This document shows positions 1 through 64,000 of a stretch of DNA of 64,000 bases, one piece after another. Position 1 is the stretch's first letter. Every line of letters begins with the position of its first letter. This stretch comes from Affinundibacterium nitidum (lineage in GTDB: Bacteria; Pseudomonadota; Gammaproteobacteria; Burkholderiales; Burkholderiaceae_D). The translations under genes and the position numbers were made by a program. The notes beneath the pieces are model-generated. The model worked only from the letters and a program-made list of their open reading frames with translations, made no database searches and had not been told where the DNA came from. The DNA lies in assembly GCF_014284155.1 (NCBI RefSeq), contig NZ_JACOFZ010000009.1, positions 62,001 through 126,000 on the forward strand. The letters are read 5' to 3'.

Positions 1-807
1 ATTCAAATATAGCCGCGATGGACGCTGCATCTCGGCACCTTGCGTAATCATAAAAGATTGCGGCAATGATAGGCCTCGCGCGATCCACCATGCACCAAGA
101 TTGGCCGCTGCGGAACCTGTCGCAGGGTCTTCCGCGAGGCTTCCTGCCTTAGCAAACCAATAGCGTGCCTTGACTTTTTTCACGCCCTCTTCTTCACCAC
201 CCAGACTAAAAACATAAGCATTCTGTCGTCCAAGCTTACTAACAGGCCAATCGTTCAGTCGATGGCTAGCAATACGAGCACTTTGAACAATCTCAGCCGA
301 ACGTACAGGTATCATTAAATGCTCGTTGCCCGTATTCACCCAAACGATGTCATCAGACAAATCTTTCAGGTTTATACCCAAAATGTCAGCGAGCTCTTTA
401 GGATTGCACTCTACGGGTCGCAGCATTGTTTGATAATCGGCGTTCTTACTAACCAGTACAGGTGGCGACAAACTCCATTGATTTCTGTCCCGATGCAATG
501 CAACGATACCAGCATCACACTCCAGTGTCAGGTGAGTTATTCCATTGGCCATTGAACTCACCACTTGCGCAGCCCCCACCGAAGGGTGACCTGCAAAGGG
601 AAGCTCAGCATTCGGCGTAAAGATTCGGATCTTGGCGTGCGCTACAATCGAAGGCAGTAGAAATACAGTTTCAGATAGATTAAATTGCAAAGCAATTGCT
701 TGCATTTCTTCTGTACTCAAGCCGGCAGCCTGTTCGAACACGCACAGGGGATTTCCGCCAAACTTCGTTTCGGCAAAAACATTCAGCAATCGGTAACGAT
801 ACGTCAT
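1..807 (-). CDS. PhzF family isomerase/epimerase, 3' end cut by window edge
   Basis: The reading frame opens at an ATG (complement of 805-807) and runs to the window edge without a stop, giving 269 residues. Family members are about 260-300 residues, so only the last few codons should be missing. The N-terminus has the PhzF layout: a short strand, then F-A-E-T-K-F-G-G-N-P and later PFAGHPSVGAA, with DPATGSAAANLGAW near the C-terminus. Known members are diaminopimelate-epimerase-fold isomerases; PhzF itself acts in phenazine synthesis, but most homologues have no known substrate and no phenazine genes are visible here. Family call is firm; substrate is unknown. Confidence 0.88.
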   Translation of the reverse strand, partial: MTYRYRLLNVFAETKFGGNPLCVFEQAAGLSTEEMQAIALQFNLSETVFLLPSIVAHAKIRIFTPNAELPFAGHPSVGAAQVVSSMANGITHLTLECDAGIVALHRDRNQWSLSPPVLVSKNADYQTMLRPVECNPKELADILGINLKDLSDDIVWVNTGNEHLMIPVRSAEIVQSARIASHRLNDWPVSKLGRQNAYVFSLGGEEEGVKKVKARYWFAKAGSLAEDPATGSAAANLGAWWIARGLSLPQSFMITQGAEMQRPSRLYLN

Positions 808-894
808 TGAAAACAACCTTCCGTCAAGATGAAACTTGTAGAATGCAAAGTCGACATTGATAAACTTATCAACGATATCAAATAGGAAGCATTT

Positions 895-1098
895 ATGTCT
901 AAGAAAAATCAAGAACTCGACGAAGAAACCATGGCTGTCATTCAATGGTGTATCGAACTAGAAGCTTTCCTAGTCAAAGGCGGCGCCACGCAGGCCCAGG
1001 CACAAGAATACATTGAGGAAGAGATCGAGTTCCTTACTGACCAGTTCTACGATGGTCTTAGCCCAGAAGAAGCTGCAAAAATTGCTCTAAGTGATTAA
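895..1098 (+). CDS. Small acidic hypothetical protein
   Basis: A 67-residue ORF with a good ribosome-binding site (AGGAAG, 6 bases before the ATG). The product is strongly acidic, with many Glu/Asp and Gln residues, predicted largely helical, and lacks a signal peptide or membrane segment. It has a pattern of one Trp and one Cys in the first helix (VIQWCIELEAF) and ends LSPEEAAKIALSD. I do not recognise a named family. It is divergent from the PhzF gene and 128 bases ahead of the M24 peptidase. It looks like a real small cytosolic protein because of the RBS and the coding-like composition. Confidence 0.6.
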   Translation: MSKKNQELDEETMAVIQWCIELEAFLVKGGATQAQAQEYIEEEIEFLTDQFYDGLSPEEAAKIALSD

Positions 1099-1226
1099 AA
1101 ATCGTCCATAAAGCACTCCGCATTGAGCTTTTGTGGAGAACTTTTTCGCCTTGACACTGCTCTAACCAGCTTCACAAGCAAGACTGATTCAAAACCAACA
1201 TCATCCATTTGAACTTGAAGGCTGTC

Positions 1227-2573
1227 ATGAAAAAATTCCTACTCGCTCTCAGTTTATGCAGCGCCCTCGCATACGGCTCAGCAGACGCACAAATCCTCAG
1301 CGTACGTGAGCAAGCTCGTGTTGTTAATGAAAATTTAGCAGAGAGATTTGATCGTTTGCTTCCAGGCATGATGGAGCAAACTGGAATCGACATGTGGGTA
1401 GTGATTTCACGGGAATATAATGAAGATCCTGTACTGAAAACGATGCTTCCGGCTGAGTGGCTAAATGCACGTCGGCGCACCATTTTGGTCTTTTTCCAAG
1501 ATAGCAAAACAAAGAAAGTGGAAAGACTTGCCGTCGCTCGTTACGATTTTGGTGACAACGTCAAAGCAGCATGGGATACCAAAAAATTTCCGGATCAATG
1601 GGATGCCTTAATCGATCTCATCCAAAAACGTCAACCCAATAAGATCGGCATCAATACTTCGACCCATTTTGCCCATGCAGATGGACTTGACCATACAGAA
1701 TATCAAGAGTTTCAAAACAAGCTTCCGGCCAACTTGAAAAGCAAAGTCGTTTCGGCTGAACCACTCGCCATTCGTTGGCTTGAAACTCGTACCGCAAGAG
1801 AAATGCAGTTTTACCCGCAGTTGATACGAACAACTCATGAAATCATCGAAGAAGGATTCTCTGAAAAAGTCATTGTACCTGGCATTACTACAAGCGAAGA
1901 TGTTGTCTGGTGGTTCCGCCAAAAGATTCGTGACTTAGGCTATGACACTTGGTTTCACCCTACCGTCGATATTCAACGCGCTGATCCAAACAATGACGAA
2001 GCGCAACGCAGCTTCTCCAATCGCCCAAAAACCGACGTTATCCTACCTGGCGACTTGATCCATGTTGATATCGGTATCACTTATCTGCGGTTGAATACGG
2101 ATATTCAACAGCATGCATACATTTTGCGCCCAGGTGAAACCAGTGTGCCAGAGTCAATTAAAACTGCATTCGCACGCGGGAACCGCCTGCAAGACATTTT
2201 GACCATGCAATTTAAAGAAGGAAAAACAGGCAACCAAGTGTTGGCAGATGCGTTAGCGCAAGCCAAAAAAGAAGGAATTGTTCCGAGTATCTACTCACAT
2301 CCGATTGGTTACCATGGTCATGCAGCAGGCCCGGCGCTTGGCATGTGGGACCAACAAGATGGAGTCCCTGGAACTGGAGAACAACAATTACGTAAAAATA
2401 CCGCCTATTCGATTGAATTGAATGCCACTAGTATGATCCCCGAATGGAAAAAATCCATCCGCATCATGCTCGAAGAAGATGCGTTTTTTGATGGAGAAAA
2501 AGTACGCTACATCGATGGCCGTCAAAAAGAAATTTATGTCATTCCTCGATTTGACCGTTTCAATCAAAACTAA
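1227..2573 (+). CDS. Secreted M24 family metallopeptidase (Xaa-Pro aminopeptidase-like)
   Basis: The 448-residue product has an N-terminal signal peptide (MKKFLLALSLCSALAYGSADA) and a pita-bread C-terminal domain. The five metal ligands of M24 enzymes are visible: Asp in HVDIG (about residue 281), Asp in LNTDIQ (292), His in YHGHAAG (about 365), Glu in SIELNA (397) and Glu in MLEEDAF (416). Proteins of this family remove N-terminal residues, typically before proline, with a two-metal centre; export suggests periplasmic or extracellular peptide digestion. A TTG start 18 bases upstream is open, but GAAGG six bases before the ATG at 1227 decides the start. The gene stands alone and ends at a terminator. 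Confidence 0.85.
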   Translation: MKKFLLALSLCSALAYGSADAQILSVREQARVVNENLAERFDRLLPGMMEQTGIDMWVVISREYNEDPVLKTMLPAEWLNARRRTILVFFQDSKTKKVERLAVARYDFGDNVKAAWDTKKFPDQWDALIDLIQKRQPNKIGINTSTHFAHADGLDHTEYQEFQNKLPANLKSKVVSAEPLAIRWLETRTAREMQFYPQLIRTTHEIIEEGFSEKVIVPGITTSEDVVWWFRQKIRDLGYDTWFHPTVDIQRADPNNDEAQRSFSNRPKTDVILPGDLIHVDIGITYLRLNTDIQQHAYILRPGETSVPESIKTAFARGNRLQDILTMQFKEGKTGNQVLADALAQAKKEGIVPSIYSHPIGYHGHAAGPALGMWDQQDGVPGTGEQQLRKNTAYSIELNATSMIPEWKKSIRIMLEEDAFFDGEKVRYIDGRQKEIYVIPRFDRFNQN

Positions 2574-2607
2574 AAAAATCGGCTCGACAAACCAAGATAT
2601 TAAAAGC

Positions 2608-2645
2608 AAAAAAGCCGCACCAATTACGGTGTGGCTTTTTTTCGT
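2608..2645. terminator. Bidirectional rho-independent terminator
   Basis: GCCGCACC and GGTGTGGC form an 8-bp stem around a 6-base loop (2614-2635), flanked by an A-run on the left and a T-run on the right, so it can end both the M24 gene and the leftward gene at 2678. Confidence 0.85.
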
Positions 2646-2677
2646 CTAAAGAAAAATGTTAAGTCACAAATGTAGAT

Positions 2678-3031
2678 TTAACGACGATCGCCGCGACGAA
2701 AATCGATTTTCTCAACCCGTATCACTTGTACGTCCTCGACGTCATTTGATGAATAATGTGGCCGATTAGGTGATGAGTCATGGCGCGTTTTATTTGCACG
2801 AACACTCACAAAGACCAAAAGCAACAAAAGCTTGATGAGCATGAAAGCAACGAACAGCGTCAAAATTAGTGGCACGATCGTGATGATCAAGGCTAAGCCA
2901 ATACACAGCACTAGCAACTTAGGCAAAGGCGTACGCATCAGCATTTGTGCTGCTTTGCCGCCCAAGGCGCGCAACTCTTGCCAGGCTTGACGCAAAACCG
3001 AGTACAAATATTCACTAGTCGAAGATTTCAT
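2678..3031 (-). CDS. Small two-helix membrane protein, hypothetical
   Basis: 117 residues with a good RBS (AGGGA, 8 bases before the ATG). An N-terminal amphipathic part is followed by two very hydrophobic stretches at about residues 38-57 and 60-80 (rich in Leu, Ile and Val), then a polar, Arg- and Asp-rich tail. It is convergent with the M24 peptidase and shares its terminator. No family recognised; it probably sits in the inner membrane with a cytosolic charged tail. Confidence 0.55.
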   Translation of the reverse strand: MKSSTSEYLYSVLRQAWQELRALGGKAAQMLMRTPLPKLLVLCIGLALIITIVPLILTLFVAFMLIKLLLLLVFVSVRANKTRHDSSPNRPHYSSNDVEDVQVIRVEKIDFRRGDRR

Positions 3032-3459
3032 TTTGAATCCCTATAAAGAATGAAGGCAGACAAACTATATGTCAGCGCCAACATAGTTTCTTGCACTATC
3101 CGACCAAATCACAAAAATGCGGGCTGAAGTGCAAAAAAATATGTATTGAAAGATTATCTGTCTAAGCCCTTCACAATGGCTACGGTAAAACTGAGGAAAG
3201 ATAGCCACCAACATCTATTGCCACGAAGCACTGCAAACCTTCCAAAGCACACACTTTTCTGAGATTTCTTTACATTCCACGCTTGGTTTTCCGGCGTTGA
3301 TTCCCGCCATTTCGCATTTCGTCGCATGCCGCTGGCGACTTGCTTCATGCTTCTTTAAAGTGATCACATCGAAACAGAGGCATACGTTCAGCATCTAGCG
3401 CTCAAAACTGAACAAAATTTAAACCGAATAAATTTTCAATACACTTAAAGGATTAGAAA
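3032..3459. other. Gene-free interval
   Basis: 428 bases between two small genes. It must hold the promoters of the leftward membrane protein and the rightward secreted protein. A 64-codon reverse ORF inside it (3154-3348) has no ribosome-binding site and an implausible Arg/Trp-rich composition. No repeat or RNA structure stands out. Confidence 0.5.
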
Positions 3460-3786
3460 ATGAACAACTCACTTAAAACTGGTGCAGCACTTCTCTCAAC
3501 ATTGGCTATCTCTCTAGCCTTAGCCGCAGCATCTTCGGCAACCGATGTGACAAAAAACAAGCAGATCTCCAACGCCGAGGTTCAAACTATCACTGTCACA
3601 GCCAAACGCATGAGTAACGAACAGAAGGTTGCATATGATCAAGAACAGGCCAGCCATGGTGTACAAACCGTGGTCATATCGGCAAAGCGTTTGAGCCCAC
3701 AGGCGAAATTAGCCTATGACAAAGCAAATGCTTCCAGCTTTCAGGCGAATGTTCAATTCAACAAGACTCTGCGTCAAACTGCATAA
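3460..3786 (+). CDS. Small secreted protein with an internal duplication
   Basis: 108 residues, with AAAGGATTAG upstream as RBS. Residues 1-28 are a clear signal peptide (hydrophobic stretch LLSTLAISLALAAASSA). The mature part has two copies of one 20-residue unit, at about 41-60 and 68-87, sharing the pattern V-Q-T-x4-A-K-R-x-S-x3-K-x-A-Y-D. I do not recognise the family. The unit resembles the VTAKR string common near the N-terminus of TonB-dependent receptors, but there is no receptor here and the protein is far too short, so that likeness may be chance. It is probably periplasmic. Confidence 0.6.
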   Translation: MNNSLKTGAALLSTLAISLALAAASSATDVTKNKQISNAEVQTITVTAKRMSNEQKVAYDQEQASHGVQTVVISAKRLSPQAKLAYDKANASSFQANVQFNKTLRQTA

Positions 3787-3984
3787 TGAATTGACCGACA
3801 AGCTTTGACTAAAGTGCACAGATCAAAGCAAAAAAGTAAGAATTTTTAAGTCGATTGCAAAAGTAATGCGAATACCACAGTTAATGTTTAATTTATTAAC
3901 TTTGAAGGCAATTTGTTCGACAATTTATTTTCGTTTTGAATTACACTAATACGCTTAATATCCATTCAAGTGGAGTTTGACATC

Positions 3985-4293
3985 ATGAACATGAAAAGAA
4001 TTTCCCTAGGCCTAGCATTGTCTGCGATGTTTGGAACAGCCTGCGCTCAGGAACTATTCGTTGTTTCACAAACCCAGTCGAACAAAGAAGCACAGTGTCA
4101 GGAAAACTGCTCTCAAGAAGGCCAAGCGCAAGCACCTTTACAAATTGATCGTAGCGGTATGGACAAAGCTTCAGTACACCTGCAAATCATGCAGCAAACT
4201 TCCCCACGCTTCACTGAAAGCTCAGGCTCACCGAAGAAATCATCTGCAGACGAGAAAAAGTCAAACAACACGAAGACACAAGAAAATAACTAA
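3985..4293 (+). CDS. Small secreted hypothetical protein
   Basis: 102 residues from the ATG at 3985, chosen because GGAG lies nine bases upstream; a GTG at 3970 is also open. An N-terminal signal peptide (ISLGLALSAMFGTACAQ) is followed by a polar, Gln/Ser/Lys-rich mature part containing a Cys pair (AQCQENC) and a disordered, Lys/Asn-rich tail. The Cys before the Ala-Gln could form a weak lipobox, but a signal peptidase I site after ACA is at least as good. No family recognised. It is followed by a terminator shared with the Lrp-type regulator. Confidence 0.5.
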   Translation: MNMKRISLGLALSAMFGTACAQELFVVSQTQSNKEAQCQENCSQEGQAQAPLQIDRSGMDKASVHLQIMQQTSPRFTESSGSPKKSSADEKKSNNTKTQENN

Positions 4294-4346
4294 TTACGTG
4301 TTTTGAAGGATCACCAACTCAACAGGTAGATTCGAAAGAATATAGA

Positions 4347-4384
4347 AAAATGGCCCGCGAAATTCGACGGGCCATTTTCTTTTT
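4347..4384. terminator. Bidirectional rho-independent terminator
   Basis: AAAATGGCCCG pairs with CGGGCCATTTT (11 bp) around a short loop, followed by TCTTTTT. It separates the rightward secreted protein gene from the leftward regulator gene. Confidence 0.85.
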
Positions 4385-4829
4385 ACAGAGCGGAACGGTC
4401 GATGCGTTTACTTAAGATAATCGAAGTTGAGGTTTGCCTGACGCCTTCCATAGCACCTATCTGGTCGAGCAACTTATCAAGTACCTCTGTAGTGGCACAG
4501 CGCAAAGTCAGCATGTAATCAATGGCACCACTAACCGCGCACAAACTCTCCACCTCTGGTAATTGCTGCAAAAATTTGATTAAGCCGGCAACCGAACGCG
4601 CCTCAATCGAGAGTCCTACATAAGCACGGACCGCGGGTTGATACATCGCTTGATTCAACTTAAGGCCATAGCCAGCGATCACCTCTCGTTTTTCCAAGGC
4701 ACTGATTCGCGCGATAACTGTTGTACGTGCAATTCCCACACGTTTAGCGATGGTTGTCACTGGCATGCGAGCGTTATCCATCAGTAAAGCGAGGATTTTA
4801 TTATCAATATCGTCTAGCGCTGGTTTCAT
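4383..4829 (-). CDS. Lrp/AsnC family transcriptional regulator
   Basis: 148 residues, the usual size for the family. The N-terminal winged helix-turn-helix (DDIDNKILALLMDNAR...TTIAKRVGIARTTVIARISALEKR) is followed by the RAM ligand-binding domain (AYVGLSIEA, CAVSGAIDYMLTL). Such proteins are amino acid-responsive octameric or dimeric regulators. The gene is divergent from the lysine dehydrogenase-like gene at 5012, with a perfect inverted repeat in the spacer at 4851-4887. From this context I infer it controls the lysine-degradation pair and itself, with lysine or a lysine catabolite as effector. Confidence 0.88.
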   Translation of the reverse strand: MKPALDDIDNKILALLMDNARMPVTTIAKRVGIARTTVIARISALEKREVIAGYGLKLNQAMYQPAVRAYVGLSIEARSVAGLIKFLQQLPEVESLCAVSGAIDYMLTLRCATTEVLDKLLDQIGAMEGVRQTSTSIILSKRIDRSAL

Positions 4830-4850
4830 TTATACACTTTATCTCATTCA

Positions 4851-4887
4851 ATCGTCATATTGCATCATTATGACGCAATATGACGAT
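4851..4887. promoter_or_regulatory. Inverted repeat, candidate operator for the Lrp-type regulator
   Basis: Two perfectly complementary 13-base arms (ATCGTCATATTGC and GCAATATGACGAT) are separated by 11 bases. The element starts 22 bases upstream of the regulator start codon, in the 182-base divergent spacer. Arm length and spacing suit a dimeric or multimeric helix-turn-helix protein; the link to this regulator is inferred from position. Confidence 0.65.
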
Positions 4888-5011
4888 AATTTACACTCTA
4901 TTTTCTGACAATTATTGCCTCTACACTCTCTCCATTCGAAAACGCAATCAAAACGATTTCGACAACAAAACCAAACCCTAGATTCAATCCCCATCCAATT
5001 GGAGACCCAAC

Positions 5012-6103
5012 ATGGCAACTAAACTCATTCTTCTCGGCGCTGGCAAAATCGGCGATGCAATCCTGAACTTGTTATCCCACACTGGCGATTATGAAATCAC
5101 CGTGGCAGACCGCGATCCAGAGCGTTTGAAATATGTGGCACAAGCTGGTTTTCCTAATGTAACAACAAAACAAGCTGACTTGGGCGATAAAGCAGTTGTT
5201 ACTGAATTGATCCGTGGTCATAAAGTCACATTGTCTGCTTGCCCATACTTCTTGACACCAATCATCGCTGGTGCAGCGAAAGCAGCCAACTCCCACTACT
5301 TCGATTTGACAGAAGACGTTGAAAGCACACGCGTAGTGAAGCAATTGGCTGACGGTGCAGATAGCGCATTCGTTCCACAATGCGGCTTGGCTCCAGGCTT
5401 TATTTCTATCGTTGCAAACGATGTTGCGAAAAAATTCGAAACGTTGCGTGATGTCAGCATGCGCGTCGGTGCTTTGCCAACTTTCCCAAACAATGCATTG
5501 AAGTACAACCTCACATGGAGTACTGACGGCTTGATCAACGAATACTGCAACCCATGCGAAGCTATCGTTGATGGTCAATTGCGCGAAACATCCCCATTGG
5601 AAGAAATGGAACACTTCTCACTCGACGGTATCGACTACGAAGCATTTAACACATCTGGTGGTTTGGGTACATTGTGCGAATCTTTGCAAGGCAAAGTACA
5701 AAACTTGAACTACAAAACAGTACGTTACCCAGGTCACCGCGATATCGTCAAAATGTTGATTCGCGATTTGGAATTGGGCAAATTGGAACGCCGTCCAATC
5801 TTGAAAGACGTATTGGAAACTTCTGTTCCTATGACTAAACAAGACGTGGTGTTGGTATTCGTCAGTGTTATCGGTACACGTAACGGTCGCTTGGAACAAG
5901 AGTCCTATGCGAAGAAAATCTACGCGCAAGAAGTTAACGGCCAATTGCTGTCTGCGATACAATTGACAACAGCGTCTGGTATTTGCGCAATGGTCGATAT
6001 GGTTGTTGAAGGCAAATTGCCACAAAAAGGTATGGTTCGTCAGGAGCAAGCTACTTTGGCAGACTTCACAGCTAACCGCTTCGGTCGCTACTACGCACTG
6101 TAA
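5012..6103 (+). CDS. Saccharopine dehydrogenase-fold enzyme, probably lysine 6-dehydrogenase
   Basis: 363 residues. The N-terminus has a Rossmann dinucleotide site (LILLGAGKIGDAIL, residues 5-18) with an acidic residue at the next strand end (VADRD), favouring NAD. The fold and length match single-domain saccharopine dehydrogenase-like enzymes, including lysine 6-dehydrogenase, which converts L-lysine to aminoadipate semialdehyde (cyclising to piperideine-6-carboxylate). The next gene encodes the dehydrogenase that oxidises exactly this product, which supports that role; a saccharopine reductase or another amino acid dehydrogenase remains possible. GGAGACCC before the ATG is the RBS. Leu is mostly TTG here, as in the next gene. 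Confidence 0.75.
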   Translation: MATKLILLGAGKIGDAILNLLSHTGDYEITVADRDPERLKYVAQAGFPNVTTKQADLGDKAVVTELIRGHKVTLSACPYFLTPIIAGAAKAANSHYFDLTEDVESTRVVKQLADGADSAFVPQCGLAPGFISIVANDVAKKFETLRDVSMRVGALPTFPNNALKYNLTWSTDGLINEYCNPCEAIVDGQLRETSPLEEMEHFSLDGIDYEAFNTSGGLGTLCESLQGKVQNLNYKTVRYPGHRDIVKMLIRDLELGKLERRPILKDVLETSVPMTKQDVVLVFVSVIGTRNGRLEQESYAKKIYAQEVNGQLLSAIQLTTASGICAMVDMVVEGKLPQKGMVRQEQATLADFTANRFGRYYAL

Positions 6104-6122
6104 TCAACACAATTAGTTCTCG

Positions 6123-6183
6123 TCGCAGAGGCGCGGAGGTAGCAGAGATTTCATCACTTCTCTGCACTCTGCGCCTCTGTGAT
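6123..6183. repeat. Long imperfect inverted repeat (REP-like stem-loop)
   Basis: TCGCAGAGGCGC and its neighbours pair with the later TCTGCGCCTCTGTGA over roughly 24 positions with a few mismatches, leaving a short loop around TTTCATCACT. It lies between the two lysine-degradation genes. The CAGAGGCGC/GCGCCTCTG words resemble a widespread type of interspersed repeat; no second copy is visible in this window. Confidence 0.6.
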
Positions 6184-6223
6184 TCAAGTGGTTGAGATTA
6201 AATAAGAATTTATTGGAGCACTC

Positions 6224-7741
6224 ATGACAAAAGATATAAACACCTTGCTCACCAGCCTCGGCGTCAACATGGCCGATTACCAAGGTCAAGACATTCCTAG
6301 CGTTTCCCCTATCAATGGTCAAACCATGGCGACTTTGCGCGCGGACAATGCTGCAGAAGTGACAGCGAAGATTGATCGTGCGCACGCTGCATACCTTCAA
6401 TGGCGCAAAGTACCAGCGCCACGTCGTGGCGAATTGATCCGTTTGTTCGGTGAAGAGTTACGCACACACAAAGCAGAATTGGGCCAATTAGTCACTTTGG
6501 AAGCTGGCAAAATTTTGCAAGAAGGCTTGGGCGAAGTACAAGAGATGATCGACATCTGCGATTTCGCAGTCGGGCTCTCACGTCAACTGTACGGCCTAAC
6601 TATTGCGTCTGAGCGTCCTGGTCATCGCATGATGGAACAATGGCATCCGGTTGGTGTGGTTGGTGTGATTTCTGCATTTAACTTCCCTGTCGCAGTGTGG
6701 GCATGGAATGCGGCATTGGCATTCGTTTGTGGTGATTCCGTCACTTGGAAACCATCTGAAAAAACACCATTGACAGCAGTGGCAACACACGCTTTGTTCA
6801 TGAAAGCAGTAGCCCGCTTCAATTTGACTGGTAACGATGCACCAGCTGGTTTGGCTGAATTGATCATTGGTGCTCGTGAAACTGGCGCACAAATGGTCGA
6901 AGACAAACGCGTTGCTTTAGTTTCTGCAACAGGCAGCACACGTATGGGTCGTCAAGTTGCTGAAGTTTGTGCTAAACGTTTGACACGCACGATTTTGGAA
7001 TTAGGCGGCAACAACGCCATGATCGTGGCACCAAGTGCAGATTTGGAAATGGCAGTACGCGCCATCACTTTCTCTGCGGTTGGTACAGCAGGTCAGCGCT
7101 GCACCACCTTGCGTCGTTTGTTCGTGCACGACAGCATCTATGACACTTTGGTGCCACGCTTGAAGAAAATCTACGCAGGTCTGCCAATTGGCAATCCTTT
7201 GGAAAAAACGACATTGATCGGTCCATTGGTCGATCAAGCCGCTTTCGACGGCATGCAAAAAGCATTAGAAGCAGCGAAAACGGACCAAGGTCAGGTATTC
7301 GGTGGTGAGCGTGTTACAGTTGCTGGCGCAGAAGGTGGCTACTATGTTCGTCCTTCTATCGTTGAGATGCCAAGCCAAACTGAACACATGCATCACGAAG
7401 TGTTTGCGCCGATTATGTACATCGTTCGTTACACCGATTTGCAACACGCGATCGCGATGAATAACGAAGTACCACAAGGTTTGTCTTCTAGTATCTTCAC
7501 AACAGATATGCGTGAAGCAGAATTGTTCATGTCTGATGTTGGTAGTGATTGCGGTATCGCTAACGTCAACATCGGCCCATCTGGCGCGGAAATCGGTGGT
7601 GCGTTCGGTGGCGAAAAAGACACAGGTGGCGGTCGTGAATCTGGTTCAGATTCTTGGAAAGCTTACATGCGTCGTTCAACGAATACAGTGAACTACAGCC
7701 ATTCCTTGCCATTGGCACAGGGTATCAGTTTCGACATCTAA
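6224..7741 (+). CDS. amaB: Aminoadipate-semialdehyde / piperideine-6-carboxylate dehydrogenase (ALDH7 type)
   Basis: 505 residues, the normal size of the ALDH7 (antiquitin) group. The catalytic Cys is seen in GTAGQRCTTLRR and the general-base Glu in LELGGNNA; the NAD-binding stretch reads SAFNFPVAVWAWNAALA and ATGSTRMGRQVAE. The C-terminus GGGRESGSDSWKAYMRRSTNTVNYS is characteristic of this group. It oxidises 2-aminoadipate 6-semialdehyde to 2-aminoadipate, the second step after lysine deamination. The gene lies 120 bases behind the dehydrogenase at 5012, with a stem-loop repeat between them, and ends at a terminator, so the two form a short operon. Confidence 0.87.
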   Translation: MTKDINTLLTSLGVNMADYQGQDIPSVSPINGQTMATLRADNAAEVTAKIDRAHAAYLQWRKVPAPRRGELIRLFGEELRTHKAELGQLVTLEAGKILQEGLGEVQEMIDICDFAVGLSRQLYGLTIASERPGHRMMEQWHPVGVVGVISAFNFPVAVWAWNAALAFVCGDSVTWKPSEKTPLTAVATHALFMKAVARFNLTGNDAPAGLAELIIGARETGAQMVEDKRVALVSATGSTRMGRQVAEVCAKRLTRTILELGGNNAMIVAPSADLEMAVRAITFSAVGTAGQRCTTLRRLFVHDSIYDTLVPRLKKIYAGLPIGNPLEKTTLIGPLVDQAAFDGMQKALEAAKTDQGQVFGGERVTVAGAEGGYYVRPSIVEMPSQTEHMHHEVFAPIMYIVRYTDLQHAIAMNNEVPQGLSSSIFTTDMREAELFMSDVGSDCGIANVNIGPSGAEIGGAFGGEKDTGGGRESGSDSWKAYMRRSTNTVNYSHSLPLAQGISFDI

Positions 7742-7803
7742 GCCATATCGAAAAACACTTGAGCCTCGCCGGCTAAAGTAAGATCTAAAGAAGCAATTTT
7801 TAC

Positions 7804-7841
7804 AAGAGCGTCATCCTTCGTGGATAGACGCTCTTTTTTTA
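7804..7841 (+). terminator. Rho-independent terminator
   Basis: AAGAGCGTC pairs with GACGCTCTT (9 bp), extended inside by ATCC/GGAT around a TTCGT loop, and is followed by a run of T. It ends the lysine-degradation operon. Confidence 0.9.
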
Positions 7842-7914
7842 TTTTGAGTTATACTCATTTGTAACAAACGTGCATATAGACAAAAATTCTGCACGAATAA
7901 GGGAGACATCAGTA

Positions 7915-8805
7915 ATGCAAGAGTTCAAACGATACATGCATCAGAATTTGATGCTTTGCATCATGCTCTGCATGATCTTCGCCTTTACCTCGCCTTGCGC
8001 TGTGGCCAAAGAGAATTCACTGATTCGTTTCCCTAGACTCGATGTCAAAGCAGATCCGAATGAAGCTTACGTATTGGACTTGCTTCAGTTGATCTTGCAA
8101 AACACTCCCAAACGGTATGAATATAGTCCCACAAAATCTCGCATGTTACAGGGACGTGCTATTTACGAAATGACACGCGAGCATGGTGACGTCGACATGA
8201 TTCTGACGATGACCACCGATGAACGTGAGAAGAAATTAATACCGATTCGCATTCCTGTCGACAAAGGATTAATCGGATGGCGTGTCGCCTTAATTTCGCC
8301 AAAAATCAAAGCTGACTTTAGTACCATACGTTCAATTGACGATTTACGTAAATTCACCGCTGGACAAGAACAAGATTGGCCCGACGTCGCCATCTTGAAA
8401 GCGAACAAATTACCGGTCACGACCTCGTCAAGTTTCGAACCATTATTTGGCATGTTGCAAGCAGGCCGTTTCGATTACTTCCCGCGTTCCATTTTCGAGG
8501 TATATGGCGAGTTATCTAACCATCAGGAATATGGCGTACATCTAGATCAAAATATCATCTTGCACTATCCAGCCGCCGTCTATTTTTTTGTCACGCCTCG
8601 ACGTCCACAACTGGCGGAAGATTTTCGCATCGGCTTTGAAAAAGTTCTGGCGAATGGAAGTTTCGAAAAACTATTCTTAAAACACAATCAAGCATCAATA
8701 GGGAAGACGAACATTAAGCAGAGAACCGTCATCAAGCTTAACAATCCTCATCTGAATATCAACTCCTTGCCATTACAGCGAAGCGAGTTATGGTTTCAGC
8801 CCTAG
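7915..8805 (+). CDS. Periplasmic solute-binding-like protein
   Basis: 296 residues from the ATG at 7915, chosen because GGGAGA lies eight bases upstream; a GTG at 7870 is open but lacks an RBS. A signal peptide (LMLCIMLCMIFAFTSPCAVA) precedes a type II periplasmic-binding-protein fold: the pattern of a hinge near ...VDMILTMTTDEREKKLIPI and a second lobe with FDYFPRSIFEVYGEL is typical of the amino acid-binding (SBP_bac_3-like) relatives often encoded without a transporter. There is no permease or ATPase nearby, so it may be an orphan binding or sensory protein rather than a transport component. The ligand is unknown. Confidence 0.65.
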   Translation: MQEFKRYMHQNLMLCIMLCMIFAFTSPCAVAKENSLIRFPRLDVKADPNEAYVLDLLQLILQNTPKRYEYSPTKSRMLQGRAIYEMTREHGDVDMILTMTTDEREKKLIPIRIPVDKGLIGWRVALISPKIKADFSTIRSIDDLRKFTAGQEQDWPDVAILKANKLPVTTSSSFEPLFGMLQAGRFDYFPRSIFEVYGELSNHQEYGVHLDQNIILHYPAAVYFFVTPRRPQLAEDFRIGFEKVLANGSFEKLFLKHNQASIGKTNIKQRTVIKLNNPHLNINSLPLQRSELWFQP

Positions 8806-8835
8806 GCGCAAGGATCTATCAACGATCAACAAGCA

Positions 8836-10137
8836 TTAGCCCTGGGTATCCTGATCGAGTTGTCGCAGATAGGCTAACTTCTCCGCGATCTTAATTTCTA
8901 GACCTCTAGCGACTGGTTGATACCAACGCTGGCCTTCTAGACCATCTGGCAAATACGTTTCTCCTGCTGCATATGCATTAGGTTCATCATGGGCATAGCG
9001 ATACAACTTGCCAAAGCCAAGTTCTTTCATTAACTTGGTTGGCGCATTACGAAGATGTTCCGGCACTACCCGAGATTTATCCTTGGCGACAAACGCTCGC
9101 GCTTCCTTATAGGCCATGTAGACCGCGTTCGATTTCGCCGCACAGGCCAAATACACCACCGCTTCTGCTAATGCTAATTCCCCCTCAGGCGAACCGAGGC
9201 GCTCATAAGTTTCAGCGGCATCAAGACTGATGCGTAACGCGCGTGGGTCGGCCAAACCTATATCTTCGCTGGCCATACGAATAATGCGACGTGCCAAGTA
9301 ACGTGGATCAGTGCCACCGTCTAGCATACGCACCAGCCAATATAAAGCGGCATCAGGGTTAGACCCACGCACCGATTTATGCATAGCGGAGATCTGGTCA
9401 TAAAATGCATCGCCGCCTTTATCGAAACGGCGCAAAGCATCGCCAAGACATTCGGCTAATAAAACAGGATCCACTTCACGTGTTTTTTTAACACCGGCAG
9501 CACGTGCAGTGATGTCGAGATTATTTAAGAGCTTGCGACCGTCACCATCCGCGCTAGCAATCAAGCTCGCTTTCGCCTCTATCGTAAATTGTAAACCGTC
9601 GAGTTCTCGGCTACATGCACGATCCACCATTTGTTCAAGATCGCTATCGGTCAAGGATTTCAGCACATACACTGCGGAACGTGAGAGCAACGCACTGTTC
9701 ACTTCAAATGATGGATTCTCAGTCGTGGCACCAATAAAGGTAAATAGGCCACTCTCAACATGCGGCAAGAATGCGTCTTGTTGACTCTTATTAAAACGAT
9801 GCACTTCATCAACGAACAAGATGGTTCTACGCTGTGAACTAGCGCGAATTAATTCCGCCTTTTCGACTGCATCGCGAATATCTTTTACGCCCGATAGCAC
9901 CGCAGATAAAGCAATAAATTCCGCTTGAAAAGCTTGTGCCATTAATCGTGCAAGTGTCGTCTTTCCAACCCCAGGCGGCCCCCATAACAGCATAGAGTGA
10001 GGCTCACCCGATTCAAAGGCAACACGCAACGGTTTGCCGGGCCCAAGCAAGTGCTGTTGACCAATGACATCGTCAATACTGGCAGGACGCATACGCTCAG
10101 CCAAAGGCTGATGCGAAGTTAAATTCAAACCAAACAT
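8836..10137 (-). CDS. rarA: Replication-associated recombination protein A (AAA+ ATPase)
   Basis: 433 residues, standard for RarA/MgsA. Walker A is LLWGPPGVGKTTLARLM, Walker B is ILFVDEVHRFNKSQQD, and the sensor 1 stretch reads FIGATTENPSFEVNSALLSR. The C-terminal RarA-specific oligomerisation part follows (SASEDIGLAD-like MASEDIGLADPRAL). The protein works at stalled replication forks with RecA and SSB. It is the last gene of ftsK-lolA-rarA: its ATG overlaps the lolA stop codon in the sequence TAATG, which indicates translational coupling. Confidence 0.95.
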   Translation of the reverse strand: MFGLNLTSHQPLAERMRPASIDDVIGQQHLLGPGKPLRVAFESGEPHSMLLWGPPGVGKTTLARLMAQAFQAEFIALSAVLSGVKDIRDAVEKAELIRASSQRRTILFVDEVHRFNKSQQDAFLPHVESGLFTFIGATTENPSFEVNSALLSRSAVYVLKSLTDSDLEQMVDRACSRELDGLQFTIEAKASLIASADGDGRKLLNNLDITARAAGVKKTREVDPVLLAECLGDALRRFDKGGDAFYDQISAMHKSVRGSNPDAALYWLVRMLDGGTDPRYLARRIIRMASEDIGLADPRALRISLDAAETYERLGSPEGELALAEAVVYLACAAKSNAVYMAYKEARAFVAKDKSRVVPEHLRNAPTKLMKELGFGKLYRYAHDEPNAYAAGETYLPDGLEGQRWYQPVARGLEIKIAEKLAYLRQLDQDTQG

Positions 10138-10793
10138 TATGGACGCAATACTTCAGCGCCTTGCGGCATGATGAACTTAAACTGATCGGCGGAAAAATTG
10201 GGATTGCGCTCGAAATTCTTTAAATTGATTAAGGAAATTTGGCCAAAAGTATCTCGCAACTCCATCCCCACTGGAAGACCATCTCTCATGCCGATGCTGA
10301 TGGATTCGAACTGCGTATCTTTCGATTTTGGAATGGCTTCTAACCATTCGATACCTTGTTTCAAACCAGCGTCTTTCAATACGAAGTTTTTTTCTAGATC
10401 GACGCTACCAAACAAGATAGCAGCTGGACTTGAACCGATCGCATTACCCAAGGCTTTGATCGTGACTTGATTCAAATCTTTGTCGTACATATACAGCTTG
10501 TCACCATCCGCTTGCAACACCTGTTCATAAGGTTTTTCATAGGTCCAAATGAAACGACCTGGACGAGAAAATTTAAACGTGCCCGCTGAAGTTTTACCTA
10601 ATTTCGCCGCTCCGTTCACCATTTTCACTTGTTGCTGCGAAAACTCGCCTTTCGCTGTCTTTGTATTCACCACGAATGATTTAAACTGCTCAATCGCAGA
10701 AGCATTTGCAAAATGACTGGTAAACAGAATGGCCGAAGCTAGAAGCGCTTTCACGGACCATGACGGAACAAATTTATTCATATGAGCATTCAT
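10137..10793 (-). CDS. lolA: Outer-membrane lipoprotein carrier protein LolA
   Basis: 218 residues with an N-terminal signal peptide (VKALLASAILFTSHFANASA). The mature part follows the LolA pattern: FSQQQVKMVNG, GTFKFSRPGRFIWTYEKPYEQVLQADGDKLYMYDKDLNQVTIK, and a C-terminal FIMPQGAEVL. LolA ferries lipoproteins through the periplasm from LolCDE to LolB. It sits 69 bases behind ftsK and overlaps rarA, an arrangement common in betaproteobacteria. A second in-frame ATG four codons in is equally possible as start; neither has a strong RBS. Confidence 0.93.
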   Translation of the reverse strand: MNAHMNKFVPSWSVKALLASAILFTSHFANASAIEQFKSFVVNTKTAKGEFSQQQVKMVNGAAKLGKTSAGTFKFSRPGRFIWTYEKPYEQVLQADGDKLYMYDKDLNQVTIKALGNAIGSSPAAILFGSVDLEKNFVLKDAGLKQGIEWLEAIPKSKDTQFESISIGMRDGLPVGMELRDTFGQISLINLKNFERNPNFSADQFKFIMPQGAEVLRP

Positions 10794-10862
10794 GTAATTT
10801 CAAGATTGAATGTGTCAAAAGACACACCGCTACTGCTAGTAACGCAGCAGACAATAAAGCGT

Positions 10863-13199
10863 CTACTCCGAGTTACCAGCTGGGACTAAGATTTCACGAT
10901 TTCCATTTGACTGCATGGTTGAGACGACCCCACTTGCTTCCATTTGCTCCAACAAACGTGCAGCGCGGTTGTAACCAATACGTAGATGCCTTTGCACCAA
11001 AGAAATCGAGGCACGACGATTTTTCAAGACGATAGCAACCGCTTGATCATACAAAGCATCTGCTTCACCACCACCTTCGGTCGCAGGCATACCATCAGCA
11101 CCTTCTTCAAGTACACCGCCTTCAAGAATACCTTCGATGTAGTTAGGTTCGCCCTGTTCTTTCAAGTATTTGACGACTCGATGTACTTCATCATCAGAAA
11201 CAAAAGCACCATGAACACGAACCGGCAAACCAGTACCTGGCGGCATGTATAGCATGTCACCCATCCCGAGCAAGGACTCAGCGCCCATTTGATCGAGAAT
11301 CGTACGTGAATCAATCTTGCTGCTGACTTGGAAAGCGATACGCGTCGGAATATTGGCCTTGATCAAACCGGTAATCACATCGACCGAAGGTCGTTGCGTC
11401 GCTAAAATCAAATGCAAACCGGCGGCTCGCGCTTTTTGTGCAATACGGGCAATGAGCTCTTCCACTTTTTTACCAACGACCATCATCAAATCCGCCAATT
11501 CGTCGATGATAATAACGATCGTCGGCAATTTTTCTAATGGTTCAGGTGCATCCGGCGTTAAGCTAAATGGATTCGGAATATGTTCTTCACGCTTCGCCGC
11601 TTCCGCAATTTTGGCGTTGTAGCCAGCTAAATTTCGAACGCCGAGTTTCGACATCAATTTATAACGTCGCTCCATCTCGTTGACCGCCCAATTCAACGCA
11701 TGCCCCGCCTGACGCATGTCCGTCACCACTGGCGCCAACAAATGCGGAATGCCCTCGTAGACCGACATTTCCAACATCTTAGGGTCGATCAAAATCATGC
11801 GAACATCGTTCGGGTCTGATTTATACAGCAAGGATAAGATAGTCGCGTTAATGCCGACCGACTTACCCGAGCCGGTAGTACCCGCTACCAACAGATGCGG
11901 CATCTTGGCTAAATCAGCGACGACTGCGTGTCCAGCAATGTCTTTACCCAAGGCCACTGACAAATTCGAATGACTATCGTTGTAGACTTTGGAACTTAAG
12001 ATCTCTGTCAAACGGACGATCTGACGTTTAGGGTTGGGCAATTCTAAGCCCATATAATTCTTACCAGGAATGGTCTCAACCACGCGTATCGAAGTCAACG
12101 CAAATGAACGAGCGAGGTCACGCGCGAGGCCCACAATTTGGCTACCCTTGACTCCAGTCGCTGGTTCAATCTCATAGCGCGTGATGACGGGGCCAGGATA
12201 AGCCGCTATCACTTTCACTTCAACGCCAAAATCCGACAGCTTTTTCTCAATCAAACGGCTAGTGAACTCTAAGGTTTCTATACTTACCGTTTCTTGGCTA
12301 ACAGGAGCATCGTCGAGCAAAGAAAGGGGCGGCAAATTCGTTTCTGGAATATCGTCAAATAGCGAAGTTTGACGCTCTTTCTCAATGCGCTCTGATTTTT
12401 GTACCGCAACCACTTGCGGCTCAATGCGGATCGGCGGTGCTTCAACGATTTTCGCGCGCTCCTGCACCACGGTAGATTCACGTTTGACAGCCGCAGTTTC
12501 ACCTAAACGTCGATCTTCCCTATCGGTATATTTTTTGCGGATGAATTCAAAACTGGTCTCAAGCACCGTACCTGTATTTTCAGCAATCTGCCACCAAGAA
12601 AGATGAAAATACAAACTGACACCGACAGCAATCAGAAGCAGCAACAATAAGGTCGCTCCTGTAAATCCAAATGCAGCAAAACTTAGGTTGCCTATCAACT
12701 CTCCCAACACACCACCATGTGCGCCGGGTAAAGATACATTCATGTTGTACAAACGGAGTGATTCCAAGCCCATAAAACCGAACAAAATCAAACCAAAACC
12801 GATCAGCTTTATCATTTTTTCCAAATGATGAACGGGCTCATCATCTGCTTGGCCTATTTTGCTTTTTGCAACTCGTCGGTAATCATTCCAAACAAATCGA
12901 AACAAGGCCACACAGAACCACCAAGCAGAGAATCCGAAAATAAAGAAAGATAAGTCGGCGATATAGGCACCGAAACGACCACCAATATTGTGAAATTTTG
13001 CGACTTCAATCGCGCGCGACCATCCCGGGTCTAATTTCGAAAAACTTGCAAAAATCAGAATCAGGTAAAGGCAGCAAACAGCGAAAAACAACCACCGAGC
13101 TTCGCTCAGCAGCAGAACTAATCTGTTTGGCAATTGCACCGCAGGCGTGGCAGCACGACTGCGCTTATAAACTTCATTGGAATTTGTCATAGTCTTCAA
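10863..13199 (-). CDS. ftsK: DNA translocase FtsK
   Basis: 778 residues. Four membrane segments lie in the first ~215 residues, followed by a short charged linker, then the alpha/beta motor with Walker A ([16 protein letters not shown]) and Walker B ([15 protein letters not shown]), and the C-terminal winged-helix gamma domain ([20 protein letters not shown]...[13 protein letters not shown]) that reads KOPS sites. It couples septation to chromosome-dimer resolution. The linker is much shorter than in E. coli (1329 residues), as is usual outside enterics. First gene of the leftward ftsK-lolA-rarA unit. Confidence 0.96.
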
Positions 13200-13623
13200 G
13201 CATTACAGTTACCATGATTGTAGGGCAAAAGCCCTACTCAGCGCTATGAAATCAGGCTTTTCGTCTAATTTGAACTGTCATATCGGAAAAGCATACGGCA
13301 ATTACCGAGAAATTAAATTTATTGCCGACATATAGACATTCAAAGCGGGACTAAACATCTTCTACAACATTTCTGCAACACAGCATAAAAAAACTTTGTA
13401 TTTCTCGGAAGCTCGATTTATATTGCATGTAAATCGGTTTACATAAAACACAAAGATGTAAATATTTGAACATTTGCAATATTGCTTTAACGCATGTTCA
13501 GTCAATACACAAACAAAGACCGATCTAGCTAACGCAAGCCCAACCTAAGACTACCAAGAAAGATCCGAACGAGATCGGTCTAGGAAAGAAGTTTGCGCAA
13601 CTAAACACTTGGAGGTTTGTAAA
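13200..13623. other. Divergent intergenic region, ftsK / cyanophycinase
   Basis: 424 bases of AT-rich sequence that must carry the promoters for ftsK and for the cyanophycinase gene. It contains one clear palindrome (13427-13444, listed separately) and no credible ORF. Confidence 0.6.
13427..13444. promoter_or_regulatory. LacI-type palindrome upstream of the cyanophycinase gene
   Basis: ATGTAAATCGGTTTACAT is an 18-bp palindrome with a single mismatched pair and a central CG, the usual shape of LacI-family operators. It lies about 180 bases before the start codon. No LacI-type regulator gene is in the window. Confidence 0.5.
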
Positions 13624-15411
13624 TTGAATACACGTACTCTTATGAAGGGTGTCATCACTCTTTTCGCATCGCTTTGTTTTCAAACGAGTTTTGCCGCTTG
13701 CCTGACAAGCGAAAGCGAATCAAACAACACCGATACCACAGCCAACAAAGGACTATGCTCTGGAACGGCGGTCACTGGCAGCATTAGCTCAAGTACCGAT
13801 TACGACTGGTATCGCATCGATTTAGTCGCAGGAGGCACAATCAGTATCAACTTAGCCCATGCAAGTGGCATTGATCTCGATTGGTATTTATACCCAGCAA
13901 CAGGAAGCTATGTCACCTACAAATCGACAAGTAGCAACCCCGAAACAGGCAACTATATAGCGCCAGCCGCGGGAACCTACTACATCAGAGTAAAAAGTTA
14001 TTCTGGATCAGGCGCGTATACCTTGACTGTTACCTACCCCGACGGAGGTACTGGCGGCAACACAGGAGGCGGCGATCCGACTACCCCACCAACCACTTCA
14101 GCAGTCACGGGAAAAGTCTGGTTAAATGGTGGCGCAATTTCGCAAACTAACACCGCGATTTTTGTGAGCGGTTTGCGTCAAGCAACTGGCAAAAATACGA
14201 CTACACCCAATATCAATAGCACGACCAATTGCAGCACTGATTGGAACACCACACCATGCCCACGCGTGGCAATTATTACTGCAGCCGCTGTTAATCAGGC
14301 AGATGGTGTAGATAAATTCACCAACGACACTGCAACGGGAACTTGGTCTTACTACAATCTGTTCCAACGCCATGGTTTCTCACCAAAACACATTCTCAGC
14401 CATCACGATACATATGCCTCCAACTCAGGCAACACGAGCACCCAAGGACAAGCCAATATCGCAATTATCAATCAAGCTGATTTGGTCTATGTGATTGGCG
14501 GAGATCAGTCCCGCTTAGCAAGAACCTTTTTGAAGGATGACGGCAGCGACTCCCCTTTGATGGCAGCGATTCGTAGTCGTTACAATGCGGGCTCTTTGAT
14601 TTATGCAGGTGATTCTGCAGGTACTGCAATTGCGCCAAGCACCTCCTACGGTGAAGGTATCAGCATTGGCTATTTGAATCAAAATACTCTGCGTTCAATT
14701 ACACCTGCGAATTGCCCTTATACTGCACCTGCATCCGATGGCACGCCAGCACCAAGCTGCTTAACTCATCCAAGTAATGTTGACTACGGAACCAAAATCA
14801 AAGGTTTCGGTTTCATTCCAAATGCCAACGTTGACACTCACTTTGATAATCGGGCGAGTCGTTCTGGGCGCTTGGGTCGTATGATTGCAGCTCTGAAAAA
14901 CATTGGCCCGACAGTCAGCTACGGCGTCGATCAAAATACAGCACTGTATGTGAATGGTGATGTAGCAACGGTTTATGGTGCGGGTGGTGTCTTCGTTGCC
15001 GAAGCAACCAGCAGCAATTTTGGTACAGGAACAAAATTTAGCGCGACTGCAGTTCGCCTGTCCTATCTCACCGCGGGTGACAGCTTCAAGTTCAGCGATC
15101 GTACGATCACTACGAGCAAAACCTATTTGATTGGCTCGACAAGTGCTCCTTACCAGTTTAGTACAACAGCCAATTCCAGCGACATCTTCGCGGTCGATGC
15201 AAATGGCCTAGGCAGTACAACGGCGACCTTCAGACACATGGCTGATCAAACTCCAACTTCCAGTACTGGCACTGCACCTTCAGACAGCTACAATCCAAGC
15301 TCGTTCACCCTCACCTTCAAACGTGATGGGCAAACACAATCCTACAAAAATGCGAGTGGAACCTATAGCGGCCCTTACACCATTAAAAAGGCTCTGATCG
15401 ACATTAACTGA
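13624..15411 (+). CDS. Extracellular cyanophycinase (peptidase S51) with PPC domain
   Basis: 595 residues. A signal peptide (MKGVITLFASLCFQTSFA) is followed by a pre-peptidase C-terminal (PPC) beta domain at about 25-138 (STDYDWYRIDL, GTYYIRVKSYSGSGAYTLTV), a Gly/Thr/Pro linker, and a cyanophycinase domain. The latter shows GGDQSRL (292-298), the nucleophile Ser331 in GDSAG, and DTHFDNRASRSGRLGRM. Such enzymes cut cyanophycin (poly-Asp with Arg side chains) to beta-Asp-Arg; secreted forms let heterotrophs use it. The start is TTG: GGAGG at 13611-13615 is ideally placed for TTG 13624 and too far from ATG 13642. No cyanophycin synthetase is present, so the substrate is probably external. Confidence 0.88.
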   Translation: MNTRTLMKGVITLFASLCFQTSFAACLTSESESNNTDTTANKGLCSGTAVTGSISSSTDYDWYRIDLVAGGTISINLAHASGIDLDWYLYPATGSYVTYKSTSSNPETGNYIAPAAGTYYIRVKSYSGSGAYTLTVTYPDGGTGGNTGGGDPTTPPTTSAVTGKVWLNGGAISQTNTAIFVSGLRQATGKNTTTPNINSTTNCSTDWNTTPCPRVAIITAAAVNQADGVDKFTNDTATGTWSYYNLFQRHGFSPKHILSHHDTYASNSGNTSTQGQANIAIINQADLVYVIGGDQSRLARTFLKDDGSDSPLMAAIRSRYNAGSLIYAGDSAGTAIAPSTSYGEGISIGYLNQNTLRSITPANCPYTAPASDGTPAPSCLTHPSNVDYGTKIKGFGFIPNANVDTHFDNRASRSGRLGRMIAALKNIGPTVSYGVDQNTALYVNGDVATVYGAGGVFVAEATSSNFGTGTKFSATAVRLSYLTAGDSFKFSDRTITTSKTYLIGSTSAPYQFSTTANSSDIFAVDANGLGSTTATFRHMADQTPTSSTGTAPSDSYNPSSFTLTFKRDGQTQSYKNASGTYSGPYTIKKALIDIN

Positions 15412-15475
15412 GTCAAATTGTTAGCCGCGATTGGGAGGTCATTGCCACCGAAGTGGCGACTACAAAGCTCACAAC

Positions 15476-15503
15476 AAAAAGCGACCTTCTGGTCGCTTTT
15501 TTG
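15476..15503 (+). terminator. Rho-independent terminator
   Basis: AAAAGCGACC and GGTCGCTTTT form a 10-bp stem around TTCT, followed by more T. It ends the cyanophycinase transcript before the amylase gene. Confidence 0.9.
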
Positions 15504-15528
15504 TCTAATAAAATGTAGTTTTATTACA

Positions 15529-15542
15529 TCAAAGCGCTTTGA
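15529..15542. promoter_or_regulatory. Perfect LacI-type operator palindrome upstream of the amylase gene
   Basis: TCAAAGCGCTTTGA is a perfect 14-bp palindrome with central CG, a typical LacI-family operator as found before carbohydrate-use genes. It lies 90 bases before the amylase ATG. The regulator itself is not in the window. Confidence 0.6.
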
Positions 15543-15631
15543 ATTGACGTAAACAGATTATTATTAAGAAAATTTGCAACAAAAATCATGATTAGGCATT
15601 TTCTTTGTAACTAAAATACAGGTCAGCTCGT

Positions 15632-17323
15632 ATGAAAAAGCGCACGTCCACCATTCTCCGTCCCACCCTACTCAGTCTCAGTTTGTGTTTGTTTTTGAAC
15701 GCCTGCGGAGGCGGCGGGGGCAGTTCTCCTCCTGTCGCTATTACGCCAAATCCTAACCCAGGCACAGGTACCACCACGCCAACTCCAGAAACACCAAGCG
15801 CAAATCTCCCTGCGGTCGACATCAGTGCTATTAGCAAGCAAGATCCTGGCAGCACATTGAGTGCCGATTGGAGCAAAGGCGTGTTCATGGAAATTTATGT
15901 ACGCGGCTACAAAGACAGTAATGGCGATGGTATTGGTGATTTGCGCGGCGTTATTCAAAGCCTTGATTACCTCAAAGATCTCGGCATTACTGGCATATGG
16001 TTGATGCCGGTGACCAAAAGCGAAGATAAGGACCATGGCTATGCCGTCAAAGATTATCGCGACATTGAAAGTGATTATGGCAATTTGGCTGACCTCGACG
16101 AACTGTTAAAGCAAGCCCATGCACGTGGCATTGGTGTCATTCTCGACTACGTGATGAATCACAGTGCCAACACTCATCCCATGTTTGTTAACTCCGCAGA
16201 TACTACGACCAATACCTATCGCTCTTGGTATGTGTGGAAGGATACGGCACCCACAGGATGGAATATTTTCGGCGCGAACCCTTGGTACAACACCAAGAAT
16301 GGCGCTTACTTCGCAGCCTTCTATTCCGGCATGCCCGACTTCAATTTAAGCAATCAAACAGTCGTTGATTTTCACCAAAACAATCTGCGTTTCTGGCTCA
16401 ATCGAGGTGTTGATGGCTTTCGTTTTGACGCTGTTGGCAACCTGATCGAAAATAACGCTGGCGCGTGGGAAAGCCAACCCGAAAGTGTCAGTCTGATGGG
16501 TAAAGTGCAGCAGAATATAATGCAATACGACAAACGCTTCATCGTATGTGAAGCACCGGGCAATCCTTTACTGTACGCAGCAAGTAACTCTTGCGGCAAT
16601 GCTTTCGCCTTCAAACATAACTATGACATCGTCAATGCCGCCAAAGGACAAAGCAGCGCGATCCAAGCGGTCGCAAACTATTTCCCAAATGCGCCACTAT
16701 CGATCGCAACCATGGTATCTAACCATGATGAATTCGCTGGCGCTCGCTTATGGGATCAAGTCGGCGGAGACTTGAGTCAATACCGTCTTGCAGCTGCGAC
16801 CTACTTACTACAACCTGGAACGCCATTTATCTACTACGGTGAAGAGATCGGACTAGCGGGCGCTGCTAACCTCAGCGGTGACGCCAAATTGCGTACACCG
16901 ATGAGTTGGACTGCTAGTACCAGCAATGCAGGATTTACCACCGGCACACCGTTTCGCGCACTCTCAGGTAACGTAGCAAGCCAAAACGTCGCCAGCCAGG
17001 CAGGCAATCCTGATTCCTTATTGAACTTTTACAAGAGCTTGATCAGTCTACGTAAACAACGTCCATCATTAAGCCAAGGGAATTACCAAAACCCGAGCAC
17101 CAGTAGTAATGTGATGAGTTTCGAGCGTCAATTAGGAAGTGAGCGCAGCATTGTAGTCATCAATTACAACAATAGTAGCAGCTCAACGATTATCCGCGGG
17201 CTTCCTGCAAACGCAACACTGACACCACTTTTCCCTGCAGGTACCAGCATCACTGCGGATAACAATGGCATCGCCACGATTAATCTCGGCGCTCGCGGTA
17301 TCTTTGTGGCCGACATCAAATAA
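15632..17323 (+). CDS. Lipoprotein alpha-amylase family glycosidase (GH13)
   Basis: 563 residues. The N-terminus is a lipoprotein signal with lipobox LNAC (Cys25), followed by a Gly5 run and a Pro/Thr-rich linker to about residue 60, so the enzyme is displayed on the cell envelope. The four GH13 motifs are complete: region I LDYVMNH (172-177), region II GFRFDAV with nucleophile Asp266, region III FIVCEAP with acid/base Glu307, and region IV SNHD with Asp366. The protein should cut alpha-1,4-glucans such as starch, glycogen or maltodextrin; the exact specificity is not readable. It is monocistronic between two inverted structures and has a LacI-type operator upstream. Confidence 0.92.
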   Translation: MKKRTSTILRPTLLSLSLCLFLNACGGGGGSSPPVAITPNPNPGTGTTTPTPETPSANLPAVDISAISKQDPGSTLSADWSKGVFMEIYVRGYKDSNGDGIGDLRGVIQSLDYLKDLGITGIWLMPVTKSEDKDHGYAVKDYRDIESDYGNLADLDELLKQAHARGIGVILDYVMNHSANTHPMFVNSADTTTNTYRSWYVWKDTAPTGWNIFGANPWYNTKNGAYFAAFYSGMPDFNLSNQTVVDFHQNNLRFWLNRGVDGFRFDAVGNLIENNAGAWESQPESVSLMGKVQQNIMQYDKRFIVCEAPGNPLLYAASNSCGNAFAFKHNYDIVNAAKGQSSAIQAVANYFPNAPLSIATMVSNHDEFAGARLWDQVGGDLSQYRLAAATYLLQPGTPFIYYGEEIGLAGAANLSGDAKLRTPMSWTASTSNAGFTTGTPFRALSGNVASQNVASQAGNPDSLLNFYKSLISLRKQRPSLSQGNYQNPSTSSNVMSFERQLGSERSIVVINYNNSSSSTIIRGLPANATLTPLFPAGTSITADNNGIATINLGARGIFVADIK

Positions 17324-17363
17324 GATTGCATTATCAAAATAAGTAGATTGATACACATTCAAA

Positions 17364-17403
17364 AATTGACTACGTCTAGCTAATTCGCCAAGCGTAGTCA
17401 ATT
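17364..17403. repeat. Inverted repeat downstream of the amylase gene
   Basis: AATTGACTACG and CGTAGTCAATT are perfect 11-base arms separated by 18 bases. There is no T-run, so it is a poor intrinsic terminator; it may be a transcript-stabilising stem-loop or a protein site. Confidence 0.55.
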
Positions 17404-17504
17404 GCATTCCCACCATTTCGTTGGTTCCTTGAGCTGAATAAAGTCAAGTCAACGCAAATCTGGGATAATCCCCTCTTTGATTATTTCATCGCTTGATTTA
17501 TTGA

Positions 17505-18545
<1,041 letters not shown>

Positions 18546-18643
18546 GCAAAACAATTGCCTTATGAAGTCTTGTGTGCAAAAGAAAACTGCGCACAGGACT
18601 CACATCACTTCTCTCCCTAACCAGCAAATATCATGGCAAATCG

Positions 18644-19635
<992 letters not shown>

Positions 19636-19651
19636 TTATTTTAAATAATAC

Positions 19652-21265
19652 TTAATCTCTGAATTTCGACGTAATTGGATAACGCCAATCTCGACCAAAT
19701 GCGCGGTGCGTAATGCGAATTCCTACAGGTGCTTGCCGACGTTTGTATTCGTTAATTTTAATCAATCGCGTAATTCTTTCAACATCAGCCTCACTGTATC
19801 CGGCCGCAACAATCTCAGCACGCGATTGATTTTCTTCCATATAGCGTTGCATGATGCCATCCAGAATATCGTAGGGGGGAAGACTATCTTGATCTTTTTG
19901 ATCTGGGCGCAATTCTGCAGACGGTGGACGCGTAATAATGCGTTCAGGAATGACGTCTGAAACCGAATTACGGTAAGCACACAATCGATACACCATCGTT
20001 TTCGCGATGTCCTTGATCACCGCAAAACCGCCAGCCATGTCACCATACAGAGTGCAATACCCTACCGCCATTTCACTCTTATTACCGGTCGTCAGGACAA
20101 TAGATCCATACTTGTTTGACATGGCCATCAAAATAGTGCCCCGAATACGCGCTTGAATATTCTCTTCGGTTGTATCTTCCTTCAAACCTGCAAACTCTTC
20201 ACTCAAAGTATTGCGGAACGCAGTAAAGCATTCGTTAATGGAAATCTCGTCATAACGAACGCCTATGCGTTTTACCATCTCACGAGAATCAATCCAAGAA
20301 ATGTCTGCTGTATAAGGTGAAGGCATCATCACTGCCCGTACTTTATCCGCCCCCAAAGCATCGACAGCGATTGCCAGTGTCAAAGCAGAATCGACACCAC
20401 CAGAAAAACCTATTAATACTGATGGAAATCCATTCTTCGTGACGTAATCTCGCACACCCAACACCAATGCTTGATAAATCTGCGCTTCGGTGGAAAGTGT
20501 AGGTTCGCAACGAGTTTGCTGAGGTACACCATCGATAAAATCGATAAAATCCAATTGCTCTTCGCAATGCTTCATTTGCAGCATACAACGCCCGTCTTTA
20601 TCCAAAACAAAAGAGTTACCATCAAAGATCAACTCATCTTGCCCGCCTAAAAGATTGGCATAAACGATGCTCATTTCAGCAGCACATACATGATTTCGCA
20701 TCACATCAAATCGCAGCTGTTCTTTGTTCAGATGGAATGGGGAGCCATTTGGCACTAACAGCACTTGAGCACCCGCTTCTCGCGCCTGCAACGGCGCGCC
20801 AGCAGTCCATGTATCCTCACAAATATTGATACCGAAGCGCGTGCCTTTGACGTCAATAACAACTGGCTGATTGCCAGCTTCAAAATAGCGTTTTTCGTCA
20901 AACACCATATCGTTCGGAAGAGCATGCTTACAATAGCTGGCTAACACGCTACCATTCAACAAAACTGAAACCGCGTTATAGTGTGCGTCAGCGACTTGAT
21001 GGGGATGTCCAACCAAAACATGCAAACCAGGGAATTCAGCGAGTTCATTTGCTAAAGTCGATAAAGCCAATGCCGACTGAACGTAAAAGCCGGCTCGCAA
21101 TAACAGATCTTCGGGAGGATAGCCGACCAAGGACAATTCAGGTGTGACCAAAATATCGGCCCCTGCAGCGTGAGCTTGGCGGGCGAGATCACGAATTTTG
21201 GTGGCATTGCCAGTGAGATCACCGACAATGCTATTCATTTGCGCAATAGCAACTTTAACAGTCAT
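19652..21265 (-). CDS. nadE: Glutamine-dependent NAD+ synthetase
   Basis: 537 residues with two domains. The N-terminal nitrilase-like glutaminase carries the triad residues in LVTPELSLVGYPPEDLL (Glu), KHALPN (Lys) and GINICEDTW (Cys). The C-terminal ATP-pyrophosphatase domain has the P-loop LIGFSGGVDSALT and later TTGNKSEMAVGY. It amidates nicotinic acid adenine dinucleotide using ammonia channelled from glutamine. It is divergent from the FemAB/GNAT-like gene with only 17 bases between start codons, so their promoters must overlap into the coding regions. Confidence 0.96.
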   Translation of the reverse strand: MTVKVAIAQMNSIVGDLTGNATKIRDLARQAHAAGADILVTPELSLVGYPPEDLLLRAGFYVQSALALSTLANELAEFPGLHVLVGHPHQVADAHYNAVSVLLNGSVLASYCKHALPNDMVFDEKRYFEAGNQPVVIDVKGTRFGINICEDTWTAGAPLQAREAGAQVLLVPNGSPFHLNKEQLRFDVMRNHVCAAEMSIVYANLLGGQDELIFDGNSFVLDKDGRCMLQMKHCEEQLDFIDFIDGVPQQTRCEPTLSTEAQIYQALVLGVRDYVTKNGFPSVLIGFSGGVDSALTLAIAVDALGADKVRAVMMPSPYTADISWIDSREMVKRIGVRYDEISINECFTAFRNTLSEEFAGLKEDTTEENIQARIRGTILMAMSNKYGSIVLTTGNKSEMAVGYCTLYGDMAGGFAVIKDIAKTMVYRLCAYRNSVSDVIPERIITRPPSAELRPDQKDQDSLPPYDILDGIMQRYMEENQSRAEIVAAGYSEADVERITRLIKINEYKRRQAPVGIRITHRAFGRDWRYPITSKFRD

Positions 21266-21282
21266 ACGTTTTACCGAAAGCT

Positions 21283-22428
21283 ATGGATTCTGAAGACCTA
21301 CATTATCGCATGCAGCTGCTTGATTCTCTATCAGAGATTCGACAACAAGATTGGGACAAGCTGGTTACGCAGCAAAATGCGGGCAACCCATTCTTGAGTT
21401 ACGCTTTTCTATCAGCGTTGGAAACTTCTGGCTCCGCTTCCTCTGATACAGGCTGGACTTGCCGTTTCCTTTGCCTCTGGAGAGATGAAGAACTTGCTGC
21501 CGCCCTGCCCTTGTACGAAAAGATGCATTCTTACGGTGAGTACGTATTCGACTGGGCCTGGGCCAATGCCTATCGCCAACACGGTTTGGACTATTATCCT
21601 AAACTCCTCTCAGCGATACCTTTCACACCAGTCAGCGGTAATCGTCTGCTCGCACTCGATGACGCGGCTCGACTCGGTCTGATTCAAGCAATCCAACACA
21701 TTAGCCAACTCAATCTCTATTCATCTACACACATTCTGTTCTTGCCACAAGAAGAAGCAATGCAAATGGAAAAAAACGGATTTCTACTGCGGGAAGGTGT
21801 GCAATTTCACTGGCAGAATCAAGGATATAAAGACTTTGAAGATTTCTTAACGCACCTCGAGTTTAAAAAACGGAAAAACATTCGCGCTGAAAGGCGTAAA
21901 GTGCAAGAAGCAGGCATCACTTTCAGACATCTCGAGGGCGATCAAATCCAAGGCGAAGATTGGGAGTTTTTTAAGACCTGCTATGACAATACCTATGCAC
22001 AACACCACTCCTCGCCCTACTTGAATCTCGAATTTTTTCTAAAAATCGGGCAGACAATGCCAGATCAAATTCATCTAATTTTGGCCTACCGAAACAAGAA
22101 TCCGATCGCCGCATCCCTCTTGATACACGATGAGAACGTGCTTTTTGGCCGCTACTGGGGCTGCACCGAGTACATTCCTTGTCTACACTTCGAGACCGCC
22201 TATTATCAAGCCCTAGAATTTTGCATCAAGAAAGGTATCCAGCGTTTTGAGGGGGGCGCACAAGGTGAGCACAAAATGGCCCGTGGTTTTTTGCCCCATA
22301 CCACTTACTCCACACACTACTTGCAAGAGCCTATGTTTTATGACGCTGTCGCAGATTTCTTGCGTCGAGAGAAACATGGCATCACCGAATACATTGACGA
22401 ACTGAACGAGCATTCTCCGTTTAAATAA
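21283..22428 (+). CDS. GNAT/FemAB-like protein (DUF482 / peptidogalycan biosynthesis family)
   Basis: 381 residues. The pattern NPFLSYAFLSALE, a central run of basic residues (LEFKKRKNIRAERRKVQEAG), and a C-terminal RFEGGAQGEHKMARGFLPHTTYSTHYL are diagnostic of the DUF482 group of the acyl-CoA N-acyltransferase superfamily. Similarity to FemX-type enzymes suggests transfer of an acyl or aminoacyl group, perhaps to a wall or peptide acceptor; no function is proven. A second ATG at codon 10 is possible. There is no signal peptide. Its divergent partner is nadE. Confidence 0.8.
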   Translation: MDSEDLHYRMQLLDSLSEIRQQDWDKLVTQQNAGNPFLSYAFLSALETSGSASSDTGWTCRFLCLWRDEELAAALPLYEKMHSYGEYVFDWAWANAYRQHGLDYYPKLLSAIPFTPVSGNRLLALDDAARLGLIQAIQHISQLNLYSSTHILFLPQEEAMQMEKNGFLLREGVQFHWQNQGYKDFEDFLTHLEFKKRKNIRAERRKVQEAGITFRHLEGDQIQGEDWEFFKTCYDNTYAQHHSSPYLNLEFFLKIGQTMPDQIHLILAYRNKNPIAASLLIHDENVLFGRYWGCTEYIPCLHFETAYYQALEFCIKKGIQRFEGGAQGEHKMARGFLPHTTYSTHYLQEPMFYDAVADFLRREKHGITEYIDELNEHSPFK

Positions 22429-22612
22429 GTAAAAGCAATCTTTTCTGTCAAAAAGCGCGCATTTGCAACATAAATTTAAGCAAAAGCTAACACCACTTCT
22501 TTAATTACTGTTAAATCCTTTAGAATGTGCAGATGCAAAAGAGCGCTATCAATTGAACAATAAAAATAAAGAGTCAATTTGATTCCAAATTAACACCAAT
22601 ACCCCAAAGACA

Positions 22613-23644
22613 ATGATTCAAAACCACCACTTATCGAACGCTGCAGCGCAAGTAAAGGCACCAATGCGTCGCATTGGTCGTTTCACTATTACCGATAAGC
22701 TTGGAAGTGGCTCTAATGGGAACGTCATGCTCGGCCACGATCCTGTGATTGATCGCCCAGTAGCCATCAAGATATTGAATAACCCAGGCGGCACAGCTGA
22801 TAAGAAACAACGTGAACAGCAGTTCATAAATGAAGCAAGAGCGGCAGGTCGACTCTCGCATCCCAATATCGTCACCATTTATGACGCATCCACCGAAGGC
22901 GGCACTACCTTCATCGCCATGGAATTCTTGCAAGGTAAGGATCTACGTGAGCTAATGTCAAATGGCAAACGTTTCGATGCGATGGAAGCTGCAAGCATTG
23001 CCTATAAGGTCGCGAACGCTCTTGCATTTGCCCATAATCAGGGTGTCATCCATCGGGATATCAAGCCTGCCAATATTTTCTTGGTTGAGAATAATCAACC
23101 AAAGGTGGTGGACTTTGGGATCGCTAGGGTGCCAAATCGTACACTTGACGAAAACGGACAACCTCAAACCTTGTTCAAAAATAATATTATGGGGACACCA
23201 AACTACATGTCCCCAGAACAAGCCTCAAGCCAACCTGTCACTGCGCTTACTGATGTTTACTCACTTGGTGCGACACTCTACGAAATGCTGACGAACCAAA
23301 AACCGTTTTCAGCATCCGATTTTGACAAGCTGCTGTATAACATTGCGCGTAAGACACCGAAATCACCGGATTTGGTCAATCCTGAGGTACCCGAAAAACT
23401 GGCCCACATCGTGATGAAAGCGATGCAAAAAAAACCGCATCGACGCTATAAGAGCGCCGCGGAAATGGCCCTTGCTTTAAACAAATTCTTAGCAAAAGAA
23501 AAACGTGAGCGTCGCAAGTCTGGGACAGCAAATGTAATCAGTAAAACCACAAGCGAGATCAGTGAAAAAAGCGCATTATTCTGGCTCGGCTGGGCAAGTT
23601 TTATCATTGCCTCGATCCTGGTCGTATTGGCTTTCCAAAAATAA
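22613..23644 (+). CDS. Hanks-type Ser/Thr protein kinase with C-terminal membrane anchor
   Basis: 343 residues. The kinase core has the Gly loop LGSGSNGNVMLG, catalytic Lys in VAIKIL, HRDIKPANIF with catalytic Asp and Asn, DFGIA for metal binding, and GTPNYMSPEQ as activation/P+1 region. The domain ends near residue 290, then comes a basic linker and one membrane helix (LFWLGWASFIIASILVVLAF) a few residues from the C-terminus. There is no sensor domain outside the membrane, so it must take its signal in the cytosol or the bilayer. No phosphatase or FHA partner is adjacent. Confidence 0.92.
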   Translation: MIQNHHLSNAAAQVKAPMRRIGRFTITDKLGSGSNGNVMLGHDPVIDRPVAIKILNNPGGTADKKQREQQFINEARAAGRLSHPNIVTIYDASTEGGTTFIAMEFLQGKDLRELMSNGKRFDAMEAASIAYKVANALAFAHNQGVIHRDIKPANIFLVENNQPKVVDFGIARVPNRTLDENGQPQTLFKNNIMGTPNYMSPEQASSQPVTALTDVYSLGATLYEMLTNQKPFSASDFDKLLYNIARKTPKSPDLVNPEVPEKLAHIVMKAMQKKPHRRYKSAAEMALALNKFLAKEKRERRKSGTANVISKTTSEISEKSALFWLGWASFIIASILVVLAFQK

Positions 23645-23661
23645 GACTCACGAAATTCGCG

Positions 23662-23701
23662 CCCAACAAAAAAGGCACCTTTCGGTGCCTTTTTTGTTGG
23701 G
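23662..23701. terminator. Bidirectional rho-independent terminator
   Basis: A near-perfect 18-bp palindrome around TTTC, with the GC core GGCACC/GGTGCC flanked by A-run and T-run, between the convergent kinase and ppa genes. Confidence 0.9.
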
Positions 23702-23707
23702 AAGCAA

Positions 23708-24247
23708 TTAAGCTTGTTGAGATTTCTTATAGTTCTCAACGCCCGCTAAGATCTCGGCACGTGCATCATCAGGGCCGCCCCAGCCATCAACTTTCACCCA
23801 CTTGCCTTTTTCGAGGTCTTTGTAGTGTTCGAAGAAATGCTGAATTTGGCGTAAACGCAATTCGTTCATATCTTCCGGTTTTTGCCAGTGCTGGTAAATT
23901 GGGAGAATCTTATCGATAGGTACTGCTAGAACTTTACCATCTGCACCGGCTTCATCGTGCATATTCAGAATACCGATAGGACGGCAACGCACAACTACGC
24001 CTGGAATCAACGGGAATGGGGTAATGACCAATACGTCAACAGGATCACCATCACCAGAAATAGTGTCTGGTACATAACCGTAGTTACATGGATAGTGCAT
24101 CGCCGTGCCCATAAAGCGGTCAACAAAAATCGCACCGCTTTCTTTATCCACTTCATACTTGATCGGATCGGCATTCATAGGAATTTCGATGATCACGTTA
24201 AAATCGTTTGGCAAATCGCGTCCAGCAGGGACTTTATTTAAACTCAT
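23708..24247 (-). CDS. ppa: Soluble inorganic pyrophosphatase (family I)
   Basis: 179 residues, usual size. The family signature with metal-binding aspartates is seen in [14 protein letters not shown], with the upstream NYGYVP and the later VPIDKI. It hydrolyses cytosolic pyrophosphate, pulling biosynthetic reactions forward. A membrane proton pyrophosphatase is also encoded, at 42278-44476. The ppa gene is monocistronic between a terminator and the end of the haem operon. Confidence 0.96.
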
Positions 24248-24372
24248 AATGCACTTTCAAAGTAAATCGAACAGAATCAGTCAGGAATACGTGATTATAA
24301 CGATTTTTAGAGGTGTTTGGTGCAATGCAGCAGGATCAATGCAGCCTCACACCAATTCCGTAGAGCACTCGC

Positions 24373-25569
24373 CTACAGTGTCGTAGCGATCGCACATTGA
24401 CGGTAGTATTTGGCGGCAGCCGCCTCCTGCCCAATCGTTTCATGCAGACGTGCCAAACTCAAATTCGATTCACGTATGGTTCGTGGCTCTTGACTATGTG
24501 CTAAGGCATCTTCCATATGCACTTGCGCTTTACCCCAAAGCTTTTGATTAAAACAAAGGACACCCAAAGTTAGTTCTAATTCGGCGTTCTTCGGATGATC
24601 ATTTAACCAAGTTTCGCAATTCTCAATTTGCGAGCGTAGAGCGGCGGAGCCTTCAGGAGCCGAAGCCTCCCGATATACTCGTAATAGTCGGTTATCCCAC
24701 TCTTCGATGAGTGATTTTTCAACGATACTACGAGCGTCCTCCGTCAACTGACACTTAGTAAATGCGGCAGCGGCTGTCAAAGCAATGTAACGATTCTTAC
24801 GTTCAGCAGCAGGAACCTCATTCCATACACGACGCAAAGATTCTGGATCATGACCGTGTTCTTTGAGCAAAGCTTCATAGGCCATCTCGCGCAAACGTCC
24901 AGCTAATGCGGGATGAATTGCATGATTTTTCTCCAAAGTTCGCACCAGCTTGACGACTTCTGCCCATTGCTTAGCCTGTTGATTTGCCTTCAATGCCCAA
25001 CGCAAAACTTGAATATGACGCTTCCCTCTCGCATTCAATTCTCGCACGGCATCTAGGGCTTGATCAGCCTTATGCTCATCGACAAAAAGCTCTGTCATTG
25101 TCACCAAACGAGCTGTTTTGTAGGCGCTATCATCTTCAATGCGTGCGAACCAAGCATTGCGACGCTCAAATTGAGTCATGTGATGTGCGGCACGAGCACC
25201 AATTAATGCACTCAAAGCTGCGTTATCAGGAAGGTCTACCGCTTTCAACGCAGATTTCTCAGCGTGTCCAAAACGTCCTTCGAACAAGGCTTTCAACGCT
25301 TCTCGCAAAGCTTTATTACTTTCACGCTCACGTTTCGCTTGCCGATATTCGGCTACTTTTGCAGGCATATCCATGGTCACGACGAAAGTGCGAACCAAGA
25401 AATACAAGATAAAGAACAGGATACCCAGCAGCACTAAAAAAACATTGAGTGACATATCAATCCGCGTTGGCGGATAGAAGAACACCACGTTACCTGGATT
25501 AAAACGACCACCAATAGCAATCCCTGCCGCCAAGGCAAATAGGATAAGGATTCGAATAAAAATGCGCAT
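24373..25569 (-). CDS. hemY: HemY-like TPR membrane protein
   Basis: 398 residues. Two membrane helices at the N-terminus (IRILILFALAAGIAIGG and LNVFLVLLGILFFILYFLV) precede a TPR-like helical region; the tail LTLGVLCFNQKLWGKAQVHMEDAL is a recognisable TPR. This is the proteobacterial HemY of the hemCDXY operon, not the Bacillus protoporphyrinogen oxidase of the same name. Its role in late haem synthesis is not settled. It begins three bases after hemX, so it is cotranscribed. Confidence 0.88.
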   Translation of the reverse strand: MRIFIRILILFALAAGIAIGGRFNPGNVVFFYPPTRIDMSLNVFLVLLGILFFILYFLVRTFVVTMDMPAKVAEYRQAKRERESNKALREALKALFEGRFGHAEKSALKAVDLPDNAALSALIGARAAHHMTQFERRNAWFARIEDDSAYKTARLVTMTELFVDEHKADQALDAVRELNARGKRHIQVLRWALKANQQAKQWAEVVKLVRTLEKNHAIHPALAGRLREMAYEALLKEHGHDPESLRRVWNEVPAAERKNRYIALTAAAAFTKCQLTEDARSIVEKSLIEEWDNRLLRVYREASAPEGSAALRSQIENCETWLNDHPKNAELELTLGVLCFNQKLWGKAQVHMEDALAHSQEPRTIRESNLSLARLHETIGQEAAAAKYYRQCAIATTL

Positions 25570-25571
25570 GT

Positions 25572-26729
25572 TTAAGGCTTCACCTTGAAATTGCGAACAG
25601 AATTCAAGCTCTCAGTCAGAGCTGGCATTTCGATCGACAAATTATTACTCTGCACTTGTTTCAACAGTGACTGTGCGGTTTGCGCCTGCTTAGAGCGAAC
25701 ATCAAAGTATTTGGTAATGATGTCCTGAGCAGAAATCATATCGCTGCGGAAGGCCCCTTCGTTGCGAGACAATAATGCGAGGCGCGCATTCAACAAACGC
25801 AGTTTCAAATTCTCACGAGCGAAATACGCCTGCGAAGGACTCAACAACAAAGCCTCAGGATTTTCAACATTACGTACGCGTACTAATTGCTTCACTTCTG
25901 TCCACATTTCACTAGAGAAGCTTTGCCAGTAATCTTGAACCTTGGTCGAGAAAGTATTTTCGCCACTTGCCTCGTTTTCCTTATCCGTCTTACCTTTATT
26001 AGGTTTTGGCAAGACGCGCAATGGTGCCTTCGGGGCCGTCACAGTTGCGGGTGGCTTTTCATCAGACCACAACGGAATACTATCGACTTGAGCTATGACG
26101 CTATCCAAACGCAAAACCAAACCTGTCATATCGAGCTGCGGCAAAGTCTTGAGCATCTCGATATCTTTTGCAATCGCACGACGCACAGCAATGAATTGCG
26201 CCTTCTCCGACTTAGCCAATCGATTATCTGCATTTTGTAGAGCGATCAAGGCGCCTTGCACATTACCTGCCAATTGCAATTGTTGACTCGCCGTCGCCAA
26301 CACTTGTTCAATCTCCGCCAAGGCCCATTCATCGCGATTTTTCGATAGGTCTTGATAGAGTTGCTCAAGCGCCAGTTGCTGTCCTTGTGCTTCCGCCTGC
26401 TTACCTTCTAACAAAGTGACTTTGGTTTGCAGGTCTTTCGATGTTTCTTGCACCGTCTTCGCAATTCCTTTAACTTCAATTGCAGAAACATCACTCAGTT
26501 GCAAACGACGCGCCATTTCGTCACGCAGGCTATGAATCTGTGTATTCGAGGCATACCAATGCATGGCCAACAAAACGGCCAGCACTGCCGACAATGCATA
26601 TGGCGCTTGTTGGCTGCGCCAAAAGCTCGATGGCTCGGCCGCCGCTACAGTCACGACTGGGGCAACAGGATTATTTTCGGTCGAGTTAGGTGTCGACATA
26701 GCTTCAGGAATTATAGGTTGATCATTCAT
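25572..26729 (-). CDS. hemX: HemX, uroporphyrinogen-III C-methyltransferase-like membrane protein
   Basis: 385 residues. An N-terminal Pro/Ala/Thr-rich stretch is followed by one membrane helix (APYALSAVLAVLLAMHWYA, about 43-62), a Gln-rich coiled coil, and the conserved HemX C-domain (VQDYWQSFSSEMWTEVKQLVRVRNVENPEALLL). Despite the family name it carries no methyltransferase motifs. It overlaps hemD by eight bases and lies just ahead of hemY, which suggests a haem-synthesis complex at the membrane. Confidence 0.88.
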   Translation of the reverse strand: MNDQPIIPEAMSTPNSTENNPVAPVVTVAAAEPSSFWRSQQAPYALSAVLAVLLAMHWYASNTQIHSLRDEMARRLQLSDVSAIEVKGIAKTVQETSKDLQTKVTLLEGKQAEAQGQQLALEQLYQDLSKNRDEWALAEIEQVLATASQQLQLAGNVQGALIALQNADNRLAKSEKAQFIAVRRAIAKDIEMLKTLPQLDMTGLVLRLDSVIAQVDSIPLWSDEKPPATVTAPKAPLRVLPKPNKGKTDKENEASGENTFSTKVQDYWQSFSSEMWTEVKQLVRVRNVENPEALLLSPSQAYFARENLKLRLLNARLALLSRNEGAFRSDMISAQDIITKYFDVRSKQAQTAQSLLKQVQSNNLSIEMPALTESLNSVRNFKVKP

Positions 26730-27519
26730 AACGAGATTGTAACGCGAGTGCGAGGTTTTCGTCGCCAGAAGCAGTCAATGAAACCGACTTGAAGCCCAAT
26801 TCTTGTGCTTTTTCTGCAATCCGAGCATGTGGAACAAACAAAGACTGTTGTTGCATTTTAGCAACCATTTCAATTCCTCCTAGCTTTTCACTCCATGCGA
26901 GTAAGCGCGGCAACACCTCCGAACTAGTAACTATCCAAGCAAGCGCGGATGAAATCAATGTCAACAATTGGGATTGTTTATGCTGGTCAAACTCTGGAAT
27001 AACTCGCTGATACGACGCCACCTGCGTCACCAGGATCCCCGCTTCACGCAAACTCGTCGCGAAGAAATCACGTCCAGAATCTCCACGTATGACCAACACC
27101 TCTTTCCCACTCATACTAGCGAGATCCAGCTCTTTTAGTAGAGTTTCGGAATCGGTTCGCTGTTTATCTTGAGGGCTGAACACTGGCGTCACCGCAAAAT
27201 CAACCCCATGTCGTTTCAATGACAAGCGACTTGCCTGCCCCATCACAGCAAGACTCAGTTGCTGAGGCCGAACATAATCCAATTCTTTTAATCGAGAAAA
27301 AAAGGCCTCGACTGCATTTGGGCTGACAAAAACAAGCATTGTAAAAGCCTGAAGTCTTGCCAGTTGCTGGTCGAGATCTGTAGTGTTATCCAACGCGGCA
27401 ATTTCAAACATAGGGAAGCTTACACAAGTCTTCCCTTGTTTCTGCAGCAGTGAAATTAACTCCTGCGATTGTCGTTCCGGCCGCGTAATAACTACTGGAC
27501 TGAGCATATTCGCTTTCAC
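26722..27519 (-). CDS. hemD: Uroporphyrinogen-III synthase
   Basis: 265 residues from a GTG at 27519; an ATG four codons later (27507) is also plausible and begins MLSPVVITRPERQ, closer to typical family starts. The sequence shows the two-lobed HemD pattern with VFVSPNAVEAFFSRL and WIVTSSEVLPRLL. It closes hydroxymethylbilane to uroporphyrinogen III with ring D inversion. It is second in hemC-hemD-hemX-hemY, 63 bases after hemC, and overlaps hemX. Confidence 0.9.
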   Translation of the reverse strand: MKANMLSPVVITRPERQSQELISLLQKQGKTCVSFPMFEIAALDNTTDLDQQLARLQAFTMLVFVSPNAVEAFFSRLKELDYVRPQQLSLAVMGQASRLSLKRHGVDFAVTPVFSPQDKQRTDSETLLKELDLASMSGKEVLVIRGDSGRDFFATSLREAGILVTQVASYQRVIPEFDQHKQSQLLTLISSALAWIVTSSEVLPRLLAWSEKLGGIEMVAKMQQQSLFVPHARIAEKAQELGFKSVSLTASGDENLALALQSRYE

Positions 27520-27582
27520 TTCGAAATAATCACACAGAGTGTCGTGCTCCGTTTTTTTGGCTTAATCAGCCGAGCCTCTCCA

Positions 27583-28536
27583 CTACGAAGTGGAAACATC
27601 TTCTTGTACTTTGCATTCGGCCAAAATTGCCTCTGCATTTTGCGCACGCAGTGCATCCACAATTTGCAGACCAAGCTTATTACCATCAACTGCCTGCCCC
27701 TGTAACTCAGCCTTCGCAGATTTCAAGCCATCTGGCGTTGCCACCATCGCACGCAAACGCATCGCACCAGCATTAATTTCAGCAAATGCCGCCAACGGAA
27801 TCTGGCAGCTACCGCCAAATGCTTTCGAGACAGTACGCTCTGCATTCACCGCTTGTGAAGTTTCAAGATGATTGAGTGGTGCTAAAATTTCCTGCAAATC
27901 TTGGCGATCACTTCGGATCTCAATTGCCATCGCACCTTGACCAGCTGCCGGTAAACTCTCGACAGGATCTAAAAACGCTTTAATACGCTCGGGCAAACCC
28001 AAACGTTTTAAGCCTGCAGCAGCCAAAATAATCGCCGCGTATTCGCCCTCGTCTAATTTACGCAAACGAGTATCTAAATTCCCTCGCAACGGCTTAATGA
28101 CCAAATGAGGAAACCTCGCTGAAATCAGTGCTTGACGGCGTAGACTACTGGTACCGACGATTGCACCGTGTGGCAGTTCGGCTAAGCTATTGAATTGTGT
28201 CGATACGAAAGCATCACGCGGATCTTCACGCTCTAAAACTGCAGCGAGACTAAAGCCTTCAGGCAAGTCCATCGGTACATCCTTTAACGAGTGAACAGCC
28301 AAATCCGCACGACCTTCCTCCATTGCCACTTCAAGCTCTTTCACGAACAAGCCTTTACCACCGACCTTCGACAAAGCACGGTCGAGAATCTGATCTCCAC
28401 GCGTAGTCATACCCAAAATCTGAACCTCGCACTGCGGATACAAGGCTTGCAAACGGGCACGAACGTTCTCTGCCTGCCACATTGCAAGGCGGCTTTCACG
28501 GGACGCGATAATAAGTTTGGTTGGTGATGGCTTCAC
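27583..28536 (-). CDS. hemC: Porphobilinogen deaminase (hydroxymethylbilane synthase)
   Basis: 317 residues starting at GTG (complement of 28534-28536). Signature parts: [41 protein letters not shown] and the dipyrromethane-binding Cys in [12 protein letters not shown]. It joins four porphobilinogen units. First gene of the haem operon and divergent from trpS with a 305-base spacer. Confidence 0.95.
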
Positions 28537-28641
28537 AAAATGACTTTCTATTTAAATTCTGCATGAACTGCGTTTGACGCTCGCTAGCCTCTGACCACAG
28601 TCGGAAAAGCCGAGATTTTAACATGTCACCCCATACAATTC

Positions 28642-28671
28642 TTGACAAAAAACAGGAAAAAACGGCATCAT
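28642..28671 (+). promoter_or_regulatory. Candidate sigma-70 promoter for the trpS leader
   Basis: TTGACA (28642-28647) and CATCAT (28666-28671) are separated by 18 bases. With the usual 6-7 base distance the transcript would begin at about 28678, the A of the leader ATG, making the leader peptide message leaderless. Confidence 0.5.
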
Positions 28672-28677
28672 GCCTGC

Positions 28678-28731
28678 ATGTATTCATCATTTACACTTCA
28701 TTGCGGTCATTGGCGTAACACCTATTTTTAG
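28678..28731 (+). CDS. Candidate trpS leader peptide with one Trp codon
   Basis: A 17-codon ORF encoding MYSSFTLHCGHWRNTYF. Its single Trp codon (TGG, 28711-28713) lies directly before the 5' arm of the first leader hairpin, the position expected of the control codon in ribosome-mediated attenuation. Its stop TAG overlaps the hairpin loop and the start of the antiterminator strand. There is no ribosome-binding site close to the ATG; the predicted transcription start coincides with the ATG, so translation may be leaderless, as in some rhizobial trp leaders. Supported by position and structure, not by homology. Confidence 0.6.
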   Translation: MYSSFTLHCGHWRNTYF

Positions 28732-28811
28732 GGTGGCGCCCCGTTACGACTACAATCAAGACAAATTTTATGATGCCGCCCTTCAGGAATTGAAGCGCGG
28801 CATTTTCATTT
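28714..28811 (+). promoter_or_regulatory. Transcription attenuator of trpS
   Basis: Three mutually exclusive pairings can be read. Region 1:2 is CGTAAC (28714-28719) with GTTACG (28743-28748), helped inside by CACC/GGTG. Region 2:3 is AGGGTGGC (28730-28737) with GCCGCCCT (28775-28782), eight pairs including one G-U. Region 3:4 is the terminator, ATGCCGC with GCGGCAT plus CTTCA with TGAAG (28773-28803), followed by TTTCATTT. A ribosome stalled at the Trp codon would cover region 1, free region 2 to pair with region 3, and allow readthrough into trpS. Confidence 0.7.
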
Positions 28812-28841
28812 ATTACCTTATTTTCATTTTTTGGATTTTTC

Positions 28842-29915
28842 ATGAGCGAACAAGTAGCGAACCCAGCAGCAGAAAGCAATGACGCAGTAAAAGCATCTGC
28901 GCAGCCTTCAGCCAATAAGCAACATTTAATCTTGACTGGCGATCGCCCAACTGGACCGCTACATTTGGGCCATTTTGTTGGCAGCTTGCGCAACCGCGTC
29001 ACCTATCAAGACCAATACAAGCAGTACATCATGATCGCCGATGCACAAGCCTTGACCGATAACATGGATGACCCAGCCAAAGTGCATAACAATGTAATCG
29101 AAGTTGCATTGGATTATCTTGCGGTAGGCATCGATCCAAGTAAATCTACAATTTTCATTCAGTCGCAAATTCCAGAGCTCACGGAACTCACCTTCTACTA
29201 CATGAATTTGGTGACCATCTCTCGTTTAGAGCGCAATCCAACGATTAAACAAGAAATCATCTTGCGTAATTTTGAGCGTGATATTCCTGCGGGGTTCTTC
29301 ACCTATCCAGTTAGCCAAGCAGCTGACATCACAGCGTTCAAGGCAACGTTGGTGCCGGTTGGCGATGATCAAATTCCGATGATTGAACAAACCAACGAAA
29401 TCGTACGTCGCTTTAACCGATTAGCGAAAAAGGATATCTTGGTCGAATGTGAAGCATTGGTGCCAGAAATCGGCCGCCTCCCAGGCATCGACGGCAAAGC
29501 AAAGATGAGTAAATCGTTGGGCAATGCAATCAACTTAGGTGCCAGCGAAGCTGAAATCAAACAAGCTGTACGCAATGTTTACACTGACCCGTTGCACCTG
29601 CGTGTCGACGACCCTGGACACCTTGAAGGCAATGTTGCCTTTACCTATCTCGATGCTTTCGATACTGATAAAGAATCCTTACAAGCGATGAAGGACCACT
29701 ACGTGCGCGGTGGTCTTGGTGACAGCAAAGTGAAAGCTCGCTTAGAAGGCATTCTGCAAGATATGCTACGTCCGATTCGCGAACGTCGCCAAGAGTACGA
29801 GAAAGACCGCGGTCACGTTTTGCAGCTATTAAAAGAAGGCACTTACCGTGCACGCGAAATCGCAGCAAAGACCAATGATGAGGTCAAAGCCGCGATCGGA
29901 CTTAAGCATTTCTAA
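28842..29915 (+). CDS. trpS: Tryptophan--tRNA ligase
   Basis: 357 residues. The class I signatures are HLGH (41-44, within [17 protein letters not shown]) and KMSKS (221-225). It charges tRNA-Trp. The first ~25 residues are a polar, Ala/Ser/Asn-rich extension. From memory the core ([31 protein letters not shown]) looks closer to Firmicutes-type TrpRS than to the E. coli enzyme, which would need a tree to confirm. It is preceded by a Trp-codon leader and attenuator, and its own RBS is weak (TGGA in a T-rich stretch). The next gene starts 16 bases after its stop. Confidence 0.95.
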
Positions 29916-29931
29916 TGCCGAGCAACACAGT

Positions 29932-31146
29932 ATGACTATAAGCCTAAGCGCAGTCCGAAATATTCATCTTGCAGCGCAAGGCTTATTGTCACCGGCCAAA
30001 ACAAAGGCAACCAAAGAAGACGTTCTTGCCTGCATACGACGCATGGGCGTGCTGCAAATTGATACGATTCATGTCGTCGCCCGCAGCCCTTATCTGGTGC
30101 TATGGAGCCGATTAGGTCAATACACCTCGTCTTGGCTGGATGAACTACTCGCCGAGGGACAGCTTTTCGAATACTGGTCTCACGAAGCGAGCTTTTTGCC
30201 GATAGAAAGCTTCAGTCGCTATCGCCATCAAATGCTTAAGCCAGAAGGTTTAGGTTGGAAATACAATCAAACTTGGCTCCAAGAAAACAGAACTCAAGTC
30301 AAACAAGTTCTGCAACACATTAAGAAATTTGGCGCTTGCCGCTCTGCTGATTTTGAGCGCAAAGATGGCAAAGGTGGTGGTTGGTGGGATTGGAAACCTG
30401 AAAAACGTTCGCTCGAAGTTTTGTTCACCACTGGCCAGGTCATGGTCTCCAAACGCCAAGGCTTTCAGCGCGTCTATGATCTTACCGAACGTGTACATCC
30501 CAATTGGAACGACAAACGCGATATGCGGCCTGTCCTCGACGAACAACGAGATCAAGTAATCGACGCGGTACGCGCATTGGGTGTTTGCAAAGCAAGCTGG
30601 ATTGCAGATTACTTTCGTATGAAAAAATTGGCACCAGACATCACACCGGAATACCTATGTCAACAAGGCTTCTTGAAGCAAATAGAAGTCGAAGGCTGGG
30701 CAGGCTCTGCGTTTTACCACCCAGACCATGAGGCCTTAGTCAATAAAGCAAAGCAAGGAAAACTTCGCGCCACACACACTTGCTTACTATCCCCATTTGA
30801 CCCTGTCGTGTGGGATAGAAAACGAGCCCTAGAATTATTCAACTTCGATTATCGCCTCGAATGTTATACGCCCGAGGCAAAACGTCAATTTGGCTATTTT
30901 ACATTGCCGATTTTACGCAAAGGCCAGTTGATCGGACGTGTCGATGCCAAAGCACATCGCAAACTCAAGGAAATGGAAATAAAGTCTGTGCATCTCGAAG
31001 AAGGAGTCGAGATCAGTGAGTCACTGTGTAAAGACTTGGCGAAAGCTTTAAGCGCTTTCGCCAAGTGGCATGAAACGCCAGGCATTCGTATTGAACGCTG
31101 CGATCAAAAAATCTTAAAGAAAGGTCTGATCGCGCTACTCAACTGA
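29932..31146 (+). CDS. AlkZ/YcaQ-type winged-helix DNA glycosylase
   Basis: 404 residues from the ATG at 29932, just behind trpS; the frame is open earlier but only inside trpS. The family is a three-winged-helix DNA glycosylase; the YcaQ-type catalytic motif QID is visible in VLQIDTIHVVARSPYLVLWSRLG, and LSPFDPVVWDRKRALELFNFDYRLECY is a family hallmark. E. coli YcaQ unhooks interstrand crosslinks and removes bulky alkylated bases, and actinobacterial AlkZ protects producers of alkylating antibiotics. QxD rather than QxQ points to the YcaQ subgroup. Probably cotranscribed with trpS. Confidence 0.85.
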   Translation: MTISLSAVRNIHLAAQGLLSPAKTKATKEDVLACIRRMGVLQIDTIHVVARSPYLVLWSRLGQYTSSWLDELLAEGQLFEYWSHEASFLPIESFSRYRHQMLKPEGLGWKYNQTWLQENRTQVKQVLQHIKKFGACRSADFERKDGKGGGWWDWKPEKRSLEVLFTTGQVMVSKRQGFQRVYDLTERVHPNWNDKRDMRPVLDEQRDQVIDAVRALGVCKASWIADYFRMKKLAPDITPEYLCQQGFLKQIEVEGWAGSAFYHPDHEALVNKAKQGKLRATHTCLLSPFDPVVWDRKRALELFNFDYRLECYTPEAKRQFGYFTLPILRKGQLIGRVDAKAHRKLKEMEIKSVHLEEGVEISESLCKDLAKALSAFAKWHETPGIRIERCDQKILKKGLIALLN

Positions 31147-31158
31147 GAGTTGATGCCT

Positions 31159-32121
31159 TTAGGGTTTAGGTAAACGATTCAGCCCCTTCGGCAGAGGGAA
31201 TGTCACATTCTCTTCTTCGCCTTCTAGCTTTCGCACACTCTTGACGCCAAATTTCTGCAATTGAGCAATCACTTGGTTGACCAAAATCTCAGGCGCTGAT
31301 GCGCCTGCGGTAACGCCCACTCGAACTGCACTCGCCAGCCATTTAGCATCGATATCTTCTGCTTTATCCACCATATACGCGGCGGTTCCCATCTTCTCGG
31401 CAACTTCGCGCAGTCGATTGGAGTTTGAGCTATTTTTGCTGCCCACCACGATCACCACGTCCACCTGCGGTGCCATAAATTTGACGGCAGCTTGACGGTT
31501 GGTGGTCGCATAGCAGATATCACCCTTCTTAGGCTCAGCAATTAAAGGGAAACGACTCTTGAGGGCAGTAATAATGTCTGCTGTGTCGTCCACCGACAAG
31601 GTCGTTTGCGAGACATAGGCCAACATTGCAGGATTGGTCACTTCAAGTTTTGCCACATCTTCGACGGTCTCCACCAGATACATGCCATCTTCACTCTGGC
31701 CCATCGTGCCTTCAACCTCTGGATGGCCTTGGTGGCCAATCATGATGATTTCACGACCTTCTTTGCGCATTTTTGAGACTTCGATATGTACTTTGGTCAC
31801 CAAGGGGCAAGTTGCATCAAAAATTTTCAGCCCCCTCTTTTCCGCATCTTCGCGAATCGCTTGTGACACACCGTGAGCAGAAAAAATCAAAGTATTCCCC
31901 GCTGGAACGTCATCGAGTTCTTCGATAAAGATCGCCCCTTTTTGTCGTAAATCATTTACCACATAGGCATTATGAACAATCTCGTGACGCACATAAATCG
32001 GTGCGCCAAATTGGGCCAGCGCTAACTCAACGATATCGATCGCACGATCGACACCTGCACAAAAACCGCGAGGCTGTGCCAGTAAAATTTCTTGGTGTAT
32101 TTCACTCATGGGGCGACTCAC
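31159..32121 (-). CDS. ispH: 4-hydroxy-3-methylbut-2-enyl diphosphate reductase
   Basis: 320 residues. The three Cys ligands of the 4Fe-4S cluster are in [23 protein letters not shown] and [10 protein letters not shown]; the Glu/His active-site residues lie in [14 protein letters not shown]. It catalyses the last step of the MEP isoprenoid pathway. The frame starts at GTG 32121, overlapping the fkpB stop as GTGA; an ATG four codons later (32109) is an equally possible start. The fkpB-ispH pairing is common in proteobacteria. Confidence 0.95.
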
Positions 32122-32573
32122 AAAATGCCAATAATCTTGGTTTCAAACAATACGCGTTGACCAGCCAACGGGTGATTAAAGTCGAACAAAGCAGACTCAT
32201 CATCAATTTCTTGAATCACCCCAGCGAACTTCCCGCCCGATGGAGCCGAAAAGTCGATCAAATCACCCACCTTAAATTCCTCGCCAAATGCAGAGTTTTC
32301 ACGCAAAGTCTTCAGCGAGACACGCTGAATGAGGTCTGGATTGCGCAAGCCAAAAGCCTGCTCTGGTGGAAGTTCTTGCGTCGTATGGGATCCTTCTTCT
32401 AAACCCAATAGAGCCTCTTCCAAACTGGGTGCCAACTGGCCTTGACCGAGTAACAAGGTGGCAGGACTTTCATGAAAAGTCGAAATAATATCTTCACCAT
32501 CCAAAGTGGCAAGACGGTAATGCAGTGTCAAATAAGCACCATTGTTAACGACAAGTATAGACTTTTCGGACAT
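32118..32573 (-). CDS. fkpB: FKBP-type peptidyl-prolyl isomerase (SlpA/FkpB type)
   Basis: 151 residues. The split FKBP domain with an inserted-flap chaperone region is typical of Slp[42 protein letters not shown] and a C-terminal [20 protein letters not shown]. It is a cytosolic folding catalyst and chaperone. It overlaps ispH by four bases and is therefore translationally coupled to it. Confidence 0.93.
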
Positions 32574-32746
32574 AATTTATTGATCGGAGTCGCAAACTCA
32601 TGGCAGTTTCTACCAAATTTGTTCGACTCCGCCTTTCAAATGGGATTTCATTAGCAACAAAACCGCTATTGTAAGGCAGACCGAGTGGAATTGCTTCCAA
32701 ACCCGCCAGAACAGACCGGTCTAGCAGCATATGGAGAACGAAAAGT

Positions 32747-33421
32747 ATGGGAATTAATCATTGGCCAGAAGATCAACGTCCCCGCGAACGTTTGATTCGA
32801 CAAGGTGCTCAGGCATTATCTGATGCTGAGCTCCTTTCGGTTTTTCTGCGTGTTGGTGTTCGCGGCAAGAGCGCGGTCGACCTTGGTCGTGAAATGCTTG
32901 AAGAATTCGGTTCTTTACGCACCTTATTTGCAGCAAATTTACACGACTTCTCTAAAGTTCATGGGCTGGGCAGTGCAAAGTTCGCGCAATTACAGGCCGT
33001 ACTAGAGCTTGCCAAGCGCTCTATCTCTGAAGAGTTACAAATTAATTCAGCCTTATCGTCGCCGCAAGCAGTCAAACAATTCTTGCAACTTCAAATCGGG
33101 AATAAACAGTATGAGTCGTTTACTGTGCTTTTTCTTGATGTCAAAAACCGTTTAATCAGTGCCCAGGAACTTTTCCGTGGCAGCTTAAGCCATGCCAGCG
33201 TGTATCCTAGGGAAGTGGTCAAAACCGCACTGAGCTTTAACGCTGCGAGCCTGATCCTCGCGCATAATCATCCCTCTGGTTCAAGCGAGCCTAGCCAAGC
33301 CGATTTGAGTCTGACACAGACCTTAAAATCAGCCCTTGGTTTAGTTGATATTCGCGTCCTTGATCATTTTATTGTGGCGAACAACCAAATCTATTCTTTC
33401 GCTGAAAATGGGCGGATTTAG
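32747..33421 (+). CDS. radC: RadC/JAB domain protein
   Basis: 224 residues. A helix-hairpin-helix-like N-terminal part (ERLIRQGAQALSDAELLSVFLRVGVRGKSAVDLGRE) precedes the JAB metal-binding domain with LILAHNHPSGSSEPSQAD, the JAMM-like H-x-H-x7-S-x2-D array. The true biochemical role is unsettled; early links to repair were revised. Here it stands before rpmB-rpmG, as in many proteobacteria, and is divergent from fkpB. Confidence 0.94.
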   Translation: MGINHWPEDQRPRERLIRQGAQALSDAELLSVFLRVGVRGKSAVDLGREMLEEFGSLRTLFAANLHDFSKVHGLGSAKFAQLQAVLELAKRSISEELQINSALSSPQAVKQFLQLQIGNKQYESFTVLFLDVKNRLISAQELFRGSLSHASVYPREVVKTALSFNAASLILAHNHPSGSSEPSQADLSLTQTLKSALGLVDIRVLDHFIVANNQIYSFAENGRI

Positions 33422-33505
33422 GCGTTCTCATAGAGGAAAATCGACCCAAATTCAAATTGTTAAATCCTAAAAAAGAAAAAAGACACAATTGTTTTTCGCA
33501 AGTCG

Positions 33506-33534
33506 TTGATATTCCGTAGTTTTTTCGTTATACT
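33506..33534 (+). promoter_or_regulatory. Sigma-70 promoter of rpmB-rpmG
   Basis: TTGATA (-35) and TATACT (-10) separated by exactly 17 bases, ending 40 bases before the rpmB ATG. This is the best consensus promoter I see in the window and fits a highly expressed ribosomal operon. Confidence 0.75.
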
Positions 33535-33574
33535 CTCATTTTTTCCAATTTCGGAAATCATTAAGGAGTGAAAC

Positions 33575-33811
33575 ATGGCGCGTGTATGCCAAGTTACAGG
33601 GAAAGGGCCAATGGTTGGCAACAACGTTTCCCATGCGAACAACAAAACTAAACGTCGTTTTTTGCCTAACCTGCAAAATCGTCGCTTTTTCGTAGAATCA
33701 GAGAATCGCTGGGTTTCCTTGCGTTTGTCTAACGCAGGTTTGCGTATCGTTGACAAAATCGGTATTGATGCCGTTTTGGCCGACTTACGTGCTCGCGGCG
33801 AAAAAGTCTAA
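33575..33811 (+). CDS. rpmB: 50S ribosomal protein L28
   Basis: 78 residues, exact family length, with RBS AAGGAG. Sequence [20 protein letters not shown] and [18 protein letters not shown] are diagnostic. It is the first gene of the rpmB-rpmG operon. It lacks the CxxC zinc motif pair seen in zinc-type L28 proteins. Confidence 0.97.
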
Positions 33812-33852
33812 GCTGACGCTGTTTATACAGAAATAATTGTTAGGAAAATATC

Positions 33853-34020
33853 ATGGCTAAATCTGGTCGCGACAAAATCAAATTAGAATCGACAGCTGGT
33901 ACGGGTCACTTCTATACGACATCCAAAAACAAACGTACGATGCCTGAAAAAATGGAAATCATGAAGTTTGATCCAAAGGCACGTAAGCACGTTATCTACA
34001 AAGAAACAAAAATTAAGTAA
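33853..34020 (+). CDS. rpmG: 50S ribosomal protein L33
   Basis: 55 residues, normal length. Reads [18 protein letters not shown] and ends in IYKETKIK. The four Cys of zinc-type L33 are absent, so this is the zinc-independent form. RBS TAGGAAAA precedes the ATG; it lies 41 bases behind rpmB and is followed by a terminator. Confidence 0.97.
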
Positions 34021-34052
34021 TTTTTACTTAGTTTCTGCTTTGGTAGAATGTC

Positions 34053-34085
34053 AAAAAAAACCTGCAACCATGCAGGTTTTTTTTC
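34053..34085 (+). terminator. Rho-independent terminator of rpmBG
   Basis: AAACCTGCA and TGCAGGTTT form a stem around ACCA (CCTGCA/TGCAGG core), followed by eight T. Confidence 0.9.
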
Positions 34086-34191
34086 GTTCGCCAATCTACT
34101 CCGCTCCCCCTGCAGCAAATATTTGAAGCTCACCCTCTATCCATAACTGCGCCGAGCAAATCTCAAATCTATGCAAGTGAAACAAGTATAA

Positions 34192-34220
34192 AAAAAATGG
34201 CGCACTAGGCGCCATTTTTC
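34192..34220 (-). terminator. Terminator of the desaturase gene
   Basis: AAAATGGCGC and GCGCCATTTT pair around ACTAG; on the reverse strand the stem is followed by a T-run of seven, just downstream of the leftward gene ending at 34238. Confidence 0.85.
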
Positions 34221-34237
34221 AAATTAAGATTCACCGA

Positions 34238-35458
34238 TTAGGCGTAAGTACGCAGACGCAGTGAGAACTCTTCCAAAGCCTTGATACCTGAGGCTTCAGC
34301 GCGTGCGCACCAGTCTTGTAATTGCGCCACCAGCTGTTCACGCGTTGCACTAGAACGCTCCCAAATCGCATTTAGCTCGACACGCATATCATGCATGGTT
34401 TTCAATGCACTACTGTGATCAAACAATTCGCGCAAGGTTTGTAATTGCGTTGCTTCCAACTTACCTGGCTCACGCTGTAATGCTTTCTTCGCTGACTTGA
34501 GGAAGCTCTTTTCTAACTGAGCCTTTTCACGCAACTGTTGAAACTCTTCGCTCCATTCTTTTTTCAAAGACTTCGCATATTTCGCCATGACATCATAGCG
34601 ATTCGTAATCACTGCTTGTAAAGTCTCAACGTCAACCAGCATTTTCTCTTTAGAAAACTTAGGACGCGGTGCAACTTTCTTCACTTTCGCAAGACCGATT
34701 GTCTCCAAGATACGGATATATCCCCAACCGATGTCGAACTCATACCATTTAGAGGACAACTTTGCAGAGGTACCGAACGTATGGTGGTTATTATGCAGCT
34801 CTTCGCCGCCAATCAAGATGCCCCAAGGCACGATGTTAGTTGCTGCATCGCTGCATTCGTAGTTACGATACCCCCAATAGTGACCAATACCATTAATAAT
34901 TCCGGCTGCTGTCACTGGAATCCACAACATCTGAACTGCCCAAACGGTAACACCGATCACGCCAAACAAAAGAAAATCAATAATCAACATCAGTGCCACG
35001 CCTTGCCAACTAAAGCGAGTATACAAATTACGCTCGATCCAGTCGTCAGGTGTTCCATGCCCGTATTTTTGAATCGTTTCCAAATTCTTGGATTCAGCAC
35101 GATACAACTCTGCACCTTCAAACAACACTTTCTTAATGCCACGTGTGACCGGGCTATGCGGATCTTCTTCAGTTTCACATTTTGCATGGTGTTTACGATG
35201 TACTGCTGCCCACTCTTTAGTCACTTGCCCTGTCGTCATCCACAACCAAAGGCGAAAGAAATGACTTGGAATTGCATGCAATTCAAGCGCACGATGTGCT
35301 TGGCAACGATGCAAAAAGATCGTGACGCTAGCGATCGTGATATGCGTAACCACCATCGTAAAAATAAACACTTGCCAAGCTGTGGCACGGGTAAATCCAT
35401 TACTCAGGAAATCCACGGCGCTATCAATAAAATTACTCAAAATATATAACCACTCCAA
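34238..35458 (-). CDS. Membrane fatty acid desaturase
   Basis: 406 residues. The three histidine boxes of the di-iron desaturases are complete: HRCQAHR (H-x4-H), HRKHH and HNNHH. Hydrophobic segments surround them (WQVFIFTMVVTHITIASVTIFL; VALMLIIDFLLFGVIGVTVWAV; WIPVTAAGIINGIGHYWG). The pattern matches delta-9 acyl-lipid or acyl-CoA desaturases, which set membrane fluidity. The last ~110 residues are an unusual helical, charged extension beyond the desaturase core, likely coiled-coil; its role is not known. Confidence 0.9.
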   Translation of the reverse strand: MEWLYILSNFIDSAVDFLSNGFTRATAWQVFIFTMVVTHITIASVTIFLHRCQAHRALELHAIPSHFFRLWLWMTTGQVTKEWAAVHRKHHAKCETEEDPHSPVTRGIKKVLFEGAELYRAESKNLETIQKYGHGTPDDWIERNLYTRFSWQGVALMLIIDFLLFGVIGVTVWAVQMLWIPVTAAGIINGIGHYWGYRNYECSDAATNIVPWGILIGGEELHNNHHTFGTSAKLSSKWYEFDIGWGYIRILETIGLAKVKKVAPRPKFSKEKMLVDVETLQAVITNRYDVMAKYAKSLKKEWSEEFQQLREKAQLEKSFLKSAKKALQREPGKLEATQLQTLRELFDHSSALKTMHDMRVELNAIWERSSATREQLVAQLQDWCARAEASGIKALEEFSLRLRTYA

Positions 35459-35559
35459 ATGATTTCAAAACTTTGCTGTCGAACAACTCGACATCACACA
35501 CCACTAAATTGTACGCTCGTTTCTGCATGCAGTCGCAGATGCCCAACACAAAAACGACG

Positions 35560-36867
35560 CTATCTCTTTGTTTCTGCTTGATAAATTGTTATGTCTCTAT
35601 GAGGATATGGCAATTCAACATTCAATTCTTTTAATAACTTCCAAATGATGCGGTTCACCTCGGAAGTAATATTGGTGCGTCCATTTTCTGGATCGTCAAT
35701 CCAAAAACCAACGCGCACATCAAAACCGTCCGCACCAAAACGAATTAAATAGGAAGAAGGCGGAATTGTTTTCGAAACTCGAGGCACCTCACTCACCACC
35801 TCAATCAGACGGGGCAATAAGACATCAAGATCGGTCTTATAATCGACGGTAAAATCCGTGGTTATGATCACCGCTCGGTCTGTTAGTGATAAATTTTGCA
35901 CCGGATTCGATACCAGCATCTCGTTGGGGATAATCGATTCCACACCGTCAAGTCCCTTTAAGACCGTATAACGTGTATTGATTTGGGTGACGCGACCGCT
36001 AAATTTATCCACCGTAATCATATCGTCGATCGACAAACTACGATCAAAAAGGATAATGAATCCAGACACATAACTGCTGGTAATGCGTTGCAAACCGAGG
36101 CCTAAACCAACACCCAGTGCACCACCAAAAACCGATAACACAGTCAAGTCGATACCAACCAAGGATAGACTGATCAGGATCGCCATCAAGATGAAAATCG
36201 CTCGTCCTAGGCGCGACAACACGACTTTTAGAGAAGAGTGCATGCTCGGTATAAGCATCAAACGCGCTTCCAACATCGCACTGATCCATAAAGCGAGCAC
36301 CACCGTCAATGCGACAGATGCAAGTCCTTGCAAAACAGCTAGCAAACTTACTTTACTTTTACCCAGAGGCAGTACCACTTCTGAGAGACTTAGCAATAGT
36401 TCGTCCCATAGACCCGTCATATAAAGGACCACGCCCAGCCAAACCAAAGACGCGAATACCTTTTCAAAAACTAACAAGGTATTACCAACAGTTCCTTCAC
36501 GCACGAATGCGCGGCGAAAAACGTAAAAACTAAAACGAATTAGGGCAAAACTAGTCAATATAGGAAACGACAGTTTCAACAAGCTCGTATGCTGAAATTT
36601 AGCGAGAAAAAATTTCGCCAAAAACAAAAATGCCAACGCCAACAGCGGCCAAAGCACTCGAGAGAAACTCTCCACCCCAAGCTTGACCACATCGGAACTA
36701 TCTCCGACTTTGGCAAACATTCTGTGCAATTGCTTGGATAAGAACCATGCCAAGACGAAACACAGAACGATGCTAACCACCTGCCATACGAAAGTCGCAT
36801 CGCCAAAATCGGCTGAGATATCAGAAACCAGATGGGAAATGGAATGGGTGCCCATGATCAATTTCAT
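35560..36867 (-). CDS. MscS family mechanosensitive channel
   Basis: 435 residues, longer than E. coli MscS (286) because of extra N-terminal membrane helices. The pore-lining helix and beta domain are recognised in SVFGGALGVGLGLGLQRITSSYVSGFIILFDRSLSIDDMITV and RYTVLKGLDGVESIIPNEML. The C-terminal alpha/beta domain ends PYPHRDITIY. It should release solutes on hypo-osmotic shock or act as a regulated channel. Two in-frame ATGs (36867, 36855) are close; neither has a decisive RBS. Confidence 0.9.
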   Translation of the reverse strand: MKLIMGTHSISHLVSDISADFGDATFVWQVVSIVLCFVLAWFLSKQLHRMFAKVGDSSDVVKLGVESFSRVLWPLLALAFLFLAKFFLAKFQHTSLLKLSFPILTSFALIRFSFYVFRRAFVREGTVGNTLLVFEKVFASLVWLGVVLYMTGLWDELLLSLSEVVLPLGKSKVSLLAVLQGLASVALTVVLALWISAMLEARLMLIPSMHSSLKVVLSRLGRAIFILMAILISLSLVGIDLTVLSVFGGALGVGLGLGLQRITSSYVSGFIILFDRSLSIDDMITVDKFSGRVTQINTRYTVLKGLDGVESIIPNEMLVSNPVQNLSLTDRAVIITTDFTVDYKTDLDVLLPRLIEVVSEVPRVSKTIPPSSYLIRFGADGFDVRVGFWIDDPENGRTNITSEVNRIIWKLLKELNVELPYPHRDITIYQAETKR

Positions 36868-36940
36868 TCTTCGCTTATTCTCTACTCATGTTCAACTTGC
36901 GTTCTACTCAATTTCTAGCAACGCTCATCATTCGAAACAG

Positions 36941-38251
36941 TTACTCTTCGCTCGCTTCCTCGGCCTTTGCAGGCTTAGGAACTTTTGTAATCTCAAGTTT
37001 TTTGCGTTGCAATACTGCGGCGAAGAAACCATCAGTCTGATGTAAATGCGGATACAGTTTTAGGTAATCGCCCATCTCAATTGCAATCTTTTGCTCAGCC
37101 AAAACTTGAGATACCGGCAACAATTCAAAGTCAGGATGATTGTTTAGGAAATCACTAACAATACCTTCGTTTTCTTCATCCAAGATACTGCAGGTTGCAT
37201 ACACCAAACGACCACCTGCCTTCACAAGGCGCGCAGCGCTGTCAAGAATCGATGCTTGTTTTTCGTTGAGCTCAGCTACACCCTTTTCCGTTTGACGCCA
37301 TTTAACGTCTGGATTACGACGCAAGGTCCCGAGTCCGCTACATGGAGCATCAACCAAGACGCGATCAAGCTTACCCGCCAGACGTTTGATCTTTGCATCA
37401 CGTTCATGCGCGATTACCACTGGATGGACATTCGACAAACCACTACGTGCCAAACGTGGCTTTAATTTAGCTAAACGTTTCTCAGAGATATCGAATGCGT
37501 ACAAACGTCCGGTATTTCTCATAATGGCTCCAAGAGCCAAAGTTTTACCCCCCGCACCGGCACAGAAATCGGCAACCATCTCACCGCGCTTAGCGCCAAC
37601 TAACTGAGCGAGCACTTGACTACCCTCGTCTTGCACTTCGATCGTACCGTCCTTAAACAGCGGCAAATTTTGAATTGATGGTTTTTTCAGGATACGCAAT
37701 CCTGTGGCAGAAAATGGGGTAGGTTCGGCAATAATCGGTGCCTGCGCCAAAGAAGTGATCACGTCATCACGATTCGACTTCAAGGTATTTACTCGCAAAT
37801 CCAGTGAGGCCGGCGTATTCAACGAGGATGCCAATTTCAAGGCATCTTCTTCGCCAAATTTTGACTGCAACTTTTGCCACAGCCAGTCTGGCAAGTTTGA
37901 TTTGAGCGCGATCGGCAAATGCGTACGATCAATATCCATCACCCGACGCAACCAAGCATCTTCATCTTCGGTTAAACCACCTAAGGAATCGATCCCAACG
38001 GCATCTGCCAAACCAAGCAATGTTAAACGACGCATCGCTGAGCCTGAACCAGACTCTGAAAAACTGGTGTAAACACTTTTGTTACGAAGCAATCCATAAA
38101 TCGCCTCGGCAATCACACCACGTTCACGTGAACCCAAACGTTGATGTTCGCGGAAATAACGTGAGAGCGTACCGTCAGCAGGCCCAGTAAAACGCAAAAT
38201 TTCACGTAGAACTTCTTCTGCATGGCCAATAATAGCTGGTGGTAATCTCAT
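36941..38251 (-). CDS. rsmB: RsmB-like 16S rRNA cytosine-C5 methyltransferase
   Basis: 436 residues from the ATG at 38251, fixed by GAGGAA five bases upstream; an open extension to 38299 is not needed. A shortened NusB-like N-terminal region (RLGSRERGVIAEAIYGLLRN) precedes the class I methyltransferase: SAM site ADFCAGAGGKTLALG, catalytic Cys in DAPCSGLGTLRRNPD and the second Cys in YATCSILDEEN. The family methylates C967 of 16S rRNA; the exact target here is inferred. It is next to purN. Confidence 0.85.
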   Translation of the reverse strand: MRLPPAIIGHAEEVLREILRFTGPADGTLSRYFREHQRLGSRERGVIAEAIYGLLRNKSVYTSFSESGSGSAMRRLTLLGLADAVGIDSLGGLTEDEDAWLRRVMDIDRTHLPIALKSNLPDWLWQKLQSKFGEEDALKLASSLNTPASLDLRVNTLKSNRDDVITSLAQAPIIAEPTPFSATGLRILKKPSIQNLPLFKDGTIEVQDEGSQVLAQLVGAKRGEMVADFCAGAGGKTLALGAIMRNTGRLYAFDISEKRLAKLKPRLARSGLSNVHPVVIAHERDAKIKRLAGKLDRVLVDAPCSGLGTLRRNPDVKWRQTEKGVAELNEKQASILDSAARLVKAGGRLVYATCSILDEENEGIVSDFLNNHPDFELLPVSQVLAEQKIAIEMGDYLKLYPHLHQTDGFFAAVLQRKKLEITKVPKPAKAEEASEE

Positions 38252-38356
38252 GGTATTCCTCGGTAACTTTGATATAAACAGTAATGCTGAACGGCACAAA
38301 TGATCGTCATCATTCGCGCACTTAAAATTTTTATCGGCAGCTTAAAGCTGTCGGTG

Positions 38357-38974
38357 TTAGAACTGGCTGGTGTCAGCCTTAATCAAAACGCGATCGCCTT
38401 GTACTTCAAGCTTGTCTTCGATAAACAAGCGTACTGCACGTGGATAAATTAGATGTTCTTTTTCCAAAAGGCGTTGCGCTAGTGACTGCTCCGTATCATC
38501 AGACAGAACGCGAATACAAGCCTGATCGATAATCGGGCCGTGATCAAGTTCAGCGGTCACAAAATGGACCGTCGCACCGTGTAGCTTGACCCCAGCATCT
38601 AGCGCTTGTTGATGAGTATGTAACCCCACAAAACTAGGGAGCAACGATGGATGAATATTGATAATGCGATTCTGGTAGTGCTGCACGAAAGCCGGCGTCA
38701 AAATTCGCATAAAGCCAGCCAACACCACTAAATCGGCTTGGCATTGATCAATCACCTGCTGTAAGTTTTGGTCAAAAACCTCACGCGTCAACCCTTTACT
38801 TTCTACTACTTGGGTTGGAATACCCTGACTTTGCGCGAATTGCAAACCAGCCGCATCAGCCTTATTACTGATAACAGCAACGATCTGCGCGGGCCATTGT
38901 TCTTTCTGGGAAGCTTGGACGATGGCTTGCATATTGCTGCCGCGTCCAGAAATAAGGATAACGATCTTTTTCAT
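38357..38974 (-). CDS. purN: Phosphoribosylglycinamide formyltransferase
   Basis: 205 residues. Opens KIVILISGRGSNMQAIV (substrate phosphate site); the catalytic Asn and His are in NIHPSLLPSFVGLHTHQQAL, and the Asp in HFVTAELDHGPIIDQA. It transfers formyl from 10-formyl-tetrahydrofolate in de novo purine synthesis. A 105-base gap separates it from rsmB, so cotranscription is likely. Confidence 0.96.
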   Translation of the reverse strand: MKKIVILISGRGSNMQAIVQASQKEQWPAQIVAVISNKADAAGLQFAQSQGIPTQVVESKGLTREVFDQNLQQVIDQCQADLVVLAGFMRILTPAFVQHYQNRIINIHPSLLPSFVGLHTHQQALDAGVKLHGATVHFVTAELDHGPIIDQACIRVLSDDTEQSLAQRLLEKEHLIYPRAVRLFIEDKLEVQGDRVLIKADTSQF

Positions 38975-39084
38975 GCCAGCATTGTACCCGTCTCAGGCTT
39001 GAAGCCCAAGAGAAAAGCCCGGAATTGGGAGGCTTACTCGCTTTTCACTATCATTTAAACAATAAAACAGCCTAGATAGTCATT

Positions 39085-39483
39085 TCAGACAAAGGAGTAA
39101 AACATGCGGAAAGGAATCTGACGCTTATGCCAAAATTCCGCTGCGTCGCGAAAAACATCAATCAAAGTTTCCCGAGCGTCACGGTCAAATTCCTCGGTAA
39201 ATGGCAGTTGCTCAACGACCACGACGAATCCATTTTGTTTGCCGGCTTTATAAATTGAGTCGGTCAAACAGTCGTACAAAGCGTCAAAATTATGGCCGAA
39301 ATGCGCGGGAAAACCAAAATGATGTCCTATCTCCTTTAGTACATCTTCTTTGCTTTTTGCGTCGCCACAATACGCATAGAGGAAGTGCTGACCTAAATCA
39401 GCGGCGTCTTGACGCAGCTCGCTAATTCGAAAAGCACGAATCGATTGCACGACATTACTAGAAATACTACTGAGCAAACTCAT
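39085..39483 (-). CDS. Barstar-type ribonuclease inhibitor
   Basis: 132 residues. The barstar fold is recognised by the motif HFGHNFDALYDCLTD, containing the Asp/Trp-region residues that block barnase-type active sites, preceded by SKEDVLKEIGHHFGFPAHF. A ~28-residue N-terminal extension is present. It lies 44 bases downstream of the RNase gene in the same direction. The obvious role is to protect the cytosol from that enzyme before export; barstar-like proteins can also act alone, but the pairing argues for immunity. Confidence 0.85.
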   Translation of the reverse strand: MSLLSSISSNVVQSIRAFRISELRQDAADLGQHFLYAYCGDAKSKEDVLKEIGHHFGFPAHFGHNFDALYDCLTDSIYKAGKQNGFVVVVEQLPFTEEFDRDARETLIDVFRDAAEFWHKRQIPFRMFYSFV

Positions 39484-39527
39484 TTCAACCTCAACGAAAA
39501 TATAGACTCACAACTCATCTAAAAAGC

Positions 39528-39899
39528 TTAATTGATCACTTCGCGAAAGCTCCGATAGTGGTCATCGGTATAGTAATAACGGTAGCTCGGGCTTTGCCCA
39601 CCTGTCACTATCCGTTTTGCACCGCGATTCCTTGCGTAGGGAGTTTTGACCGTATATTCACGATAATAACCACGCTGGCGCTTAGGTAATTGTTTTTCAT
39701 AGTTACCAAAAACAGATCCATCTTTCTCATAAGGAAATGGTCCTCCTTGCTTAATTAATTCGATGGTTATCTTTGCTTCTCTCGGCAGCTGACCATATGA
39801 AATTACACCTAAATCTGCGGCAGCAGAGAAATTACCAAGTCCAACAAGCCAAGCGAATAAAGTGAACTTAAAGAACAGAGAAAGTCGAGCGAAAATCAT
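39528..39899 (-). CDS. Secreted guanyl-specific ribonuclease (barnase/RNase Sa family)
   Basis: 123 residues. A signal peptide (LFFKFTLFAWLVGLGNFSAAA) precedes a small microbial-RNase domain. The catalytic trio has the RNase Sa spacing: Glu81 in YYREYTVKTP, Arg96 in NRGAKRIVTGG and His114 in TDDHYRSF. Such enzymes cut RNA after guanosine and are made by bacteria for nucleic-acid scavenging or against competitors. First gene of the RNase-barstar pair. Without adhesin or T6SS domains it looks like a plain secreted enzyme, not a polymorphic toxin. Confidence 0.88.
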   Translation of the reverse strand: MIFARLSLFFKFTLFAWLVGLGNFSAAADLGVISYGQLPREAKITIELIKQGGPFPYEKDGSVFGNYEKQLPKRQRGYYREYTVKTPYARNRGAKRIVTGGQSPSYRYYYTDDHYRSFREVIN

Positions 39900-39934
39900 A
39901 TTTTAAAACACACAAAAATAAGAAAAAAAAGGTC

Positions 39935-41113
39935 CTAGTGTTTCTTCACTCCAAAAAACGCAACAACTTCAGCGCGTTTTGCGTGAGTGTCGCGCATCCC
40001 TAAATCAATCAACTCACAAGTATAACTAGCCTCAAACAACAAGTAAGAAGCCAATGCTGAGCCACGTGCTTCAGTCGCACCAATCCCCCCCAGCATGGTC
40101 CGAACAGGGAGCGGCAAACTTTGGATGTGGCGACTGGCCATTTCATCTAAACGTTCCGATGGCGCGATCACCAAAAGATCAACTGGTTTGAGCGGTGTTT
40201 GCTCCAATAACTCAGCCGGCAACATCGACAGTGTTTTATTGATGCGAGTAAGACGCTCAATATCGACCGCCAAACTATCTAGGAAAATGCTCGACATCGC
40301 ATGGCCCGCAATTTGAGCCAAACTTGGATAACGGGCCGTATCAAAGTTTTGACGTGCAGGTTCAGATAAACGCCCCGCTCCTACAATTAATACTTTGCTA
40401 GCGCCCAAATGAATTGCTGGCGAAATAGGCGCCAATTGCCGCATCGATCCATCACCACAATATTCGAGATGCCCTCCCCAATTCAGCGCTACTGAGGGAA
40501 AAATGAAGGGAATGGCGGAGGATGCCAATAAATGCTGAATACCGATGAAGTCACGTTGTGCCAGGCGCTGAGTGCGCACCCAGGGTTGAATTTCCGCCAA
40601 CGTCTGATAAAAAGTTAAGTGATGACCTGTCGTGTACGAAGAGGCTGTAACCGCTAAGGCATGCAAATCACCATTCACAAATGCTTGATCAAGACGCTCC
40701 ATATCGAGCATCCGATGTAGCAAACCCTCAAGGGGAGAGTTATCAAGTAAAGAGGTCGGTGGTGATTTGCGCCATTTATTGAGCAACCAACCAAACGACA
40801 TAATCGAGAGCCATTTTGCGCCAGAGCGAATAACCCCAAGCGAATCTGCACGATACACTTGTGCGGCCTCGAAATTGCTCCACACCTGATGAACGTTCAT
40901 GACCGATTCACGAAAATCATCAGCACGACAAGCCAAGGCTGTCGCGTTAATTGCACCAGCCGAAGTACCACAAATAATGCCAAAGGGATTGTCTCGCGGC
41001 CCCCAACCTTCCTCCAACAGGATATCGGAAATCGCTTTCAGCACACCCACTTGATAACCGGCGCGGGCGCCACCGCCAGTCAAAATTAATCCGGTATTCG
41101 CGTTATCGCCCAT
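39935..41113 (-). CDS. Patatin-like phospholipase family protein
   Basis: 392 residues from the ATG at 41113, supported by GAGGAG ten bases upstream; the frame is open for another 47 codons without an RBS. The oxyanion motif is [12 protein letters not shown], the nucleophile elbow is GTSAG, and the catalytic Asp is in [12 protein letters not shown]. It is expected to hydrolyse phospholipids or other acyl esters, with lipid or signalling roles. There is no signal peptide. Close to, but not obviously functionally tied to, the RNase-barstar pair. Confidence 0.87.
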
Positions 41114-41292
41114 GCACAAACGGCTCCTCAAATCAGTTTTAGTCAGATCGACTAGTTTGCCTAAGTGTATTCGCAGACACAAAAAATGTCTGCATTTACA
41201 AGCAATTCCAGTTCGATTTGTCTGATTTTTGGAGCCGTGCTGTAACAAATACAAATGAAGACTGAACCAAAGGCTCAGTCCAGTTCACCAAC

Positions 41293-42051
41293 TTATTTTG
41301 GTTGCATACGAATTGCGCCATCGAGACGAATTGTTTCGCCATTCAACATCATGTTTTCAATGATGGTCTTCGCCAATTGCGCATATTCGTCTGGTTTGCC
41401 CAAACGTGATGGGAACGGAACCATCTTGCCGAGTGCGTCTTGAACTTCTTGAGGCATACCTAACAGCATAGGCGTTTCAAAAATACCTGGCGCCACAGTC
41501 ATGACACGGATGCCGTTACGAGACAGGTCGCGAGCCATAGGCAAAGTCAAACCAACGACTGCCGCTTTAGAAGACGCGTATGCCGCTTGCCCCATTTGGC
41601 CGTCGAATGCTGCAACTGATGCAGTATTGATGATCACACCGCGTTCGTCTTGGCTCGTTGCCTCTGTCTTGGACATCGCTTCAGCAGCCAAACGAGCCAT
41701 GTTGAAGGTACCGACCAAGTTGATATTCACGACACGTTGGAACAACTCGAAAGGATGGGCGCCATCCTTACCCACGGTTTTCACCGCAGGTGCAACGCCC
41801 GCACAGTTAATCAAACCGCGCAAGGTTCCGGCTGCAGTCGCAACTGCGACAACTTCTTTACCATCGGCTTCGGAAGTTACATCGCATTTCACGAAAATCG
41901 CATTGAGTTCAGTTGCTAATTTTTGACCCGCCTCAACTTGCACGTCAGCGATAACTACTTGACCGCCATTGGCTTTGATCATGCGTGCTGTTGCTTCACC
42001 CAAACCAGATGCGCCACCAGTAATGATAAAAACGTTATTTTGAATTTGCAT
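41293..42051 (-). CDS. Short-chain 3-hydroxyacyl-CoA dehydrogenase (HSD17B10/IvdG type)
   Basis: 252 residues of the classical SDR type: TGGASGLG nucleotide site, NCAG (NAG-like) motif, catalytic Ser in INTASVAAF and Tyr-Lys in YASSKAA. The C-terminal PFPSRLGKPDEYAQLAKTIIENMMLNGETIRLDGAIRM is typical of the type 10 dehydrogenase group, which oxidises 3-hydroxy-2-methylbutyryl-CoA in isoleucine breakdown and other short 3-hydroxyacyl-CoAs. A LiuR-like site lies 85 bases upstream, in line with a branched-chain amino acid role. RBS GAGGAAATT precedes the ATG. Confidence 0.88.
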   Translation of the reverse strand: MQIQNNVFIITGGASGLGEATARMIKANGGQVVIADVQVEAGQKLATELNAIFVKCDVTSEADGKEVVAVATAAGTLRGLINCAGVAPAVKTVGKDGAHPFELFQRVVNINLVGTFNMARLAAEAMSKTEATSQDERGVIINTASVAAFDGQMGQAAYASSKAAVVGLTLPMARDLSRNGIRVMTVAPGIFETPMLLGMPQEVQDALGKMVPFPSRLGKPDEYAQLAKTIIENMMLNGETIRLDGAIRMQPK

Positions 42052-42135
42052 AATTTCCTCTTGTTTTAGTTCAAATAATTAGATTGACGCATTTCAGGCA
42101 AAGGCCAGTAAAGCATGCTAACTGGGTCGCCAAAT

Positions 42136-42157
42136 TTAACGTTAACGTAAACGTCAA
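42136..42157. promoter_or_regulatory. LiuR-like operator upstream of the SDR gene
   Basis: On the reverse strand the sequence reads TTGACGTTTACGTTAACG, made of repeated ACGT words with dyad symmetry. It closely resembles the site I remember for LiuR, the MerR-type regulator of leucine and isoleucine/valine degradation in proteobacteria. No liuR gene is present here; the call rests on motif likeness and target gene. Confidence 0.5.
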
Positions 42158-42194
42158 TTAACGCTATTGTATCGAATTTGGTCGCTCCCTCAAA

Positions 42195-42221
42195 ATAAAA
42201 AAGGCAGCCTCAGCTGCCTTT
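42195..42221 (-). terminator. Terminator of the proton pyrophosphatase gene
   Basis: AAGGCAGC and GCTGCCTT form an 8-bp stem with a CTCA loop; on the reverse strand the stem is followed by TTTTTTATTTT. Confidence 0.85.
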
Positions 42222-42277
42222 CCTATGTTAGCCCAGTATTAACAATACATTAACAGGCGAACAAGATGAGATCAGTC

Positions 42278-44476
42278 CTATTTTCCAGCATCAGCCGCGG
42301 AAGCAGAACTCGCTGGGCTTGTTGGTGCTGGTGCCGCTGCCTTTACTTTCACCACATCCATACCTTCCGGTGCGGTTACAGCAGGTAATGGCGCTTCTAC
42401 TTGATGCACCACTGGCGCAGGTGCTGCTGGCGCCTTTAACCATGGAACCAAGGGAAATAAAGGGACCAAAAGCAAAGCAACGATATTGATAATCTTAATC
42501 AATGGATTCACCGCAGGGCCTGCAGTATCTTTATAAGGATCACCAACGGTATCGCCTGTCACTGCTGCCTTGTGGGCTTCAGACCCCTTGCCACCGAAAT
42601 TGCCATCTTCGATGTATTTTTTAGCGTTATCCCAAGCACCGCCACCGGTCGTCATCGAGATCGCGACGAACAAGCCAGTAATAATAGTACCCATCAACAT
42701 CCCACCCAGAGCCGCTGCACCCAAAGTCAAACCCACAATGATAGGCACCGCTACTGGCAATAAAGATGGCAAAATCATTTCTTTGATAGCCGAAGCCGTC
42801 AACATATCGACTGCCTTATCGTACTCTGGCTTACCGGTGCCATCCATGATGCCCTTGATGTCACGGAATTGACGGCGTACTTCAACCACCACAGCACCAG
42901 CTGCACGTCCAACAGCTTCCATCGCCATCGCACCGAACAAGTAAGGTATCAAACCACCAATAAACAAGCCGACAATCACTTGTGGATCGGAAAGATCAAA
43001 CTTCACATTCAAACCTACTGAACTCAAAGCATGGGTGTAATCGGCAAACAAAACCAAGGCCGCCAAACCTGCGGAGCCAATAGCGTATCCTTTAGTGACC
43101 GCTTTAGTGGTGTTACCAACCGCATCCAAAGGATCCGTAATGGCACGAACTGACTCATCCATACCTGACATTTCAGCGATACCACCGGCATTATCAGTAA
43201 TTGGACCATAAGCATCGAGTGCCACGATAATGCCTGCCATAGATAACATTGAAGTCGCAGCCACAGCGATACCATAGAGCTCGCCACCATATTTATAAGA
43301 CACCAAAATTGCTGCACAAACAGCCAATACTGGATAAGCAGTGGACTTCATGGACACACCTAAGCCAGCGATAATATTCGTACCGTGGCCTGTAGTTGAC
43401 GCTTCGGCGATATGGCGAACTGGTTTAAAGTCCGTACCCGTATAGTACTCAGTGATGTAGACCATCAAACCTGTCAATACGATACCAACGATTGACGAGA
43501 TAATCATTTGATTGCGCATCGCTTCGTCTTTAAACAACATATGGGTGACGACCACAAAACCAATCAACGATAAGCCCGCTGCCCACCATAGACCTTTGTA
43601 CAGAGCCGACATAATTTTTTGACCAGGTGTGTGTTTGACGAAAGCACAACCAATGATCGAAGCAGGAATTGAAACAGCGCCGAGCAATAATGGATAAATG
43701 ATGGCCTCGGTCACTGCACCGGTTACCATCAAAGCACCGAGCAACATAGTCGCAATCAAGGTAACGACATAAGTTTCGAATAAGTCAGCAGCCATACCTG
43801 CGCAGTCGCCAACGTTATCGCCAACGTTATCAGCAATCACGGCTGGATTACGTGGATCATCTTCAGGGATGCCAGCTTCAACTTTACCCACCAAGTCAGC
43901 TCCGACGTCTGCGCCTTTAGTGAAGATACCACCACCGAGACGTGCGAAAATCGAAATCAAGGAGGCGCCAAATGCCAAGCCGATTAAAGGTTTGATCAGT
44001 TCGTGGGTTGGCGTAGTTCCACCTTTAGTTAAGAACATATAAAACAGTGCGACGCCGAGCAAGCCCAAACCAGCGACTAACATACCAGTAATTGCACCGC
44101 CTTTGAAGGCCACGTCTAAAGCTTGGTTCATGCCTTTTGTAGCGGCTTGCGCAGTGCGTACATTGGCACGAACCGAGACATTCATGCCGATAAAACCACA
44201 GGCGCCCGATAAGACAGCACCGACTAGAAACCCAAGTGCGGTGACCAAGCCTAAACCAGGTAAAACAGCGATTGCGATGAACAACACAGCGCCCACCATT
44301 GCAATCGTTTTATATTGACGTGCCAGATAAGCAGCGGCACCTTCCTGAATCGCTGTCGCGATTTCCTGCATACGGGCATTTCCCGCATCCTGTTTCAAAA
44401 TCCAACTTCTGGTCAGTAAACCATAAAGTACGGCTAGTACGCCACATCCAACAACAATCCACAGACTCTCTACCAT
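42278..44476 (-). CDS. hppA: Proton-translocating membrane pyrophosphatase, K+-independent type
   Basis: 732 residues with about sixteen membrane helices. The catalytic loop [20 protein letters not shown] and [12 protein letters not shown] for Mg-pyrophosphate binding are intact. The stretch [14 protein letters not shown] carries Lys where K+-dependent enzymes have Ala, which marks the K+-independent, proton-pumping class. Energy from pyrophosphate builds a proton gradient. The last ~55 residues are an Ala/Pro-rich tail ([20 protein letters not shown]...) beyond the normal end. A separate soluble ppa is encoded at 23.7 kb. Confidence 0.96.
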
Positions 44477-44792
44477 GTCGACTCCTCCAATTTTTCTTGG
44501 TGTTCACCAAAGCACTTGATCTGGATTTAGCTCTTTTCGAATAGATCAAACACTCGTTTTAAAACCTCCTACAGAATGACTACCTGCAGTCGGCCCCTCT
44601 TTAAAACTGTACGAAAAATACTGCGTCTAACAATTACTTGAAGTTCTATTTATTCTGCTGCTTATTCTTTGCTTTGTATTCGCCGCCGATAACCTAGCGG
44701 TTCAATTTTGAATCATTCTGCGTTAAATCTTACCTCCCTCATTTTTACGTCAACATAAACAATATTCAATTATCTGATTAACATCAAGACAG
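44477..44792. other. Gene-free interval upstream of hppA
   Basis: 316 AT-rich bases that must contain the hppA promoter. Short ORFs here overlap in conflicting frames and none has an RBS. Nothing else stands out. Confidence 0.5.
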
Positions 44793-44823
44793 ACGAAAAA
44801 AAAGCGGACATGGTGTCCGCTCT
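44793..44823 (-). terminator. Terminator of the adk-side operon
   Basis: AGCGGACA and TGTCCGCT pair around TGG; on the reverse strand a T-run of eight follows, downstream of adk. Confidence 0.88.
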
Positions 44824-44831
44824 CTCTATTC

Positions 44832-45497
<666 letters not shown>

Positions 45498-45716
45498 CTA
45501 GACGAGTTTAATTATTCTGTACGCAATTCAAACACCCGAATCGTTCAGGATTGATTGGCTTGCTGTTGCCAGACGACGCTCAATTATTTTTCTTATGCTG
45601 CAGACTGAGTGTTGCAACGCGGGTCGCCGACAAATTGTATCTTTACGAAATTTACCACAGATTTTTCTGCTTGAAGCGCTTTCAGACTTCAAGTTTTTTC
45701 ATTTTTTCCGCTTATC

Positions 45717-46463
45717 TCAAAAAAACTGTCGTACGCGCTCCAAATCCTCTGGCGTATCAACCCCTACCGCTGGTGTATGCGCAGTGACATGGACGGCAAT
45801 GGCGATGCCATTCCACAACACTCGCAATTGTTCCAAAGCCTCAATTTGCTCTAAAGGCGACACGGGCAAATTTGGGTAGGCTTGCAAAAATTGATTTTGA
45901 TAAGCATAAAGACCGATATGGCGAAGCGGCTCATAAGCAGCCGGCATCAAATTTAGGGATTGCGCAAAAGCATCGCGTGCCCAAGGGATGACCGCTCGTG
46001 AAAAATACAGCGCACGTTGATTTTTATCCAGCACAACCTTGACCACATTCGGGTTTAACACTTCCGCGATATCGTGCAAAGGGTGAGCGGCTGTTGCCAT
46101 TGGTGTTTGGGCGTTCACCTTAGCGGCCGTCGCCGCGATGAGACGCGGATCAATCATCGGTTCGTCGCCCTGTACATTGACGACTACCGCGTCATCCGCG
46201 AGTTCGAGCAAAGCAGCCACTTCAGCAATCCTGTCGGTGCCTGAAGGATGATCGGCACGTGTCATGAAAGCTTCAATTTGATGGTCACGGCAAGCGGCGA
46301 CAATATCGGCATGATCCGTCGCAACCACAACGCGCGACGCGCCTGACTCTTGTGCTCGCATCGCGGTCCGCACTACCATGGGCTTGCCGCCAATATCAGC
46401 TAAAGGCTTATTCGGTAATCGGCTTGAGGCCAGCCTCGCTGGCACGATGACAGTAAAACTCAT
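45717..46463 (-). CDS. kdsB: CMP-KDO synthetase
   Basis: 248 residues. Nucleotidyltransferase start [20 protein letters not shown], then [31 protein letters not shown] and [11 protein letters not shown]. It activates KDO with CTP for lipopolysaccharide inner-core synthesis. It is preceded by Trm112 and lpxK, the lipid A kinase, forming an LPS-related group. Confidence 0.96.
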
Positions 46464-46470
46464 AGCATTA

Positions 46471-46656
46471 CTACGCAGGAACTTGAGTGTCGCCGTCTAA
46501 ACGACGAGCTTGGTCTTCCCACATGATAGGAATACCATCGCGAATCGGAAATGCTAGTTTATCTGCCTTACAGATCAACTCTTTAGCGGCCTTATCAAAT
46601 TCTAAGGGTCCTTTACAAATTGGGCATACTAGTACATCAAGCAGACGTGCGTCCAT
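46471..46656 (-). CDS. Trm112 family zinc-ribbon-like protein
   Basis: 61 residues from the ATG at 46656, chosen because GGAG lies seven bases upstream; an extension to 46695 lies within lpxK. Reads [20 protein letters not shown] and ends in [14 protein letters not shown]. Two Cys in CPIC plus one later (LICKA) are seen. In eukaryotes Trm112 activates methyltransferases; the bacterial role is uncertain. The start overlaps the end of lpxK by 20 bases. Confidence 0.88.
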
Positions 46657-47662
46657 GTTTAATCTCCGAAAGCTTTGCAAGTAGTTGCGTCCCAAATTGT
46701 GCGTCGATTTGCGCCGAGACCGGCACTACCCAGATACGCTGGTCTTCTTTCAAACCAGCTAGTTGCCGACATTTTACTGCATCCTTCTCAGTAATCAGGA
46801 TGATTTCCGCGTCTTTTTGCGCGAACAAGTCTGGTGTGTAACTAAAATGATCTGGCAGTGGCATAGCTTCAAACTGAAGACCATGACTCTCTAACAATTG
46901 AAAGAACCGTTGCGGATGGCCAATTCCGGCGGCAGCCAGGATTTTTTTGCTACGCATATCACTCAATTCAGATTTGCATTTGCTATCGACGAGCTGTGTC
47001 AATTGCGCCGGTTGCAGGCACATTTGCAAAACCGGCTCGCCAATTCCGGTAGGAATTTGATCCGAACTTGAATTCAGTATCGTGAAATCACGTCGGCGCA
47101 AGGACGTCTCACGCAAAGGTCCTGCGGGCAACAAAAACCCATTCCCAATTCCGCGCTGGTCAAACATCAAAATCTCGACGTCACGTGCAATCCCATAATG
47201 CTGCATACCGTCATCTGAAATAATAATATCGACTGCAGGATGTTGCGCCAATAAATGTTCAGCAACGACTGCTCGCTGGCGCCCTACCATCAACGGGCAG
47301 CCTGTACTCTGCGCGATCAACAAAGGCTCATCACCAACTTCTGCGGCCAATGCGCCCTCTTTAACCTCACGTACGAAGTTAGAATCTGCACCATAACCAC
47401 GAGAAATAACGCCGGGATTCCAGCCATGCAAGCGCAAAAATTCGACTAGCCAAATCACCATCGGTGTCTTACCTGTACCACCAATAAAGATATTCCCAAC
47501 CACGATGACAGGAACGTCCAACTTCTTTTGCGGCTTATAGCCCATCACATATAAGCCAAAGCGAAGGTTCAATAGCGCACCGTATATCTTAGACAGTGGC
47601 CACAAAACAAATGCGATAACGCCGCGTCGCATCCACACTCGCAAGAAAAACTTTTCAAGCAT
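46637..47662 (-). CDS. lpxK: Tetraacyldisaccharide 4'-kinase
   Basis: 341 residues. An N-terminal membrane-associated helix ([21 protein letters not shown]) is followed by the P-loop [20 protein letters not shown] and the conserved [16 protein letters not shown]. It phosphorylates the lipid A precursor at the cytosolic face of the inner membrane. Lies 129 bases behind exbD and overlaps the Trm112 gene. Confidence 0.95.
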
Positions 47663-47791
47663 CGATCACAATCACTTTCTTCCTAAACTGTATCAACTGG
47701 GTCTCAATAACAAACATTCGCGTCGCATCAAGAAAAATGGGAAACGTTGCAGCGTTTCCCATTCGTTCAACACCTTCAAATTAGATCGACG

Positions 47792-48235
47792 CTACTTTCC
47801 GCCCGATGACGCCTGCGCCGCAAAAGTCACTTTTGCCAATCCTGCGATACGTGCTGCTTCTAGCACATCGATCACTGATTGATGGCTCGTCGCGCGATCC
47901 GCGTTAATGATGATCACAGGATCAGGATTACCTTTGCCAGAACCCAAAGCATCAGCCGCTTTTTTCAGATCGTTCGCCAAAGTTGCAGTGTCAAGAAAAC
48001 TCACTGCCTCGCTATTGATCTTATAGCGACCTTGTGCATCGATACCTATTTCAATTTGACTGGGTTTTTCTTGCGCCTTTTCAGCATCTGCAGTTGGCAG
48101 AGTAATTTGCAACTCAGTAAAACGGCTATACGTCGTGGTTACCATCAAGAAAATCAGGATCACCAATAGCACGTCGATAAATGGAATCAGGTTGATTTCA
48201 GGATCTTCCTTACCCAGACCTTTACGAAAATTCAT
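47792..48235 (-). CDS. exbD: ExbD/TolR family energy-transduction protein
   Basis: 147 residues. One membrane helix near the N-terminus (INLIPFIDVLLVILIFLMVTT) carries the essential Asp in PFIDVLLV; the rest is periplasmic and ends VTFAAQAS. It works with ExbB to feed proton-motive force to TonB-type proteins. It lies 42 bases behind exbB. No tonB gene is in the window. Confidence 0.92.
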   Translation of the reverse strand: MNFRKGLGKEDPEINLIPFIDVLLVILIFLMVTTTYSRFTELQITLPTADAEKAQEKPSQIEIGIDAQGRYKINSEAVSFLDTATLANDLKKAADALGSGKGNPDPVIIINADRATSHQSVIDVLEAARIAGLAKVTFAAQASSGGK

Positions 48236-48277
48236 GGAGGCGACTTCTTCCTAATATCAAATACGAAAATCTCGCAA

Positions 48278-48883
48278 TTACTTGCGCGTGCTGTGCACTA
48301 CGTCAACAAACTTCACTGCTTGCTGCTCCATTTCAACCACGAAGCTATCAATCAGAGCACGGAAATGGCGATAAAAAATCATCGCAGGCATCGCAATCAA
48401 CAGACCAAAACCGGTATTGTACAAAGCGACTGAAATACCATGCGCCAACTGTGCTGGATTCGCACCAGATGCATTTTGTGACCCAAAAATTTCAATCATA
48501 CCGACCACGGTTCCAAATAACCCCATTAATGGTGCCAAAGAAGCAATCGTCCCCAAGGTGGTTAGGAATTTTTCCAAGTCATGTGCAACCGCGCTTCCAG
48601 CTTCCTCGATGGACTCCTTCATCACTTCACGCGGTGCATGAACGTTACGCAAGCCCGCAGCCAATACACGGCCGAGAGGAGAATTGATCGCCAATTGATC
48701 GATCACCTCTTGCTTGATCTTTCCGCTTTGATACACGCGAATAACCTCTTCTAGCAAGGTTTTCGGCAAGATACGTTGACGGCGTAATGACAAGGAGCGC
48801 TCAATAATTAATGCCAGCGCCACGATAGAAGCTATCAAAAGTAAATAAATAGGCCAGCCAGCCGCCTGAATAATTGCAAACAA
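48278..48883 (-). CDS. exbB: MotA/TolQ/ExbB proton-channel family protein
   Basis: 201 residues. The start is TTG at 48883: AAGGAG sits six bases upstream, while the longer open frame to 48925 has no RBS. Three membrane segments are visible (IYLLLIASIVALALIIE; LTTLGTIASLAPLMGLFGTVVGMI; SVALYNTGFGLLIAMPAMIFY), with the family motif LGTIASLAPLMGLFGTV. Partner of ExbD. First gene of the leftward series; the large DnaA-box-rich spacer lies upstream. Confidence 0.92.
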   Translation of the reverse strand: MFAIIQAAGWPIYLLLIASIVALALIIERSLSLRRQRILPKTLLEEVIRVYQSGKIKQEVIDQLAINSPLGRVLAAGLRNVHAPREVMKESIEEAGSAVAHDLEKFLTTLGTIASLAPLMGLFGTVVGMIEIFGSQNASGANPAQLAHGISVALYNTGFGLLIAMPAMIFYRHFRALIDSFVVEMEQQAVKFVDVVHSTRK

Positions 48884-49874
48884 ATGAAACTCCTTACAAA
48901 GACTTAAATATGAATTGCACCTCAAGGCAAATTAAACTTCATCTGTCTTCAAACTCGACGAATCGAATGCAAAGACTGACCACTAAAGATGAATTTGCTA
49001 GATCAAGCTCGCAATGTATCGTGTTGTTGCGCAGCGGGCAAGTCTATCGCACGGAATATTTTTGTTAGGGCTAAAACACGACAAACCAAACTTATATTTT
49101 CCTCAACATCCAACTCGAAGTGAAAAGTTTTGCACAGAATCTGTGTGCAATATTGTGGATATCTTCTGGATGAAAAGATAAGTGATTGATTTATCGACAT
49201 TTTAGTCGCTAGCTACAAATTTAAGCACCTCCCTATTTTGACCAAAATATACGCAAAATACATTTCCCAACGGGAATTTTCGGAAATTTCTTCGGAAAAG
49301 TGGATAAGTCTCAAAGTTTTGCACACAAACTGTGGATGACTTTGTGAACAACACTTTTACACTTCTTTAAGTCATTGATTCATTTAAGTAAAAGTTATCT
49401 GCACGAATTTTGATCAAAGCTGGCTTTTATCTAAAAAATCAATAAAAAAATAAATAATACATAACTTATTTAGGAAATATCGCCTATATTCAGCAAGTTT
49501 TGCACAAGAATTGTGGATAAGATTGTGAACATGATGGGCAATAAAGTTTAAGTCGATGATTTCATTGATTTTTGTTTCACTGCCTTAAAAAAAGGCAAAT
49601 CTTGTTTTAATGCCACATGGAAATAATTTAAGTTTTTGTTCGATCTATCTGTGGATAACTTTGTGAATAAACTTGATGCCGAACTACTTATAAAAAGCCT
49701 TCAGCAAAGAAAGAAACTTTTTTTACATGAAATAAAATCAATAAAAACTTTAAATTATCTTATTAATCAATAACTTAAAGTTTTCAGCTAAAGCAGTTTT
49801 TAAGATGTGCAGCCACAGCTAGCCTCCCCTGCCCTATAATCACTGCTTGTGGACATATCTCCCCTTCAGACACC
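48884..49874. other. AT-rich spacer with DnaA-box modules, candidate origin or DnaA-binding locus
   Basis: 991 bases without a credible gene, divergent between exbB and xseA. Three modules at about 49128, 49317 and 49498 begin TTTTGCACA and continue, 6-17 bases on, with TGTGGATAT, TGTGGATGA or TGTGGATAA; in the last two TGTGAACA follows within five bases. A fourth, partial module has TGTGGATAA (49650-49658) and TGTGAATAA (49662-49670). TGTGGATAA and TGTGAATAA are exact matches to the DnaA box TTATNCACA on the other strand. Modules are followed by TAAGT-x-ATTGATT-like words. AT-only stretches (49438-49475, 49730-49775) could unwind. Whether it is the chromosomal origin is not decidable without dnaA or skew data. 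Confidence 0.7.
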
Positions 49875-51239
49875 ATGGCATCTTATTCTTTGTTCGACAA
49901 TCCCGCAAAAACCGAGCCTGTCATCACGGTATCAGCCTTAAACCAAGCGGTGGCGCGGCTTCTCGAGCAAAACTTTCCGCTGACTTGGATTTCCGGCGAA
50001 ATTTCGAACTTCACCCGCGCTGCCTCCGGGCACTGGTACTTCACACTCAAGGATCAAGATGCACAAGTGCGAGCCGTAATGTTTCGCGGGCGGGCGCAAT
50101 ACGCGTCATTTACGCCGAGAGAAGGCGATAAAGTCGAGGTACGCGCTGTGGTCGGACTCTATACACCACGCGGTGACTATCAAATCAATGTCGAAGCAAT
50201 ACGTCGTGCTGGCCTAGGCTCACTTTACGAAACTTTCCTCCGTCTCAAGGCACAGTTAGAGAGTGAAGGTTTATTCGATGCCGACAAAAAGAAAAATATT
50301 CCGATCTTTGTCAAACGTATTGCTATCGTCACCAGCCCGAATGCTGCAGCCTTACGCGATGTGCTCACGGCACTCAAACGTAGAGCTCCCCATGTAGAAG
50401 TTTGCATTTACCCAAGCCCGGTTCAAGGTGAAGGCGCTGCTGCCAAGATCGCCCAAGCAATTGCCACCGCGTCTGCAGACCCGCGCAACGAACTCCTAAT
50501 CGTATGCCGCGGGGGCGGGAGTATCGAAGACCTGTGGGCATTCAATGAAGAGATCGTAGCGCGCACCATTGCGCATTGCGAAATCCCAGTGATTAGTGGC
50601 GTCGGACATGAAACAGACTTTACCATTGCGGATTTTGTGGCTGACCTGCGAGCACCAACGCCAACAGCAGCGGCTGAGTTAGCCGCTACCGCGCAACAAG
50701 ACTGGCTCGCCACAATCGAACACCAAGGTCAACGCCTATATCGCCTCATGCACAGGCAAATCCAGACTCAGACCCAGCAACTCGATTGGACCGCAAGGCG
50801 CTTGATTAGCCCGATCGCCAGTATCGCGAGTAAGCGTCAAAGTCTGCAGATCAGCTCCCAGCATTTACGTCATGCTTTGCAAGTCCCAGCACAACGCGGT
50901 CGACTGCGTTTACAACAATTGCAACAGAGGCTGCAGCAGCATAAGCCACAGACCGCCGGCCTAGAGGCACAAGCGACTGGCAAGGCTGACGCGCTCAAAG
51001 TCGCAATGAATCAGCTACTCCAACAACGTCGCCTGCGTTTAGATCACCTCAAAGAACAACTAGAATTACTCAATCCCCAGCGTACTTTGGAACGTGGCTA
51101 TGTCATTTTAAGTCAGACAGATGGAAGCTTAATCCGCAGTGGTAAAGAACTTCACGCTGACCAACATCTCCTAGTACGTACAGCCCTTGATCTCAATGAA
51201 GTTCAATTGAAGCAGGTCGGAAAACCCCAGAAGTTGTAA
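49875..51239 (+). CDS. xseA: Exodeoxyribonuclease VII large subunit
   Basis: 454 residues. OB-fold N-terminus ([28 protein letters not shown]) followed by the XseA catalytic core ([75 protein letters not shown]), then a Gln/Leu/Arg-rich coiled coil and C-terminal [13 protein letters not shown]. It digests single-stranded DNA with XseB, which is not in the window. It is next to sodB, as in related genomes. Confidence 0.96.
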
Positions 51240-51396
51240 GTCTATTTGCCGAAGAATGTTTGCCCTCAAAAAAAAGTAAGGCGAAGCTGCAAGCAAAGCG
51301 ACAAACGCTTACAATGTCGGTTTGCAGTTTTATTCCCCATAAACGGTAACGCCGTGCCAACATCCGTTGGCGCGACACTTCTTGATAGGAACGATC

Positions 51397-51975
51397 ATGG
51401 AACATACTTTGCCAGCTCTGCCATACGCAATCGACGCGTTAGCACCACACATCTCACAAGAAACGCTGGAATACCACTATGGTAAGCATCACCAAACTTA
51501 TGTGACTAACCTCAACAACCTGATCAAAGGTACCGAGTTCGAAAACTCAACGCTCGAAGAAATCGTTAAGAAATCTTCCGCAGGTATTTTCAATAACGCA
51601 GCGCAAATCTGGAACCACACTTTCTATTGGAACGGTTTGAAACCAAATGGTGGCGGCGTTCCAAGTGGCAAATTGGCAGATGCCATCAATGCGAAATGGG
51701 GTTCCTTCGACGCTTTCAAAGACGCATTCACCAAATCATGTGTTGGCAATTTCGGTTCTAGCTGGACTTGGTTGGTAAAAAAAGCCGACGGCACATTAGA
51801 CATCGTCAACACATCAAATGCTGCAACACCATTGACAACAACGGATACACCATTGTTGACTTGCGATTTGTGGGAACACGCATATTACATCGACTACCGT
51901 AATGCACGTCCAAAATACTTAGAAGCGTTTTGGGCATTGGCTAACTGGGATTTCGCAACAGCGAACCTCGGCTAA
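51397..51975 (+). CDS. sodB: Superoxide dismutase, Fe type
   Basis: 192 residues from the ATG at 51397 (AGGA upstream). Metal ligands lie in [22 protein letters not shown] and [14 protein letters not shown] (Asp and His). FGSSWTWLV and the length point to the iron enzyme of bacteria. It removes superoxide in the cytosol. Codon use is strongly biased, as expected for an abundant protein. Ends at a terminator. Confidence 0.97.
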
Positions 51976-51996
51976 TTCCAAGAAATTTCTGAACTA

Positions 51997-52034
51997 AACA
52001 GAAAAGCCTGTGGTCTATGATCACAGGCTTTTCT
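51997..52034 (+). terminator. Rho-independent terminator of sodB
   Basis: AGAAAAGCCTGTG and CACAGGCTTTTCT form a 13-bp stem with a nine-base loop. The open frame that precedes the M28 gene runs through this stem, which argues for its later start. Confidence 0.88.
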
Positions 52035-52078
52035 GCTTTCGCAACGACAGTCGCGAAACCAACTTTTTTTTATATTCT

Positions 52079-53050
52079 ATGCGACCAATTCCATTTCAAA
52101 TGCCATTTGCGACTGCTCTCCTGGGCTTATTTTTTAGCAGCACACTTCATGCTGCTCCACTCAAGCAAACTGCACCATCAAGCCAAGCGATGCGTGATTT
52201 GCAGACGCTCGCAAGTGCTGAGATGCAAGGCCGCGGCATTGGAACTGAAGGAAGTGAACGTGCTCGTAATTACATACTCAAGCGAATCGCTGAGATCGGT
52301 TTGAAACCATGTTCCAGTCAATTTATTACAGAATTCAATGTCAAAGCGCGCAACACAAGTGAAAGCATTGGCAGAAATGTAATTGCTTGCCAGCCAGGGA
52401 AAACGACTTCAGCAGACTACATTGTGGTATCAGCTCATTATGATCACCTCGGAGTCAACAATCAAAAAATTTACTTCGGTGCAGACGACAATGCTTCCGG
52501 AGTCGCAGGCGTAATCGCTGTTGCAGAATACTTTAAACATAAAACGCCGACGAACAATATTGTTTATGCTTTTTTTGATGGGGAAGAGATCGGTTTAAAA
52601 GGGGCTGCAGCGTTCATCAAGCAACAAACGATTACACTCAATAAAATTGTGGCCAATATTAATTTTGATATGATCGCCCGAGGCGACAAGAATGTTCTAT
52701 TTGCCAGTGGCTCGTACCAAACACCTGCGTTTAGAACTTTGCTTTCAGACTTAAATGGCCGTTACGGCATCCAATTGCAATTCGATCACGATCGCCCTGA
52801 GCAAGGGACTAACGATTGGACCAACCAATCTGATCATTATGTGTTTTACACAGCGGGCATTCCTCACTTGTATTTTGGCGTAGAAGATCATGTCGATTAT
52901 CATAAGCCCAGCGACACTGCTGATAAAGTAAATCCTGTTTTTTTTAATGGTGCCATCGAGCTGCTGCAGAATGCAATCGACATTATCGATAAAGCATCAG
53001 TGACCGTTGATTTTCGAGCGGAACGAAAAAAATACAAAATGCCTGATTGA
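52079..53050 (+). CDS. Secreted M28 family zinc metallopeptidase
   Basis: 323 residues from the ATG at 52079; upstream codons cross the sodB terminator. A signal peptide (MPFATALLGLFFSSTLHAA) leads into an M28 aminopeptidase domain. The co-catalytic zinc ligands are seen in VVSAHYDHLG (His), GADDNASG (Asp), DGEEIGLKG (catalytic Glu and ligand Glu), NFDMIAR (Asp) and HVDYHKPSDT (His). It should remove N-terminal amino acids from peptides in the periplasm or outside. There is no visible RBS. Ends at a strong terminator. Confidence 0.9.
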   Translation: MRPIPFQMPFATALLGLFFSSTLHAAPLKQTAPSSQAMRDLQTLASAEMQGRGIGTEGSERARNYILKRIAEIGLKPCSSQFITEFNVKARNTSESIGRNVIACQPGKTTSADYIVVSAHYDHLGVNNQKIYFGADDNASGVAGVIAVAEYFKHKTPTNNIVYAFFDGEEIGLKGAAAFIKQQTITLNKIVANINFDMIARGDKNVLFASGSYQTPAFRTLLSDLNGRYGIQLQFDHDRPEQGTNDWTNQSDHYVFYTAGIPHLYFGVEDHVDYHKPSDTADKVNPVFFNGAIELLQNAIDIIDKASVTVDFRAERKKYKMPD

Positions 53051-53057
53051 AGAATAT

Positions 53058-53094
53058 AAAAAAAGCCCAGTGCGATGCATTTGGGCTTTTTTTG
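53058..53094 (+). terminator. Rho-independent terminator
   Basis: AAAAAAGCCCA pairs with TGGGCTTTTTT around a GTGCGATGCATT-type loop, followed by further T, after the M28 peptidase gene. Confidence 0.87.
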
Positions 53095-53157
53095 ACAGCA
53101 GTCATTTTTTCGGTATTGAGCTATCAGTACAACATTTAAACCTTGACCCTCACCGCC

Positions 53158-54330
53158 TCATATAGATTTAATCGGAAACAAAAATGCTTCAAACATCTGC
53201 TTCCAAGAGGGCTCTTTCCCATACATGCGAATACCGAGTGTAAATACTCTCGTAGCGGCAGATTTAAACCACCACAAGCACGCAACTAACAGACTTAAAG
53301 AAATCGCCCATTGCCATAAAGGCACCTCGGTGTGGGCCATGCGCAAAGGCATCGCTGCAAAAGAGGTTAAAGGAAAGATACTCAACACTTGCATCATCAT
53401 TCCTTCAGCATTATCAATTCCACTATATGCCAAGGCGACCGGTACGGCAGGTAAGAACATCATAATGCTACGACTAGAATGATTGGGATCATCAATCGTC
53501 GCCGCAAATGCAGCCATAAAACTATTCACCAGTAACAATCCCAATCCGATGAACACAAGATCGCTTATCACTTCCCAAACAGATATTGGAAGAGATAAAT
53601 CACCTTTACCGCTAAATGCTGCGACTCCATTAATAAACACAAAGAAGATAATTCCATAACTGAGCATGGTCTTTAGACAGAACAGCGAGATCCCTAAAAT
53701 CTTCCCTTGTATCCATTGCGCAGGTGTAATCAGGGTCAATAGCTGTTCGGTGACACGATTTTGTTTTTCGCTCGTTATACCAGTAAACAGATATCCAAAA
53801 CCTGAGAAGACACCCATAACCAATAAAAATAAAAGAGCTCCACTCAAAATATCCCTGCCACGTTCGTTGTCGTCTTTGTTCTCCTTTTTTAAGGTTCGAA
53901 CATTAACCTCAGGTAAATCAGTAATGCTTTTTCTCTGTTGCGCATCCAAAGGCAAGGCAGCGATCAAGCGTTGTTGCTGCCAATTCTTAAGGCCTGTCTT
54001 CAGTTTTCCCTGCCAACTCGCTTTTTCTTTGACAGTCAATTGCACTTGATCTTTATCGATCGTGATGACTGCATGCCATGCACCACCGAGGTTTTTCAGC
54101 ACCTCTTCCTGACCTTGATTTCCCAATTGGCTGAATTGAAAACCTTCAATCTTCGGCATCACTCCTTCCGCGAATACCGCAACTTGATAATCTTTATCAA
54201 GAAAGCCTTTAACCATTGGCCAAGCGACGGAGAAACCAAAACCGAGAAGCATTAGGGCCAAAGAAATAATTTCTTGTTTCCATTTGAAATAACGCTTAAA
54301 TTCAAATACTGCAATGGTCCAGAGGTTCAT
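53158..54330 (-). CDS. ABC-2 type transporter permease (NatB-like)
   Basis: 390 residues. One N-terminal membrane helix (IISLALMLLGFGFSVAWPMV), a large extracytoplasmic domain to about 165, then five or six membrane helices (LSGALLFLLVMGVFSGFGYLF; TMLSYGIIFFVFINGVAAF; DLVFIGLGLLLVNSFMAAF; and more). The motif LFTGITSEKQNRVTEQLLTLITP is characteristic of NatB/ABC-2 permeases that export sodium, antibiotics or other small molecules. It begins one base after the ATPase gene ends, so both are translated together. The substrate is unknown. Confidence 0.86.
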   Translation of the reverse strand: MNLWTIAVFEFKRYFKWKQEIISLALMLLGFGFSVAWPMVKGFLDKDYQVAVFAEGVMPKIEGFQFSQLGNQGQEEVLKNLGGAWHAVITIDKDQVQLTVKEKASWQGKLKTGLKNWQQQRLIAALPLDAQQRKSITDLPEVNVRTLKKENKDDNERGRDILSGALLFLLVMGVFSGFGYLFTGITSEKQNRVTEQLLTLITPAQWIQGKILGISLFCLKTMLSYGIIFFVFINGVAAFSGKGDLSLPISVWEVISDLVFIGLGLLLVNSFMAAFAATIDDPNHSSRSIMMFLPAVPVALAYSGIDNAEGMMMQVLSIFPLTSFAAMPLRMAHTEVPLWQWAISLSLLVACLWWFKSAATRVFTLGIRMYGKEPSWKQMFEAFLFPIKSI

Positions 54331-54331
54331 C

Positions 54332-55297
54332 TCATACTCCTAAATCAGCGATTTGAGTTTGTACAACTTGGGGTGCTTGTGATGCATTGTGGGTCTGCAC
54401 GGCAGCAAGGTATAGATCATGAAGACTTGGACGCTGGTGTCCGAAGTCAATCAACTGACCGACTGCCATTAGTTCTGACAGCAGTTGATTAACAGTGCAT
54501 CCATCGCGAATCTCAACTAAGACTTGCTTGTCATTAATTTCGACATTTTGGACCGCACCACAAGCTTCGATTTTTTCCCGTTCGGGCAACTCGACAAAAC
54601 TAACGCCATACAATTTGCGAGGGCTCAACTGCTCAATCACTTCATTCAAATTGCCGAGCGCAACTTCTTGTCCTTTGTTAAGTAATAGCATTTCATCGGC
54701 TAAGCGCTCGATCAAAGCCATTTGGTGTGCACTTAAGAGGATGGTGGTCCCACTTTGACGCAACTCATTCAATATGGTCAAAACATGTTCTTGATTCACT
54801 GGATCTAAACCTGAAAATGGCTCATCAAGCACCAGTAGTTGAGGATGATGAATTAAGCAACTGATCAACTGCACTTTCTGCTGGTTACCCTTTGAGAGCT
54901 TACTCAAGTTGTCTTTGGCTTTATCTTGTAAATCAAAGCGCGGTAACCAGTGCGCTAGCTCTTCGCTGATTTGCTGACGACTCAAACCGCGAAGCTTACC
55001 GATATAAGTCAAGTTTTCCACAACTGATTTGTCTGGATAAAGGCCCCGATCTTCAGGCAAATAGGCAAAACTAGTTTCAGGTAAGGAATCAACAATTTCA
55101 CCGTCAATGCGCACCGTGATCGATCCTGCGTCTGGTTTTGTTAATCCCACCAACATGCGAATGAGCGAAGACTTACCTGCGCCGTTAGGCCCCAACAAAG
55201 CAAATACTTTCCCTGGACTGACCCTAAAACTCAGACCACGCACTGCCTGCACTGTACTGTAAGACTTCTGTACTGCATCGACGACTATCTCTATCAT
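54332..55297 (-). CDS. ABC transporter ATP-binding protein (NatA-like)
   Basis: 321 residues from the ATG at 55297, with GGGAG six bases upstream; the frame can be opened four codons earlier without support. Walker A LLGPNGAGKSSLIRML, signature LSKGNQQKVQ, Walker B LLVLDEPFSGLDPVNQ and the switch His in LLSAHQMALIERLAD are present. A C-terminal regulatory tail of ~90 residues is typical of NatA-type exporter ATPases. Pairs with the permease that follows. Confidence 0.92.
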   Translation of the reverse strand: MIEIVVDAVQKSYSTVQAVRGLSFRVSPGKVFALLGPNGAGKSSLIRMLVGLTKPDAGSITVRIDGEIVDSLPETSFAYLPEDRGLYPDKSVVENLTYIGKLRGLSRQQISEELAHWLPRFDLQDKAKDNLSKLSKGNQQKVQLISCLIHHPQLLVLDEPFSGLDPVNQEHVLTILNELRQSGTTILLSAHQMALIERLADEMLLLNKGQEVALGNLNEVIEQLSPRKLYGVSFVELPEREKIEACGAVQNVEINDKQVLVEIRDGCTVNQLLSELMAVGQLIDFGHQRPSLHDLYLAAVQTHNASQAPQVVQTQIADLGV

Positions 55298-55480
55298 AAG
55301 TACTCCCAAGAATACGGACGGAATCTATCAAGCATCCGATATCACTTAAACGATATCAGGAAGCCACATAAACAAGGATAAGGGAAAAACACTTGTTGAT
55401 CACCAAGGTCGCGACGAAGCACGACTATTGGTGACCAAAGTACGAAGCAGCGCAAGCTCTAGGCGACTTATATAGACGAC

Positions 55481-56446
55481 TTACTCAGGCTTCTTGAATT
55501 TAAAGATGGGAGCTAAAAAGCGATCATAAAGCTGATAAGCAATCAACACTAAAGCACCGGCAATAACACCTACAACAATATCAACGAAAGCAGGAATCAA
55601 TACACCTAATACAGAACCAAGATAGGCAATAGTCGATGTCGCCTCAACCAAATGATGAGAGAAATCCCCGATCGCATGGACGCCATGGGTCAAAATGCCG
55701 CCGCCTACCATGAACATCGCGACCGTGCCAATCACTGTCAAAGCTTTCATAAGCCATGGTGCAAAAGCGACGAAACCATCACCAATTTTTCGCTGTAATT
55801 TGTGCCACAAAGAATCACTCTTATTGCGCAACAAATAAAAGCCCATATCATCGAGTTTCACGATCAAAGCAACAAAACCATATACGCCTACCGTCATAAT
55901 CAAGCCCACACCTGCCAACACTGCTAAGCGGGTTGAAAATGCCGATTCAGCGACGGTACCCAAAGTAATAATAATGATCTCAGCGCTCAATACAAAATCG
56001 GTACGGATCGCACCTTGAATCTTATCCGACTCATAGCTAACGAGGTCGACTTCGTCGCTGGCGACCTGTTTCAATAACTCTGCTTCTTCTGCCTTTTCTT
56101 CAGCTTCCGAGTGCAGGAATTTATGAGCGAGTTTCTCGAAACCTTCAAAACACAAATAAGCGCCGCCCAACATCAACAGTGGCATGATCGCCCATGGCGC
56201 CAAGGCGCTTAGCAGTAGGGCCAACGGTACGATAATCATTTTGTTTTTCAGTGACCCTTTGGCAACGGCCCACACCACAGGCAATTCCCGTTCCGCACGA
56301 ACACCATTGACCTGCTCTGCATTCAAAGCCAGATCATCACCCAACACACCTGCCGTTTTCTTTGCAGCAACTTTCGTCATGAGGGCAACGTCATCCAACA
56401 CTGTCGCAATATCGTCGAGTAAAGTTAAAAGGCTAGCACCGGGCAT
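55481..56446 (-). CDS. DUF808 family membrane protein (YedI-like)
   Basis: 321 residues from the ATG at 56446. Reads MPGASLLTLLDDIATVLDDVALMTKVAAKKTAGVLGDDLALNAEQV, the family hallmark, and has about seven hydrophobic segments; an acidic Glu-rich cytosolic segment lies at about 110-135 (EAEEKAEEAELL). The family is widespread and of unknown function. It is monocistronic. Confidence 0.88.
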   Translation of the reverse strand: MPGASLLTLLDDIATVLDDVALMTKVAAKKTAGVLGDDLALNAEQVNGVRAERELPVVWAVAKGSLKNKMIIVPLALLLSALAPWAIMPLLMLGGAYLCFEGFEKLAHKFLHSEAEEKAEEAELLKQVASDEVDLVSYESDKIQGAIRTDFVLSAEIIIITLGTVAESAFSTRLAVLAGVGLIMTVGVYGFVALIVKLDDMGFYLLRNKSDSLWHKLQRKIGDGFVAFAPWLMKALTVIGTVAMFMVGGGILTHGVHAIGDFSHHLVEATSTIAYLGSVLGVLIPAFVDIVVGVIAGALVLIAYQLYDRFLAPIFKFKKPE

Positions 56447-56608
56447 ATACGTTATTCTCAAAAAGTAAAATAAAACAACCCGCCACATCGCTATGGCGAG
56501 ATTTCTAAAAACAAAGCAAAATTTTACTGTAGTTGAGTGATCTAGTCGGTCTTTTTTTGACGGTCAAATTTTTTTATCTTCACCATTGCAAAAAATTAGG
56601 GGAGATCG

Positions 56609-56653
56609 ATGAACTTCAATATGCTTGCCATGGTCTATGGTGGCATATTTTAA
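56609..56653 (+). CDS. Possible micro-ORF upstream of the S9 peptidase gene
   Basis: A 14-codon ORF (MNFNMLAMVYGGIF) preceded by AGGGGAG, one of the strongest ribosome-binding sites in the window, at good spacing. It ends 46 bases before the S9 peptidase ATG, which has its own weaker AGGGA. It could be a leader peptide or simply chance. Confidence 0.35.
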   Translation: MNFNMLAMVYGGIF

Positions 56654-56699
56654 AAACAAAAACGGACACTCTCCGAAACCCAACAAACCAAGGGATGAT

Positions 56700-59411
56700 A
56701 TGCAAAAACGGATAATTGCCATCAGCATCGCACTAATTTTTAGCAGCAGTATTCAATTTTGCGCACATGCGGTCGCAGCGGAAGGAATCGTTACCGACAA
56801 GCTTGCTGTGCAAAAGCTAAAAGCAAATGAGCTCAGCTTAGAGCAATTGTTCCGCGCAAAAAGTTATATGGGTAAAACGGCTAGACAGCTGCGATTCAGC
56901 GAAGATGGCCGTTATCTTGCCTACCTATGGAACCCCTTTAATGAGGAAGGTAGCGACCTCTACATCTACGATACGCAAAACGGCAAGAGCCATCGCATTA
57001 CATCACCCGCCATCATGAGAAATGTCGATGCACCCGAAGACTGGGATCGTTTCGATAAAAAACTCAAACAAAAAGAAACCGACTTGGCAGAACGGCAAGC
57101 GAAAGCCGAGGCCCAAGCTGCCTACCTGAGGGGTGAAAAAGTCAATTTAAATCAATGGGAAGAAGCAGCCATCGACGTCCTAAAAAAGGAGCTCGCTGAG
57201 AAAAAACTTAAAGATGCTGCACTCAAAGCTGAAAAGGATGCAGAGATCTCAAAAGAGAAAGCAGCGTCAGAGGCATTAAAACAAGAAAAAGCAAAAACTG
57301 CAGACGTATCCAAATTGGATACTGAAGCTAGCAAAACAACTGAGACAAAAAAAGAAACTGTTGCCAACAAAGATAAAAAAGAGACTGAAAAAGAGTTATG
57401 GGAACTACGCGACGAACTCAAAAAGAAGCTGAATAAAGAAAAATTAAAGGCCAACGATTTGTATCCTGGTGTCGACAATCTCGTCTGGGCAAAAAAATCA
57501 AATGAGCTGATTTTCCAATATCGTGGCGACTTATTCCGACAAAAAATGGACGGTAGTTCGTTTGAAAGATTAACCAAGACAGATAAAGCCGAGCGCATCA
57601 TTTCCTACAGCGCAAATGACAGCGGTTATTTGTACATGGATGACAAGCGTATCTATCAAACTGATTTCAATAAAAGTCAATTGCGCCAGCTCAATCCTGA
57701 ACTAATCCACGCTGATGATGTTGAAAAAAAATACGCCATCAGCAGCACTACTTTAAGTGAGGATAAACAATGGATGGCCATTGCAGCCACGGCCGGTCCT
57801 GCTGATCCATCCAAAGCACCAAGCGGGCGTCAAGTTGAAATCATGAATTATTCTGAACGCTTCGCTACCGCCAAAAAAGTCGGGCGTGAAGTCTCTGATG
57901 ACAAACGTAATGTCCCAGCGACGGCATTGTATATTCGTCGCGTGTCCGATGAGTCGATGCGTCAACCGAATCCTGTCTTTACCAACGATGGAGGCGATGT
58001 TTGGTTTGAAATGAGTCGCGTGAGTTTTAGCAAAGATGGCACCCAATACACATTCTCGACTTGGGAACGTGAAAAGGAGTTACTTCGCATTTATGTTGGA
58101 CAAACAGAGAGCAATAGCAAACCCAAGATGGTATTCGAACGGCGTGGCAATGTTGGTCATGAGGTCGTCGATGTAGTGGCTCCGCAATTTACGCCTGATG
58201 GCCAACAACTGATCGCGGTACTTGATGAACAAGCTTATCGCCAACCTTACCGCATCAACACCAGCAGCGGCGAGGCGAGCAGCATTCTGAAAGGTGATTT
58301 TGAAGCACATCAAATTGTGGGTTTCACACCTGACAGCCGCTTCATGTTTGTGCTAGCGAACCGCGACGACTTCGCTGCGATGAATGTTTTTAGAGTCGAA
58401 CTTAGCTCAGGCGCAATGACAAGCTTTGGAAAAACTGCCGATTTTCATCGCACCACTGCAGTCACCGAAAATGGTGACAAAATCGCTAGTGTGGCGGGTC
58501 AATGGTCGACTCCGCCAGAATTAAAACTAATCGACGTTCAGTCTCAGAAAAACGGACAATACCAACAACAGACTTTGACGCAAAGCCATGACCCGGCATG
58601 GAACGCAGTCCACTTGATTCAACCAGAGCGCTTTCATTTTACGAATCGTCATGGCGACCAGATCCAAGCGTACGTGTTTAAGCCCAATCAATGGAGCTCA
58701 TCGGACAACCGTCCTGCGATTGTCTACACCTACGGCGGTCCCTTAGGTGATCGTCACATTATTGAAACCGATAGTTTCCAGGCGACGGCCTATCAGTTTG
58801 GCATGTATATGGCGGCAAAGCACGGCTATGTTACGGTTGCCGTCGATCCGCGCGGACACTCGAACTACGGCCGAAAGTTTTCCGATGCGAACTGGGAACA
58901 AGTGGGTCTGCCGCAAAGCGAGGACCTGGAAGATTTGGTCAAATACATGGACGCTAAACTAGGCGTCGATCGCAAACGGATCGGATTGACGGGTTGGAGT
59001 TTTGGCGGATTCCAAACTCAGTACACGATGTACACCCGTCCCGATTTATTTGCAGCCGGTATTGCTGGTGCGGGGCCAACAGAATGGGAAAACTACAATA
59101 GCTGGTACAGTGGACGAACGATTGGCAAAGTTGATCGTAATAAGCCGAACTTGCGCCGTTATTCGCTTCTACCGCTTACGGTTGGTTTGAAAAAACCATT
59201 GATGCTGGTGCACGGCATGCAAGATCCAAATGTATTATTCCAAGACACTGTCAATGTATATCGTGCACTGCTAGAAAACGGCAAAGAAAGCTTAGTGGAT
59301 TTATTCCTAGACCCCGATGGAGAACATGGTATGGGTGGTGCCGTGAAGCCAAAAGCTTGGCATAAGAAGTACGAGACATTCTTTCTGCAGCACTTAGGAC
59401 GAAATCGATAA
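56700..59411 (+). CDS. Secreted S9 family prolyl oligopeptidase-type peptidase with coiled-coil insertion
   Basis: 903 residues from the ATG at 56700 (AGGGA upstream; the longer open frame begins inside the micro-ORF). A signal peptide is followed by a beta-propeller and a C-terminal alpha/beta hydrolase domain. The triad is Ser767 in GWSFGG, Asp842 in MQDPNV and His876 in DGEHGMGG. Unusual is an insertion of about 140 residues (roughly 110-250), very rich in Lys, Glu and Ala and predicted coiled coil, in an early propeller blade. The protein should cleave proline-containing or other oligopeptides outside the cytosol. Confidence 0.9.
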   Translation: MQKRIIAISIALIFSSSIQFCAHAVAAEGIVTDKLAVQKLKANELSLEQLFRAKSYMGKTARQLRFSEDGRYLAYLWNPFNEEGSDLYIYDTQNGKSHRITSPAIMRNVDAPEDWDRFDKKLKQKETDLAERQAKAEAQAAYLRGEKVNLNQWEEAAIDVLKKELAEKKLKDAALKAEKDAEISKEKAASEALKQEKAKTADVSKLDTEASKTTETKKETVANKDKKETEKELWELRDELKKKLNKEKLKANDLYPGVDNLVWAKKSNELIFQYRGDLFRQKMDGSSFERLTKTDKAERIISYSANDSGYLYMDDKRIYQTDFNKSQLRQLNPELIHADDVEKKYAISSTTLSEDKQWMAIAATAGPADPSKAPSGRQVEIMNYSERFATAKKVGREVSDDKRNVPATALYIRRVSDESMRQPNPVFTNDGGDVWFEMSRVSFSKDGTQYTFSTWEREKELLRIYVGQTESNSKPKMVFERRGNVGHEVVDVVAPQFTPDGQQLIAVLDEQAYRQPYRINTSSGEASSILKGDFEAHQIVGFTPDSRFMFVLANRDDFAAMNVFRVELSSGAMTSFGKTADFHRTTAVTENGDKIASVAGQWSTPPELKLIDVQSQKNGQYQQQTLTQSHDPAWNAVHLIQPERFHFTNRHGDQIQAYVFKPNQWSSSDNRPAIVYTYGGPLGDRHIIETDSFQATAYQFGMYMAAKHGYVTVAVDPRGHSNYGRKFSDANWEQVGLPQSEDLEDLVKYMDAKLGVDRKRIGLTGWSFGGFQTQYTMYTRPDLFAAGIAGAGPTEWENYNSWYSGRTIGKVDRNKPNLRRYSLLPLTVGLKKPLMLVHGMQDPNVLFQDTVNVYRALLENGKESLVDLFLDPDGEHGMGGAVKPKAWHKKYETFFLQHLGRNR

Positions 59412-59427
59412 GTAGCCGAATAAAGTA

Positions 59428-59468
59428 AAAGGCCTCGCGTTCCGTCATATCAGGAAAACGAGGCCAAT
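59428..59468. terminator. Stem-loop between S9 peptidase and repeat lipoprotein genes
   Basis: GGCCTCG and CGAGGCC with inner TTCC/GGAA pair around GTCATATCA; on the reverse strand TTTTACTTT follows, so it probably ends the leftward gene and may serve both convergent genes. Confidence 0.65.
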
Positions 59469-59488
59469 TTGAAAAACACGATCTAAGA

Positions 59489-60877
59489 TTAGAGTGATCG
59501 CATAATTTGCTCTAACTGTTCAATATGACGATGCCGCCACATTTCTAAGTCATCGATCTTGCGATTCAGGTCACGAATATAACGACTTAACTCGGCGCGA
59601 TCTTGTTCGCGTTTCTTATCAATCCTTGCTGTTTCATCGTTGCGTGGGCGATCTTTATTATCTTGATCGCGTTTGATCTCTTTTTCTAAGCGACGTAGTT
59701 TATCGTCGGTATCATTACGCCTATCGATAGTGCTACTCAAGTCACGTTCAACACGCGCTCTCTCTCGCATCACACTCTCGTAACGTTCGCCACTAACATA
59801 GCCGTGTTGCGCTCTGCCTTGCACGTTTTGACCACATACATTTAAGGCGAAATAAGCGGAGCGTCGTCCAAATTCAAATGCATTTTGTGGACTACAGTAG
59901 CGTGCATTTTCTGCATACCACGCCTGCATATAGTCATCTCTCGAACGTGCCAAAACGAAAAGCTTATCGTTACGCGCATTAGCATTACGTTCTTCGAAGC
60001 GATTCGGCTGCCCGAACCCATCGTCATGCCCTGCATCAGTCCAATATTGTTGTAGGCGCTTTTCCCACATCGCTTGATACTCGGCTTCACTGAATTTCAG
60101 ATCGCGCTTCTTAGCATCAATACGTCGCATATACACGTCCCAACCACTTGTTGCGTCGGCCCAGCCTACGCGTTTCCAATACTCGACAATCTCTTGATCC
60201 CAAGCCTGGCGATAAGCATTCTCACGTACAAACAACTTAGTTTGCTGTGCACGCTTCTGATGATCAATAAACTGTTTATCACTGACACCATTATGCGCAT
60301 CTTCGAATCCTAATCGCGTCCAATAGGCTTCGTTACCGCGACTCCAACCTTGACGATATGCGTCAGCATTAAAGGTAATGTCACCACTACTTTGCGCGCG
60401 CTCTTTTTCAGTATCTGCATTTTTTGCGGCACTTCCGTCTTGATCCCCGATCCCAAACCAATAGTCGGCATTCCCAGCTTTCCAGCCTACATCATACGCA
60501 GCGGGATTCAATGGTGTTTTATTCTTGATGATCTTTTCTGTACTTACCTGCTGCGCATAAAATGATTGTGGGCGCGGTGCTCGACCATCGGCCAACCCGA
60601 TTCGATTCCAGAATTGATAATTTCCTGCCGACCAACCCGTTTGGTATTGTGATGCGGATTCGTTCTTTATTTTTCCTTCATCATAATGAGCACAGAAATC
60701 ACGACGATCTTCAAACTTCGCAACCGATCCTGCTTCTCCATCTTTTTGACCGATAACCACCCAGTCACCCTGTTTGCAATCGCGAATGTCGCGCATAGTT
60801 CCGGCGCAGGCTGACAACAACAGAGTGCAAGCAATCAGAGTTAAGAAACTTATTAATTTATGAACTTGATTTTGCAT
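59489..60877 (-). CDS. Lipoprotein with six aromatic repeats and a C-terminal coiled coil (DUF2799-like)
   Basis: 462 residues. Lipobox LSAC (Cys24). The first part (DCKQGDWVVIGQKDGEAG...FCAHYDEG) matches the DUF2799 pattern. Six degenerate repeats start near residues 77, 127, 173, 221, 266 and 315 (spacing 45-50) and share Y-x2-G-W-x-x-G-N-x-x-Y-W-x-x-x-G-x-x-D-G; the last has a Cys where the Trp was (YC). The final ~100 residues are a highly charged Arg/Asp/Glu/Lys coiled coil. It is probably anchored in the outer membrane facing the periplasm. No function known; it may be an envelope scaffold. Confidence 0.75.
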   Translation of the reverse strand: MQNQVHKLISFLTLIACTLLLSACAGTMRDIRDCKQGDWVVIGQKDGEAGSVAKFEDRRDFCAHYDEGKIKNESASQYQTGWSAGNYQFWNRIGLADGRAPRPQSFYAQQVSTEKIIKNKTPLNPAAYDVGWKAGNADYWFGIGDQDGSAAKNADTEKERAQSSGDITFNADAYRQGWSRGNEAYWTRLGFEDAHNGVSDKQFIDHQKRAQQTKLFVRENAYRQAWDQEIVEYWKRVGWADATSGWDVYMRRIDAKKRDLKFSEAEYQAMWEKRLQQYWTDAGHDDGFGQPNRFEERNANARNDKLFVLARSRDDYMQAWYAENARYCSPQNAFEFGRRSAYFALNVCGQNVQGRAQHGYVSGERYESVMRERARVERDLSSTIDRRNDTDDKLRRLEKEIKRDQDNKDRPRNDETARIDKKREQDRAELSRYIRDLNRKIDDLEMWRHRHIEQLEQIMRSL

Positions 60878-60986
60878 TTTCTTGAAAAGTGAGATTGTAT
60901 TAAGAGTAATAACGCCAAAAAACTAATTTTGTTGACTTGAAACAGATGGTTTTGGACGCACATGCTTCAGCAATATCTTATAAAAG

Positions 60987-62855
60987 ATGACACAATACAC
61001 TAGCAAACTGACTGGCGCAAAAACTCTGAAAGAAATTCCAAATCCTATGGCAATCACCCCCAATAACGAACAAGCGGCAAGCCAGCAGAGTACCTTGTCC
61101 ACGCTAAAAGGCCTACTTCCTTTTCTTCACCCTTATCGAAAACAATTTGCACTGGCAGGTATAGCGCTATTGGTCGCTGCCATGGCCACACTGACCATCC
61201 CCTATGCATTTCGGCAGATGATCGATCTGGGCTTTAGTAAGATTGGAAATGGTAGCAATGGCATACAAAACGTCAATCTCACTTTCTTAGCGCTATTCGC
61301 TGTCGCCGTAGTGTTGGGCATCGCTACGGCCGCGCGTTTTTATATGGTTTCTTGGCTAGGTGAGCGGGTCACGGCCGATATACGCAATGCGGTATATTCG
61401 CACGTCATCAATCAAAGCCCAGAGTTTTTCGAAACCACACAAACAGGTGAAGTACTTTCACGCCTCACGACCGATACAACTCTTATTCAAACTGTAGTTG
61501 GCACCAGCATTAGCCTTGCGCTTCGCAACTTCCTATTATTCTTAGGCGGTTTGATCATGTTATTTGTCACGAGCCCGATGCTGTCTTCAATCATCATTGT
61601 GATGCTTGCTTTAGTTGTGCTTCCCATCGTCTTCTTTGGACGTCGAGTGCGCAAACTTTCACGGGACTCGCAAGACCGTATCGCCGATGCATCCGCAGTG
61701 GCAGGTGAAATCCTAAATGCGATGCCTACTGTGCAGGCGTTCACTCATGAGAAAATCGAGGCTGATCGTTTTTCAAGCTCGGTTGAGAATGCTTTTACCA
61801 CCGCGATGCGTCGTATTCGTGCACGCTCACTTTTGACCATGGTCGCCATTTTGCTCATTTTCGGCGCAATCGTGTTCGTACTTTGGCTTGGCGCTCATGC
61901 CGTTGTCAACGGCGAGATGAGCGGTGGCAAATTGGGTCAGTTTATTTTGTATGCGTCGATCGTAGCAGGAGCCATTGGTGCACTTTCCGAAGTGCTAGGT
62001 GATGCACAACGAGCTGCAGGGGCCACAGAGCGCCTGCTGGAGCTGATGTCTGTGCAATCACCCATCACTGAACCAAATAATGCCTCAACACTACCTCCAA
62101 CCAGAGGACATGGTGCGAAGGTGCAAATTCGCGATCTCCAATTCTTTTATCCTTCAAGGCCACAAACACCGGCCCTAAACAAAATCAATCTAGATATCGA
62201 AGAAGGCGAAACGATCGCACTTGTAGGCTCATCTGGTGCGGGGAAAACTACGCTATTCCAATTACTACTGAGATTCTACGATCCGCAATCGGGAAGCATT
62301 GCGATTGATGGTGTAAACATTCGTGATTTACGCCTCCATGAACTCCGCTCCACTATCGGTATCGTTCCACAAGATACCGTGATCTTCTCGGCCAACGCCA
62401 TGGAAAACATTCGCTATGGACGTCATGATGCAAGTGATGAAGAGGTCATGCATGCAGCCAAAATGGCCGCTGCTCATGACTTCATTCAACATCTTCCTGA
62501 AGGCTACCAATCTTTCTTAGGTGAACGTGGTGTACGTTTATCCGGTGGCCAAAAACAAAGAATTGCAATTGCACGTGCCTTACTCAAAAATCCACGTCTC
62601 ATGTTGCTCGACGAAGCCACGAGTGCTCTGGATGCAGAGTCCGAACGCCTAGTGCAACAAGCTTTAGAAACAGCGATGCAAGGCCGCACCACCTTCATCA
62701 TTGCTCATCGATTATCCACTGTAAAACGCGCGGACCGCATCTTGGTGTTGGACCACGGTGAAATCGTTGAGGTGGGCAATCACCAAAGCTTAGTCGCTTT
62801 AGACGGTGTGTATGCCAAACTCGCAAAGTTACAATTCCATATTCACGAGCAGTAA
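60987..62855 (+). CDS. ABCB-type exporter (MsbA-like), fused permease and ATPase
   Basis: 622 residues, a half-transporter that must dimerise. Six membrane helices (LLPFLHPYRKQFALAGIALL; NVNLTFLALFAVAVVLGIATA; and more) precede the ATPase domain: Walker A VGSSGAGKTTLFQLL, signature LSGGQKQRIAIARALL, Walker B RLMLLDEATSALD and switch His in IIAHRLSTV. The LGERVTADIRNAVYSHV loop is typical of MsbA/lipid-A-type and multidrug exporters. An ATG at 61047 could be the true start. It is followed at 21 bases by the VOC gene. Confidence 0.9.
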   Translation: MTQYTSKLTGAKTLKEIPNPMAITPNNEQAASQQSTLSTLKGLLPFLHPYRKQFALAGIALLVAAMATLTIPYAFRQMIDLGFSKIGNGSNGIQNVNLTFLALFAVAVVLGIATAARFYMVSWLGERVTADIRNAVYSHVINQSPEFFETTQTGEVLSRLTTDTTLIQTVVGTSISLALRNFLLFLGGLIMLFVTSPMLSSIIIVMLALVVLPIVFFGRRVRKLSRDSQDRIADASAVAGEILNAMPTVQAFTHEKIEADRFSSSVENAFTTAMRRIRARSLLTMVAILLIFGAIVFVLWLGAHAVVNGEMSGGKLGQFILYASIVAGAIGALSEVLGDAQRAAGATERLLELMSVQSPITEPNNASTLPPTRGHGAKVQIRDLQFFYPSRPQTPALNKINLDIEEGETIALVGSSGAGKTTLFQLLLRFYDPQSGSIAIDGVNIRDLRLHELRSTIGIVPQDTVIFSANAMENIRYGRHDASDEEVMHAAKMAAAHDFIQHLPEGYQSFLGERGVRLSGGQKQRIAIARALLKNPRLMLLDEATSALDAESERLVQQALETAMQGRTTFIIAHRLSTVKRADRILVLDHGEIVEVGNHQSLVALDGVYAKLAKLQFHIHEQ

Positions 62856-62876
62856 ATAACAACATAAGGAGGCAAT

Positions 62877-63248
62877 ATGATCGGATACGTTACCCTAGGC
62901 ACCAATAATTACGATGCAGCGGCAAAATTTTATGATGAATTACTTGCTGTGATCGGTGCTTCTCGCTTCATGGAGTCAGATCGATTCATCGCTTGGGCAG
63001 TTAGCCCGACACAACCATCACTCGGCATCATTAAACCCTTCGATGGACAAGCTGCCACCGTTGGTAATGGAACCATGGTCTCATTGATCGTCAACAGTCG
63101 AGACAAAGTTGACGCCGTACATGCAAAAGCGCTAGCTCTCGGGGGTAAAGACGAAGGCCCTGCAGGTCCTCGGGGGGACTCGGGATTTTATGCGGGTTAT
63201 TTCCGAGACCTTGACGGCAACAAGCTCAATGTATTTTGTATGGCTTAG
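62877..63248 (+). CDS. VOC superfamily protein (glyoxalase-like)
   Basis: 123 residues with RBS AAGGAGG. The beta-alpha-beta-beta-beta repeat pair is recognisable from IGYVTLGTNNYDAAAKFYDELL and the closing GYFRDLDGNKLNVFCMA. Many such proteins are glyoxalases, dioxygenases or resistance proteins; candidate metal ligands include Asp/His/Glu positions near the ends of the strands, but not enough to name a reaction. It is probably cotranscribed with the ABC exporter and ends at a terminator. Confidence 0.85.
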   Translation: MIGYVTLGTNNYDAAAKFYDELLAVIGASRFMESDRFIAWAVSPTQPSLGIIKPFDGQAATVGNGTMVSLIVNSRDKVDAVHAKALALGGKDEGPAGPRGDSGFYAGYFRDLDGNKLNVFCMA

Positions 63249-63260
63249 TCCTTCAGGGCA

Positions 63261-63292
63261 AAAAAAGAGCGAGGCTAATGCTCGCTCTTTCA
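63261..63292. terminator. Bidirectional rho-independent terminator
   Basis: AAAGAGCGAG and CTCGCTCTTT form a 10-bp stem with a seven-base loop, A-run upstream and T-run at the other end, between the convergent VOC and amidohydrolase genes. Confidence 0.87.
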
Positions 63293-63309
63293 TCTAACTT
63301 TCTAACAGT

Positions 63310-64000
63310 TTATTTTGCATAAACTTGTTTGCCAGCCTGCCACGTTTGCAGGACTTGCGTTTGGTAGATCTGCTTCACTGGCACTTTAAAAATATCTTGG
63401 TCAAGCACGATAAAGTCAGCCCACTTCCCTTTTTCAAGGCTGCCCAAAATGTTTTCTTGGTTTGCGGCATAAGCCGCATCGAGTGTAAAGCATCGGAAAG
63501 CCTCAAGACGCGTCATCGCTTGTTCAGCATGCCAACCACCTTCCGGTTTTTGATCAAAATCTTGACGGCTCACCGCCGAGTAAATACCCCAAAATGGATT
63601 CGGGCTCTCGATAGGAAAATCAGAGCCGCAAGCGATGCGTGATCCCTGTTTCAAGAATGTGCGCCATGCATAAGCACCTTCTAGGCGTTGCTTACCAACT
63701 CTATCCTCTGCCATATTCATATCTGAAGTCGCATGCGTTGGCTGCATTGACGGAATAATGTGGCTCATTTTCAATCGTGGAATATCACTCAGTTGTAGCA
63801 CCTGAGCATGTTCAATTCTGTGGCGCAGCACCGTCGCACTATTCTTCCCTTTGAGCGCTGCGAGACTATTAATGACTTGTAGATTACCAGCGTCACCAAT
63901 CGCATGCACGTTCACTTGATAGCCTCGTGATGCGGCCTTATCAACCATTGTTTGCATTTCTTGATTCGAAACGAAAAGTAGGCCCTTCGTATGAGGTGCG
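63310..64000 (-). CDS. YtcJ-like amidohydrolase, 5' end cut by window edge
   Basis: The frame runs from the edge to the stop at 63310, about 230 residues of what is normally a 530-570 residue enzyme; only the C-terminal part is present. Seen are VHAIGDAGNLQVINSL (metal-binding His), RHRIEHAQVL (His), GSDFPIESPNPFWG (Asp) and a closing KGKWADFIVLDQDIFKV. These mark a metal-dependent hydrolase of the YtcJ/amidohydrolase 3 group, which act on amide bonds of various substrates. A Met at 63957 is internal, not the start. Confidence 0.85.
   Translation of the reverse strand, partial: APHTKGLLFVSNQEMQTMVDKAASRGYQVNVHAIGDAGNLQVINSLAALKGKNSATVLRHRIEHAQVLQLSDIPRLKMSHIIPSMQPTHATSDMNMAEDRVGKQRLEGAYAWRTFLKQGSRIACGSDFPIESPNPFWGIYSAVSRQDFDQKPEGGWHAEQAMTRLEAFRCFTLDAAYAANQENILGSLEKGKWADFIVLDQDIFKVPVKQIYQTQVLQTWQAGKQVYAK

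Follow-up and report, generated by a model that had tools for sequence, protein, structure and literature searches.

The spacer between exbB and xseA in the 64-kb stretch of DNA analyzed here (the window) contains four tandem repeats (positions 49128–49670), each with three DnaA boxes. We propose, with a probability of roughly 0.7, that this spacer is a DARS2-type DnaA-reactivating locus that has been amplified into a four-unit tandem array. The proposal is based on the geometry and conservation of the boxes, the spacing of the consensus elements, the distance of the array from the skew switch, and the presence of dnaA, hda, and fis-like genes.

Organization of the exbB–xseA spacer

The repeats form a 37-nt family with copies at 49125, 49314, 49495, and 49633, i.e., at spacings of 189, 181, and 138 (Table 1). 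A sequence-only reading of the window had already noticed repeats spaced by 140–190 bases; what it took for modules of words are three-box units of fixed internal spacing rather than loose words. Its exact boxes, two copies of TGTGGATAA (49512 and 49650) and one of TGTGAATAA (49662), were all recovered, and the locus does have the appearance of a DnaA-binding site that this reading gave it, with clustered box triples and 11 DnaA-box-like words in 600 bp, compared with at most three per 600 bp elsewhere in the window. Over all 64 kb, such words occur at chance level when one mismatch is allowed (59 versus 61.6 expected).

Table 1. Elements of the array and its flanking genes in window coordinates. 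Each core starts at box I; > and < give box orientation, and offsets are from the core of the same unit.
Feature	Position	Strand	Description
ExbB/TolQ-family gene	48278–48925	-	flanks the spacer; scores below the curated cut-offs of the matching models
Core M1	49128–49162	+	box I TTTTGCACA (>), altered box II at 49142 (<), box III ATATCCACA at 49154 (<)
IHF-type site	49179–49191	-	AATCAATCACTTA, exact WATCAANNNNTTR; 16 bp past M1; consensus match only
Fis-type 15-mer	49212–49226	no strand	GCTACAAATTTAAGC; offset +49 from M1; loose consensus
Core M2	49317–49351	+	box I 49317 (>), box II 49331 (<), box III 49343 (<)
IHF-type site	49368–49380	-	AATCAATGACTTA, exact; 16 bp past M2; consensus match only
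Fis-type 15-mer	49401–49415	no strand	GCACGAATTTTGATC; offset +49 from M2; loose consensus
Core M3	49498–49532	+	box I 49498 (>), box II TTATCCACA 49512 (<), box III 49524 (<)
IHF-type site	49549–49561	-	AATCATCGACTTA, one mismatch; 16 bp past M3; consensus match only
Fis-type 15-mer	49582–49596	no strand	GCCTTAAAAAAAGGC; offset +49 from M3; loose consensus
Core M4, nearest xseA	49636–49670	+	box I decayed (TTGTTCGAT); box II TTATCCACA and box III TTATTCACA exact
IHF-type site	49765–49777	+	AATCAATAACTTA, exact; offset +94 from M4; consensus match
xseA, exonuclease VII large subunit	49875–51239	+	flanks the spacer

Four same-strand box triples of one geometry were found in the array region at a threshold of at most four mismatches in 24 scored bases, and not even one such triple appeared in 1000 Markov shuffles of 49050–49749. 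A spacing scan of the array region, with boxes I, II, and III held in one orientation, gave a single clear winner, with box II at +14 and box III at +26. The poor boxes are box II of M1 and box I of M4. A first repeat of the M1 type is present in five relatives, in which box II reads TGTGTGC, TGTGCGC, or TGTGAGC. Rfam yielded no match in 48000–50500.

Comparison with DnaA-binding sites of E. coli

Box starts at 0, +14, and +26 in the orientation > < < are common to E. coli DARS1 (L009:208), DARS2 (L008:2636), and all four repeats. The array thereby holds three-box cores at the DARS1/DARS2 spacing with box I opposed, although box II of M1 and box I of M4 are weak. The same triple was absent, at up to four mismatches, from the E. 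coli K-12 oriC, datA, and dnaA stretches, as well as from the dnaA region of the source genome itself.

Passages of PMC5742627 and PMC8682772 describe the common DARS core as three boxes of which box I is opposed, and name the head-to-head contact as the part of it that does the work; the spacing is given as identical in DARS1 and DARS2 in the former, and the head-to-head arrangement is called functionally essential in a passage of PMC10380432. According to passages of PMC11317965, E. coli DnaA generally prefers box pairs 2 or 3 bp apart, and the pair with a 3-bp gap is also found by ChIP-seq at datA, polA, and purH. Since the 3-bp gap between boxes II and III is such a general preference, only box I facing box II is the DARS-specific part of the core.

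E. coli DARS2, which lies upstream of mutH, resembles the array in its three-box core of the same orientation and spacing and, going by consensus matches, in the order of core, IHF sites, and Fis region. However, it has one core, whereas the array has four and those of relatives have up to seven. Its two IHF sites are located at +58 and +74, in contrast to +16 (M1–M3) and +94 (M4) in the window and +83 to +85 in relatives; its neighboring genes are different, and the Fis-type 15-mer of the array is located at +49. DARS1, upstream of uvrB, shares the core geometry and a TTATCCACA box II, but it is a single core with no IHF match within one mismatch in the scanned flank. E. coli oriC is also a cluster of DnaA boxes in AT-rich DNA; yet, the fetched stretch contains no such triple, and the array, for its part, has no skew switch.

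Conservation of the core

At up to three mismatches, the core pattern was found in 193 of 196 family genomes, a count that takes in both the exbB–xseA locus and a second locus between hemE and priA, and the reversed control gave none. Only M2 and M3 of the window's own repeats pass this family pattern at the same threshold; M1 and M4 fail. When one base was added between boxes I and II, matches fell to 3 of 192 family genomes. A slightly looser pattern, at up to two mismatches, was present in 201 of 300 genomes of the order and 189 of 274 of the class (in the GTDB sense), again with a control of 0; class-wide, cores of DARS geometry usually number one or two per genome.

A scan upstream of xseA with no geometry preset covered 7688 arrangements (8 orientations × 31 × 31 spacings). 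Among 35 xseA loci outside Oxalobacteraceae, compiled after the core results had been seen and including records titled Gammaproteobacteria (L164 and L165) and Alistipes (L148), > < < 14/26 was the sole arrangement found in at least three loci at up to two mismatches, with 12 of 35, none of them these three records. A core within 1.3 kb upstream of xseA was found at up to four mismatches in 22 of the 35, L164 and L165 being counted. L148, titled an Alistipes senegalensis MAG, has an xseA 55% identical to that of the window and is probably mislabelled or contaminated. In 30 xseA loci of the order picked by HMM score, one of which (L256) belongs to the window's own family, the same arrangement ranked first with 7, 18, and 20 loci at up to two, three, and four mismatches, respectively, against 3, 4, and 11 for the runner-up.

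About two thirds of the sampled betaproteobacterial xseA loci outside Oxalobacteraceae carry a core. At the thresholds used, it was absent from 10 of the 30 order loci, from 13 of the 35 named non-Oxalobacteraceae loci, and from the Herminiimonas locus (no core at up to five mismatches). The 13 include five of the six xseA loci from Paraburkholderia, Pandoraea, and Caballeronia, and no core was found in the first 5 kb of the locus in 28 xseA loci of other, mostly gammaproteobacterial, records.

These data bear on a datA-like role, in which the array would titrate or inactivate DnaA, either soaking it up or, together with IHF, speeding ATP hydrolysis, and so delay initiation. The density of box-like words (eleven within 600 bp), the IHF-type sites next to the units, and the presence of several copies would all suit this function, and datA itself, according to passages of PMC5742627 and PMC11317965, respectively, combines DnaA boxes with IHF and contains a double box with a 3-bp gap. 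Yet, the fetched E. coli datA stretch lacks the 14/26 head-to-head triple, the boxes of the array are arranged as in DARS cores, and titration alone would not explain why the spacing of the head-to-head pair is constrained to a single base (3/192 versus 193/196). We therefore consider a titration site unlikely.

IHF-type and Fis-type sites

Every unit of the array also has a putative IHF component of a DARS2-type site, in the form of a consensus match at +16 (exact in M1 and M2, one mismatch in M3) or at +94 (exact in M4). An information profile over 30 Undibacterium modules peaks at the core, at the IHF match 16 bp beyond it, and at a 15-mer, GC-N11-GC, at +49, which is present in 21 of the 30; weaker AT-rich columns lie in between. 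With at most one mismatch, the IHF consensus occurs at +16 in 24 of the 30 Undibacterium modules (against a mean of 0.2 for each offset and strand), at +16/+17 in 34 of 60 other Oxalobacteraceae modules, and on the other strand at +84/+85 in 9 of 20 other modules, counts that are not independent because modules within one array are paralogues. For the xseA-proximal core, 12 of 14 named Oxalobacteraceae loci retain a far IHF match at +83 to +85, and the window has its own at +94. In the same scan, E. coli DARS2 gave two sites, at +58 and +74, with one mismatch each, and these positions match the 3-bp separation of IBS1-2 given in a passage of PMC4245941. As a remark only, the far IHF sites (+74, +84, and +94) are offset from one another by steps of roughly one helical turn.

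A Fis-type 15-mer with at most two mismatches to a loose consensus was found at +49 in 25 of 30 Undibacterium modules (mean per offset 1.8), at +50 in 40 of 57 other Oxalobacteraceae modules (2.6), and at +51 in 14 of 20 other modules (1.0).

M4 probably corresponds to the lone core that other betaproteobacteria have. It looks like the ancestral betaproteobacterial unit, and M1–M3 resemble copies to which a nearer IHF site has been added. In the window's sublineage, box I of the xseA-proximal core may be in the course of being lost, as it is decayed in M4 and as boxes I and II lie one base further apart in the counterpart of M4 in a complete genome of the same genus (G166:C1:3084198–3084232).

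Array size and unit spacing in Oxalobacteraceae

Outside Oxalobacteraceae, core-bearing loci show a single core, with the exception of L180, which has two overlapping cores on opposite strands. At up to five mismatches, cores were found in 16 of 17 named Oxalobacteraceae-type loci, with 4–6 per locus in Undibacterium, 6–7 in Janthinobacterium and in Duganella, 6 in Massilia and Pseudoduganella, and 7 in one Herbaspirillum; two MAGs have 2 and 1, the latter with only 367 upstream bases. The closest named match of the window's XseA is from Undibacterium (65% identical), and the genus of the window was assigned on this basis.

In Undibacterium, the unit spacings are helically phased (26 spacings, best period 10.39, R 0.81), none of 500 random sets being as good, and the same holds when Undibacterium and Janthinobacterium are pooled (43 spacings, R 0.78; 0/500). 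Four loci of other genera, with 18 spacings, showed no such phasing, 350 of 500 random sets being as good. For all loci pooled, the corresponding figures were 0/500 for 71 spacings and 5/500 for the 38 distinct values, orthologous spacings not being independent. L138 and L139, with the same spacings as L137, were omitted from the test entirely; L142 and L145, which are close to L141 and L144, were excluded from the other-genera set but included in the 71 pooled spacings.

A second locus between hemE and priA

The source genome has one more core, located between hemE and priA (G000:C79:76411–76445, equivalent to L111:9411–9445), with an exact IHF match at +84. In 29 hemE/priA loci, 28 cores were read, and 26 of these have an IHF match at +83 to +85, against a mean of 0.17 per offset and strand. 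That two unrelated gene pairs share the same core–IHF distance is the strongest individual argument for a composite site. Among the 60 pattern loci checked (L010–L069), 57 held at least one of exbB, xseA, hemE, and priA; three loci from one genus of the family (L011, L012, and L013, in G053, G012, and G095) have a core and none of the four genes in the 3-kb locus. Both E. coli DARS sites (uvrB and mutH) and both proposed ones (xseA and priA) adjoin DNA repair or replication-restart genes.

The neighboring genes raise the alternative that the core is an operator through which DnaA would control the transcription of priA at the hemE–priA locus and that of xseA or exbB at the array. Indeed, 17 of 20 order loci with a core at up to four mismatches carry it 200–311 bp ahead of the xseA match; the genes downstream of DARS1 and DARS2 are repair genes, and the E. 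coli DnaA regulon includes repair genes according to passages of PMC11317965. However, the arrays of Janthinobacterium and Duganella extend more than 1 kb upstream of xseA, a Sideroxydans MAG has a 216-aa ORF (L160:3065–3715, OmpA-like by eye) between core and xseA, and the core–IHF distance recurs at two unrelated gene pairs. An operator function is thus quite unlikely.

Chromosomal position of the array

The AT-rich spacer, clustered DnaA boxes, and divergent genes had led the sequence-only reading to propose a candidate origin, but a chromosomal (or ectopic) origin is rejected as highly improbable, as the skew does not switch on the contig and switches elsewhere in G166. All 21 6-kb bins of the contig have negative GC skew, and the four slightly positive 2-kb windows are all at least 8 kb from the array, where no change of sign occurs. 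In G166 (4.539 Mb), the orthologous array is located at 3.084 Mb, in negative skew; the sampled stretches place one switch near coordinate 0 (4.538 Mb to 0), at a distance of about 1.45 Mb from the array, and the other within 2.258–2.300 Mb. The divergence noted earlier is real for exbB (-) and xseA (+) but only local, since three ORFs at 53.2–56.5 kb run leftward again. Of the observations which that reading had named as counting against an origin, a skew switch elsewhere was found, whereas a lack of box conservation was not, the boxes being strongly conserved in relatives.

The candidate origin of G166 is near a good II–III pair that lacks box I (5 mismatches, 4536814). On G166 C1 (L218 and L112), about 107 kb separate dnaA from the skew switch and a small cluster of boxes (4536828–4536986), and upstream of the source genome's own dnaA (L001) the only DnaA boxes are an exact one and another with a mismatch; oriC therefore seems to lie away from dnaA in the window's genus. 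In 13 gammaproteobacterial genomes, all 21 listed cores on the dnaA contig are at least 54 kb from dnaA (three more are on other contigs), which is only suggestive evidence against oriC, because oriC can lie away from dnaA, as in G166. In G144, the sampled skew around dnaA and hemE–priA (3.56–3.64 Mb) is small and mixed.

The replichore position of the array is 0.55–0.64 in six Oxalobacteraceae genomes, taking dnaA as the origin and mostly rounded genome sizes; the figure of 0.64 for G166 is by skew and becomes 0.69 by dnaA, and the array is confirmed at xseA in G166, G144, and G028 only. In 18 other single-contig genomes of the order, xseA is spread over 0.17–0.97, and conserved replichore position was therefore dropped as support.

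DnaA and its partner proteins

The genome has dnaA and also hda, which exceeds its curated cut-off. Between dusB and purH lies a 77-aa Fis-like ORF that scores just under the cut-off of its model (120.4 versus 122 bits). Among residues compared with E. coli DnaA in view of the head-to-head AAA+ contact, the genome's own DnaA keeps K178, D269, R285, L290, and R334, and R227 is replaced by His. Residue 208 is Gln in E. coli and Arg both in this DnaA and in the six relatives that are readable at this position. Gln208 of E. coli DnaA is specifically needed at DARS. This substitution is the main caution for a DARS-like mechanism.

Proposed mechanism and implications

By analogy with E. coli, DnaA-ADP would bind boxes I, II, and III of each unit. 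Box I faces box II, so that two DnaA molecules would meet head to head and lose their ADP, as at DARS1 and DARS2. The IHF site, accompanied by the Fis-type site in three units, would bend the DNA at a fixed distance from the core and switch the unit on, as at DARS2, and apo-DnaA would then leave, take up ATP, and become competent to fire oriC. That the proteins bind, that ADP is released, and in which direction the array acts are inferred from the E. coli sites. We further give an even chance to a broader proposal, namely that an old betaproteobacterial DARS system resides at loci unrelated to those of E. coli (exbB–xseA and hemE–priA), and that in Oxalobacteraceae the exbB–xseA site became an array of up to seven IHF/Fis-equipped units, helically phased in Undibacterium and Janthinobacterium, whose number would set the strength of reactivation.

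A passage of PMC4245941 calls the DARS2 core specific to E. coli-related γ-proteobacteria, and passages of that paper and of PMC5010248 refer to DARS conservation in E. coli-like species only, whereas a passage of PMC10380432, citing its reference 91, states that DARS-like sequences are conserved in many proteobacteria. A literature search over titles, abstract openings, and passages, covering few subscription journals, returned no report of DARS arrays or of an exbB–xseA or hemE–priA site. The core outside enterics may thus be partly known already. The reference 91 mentioned above is presumably Fujimitsu et al. 2009. Our claim of novelty concerns the tandem arrangement of the units and the loci in betaproteobacteria.

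Detailed knowledge of DnaA reactivation comes from E. coli and its two single-core sites. An independent locus with multiplied units, whose exact geometry is conserved in many betaproteobacteria, offers natural variants for testing box spacing, IHF position, and unit number against the timing of initiation. The finding also points to where replication control in betaproteobacteria may be sought, and the array, if it works as in E. coli, would extend and multiply a known cell-cycle control element.
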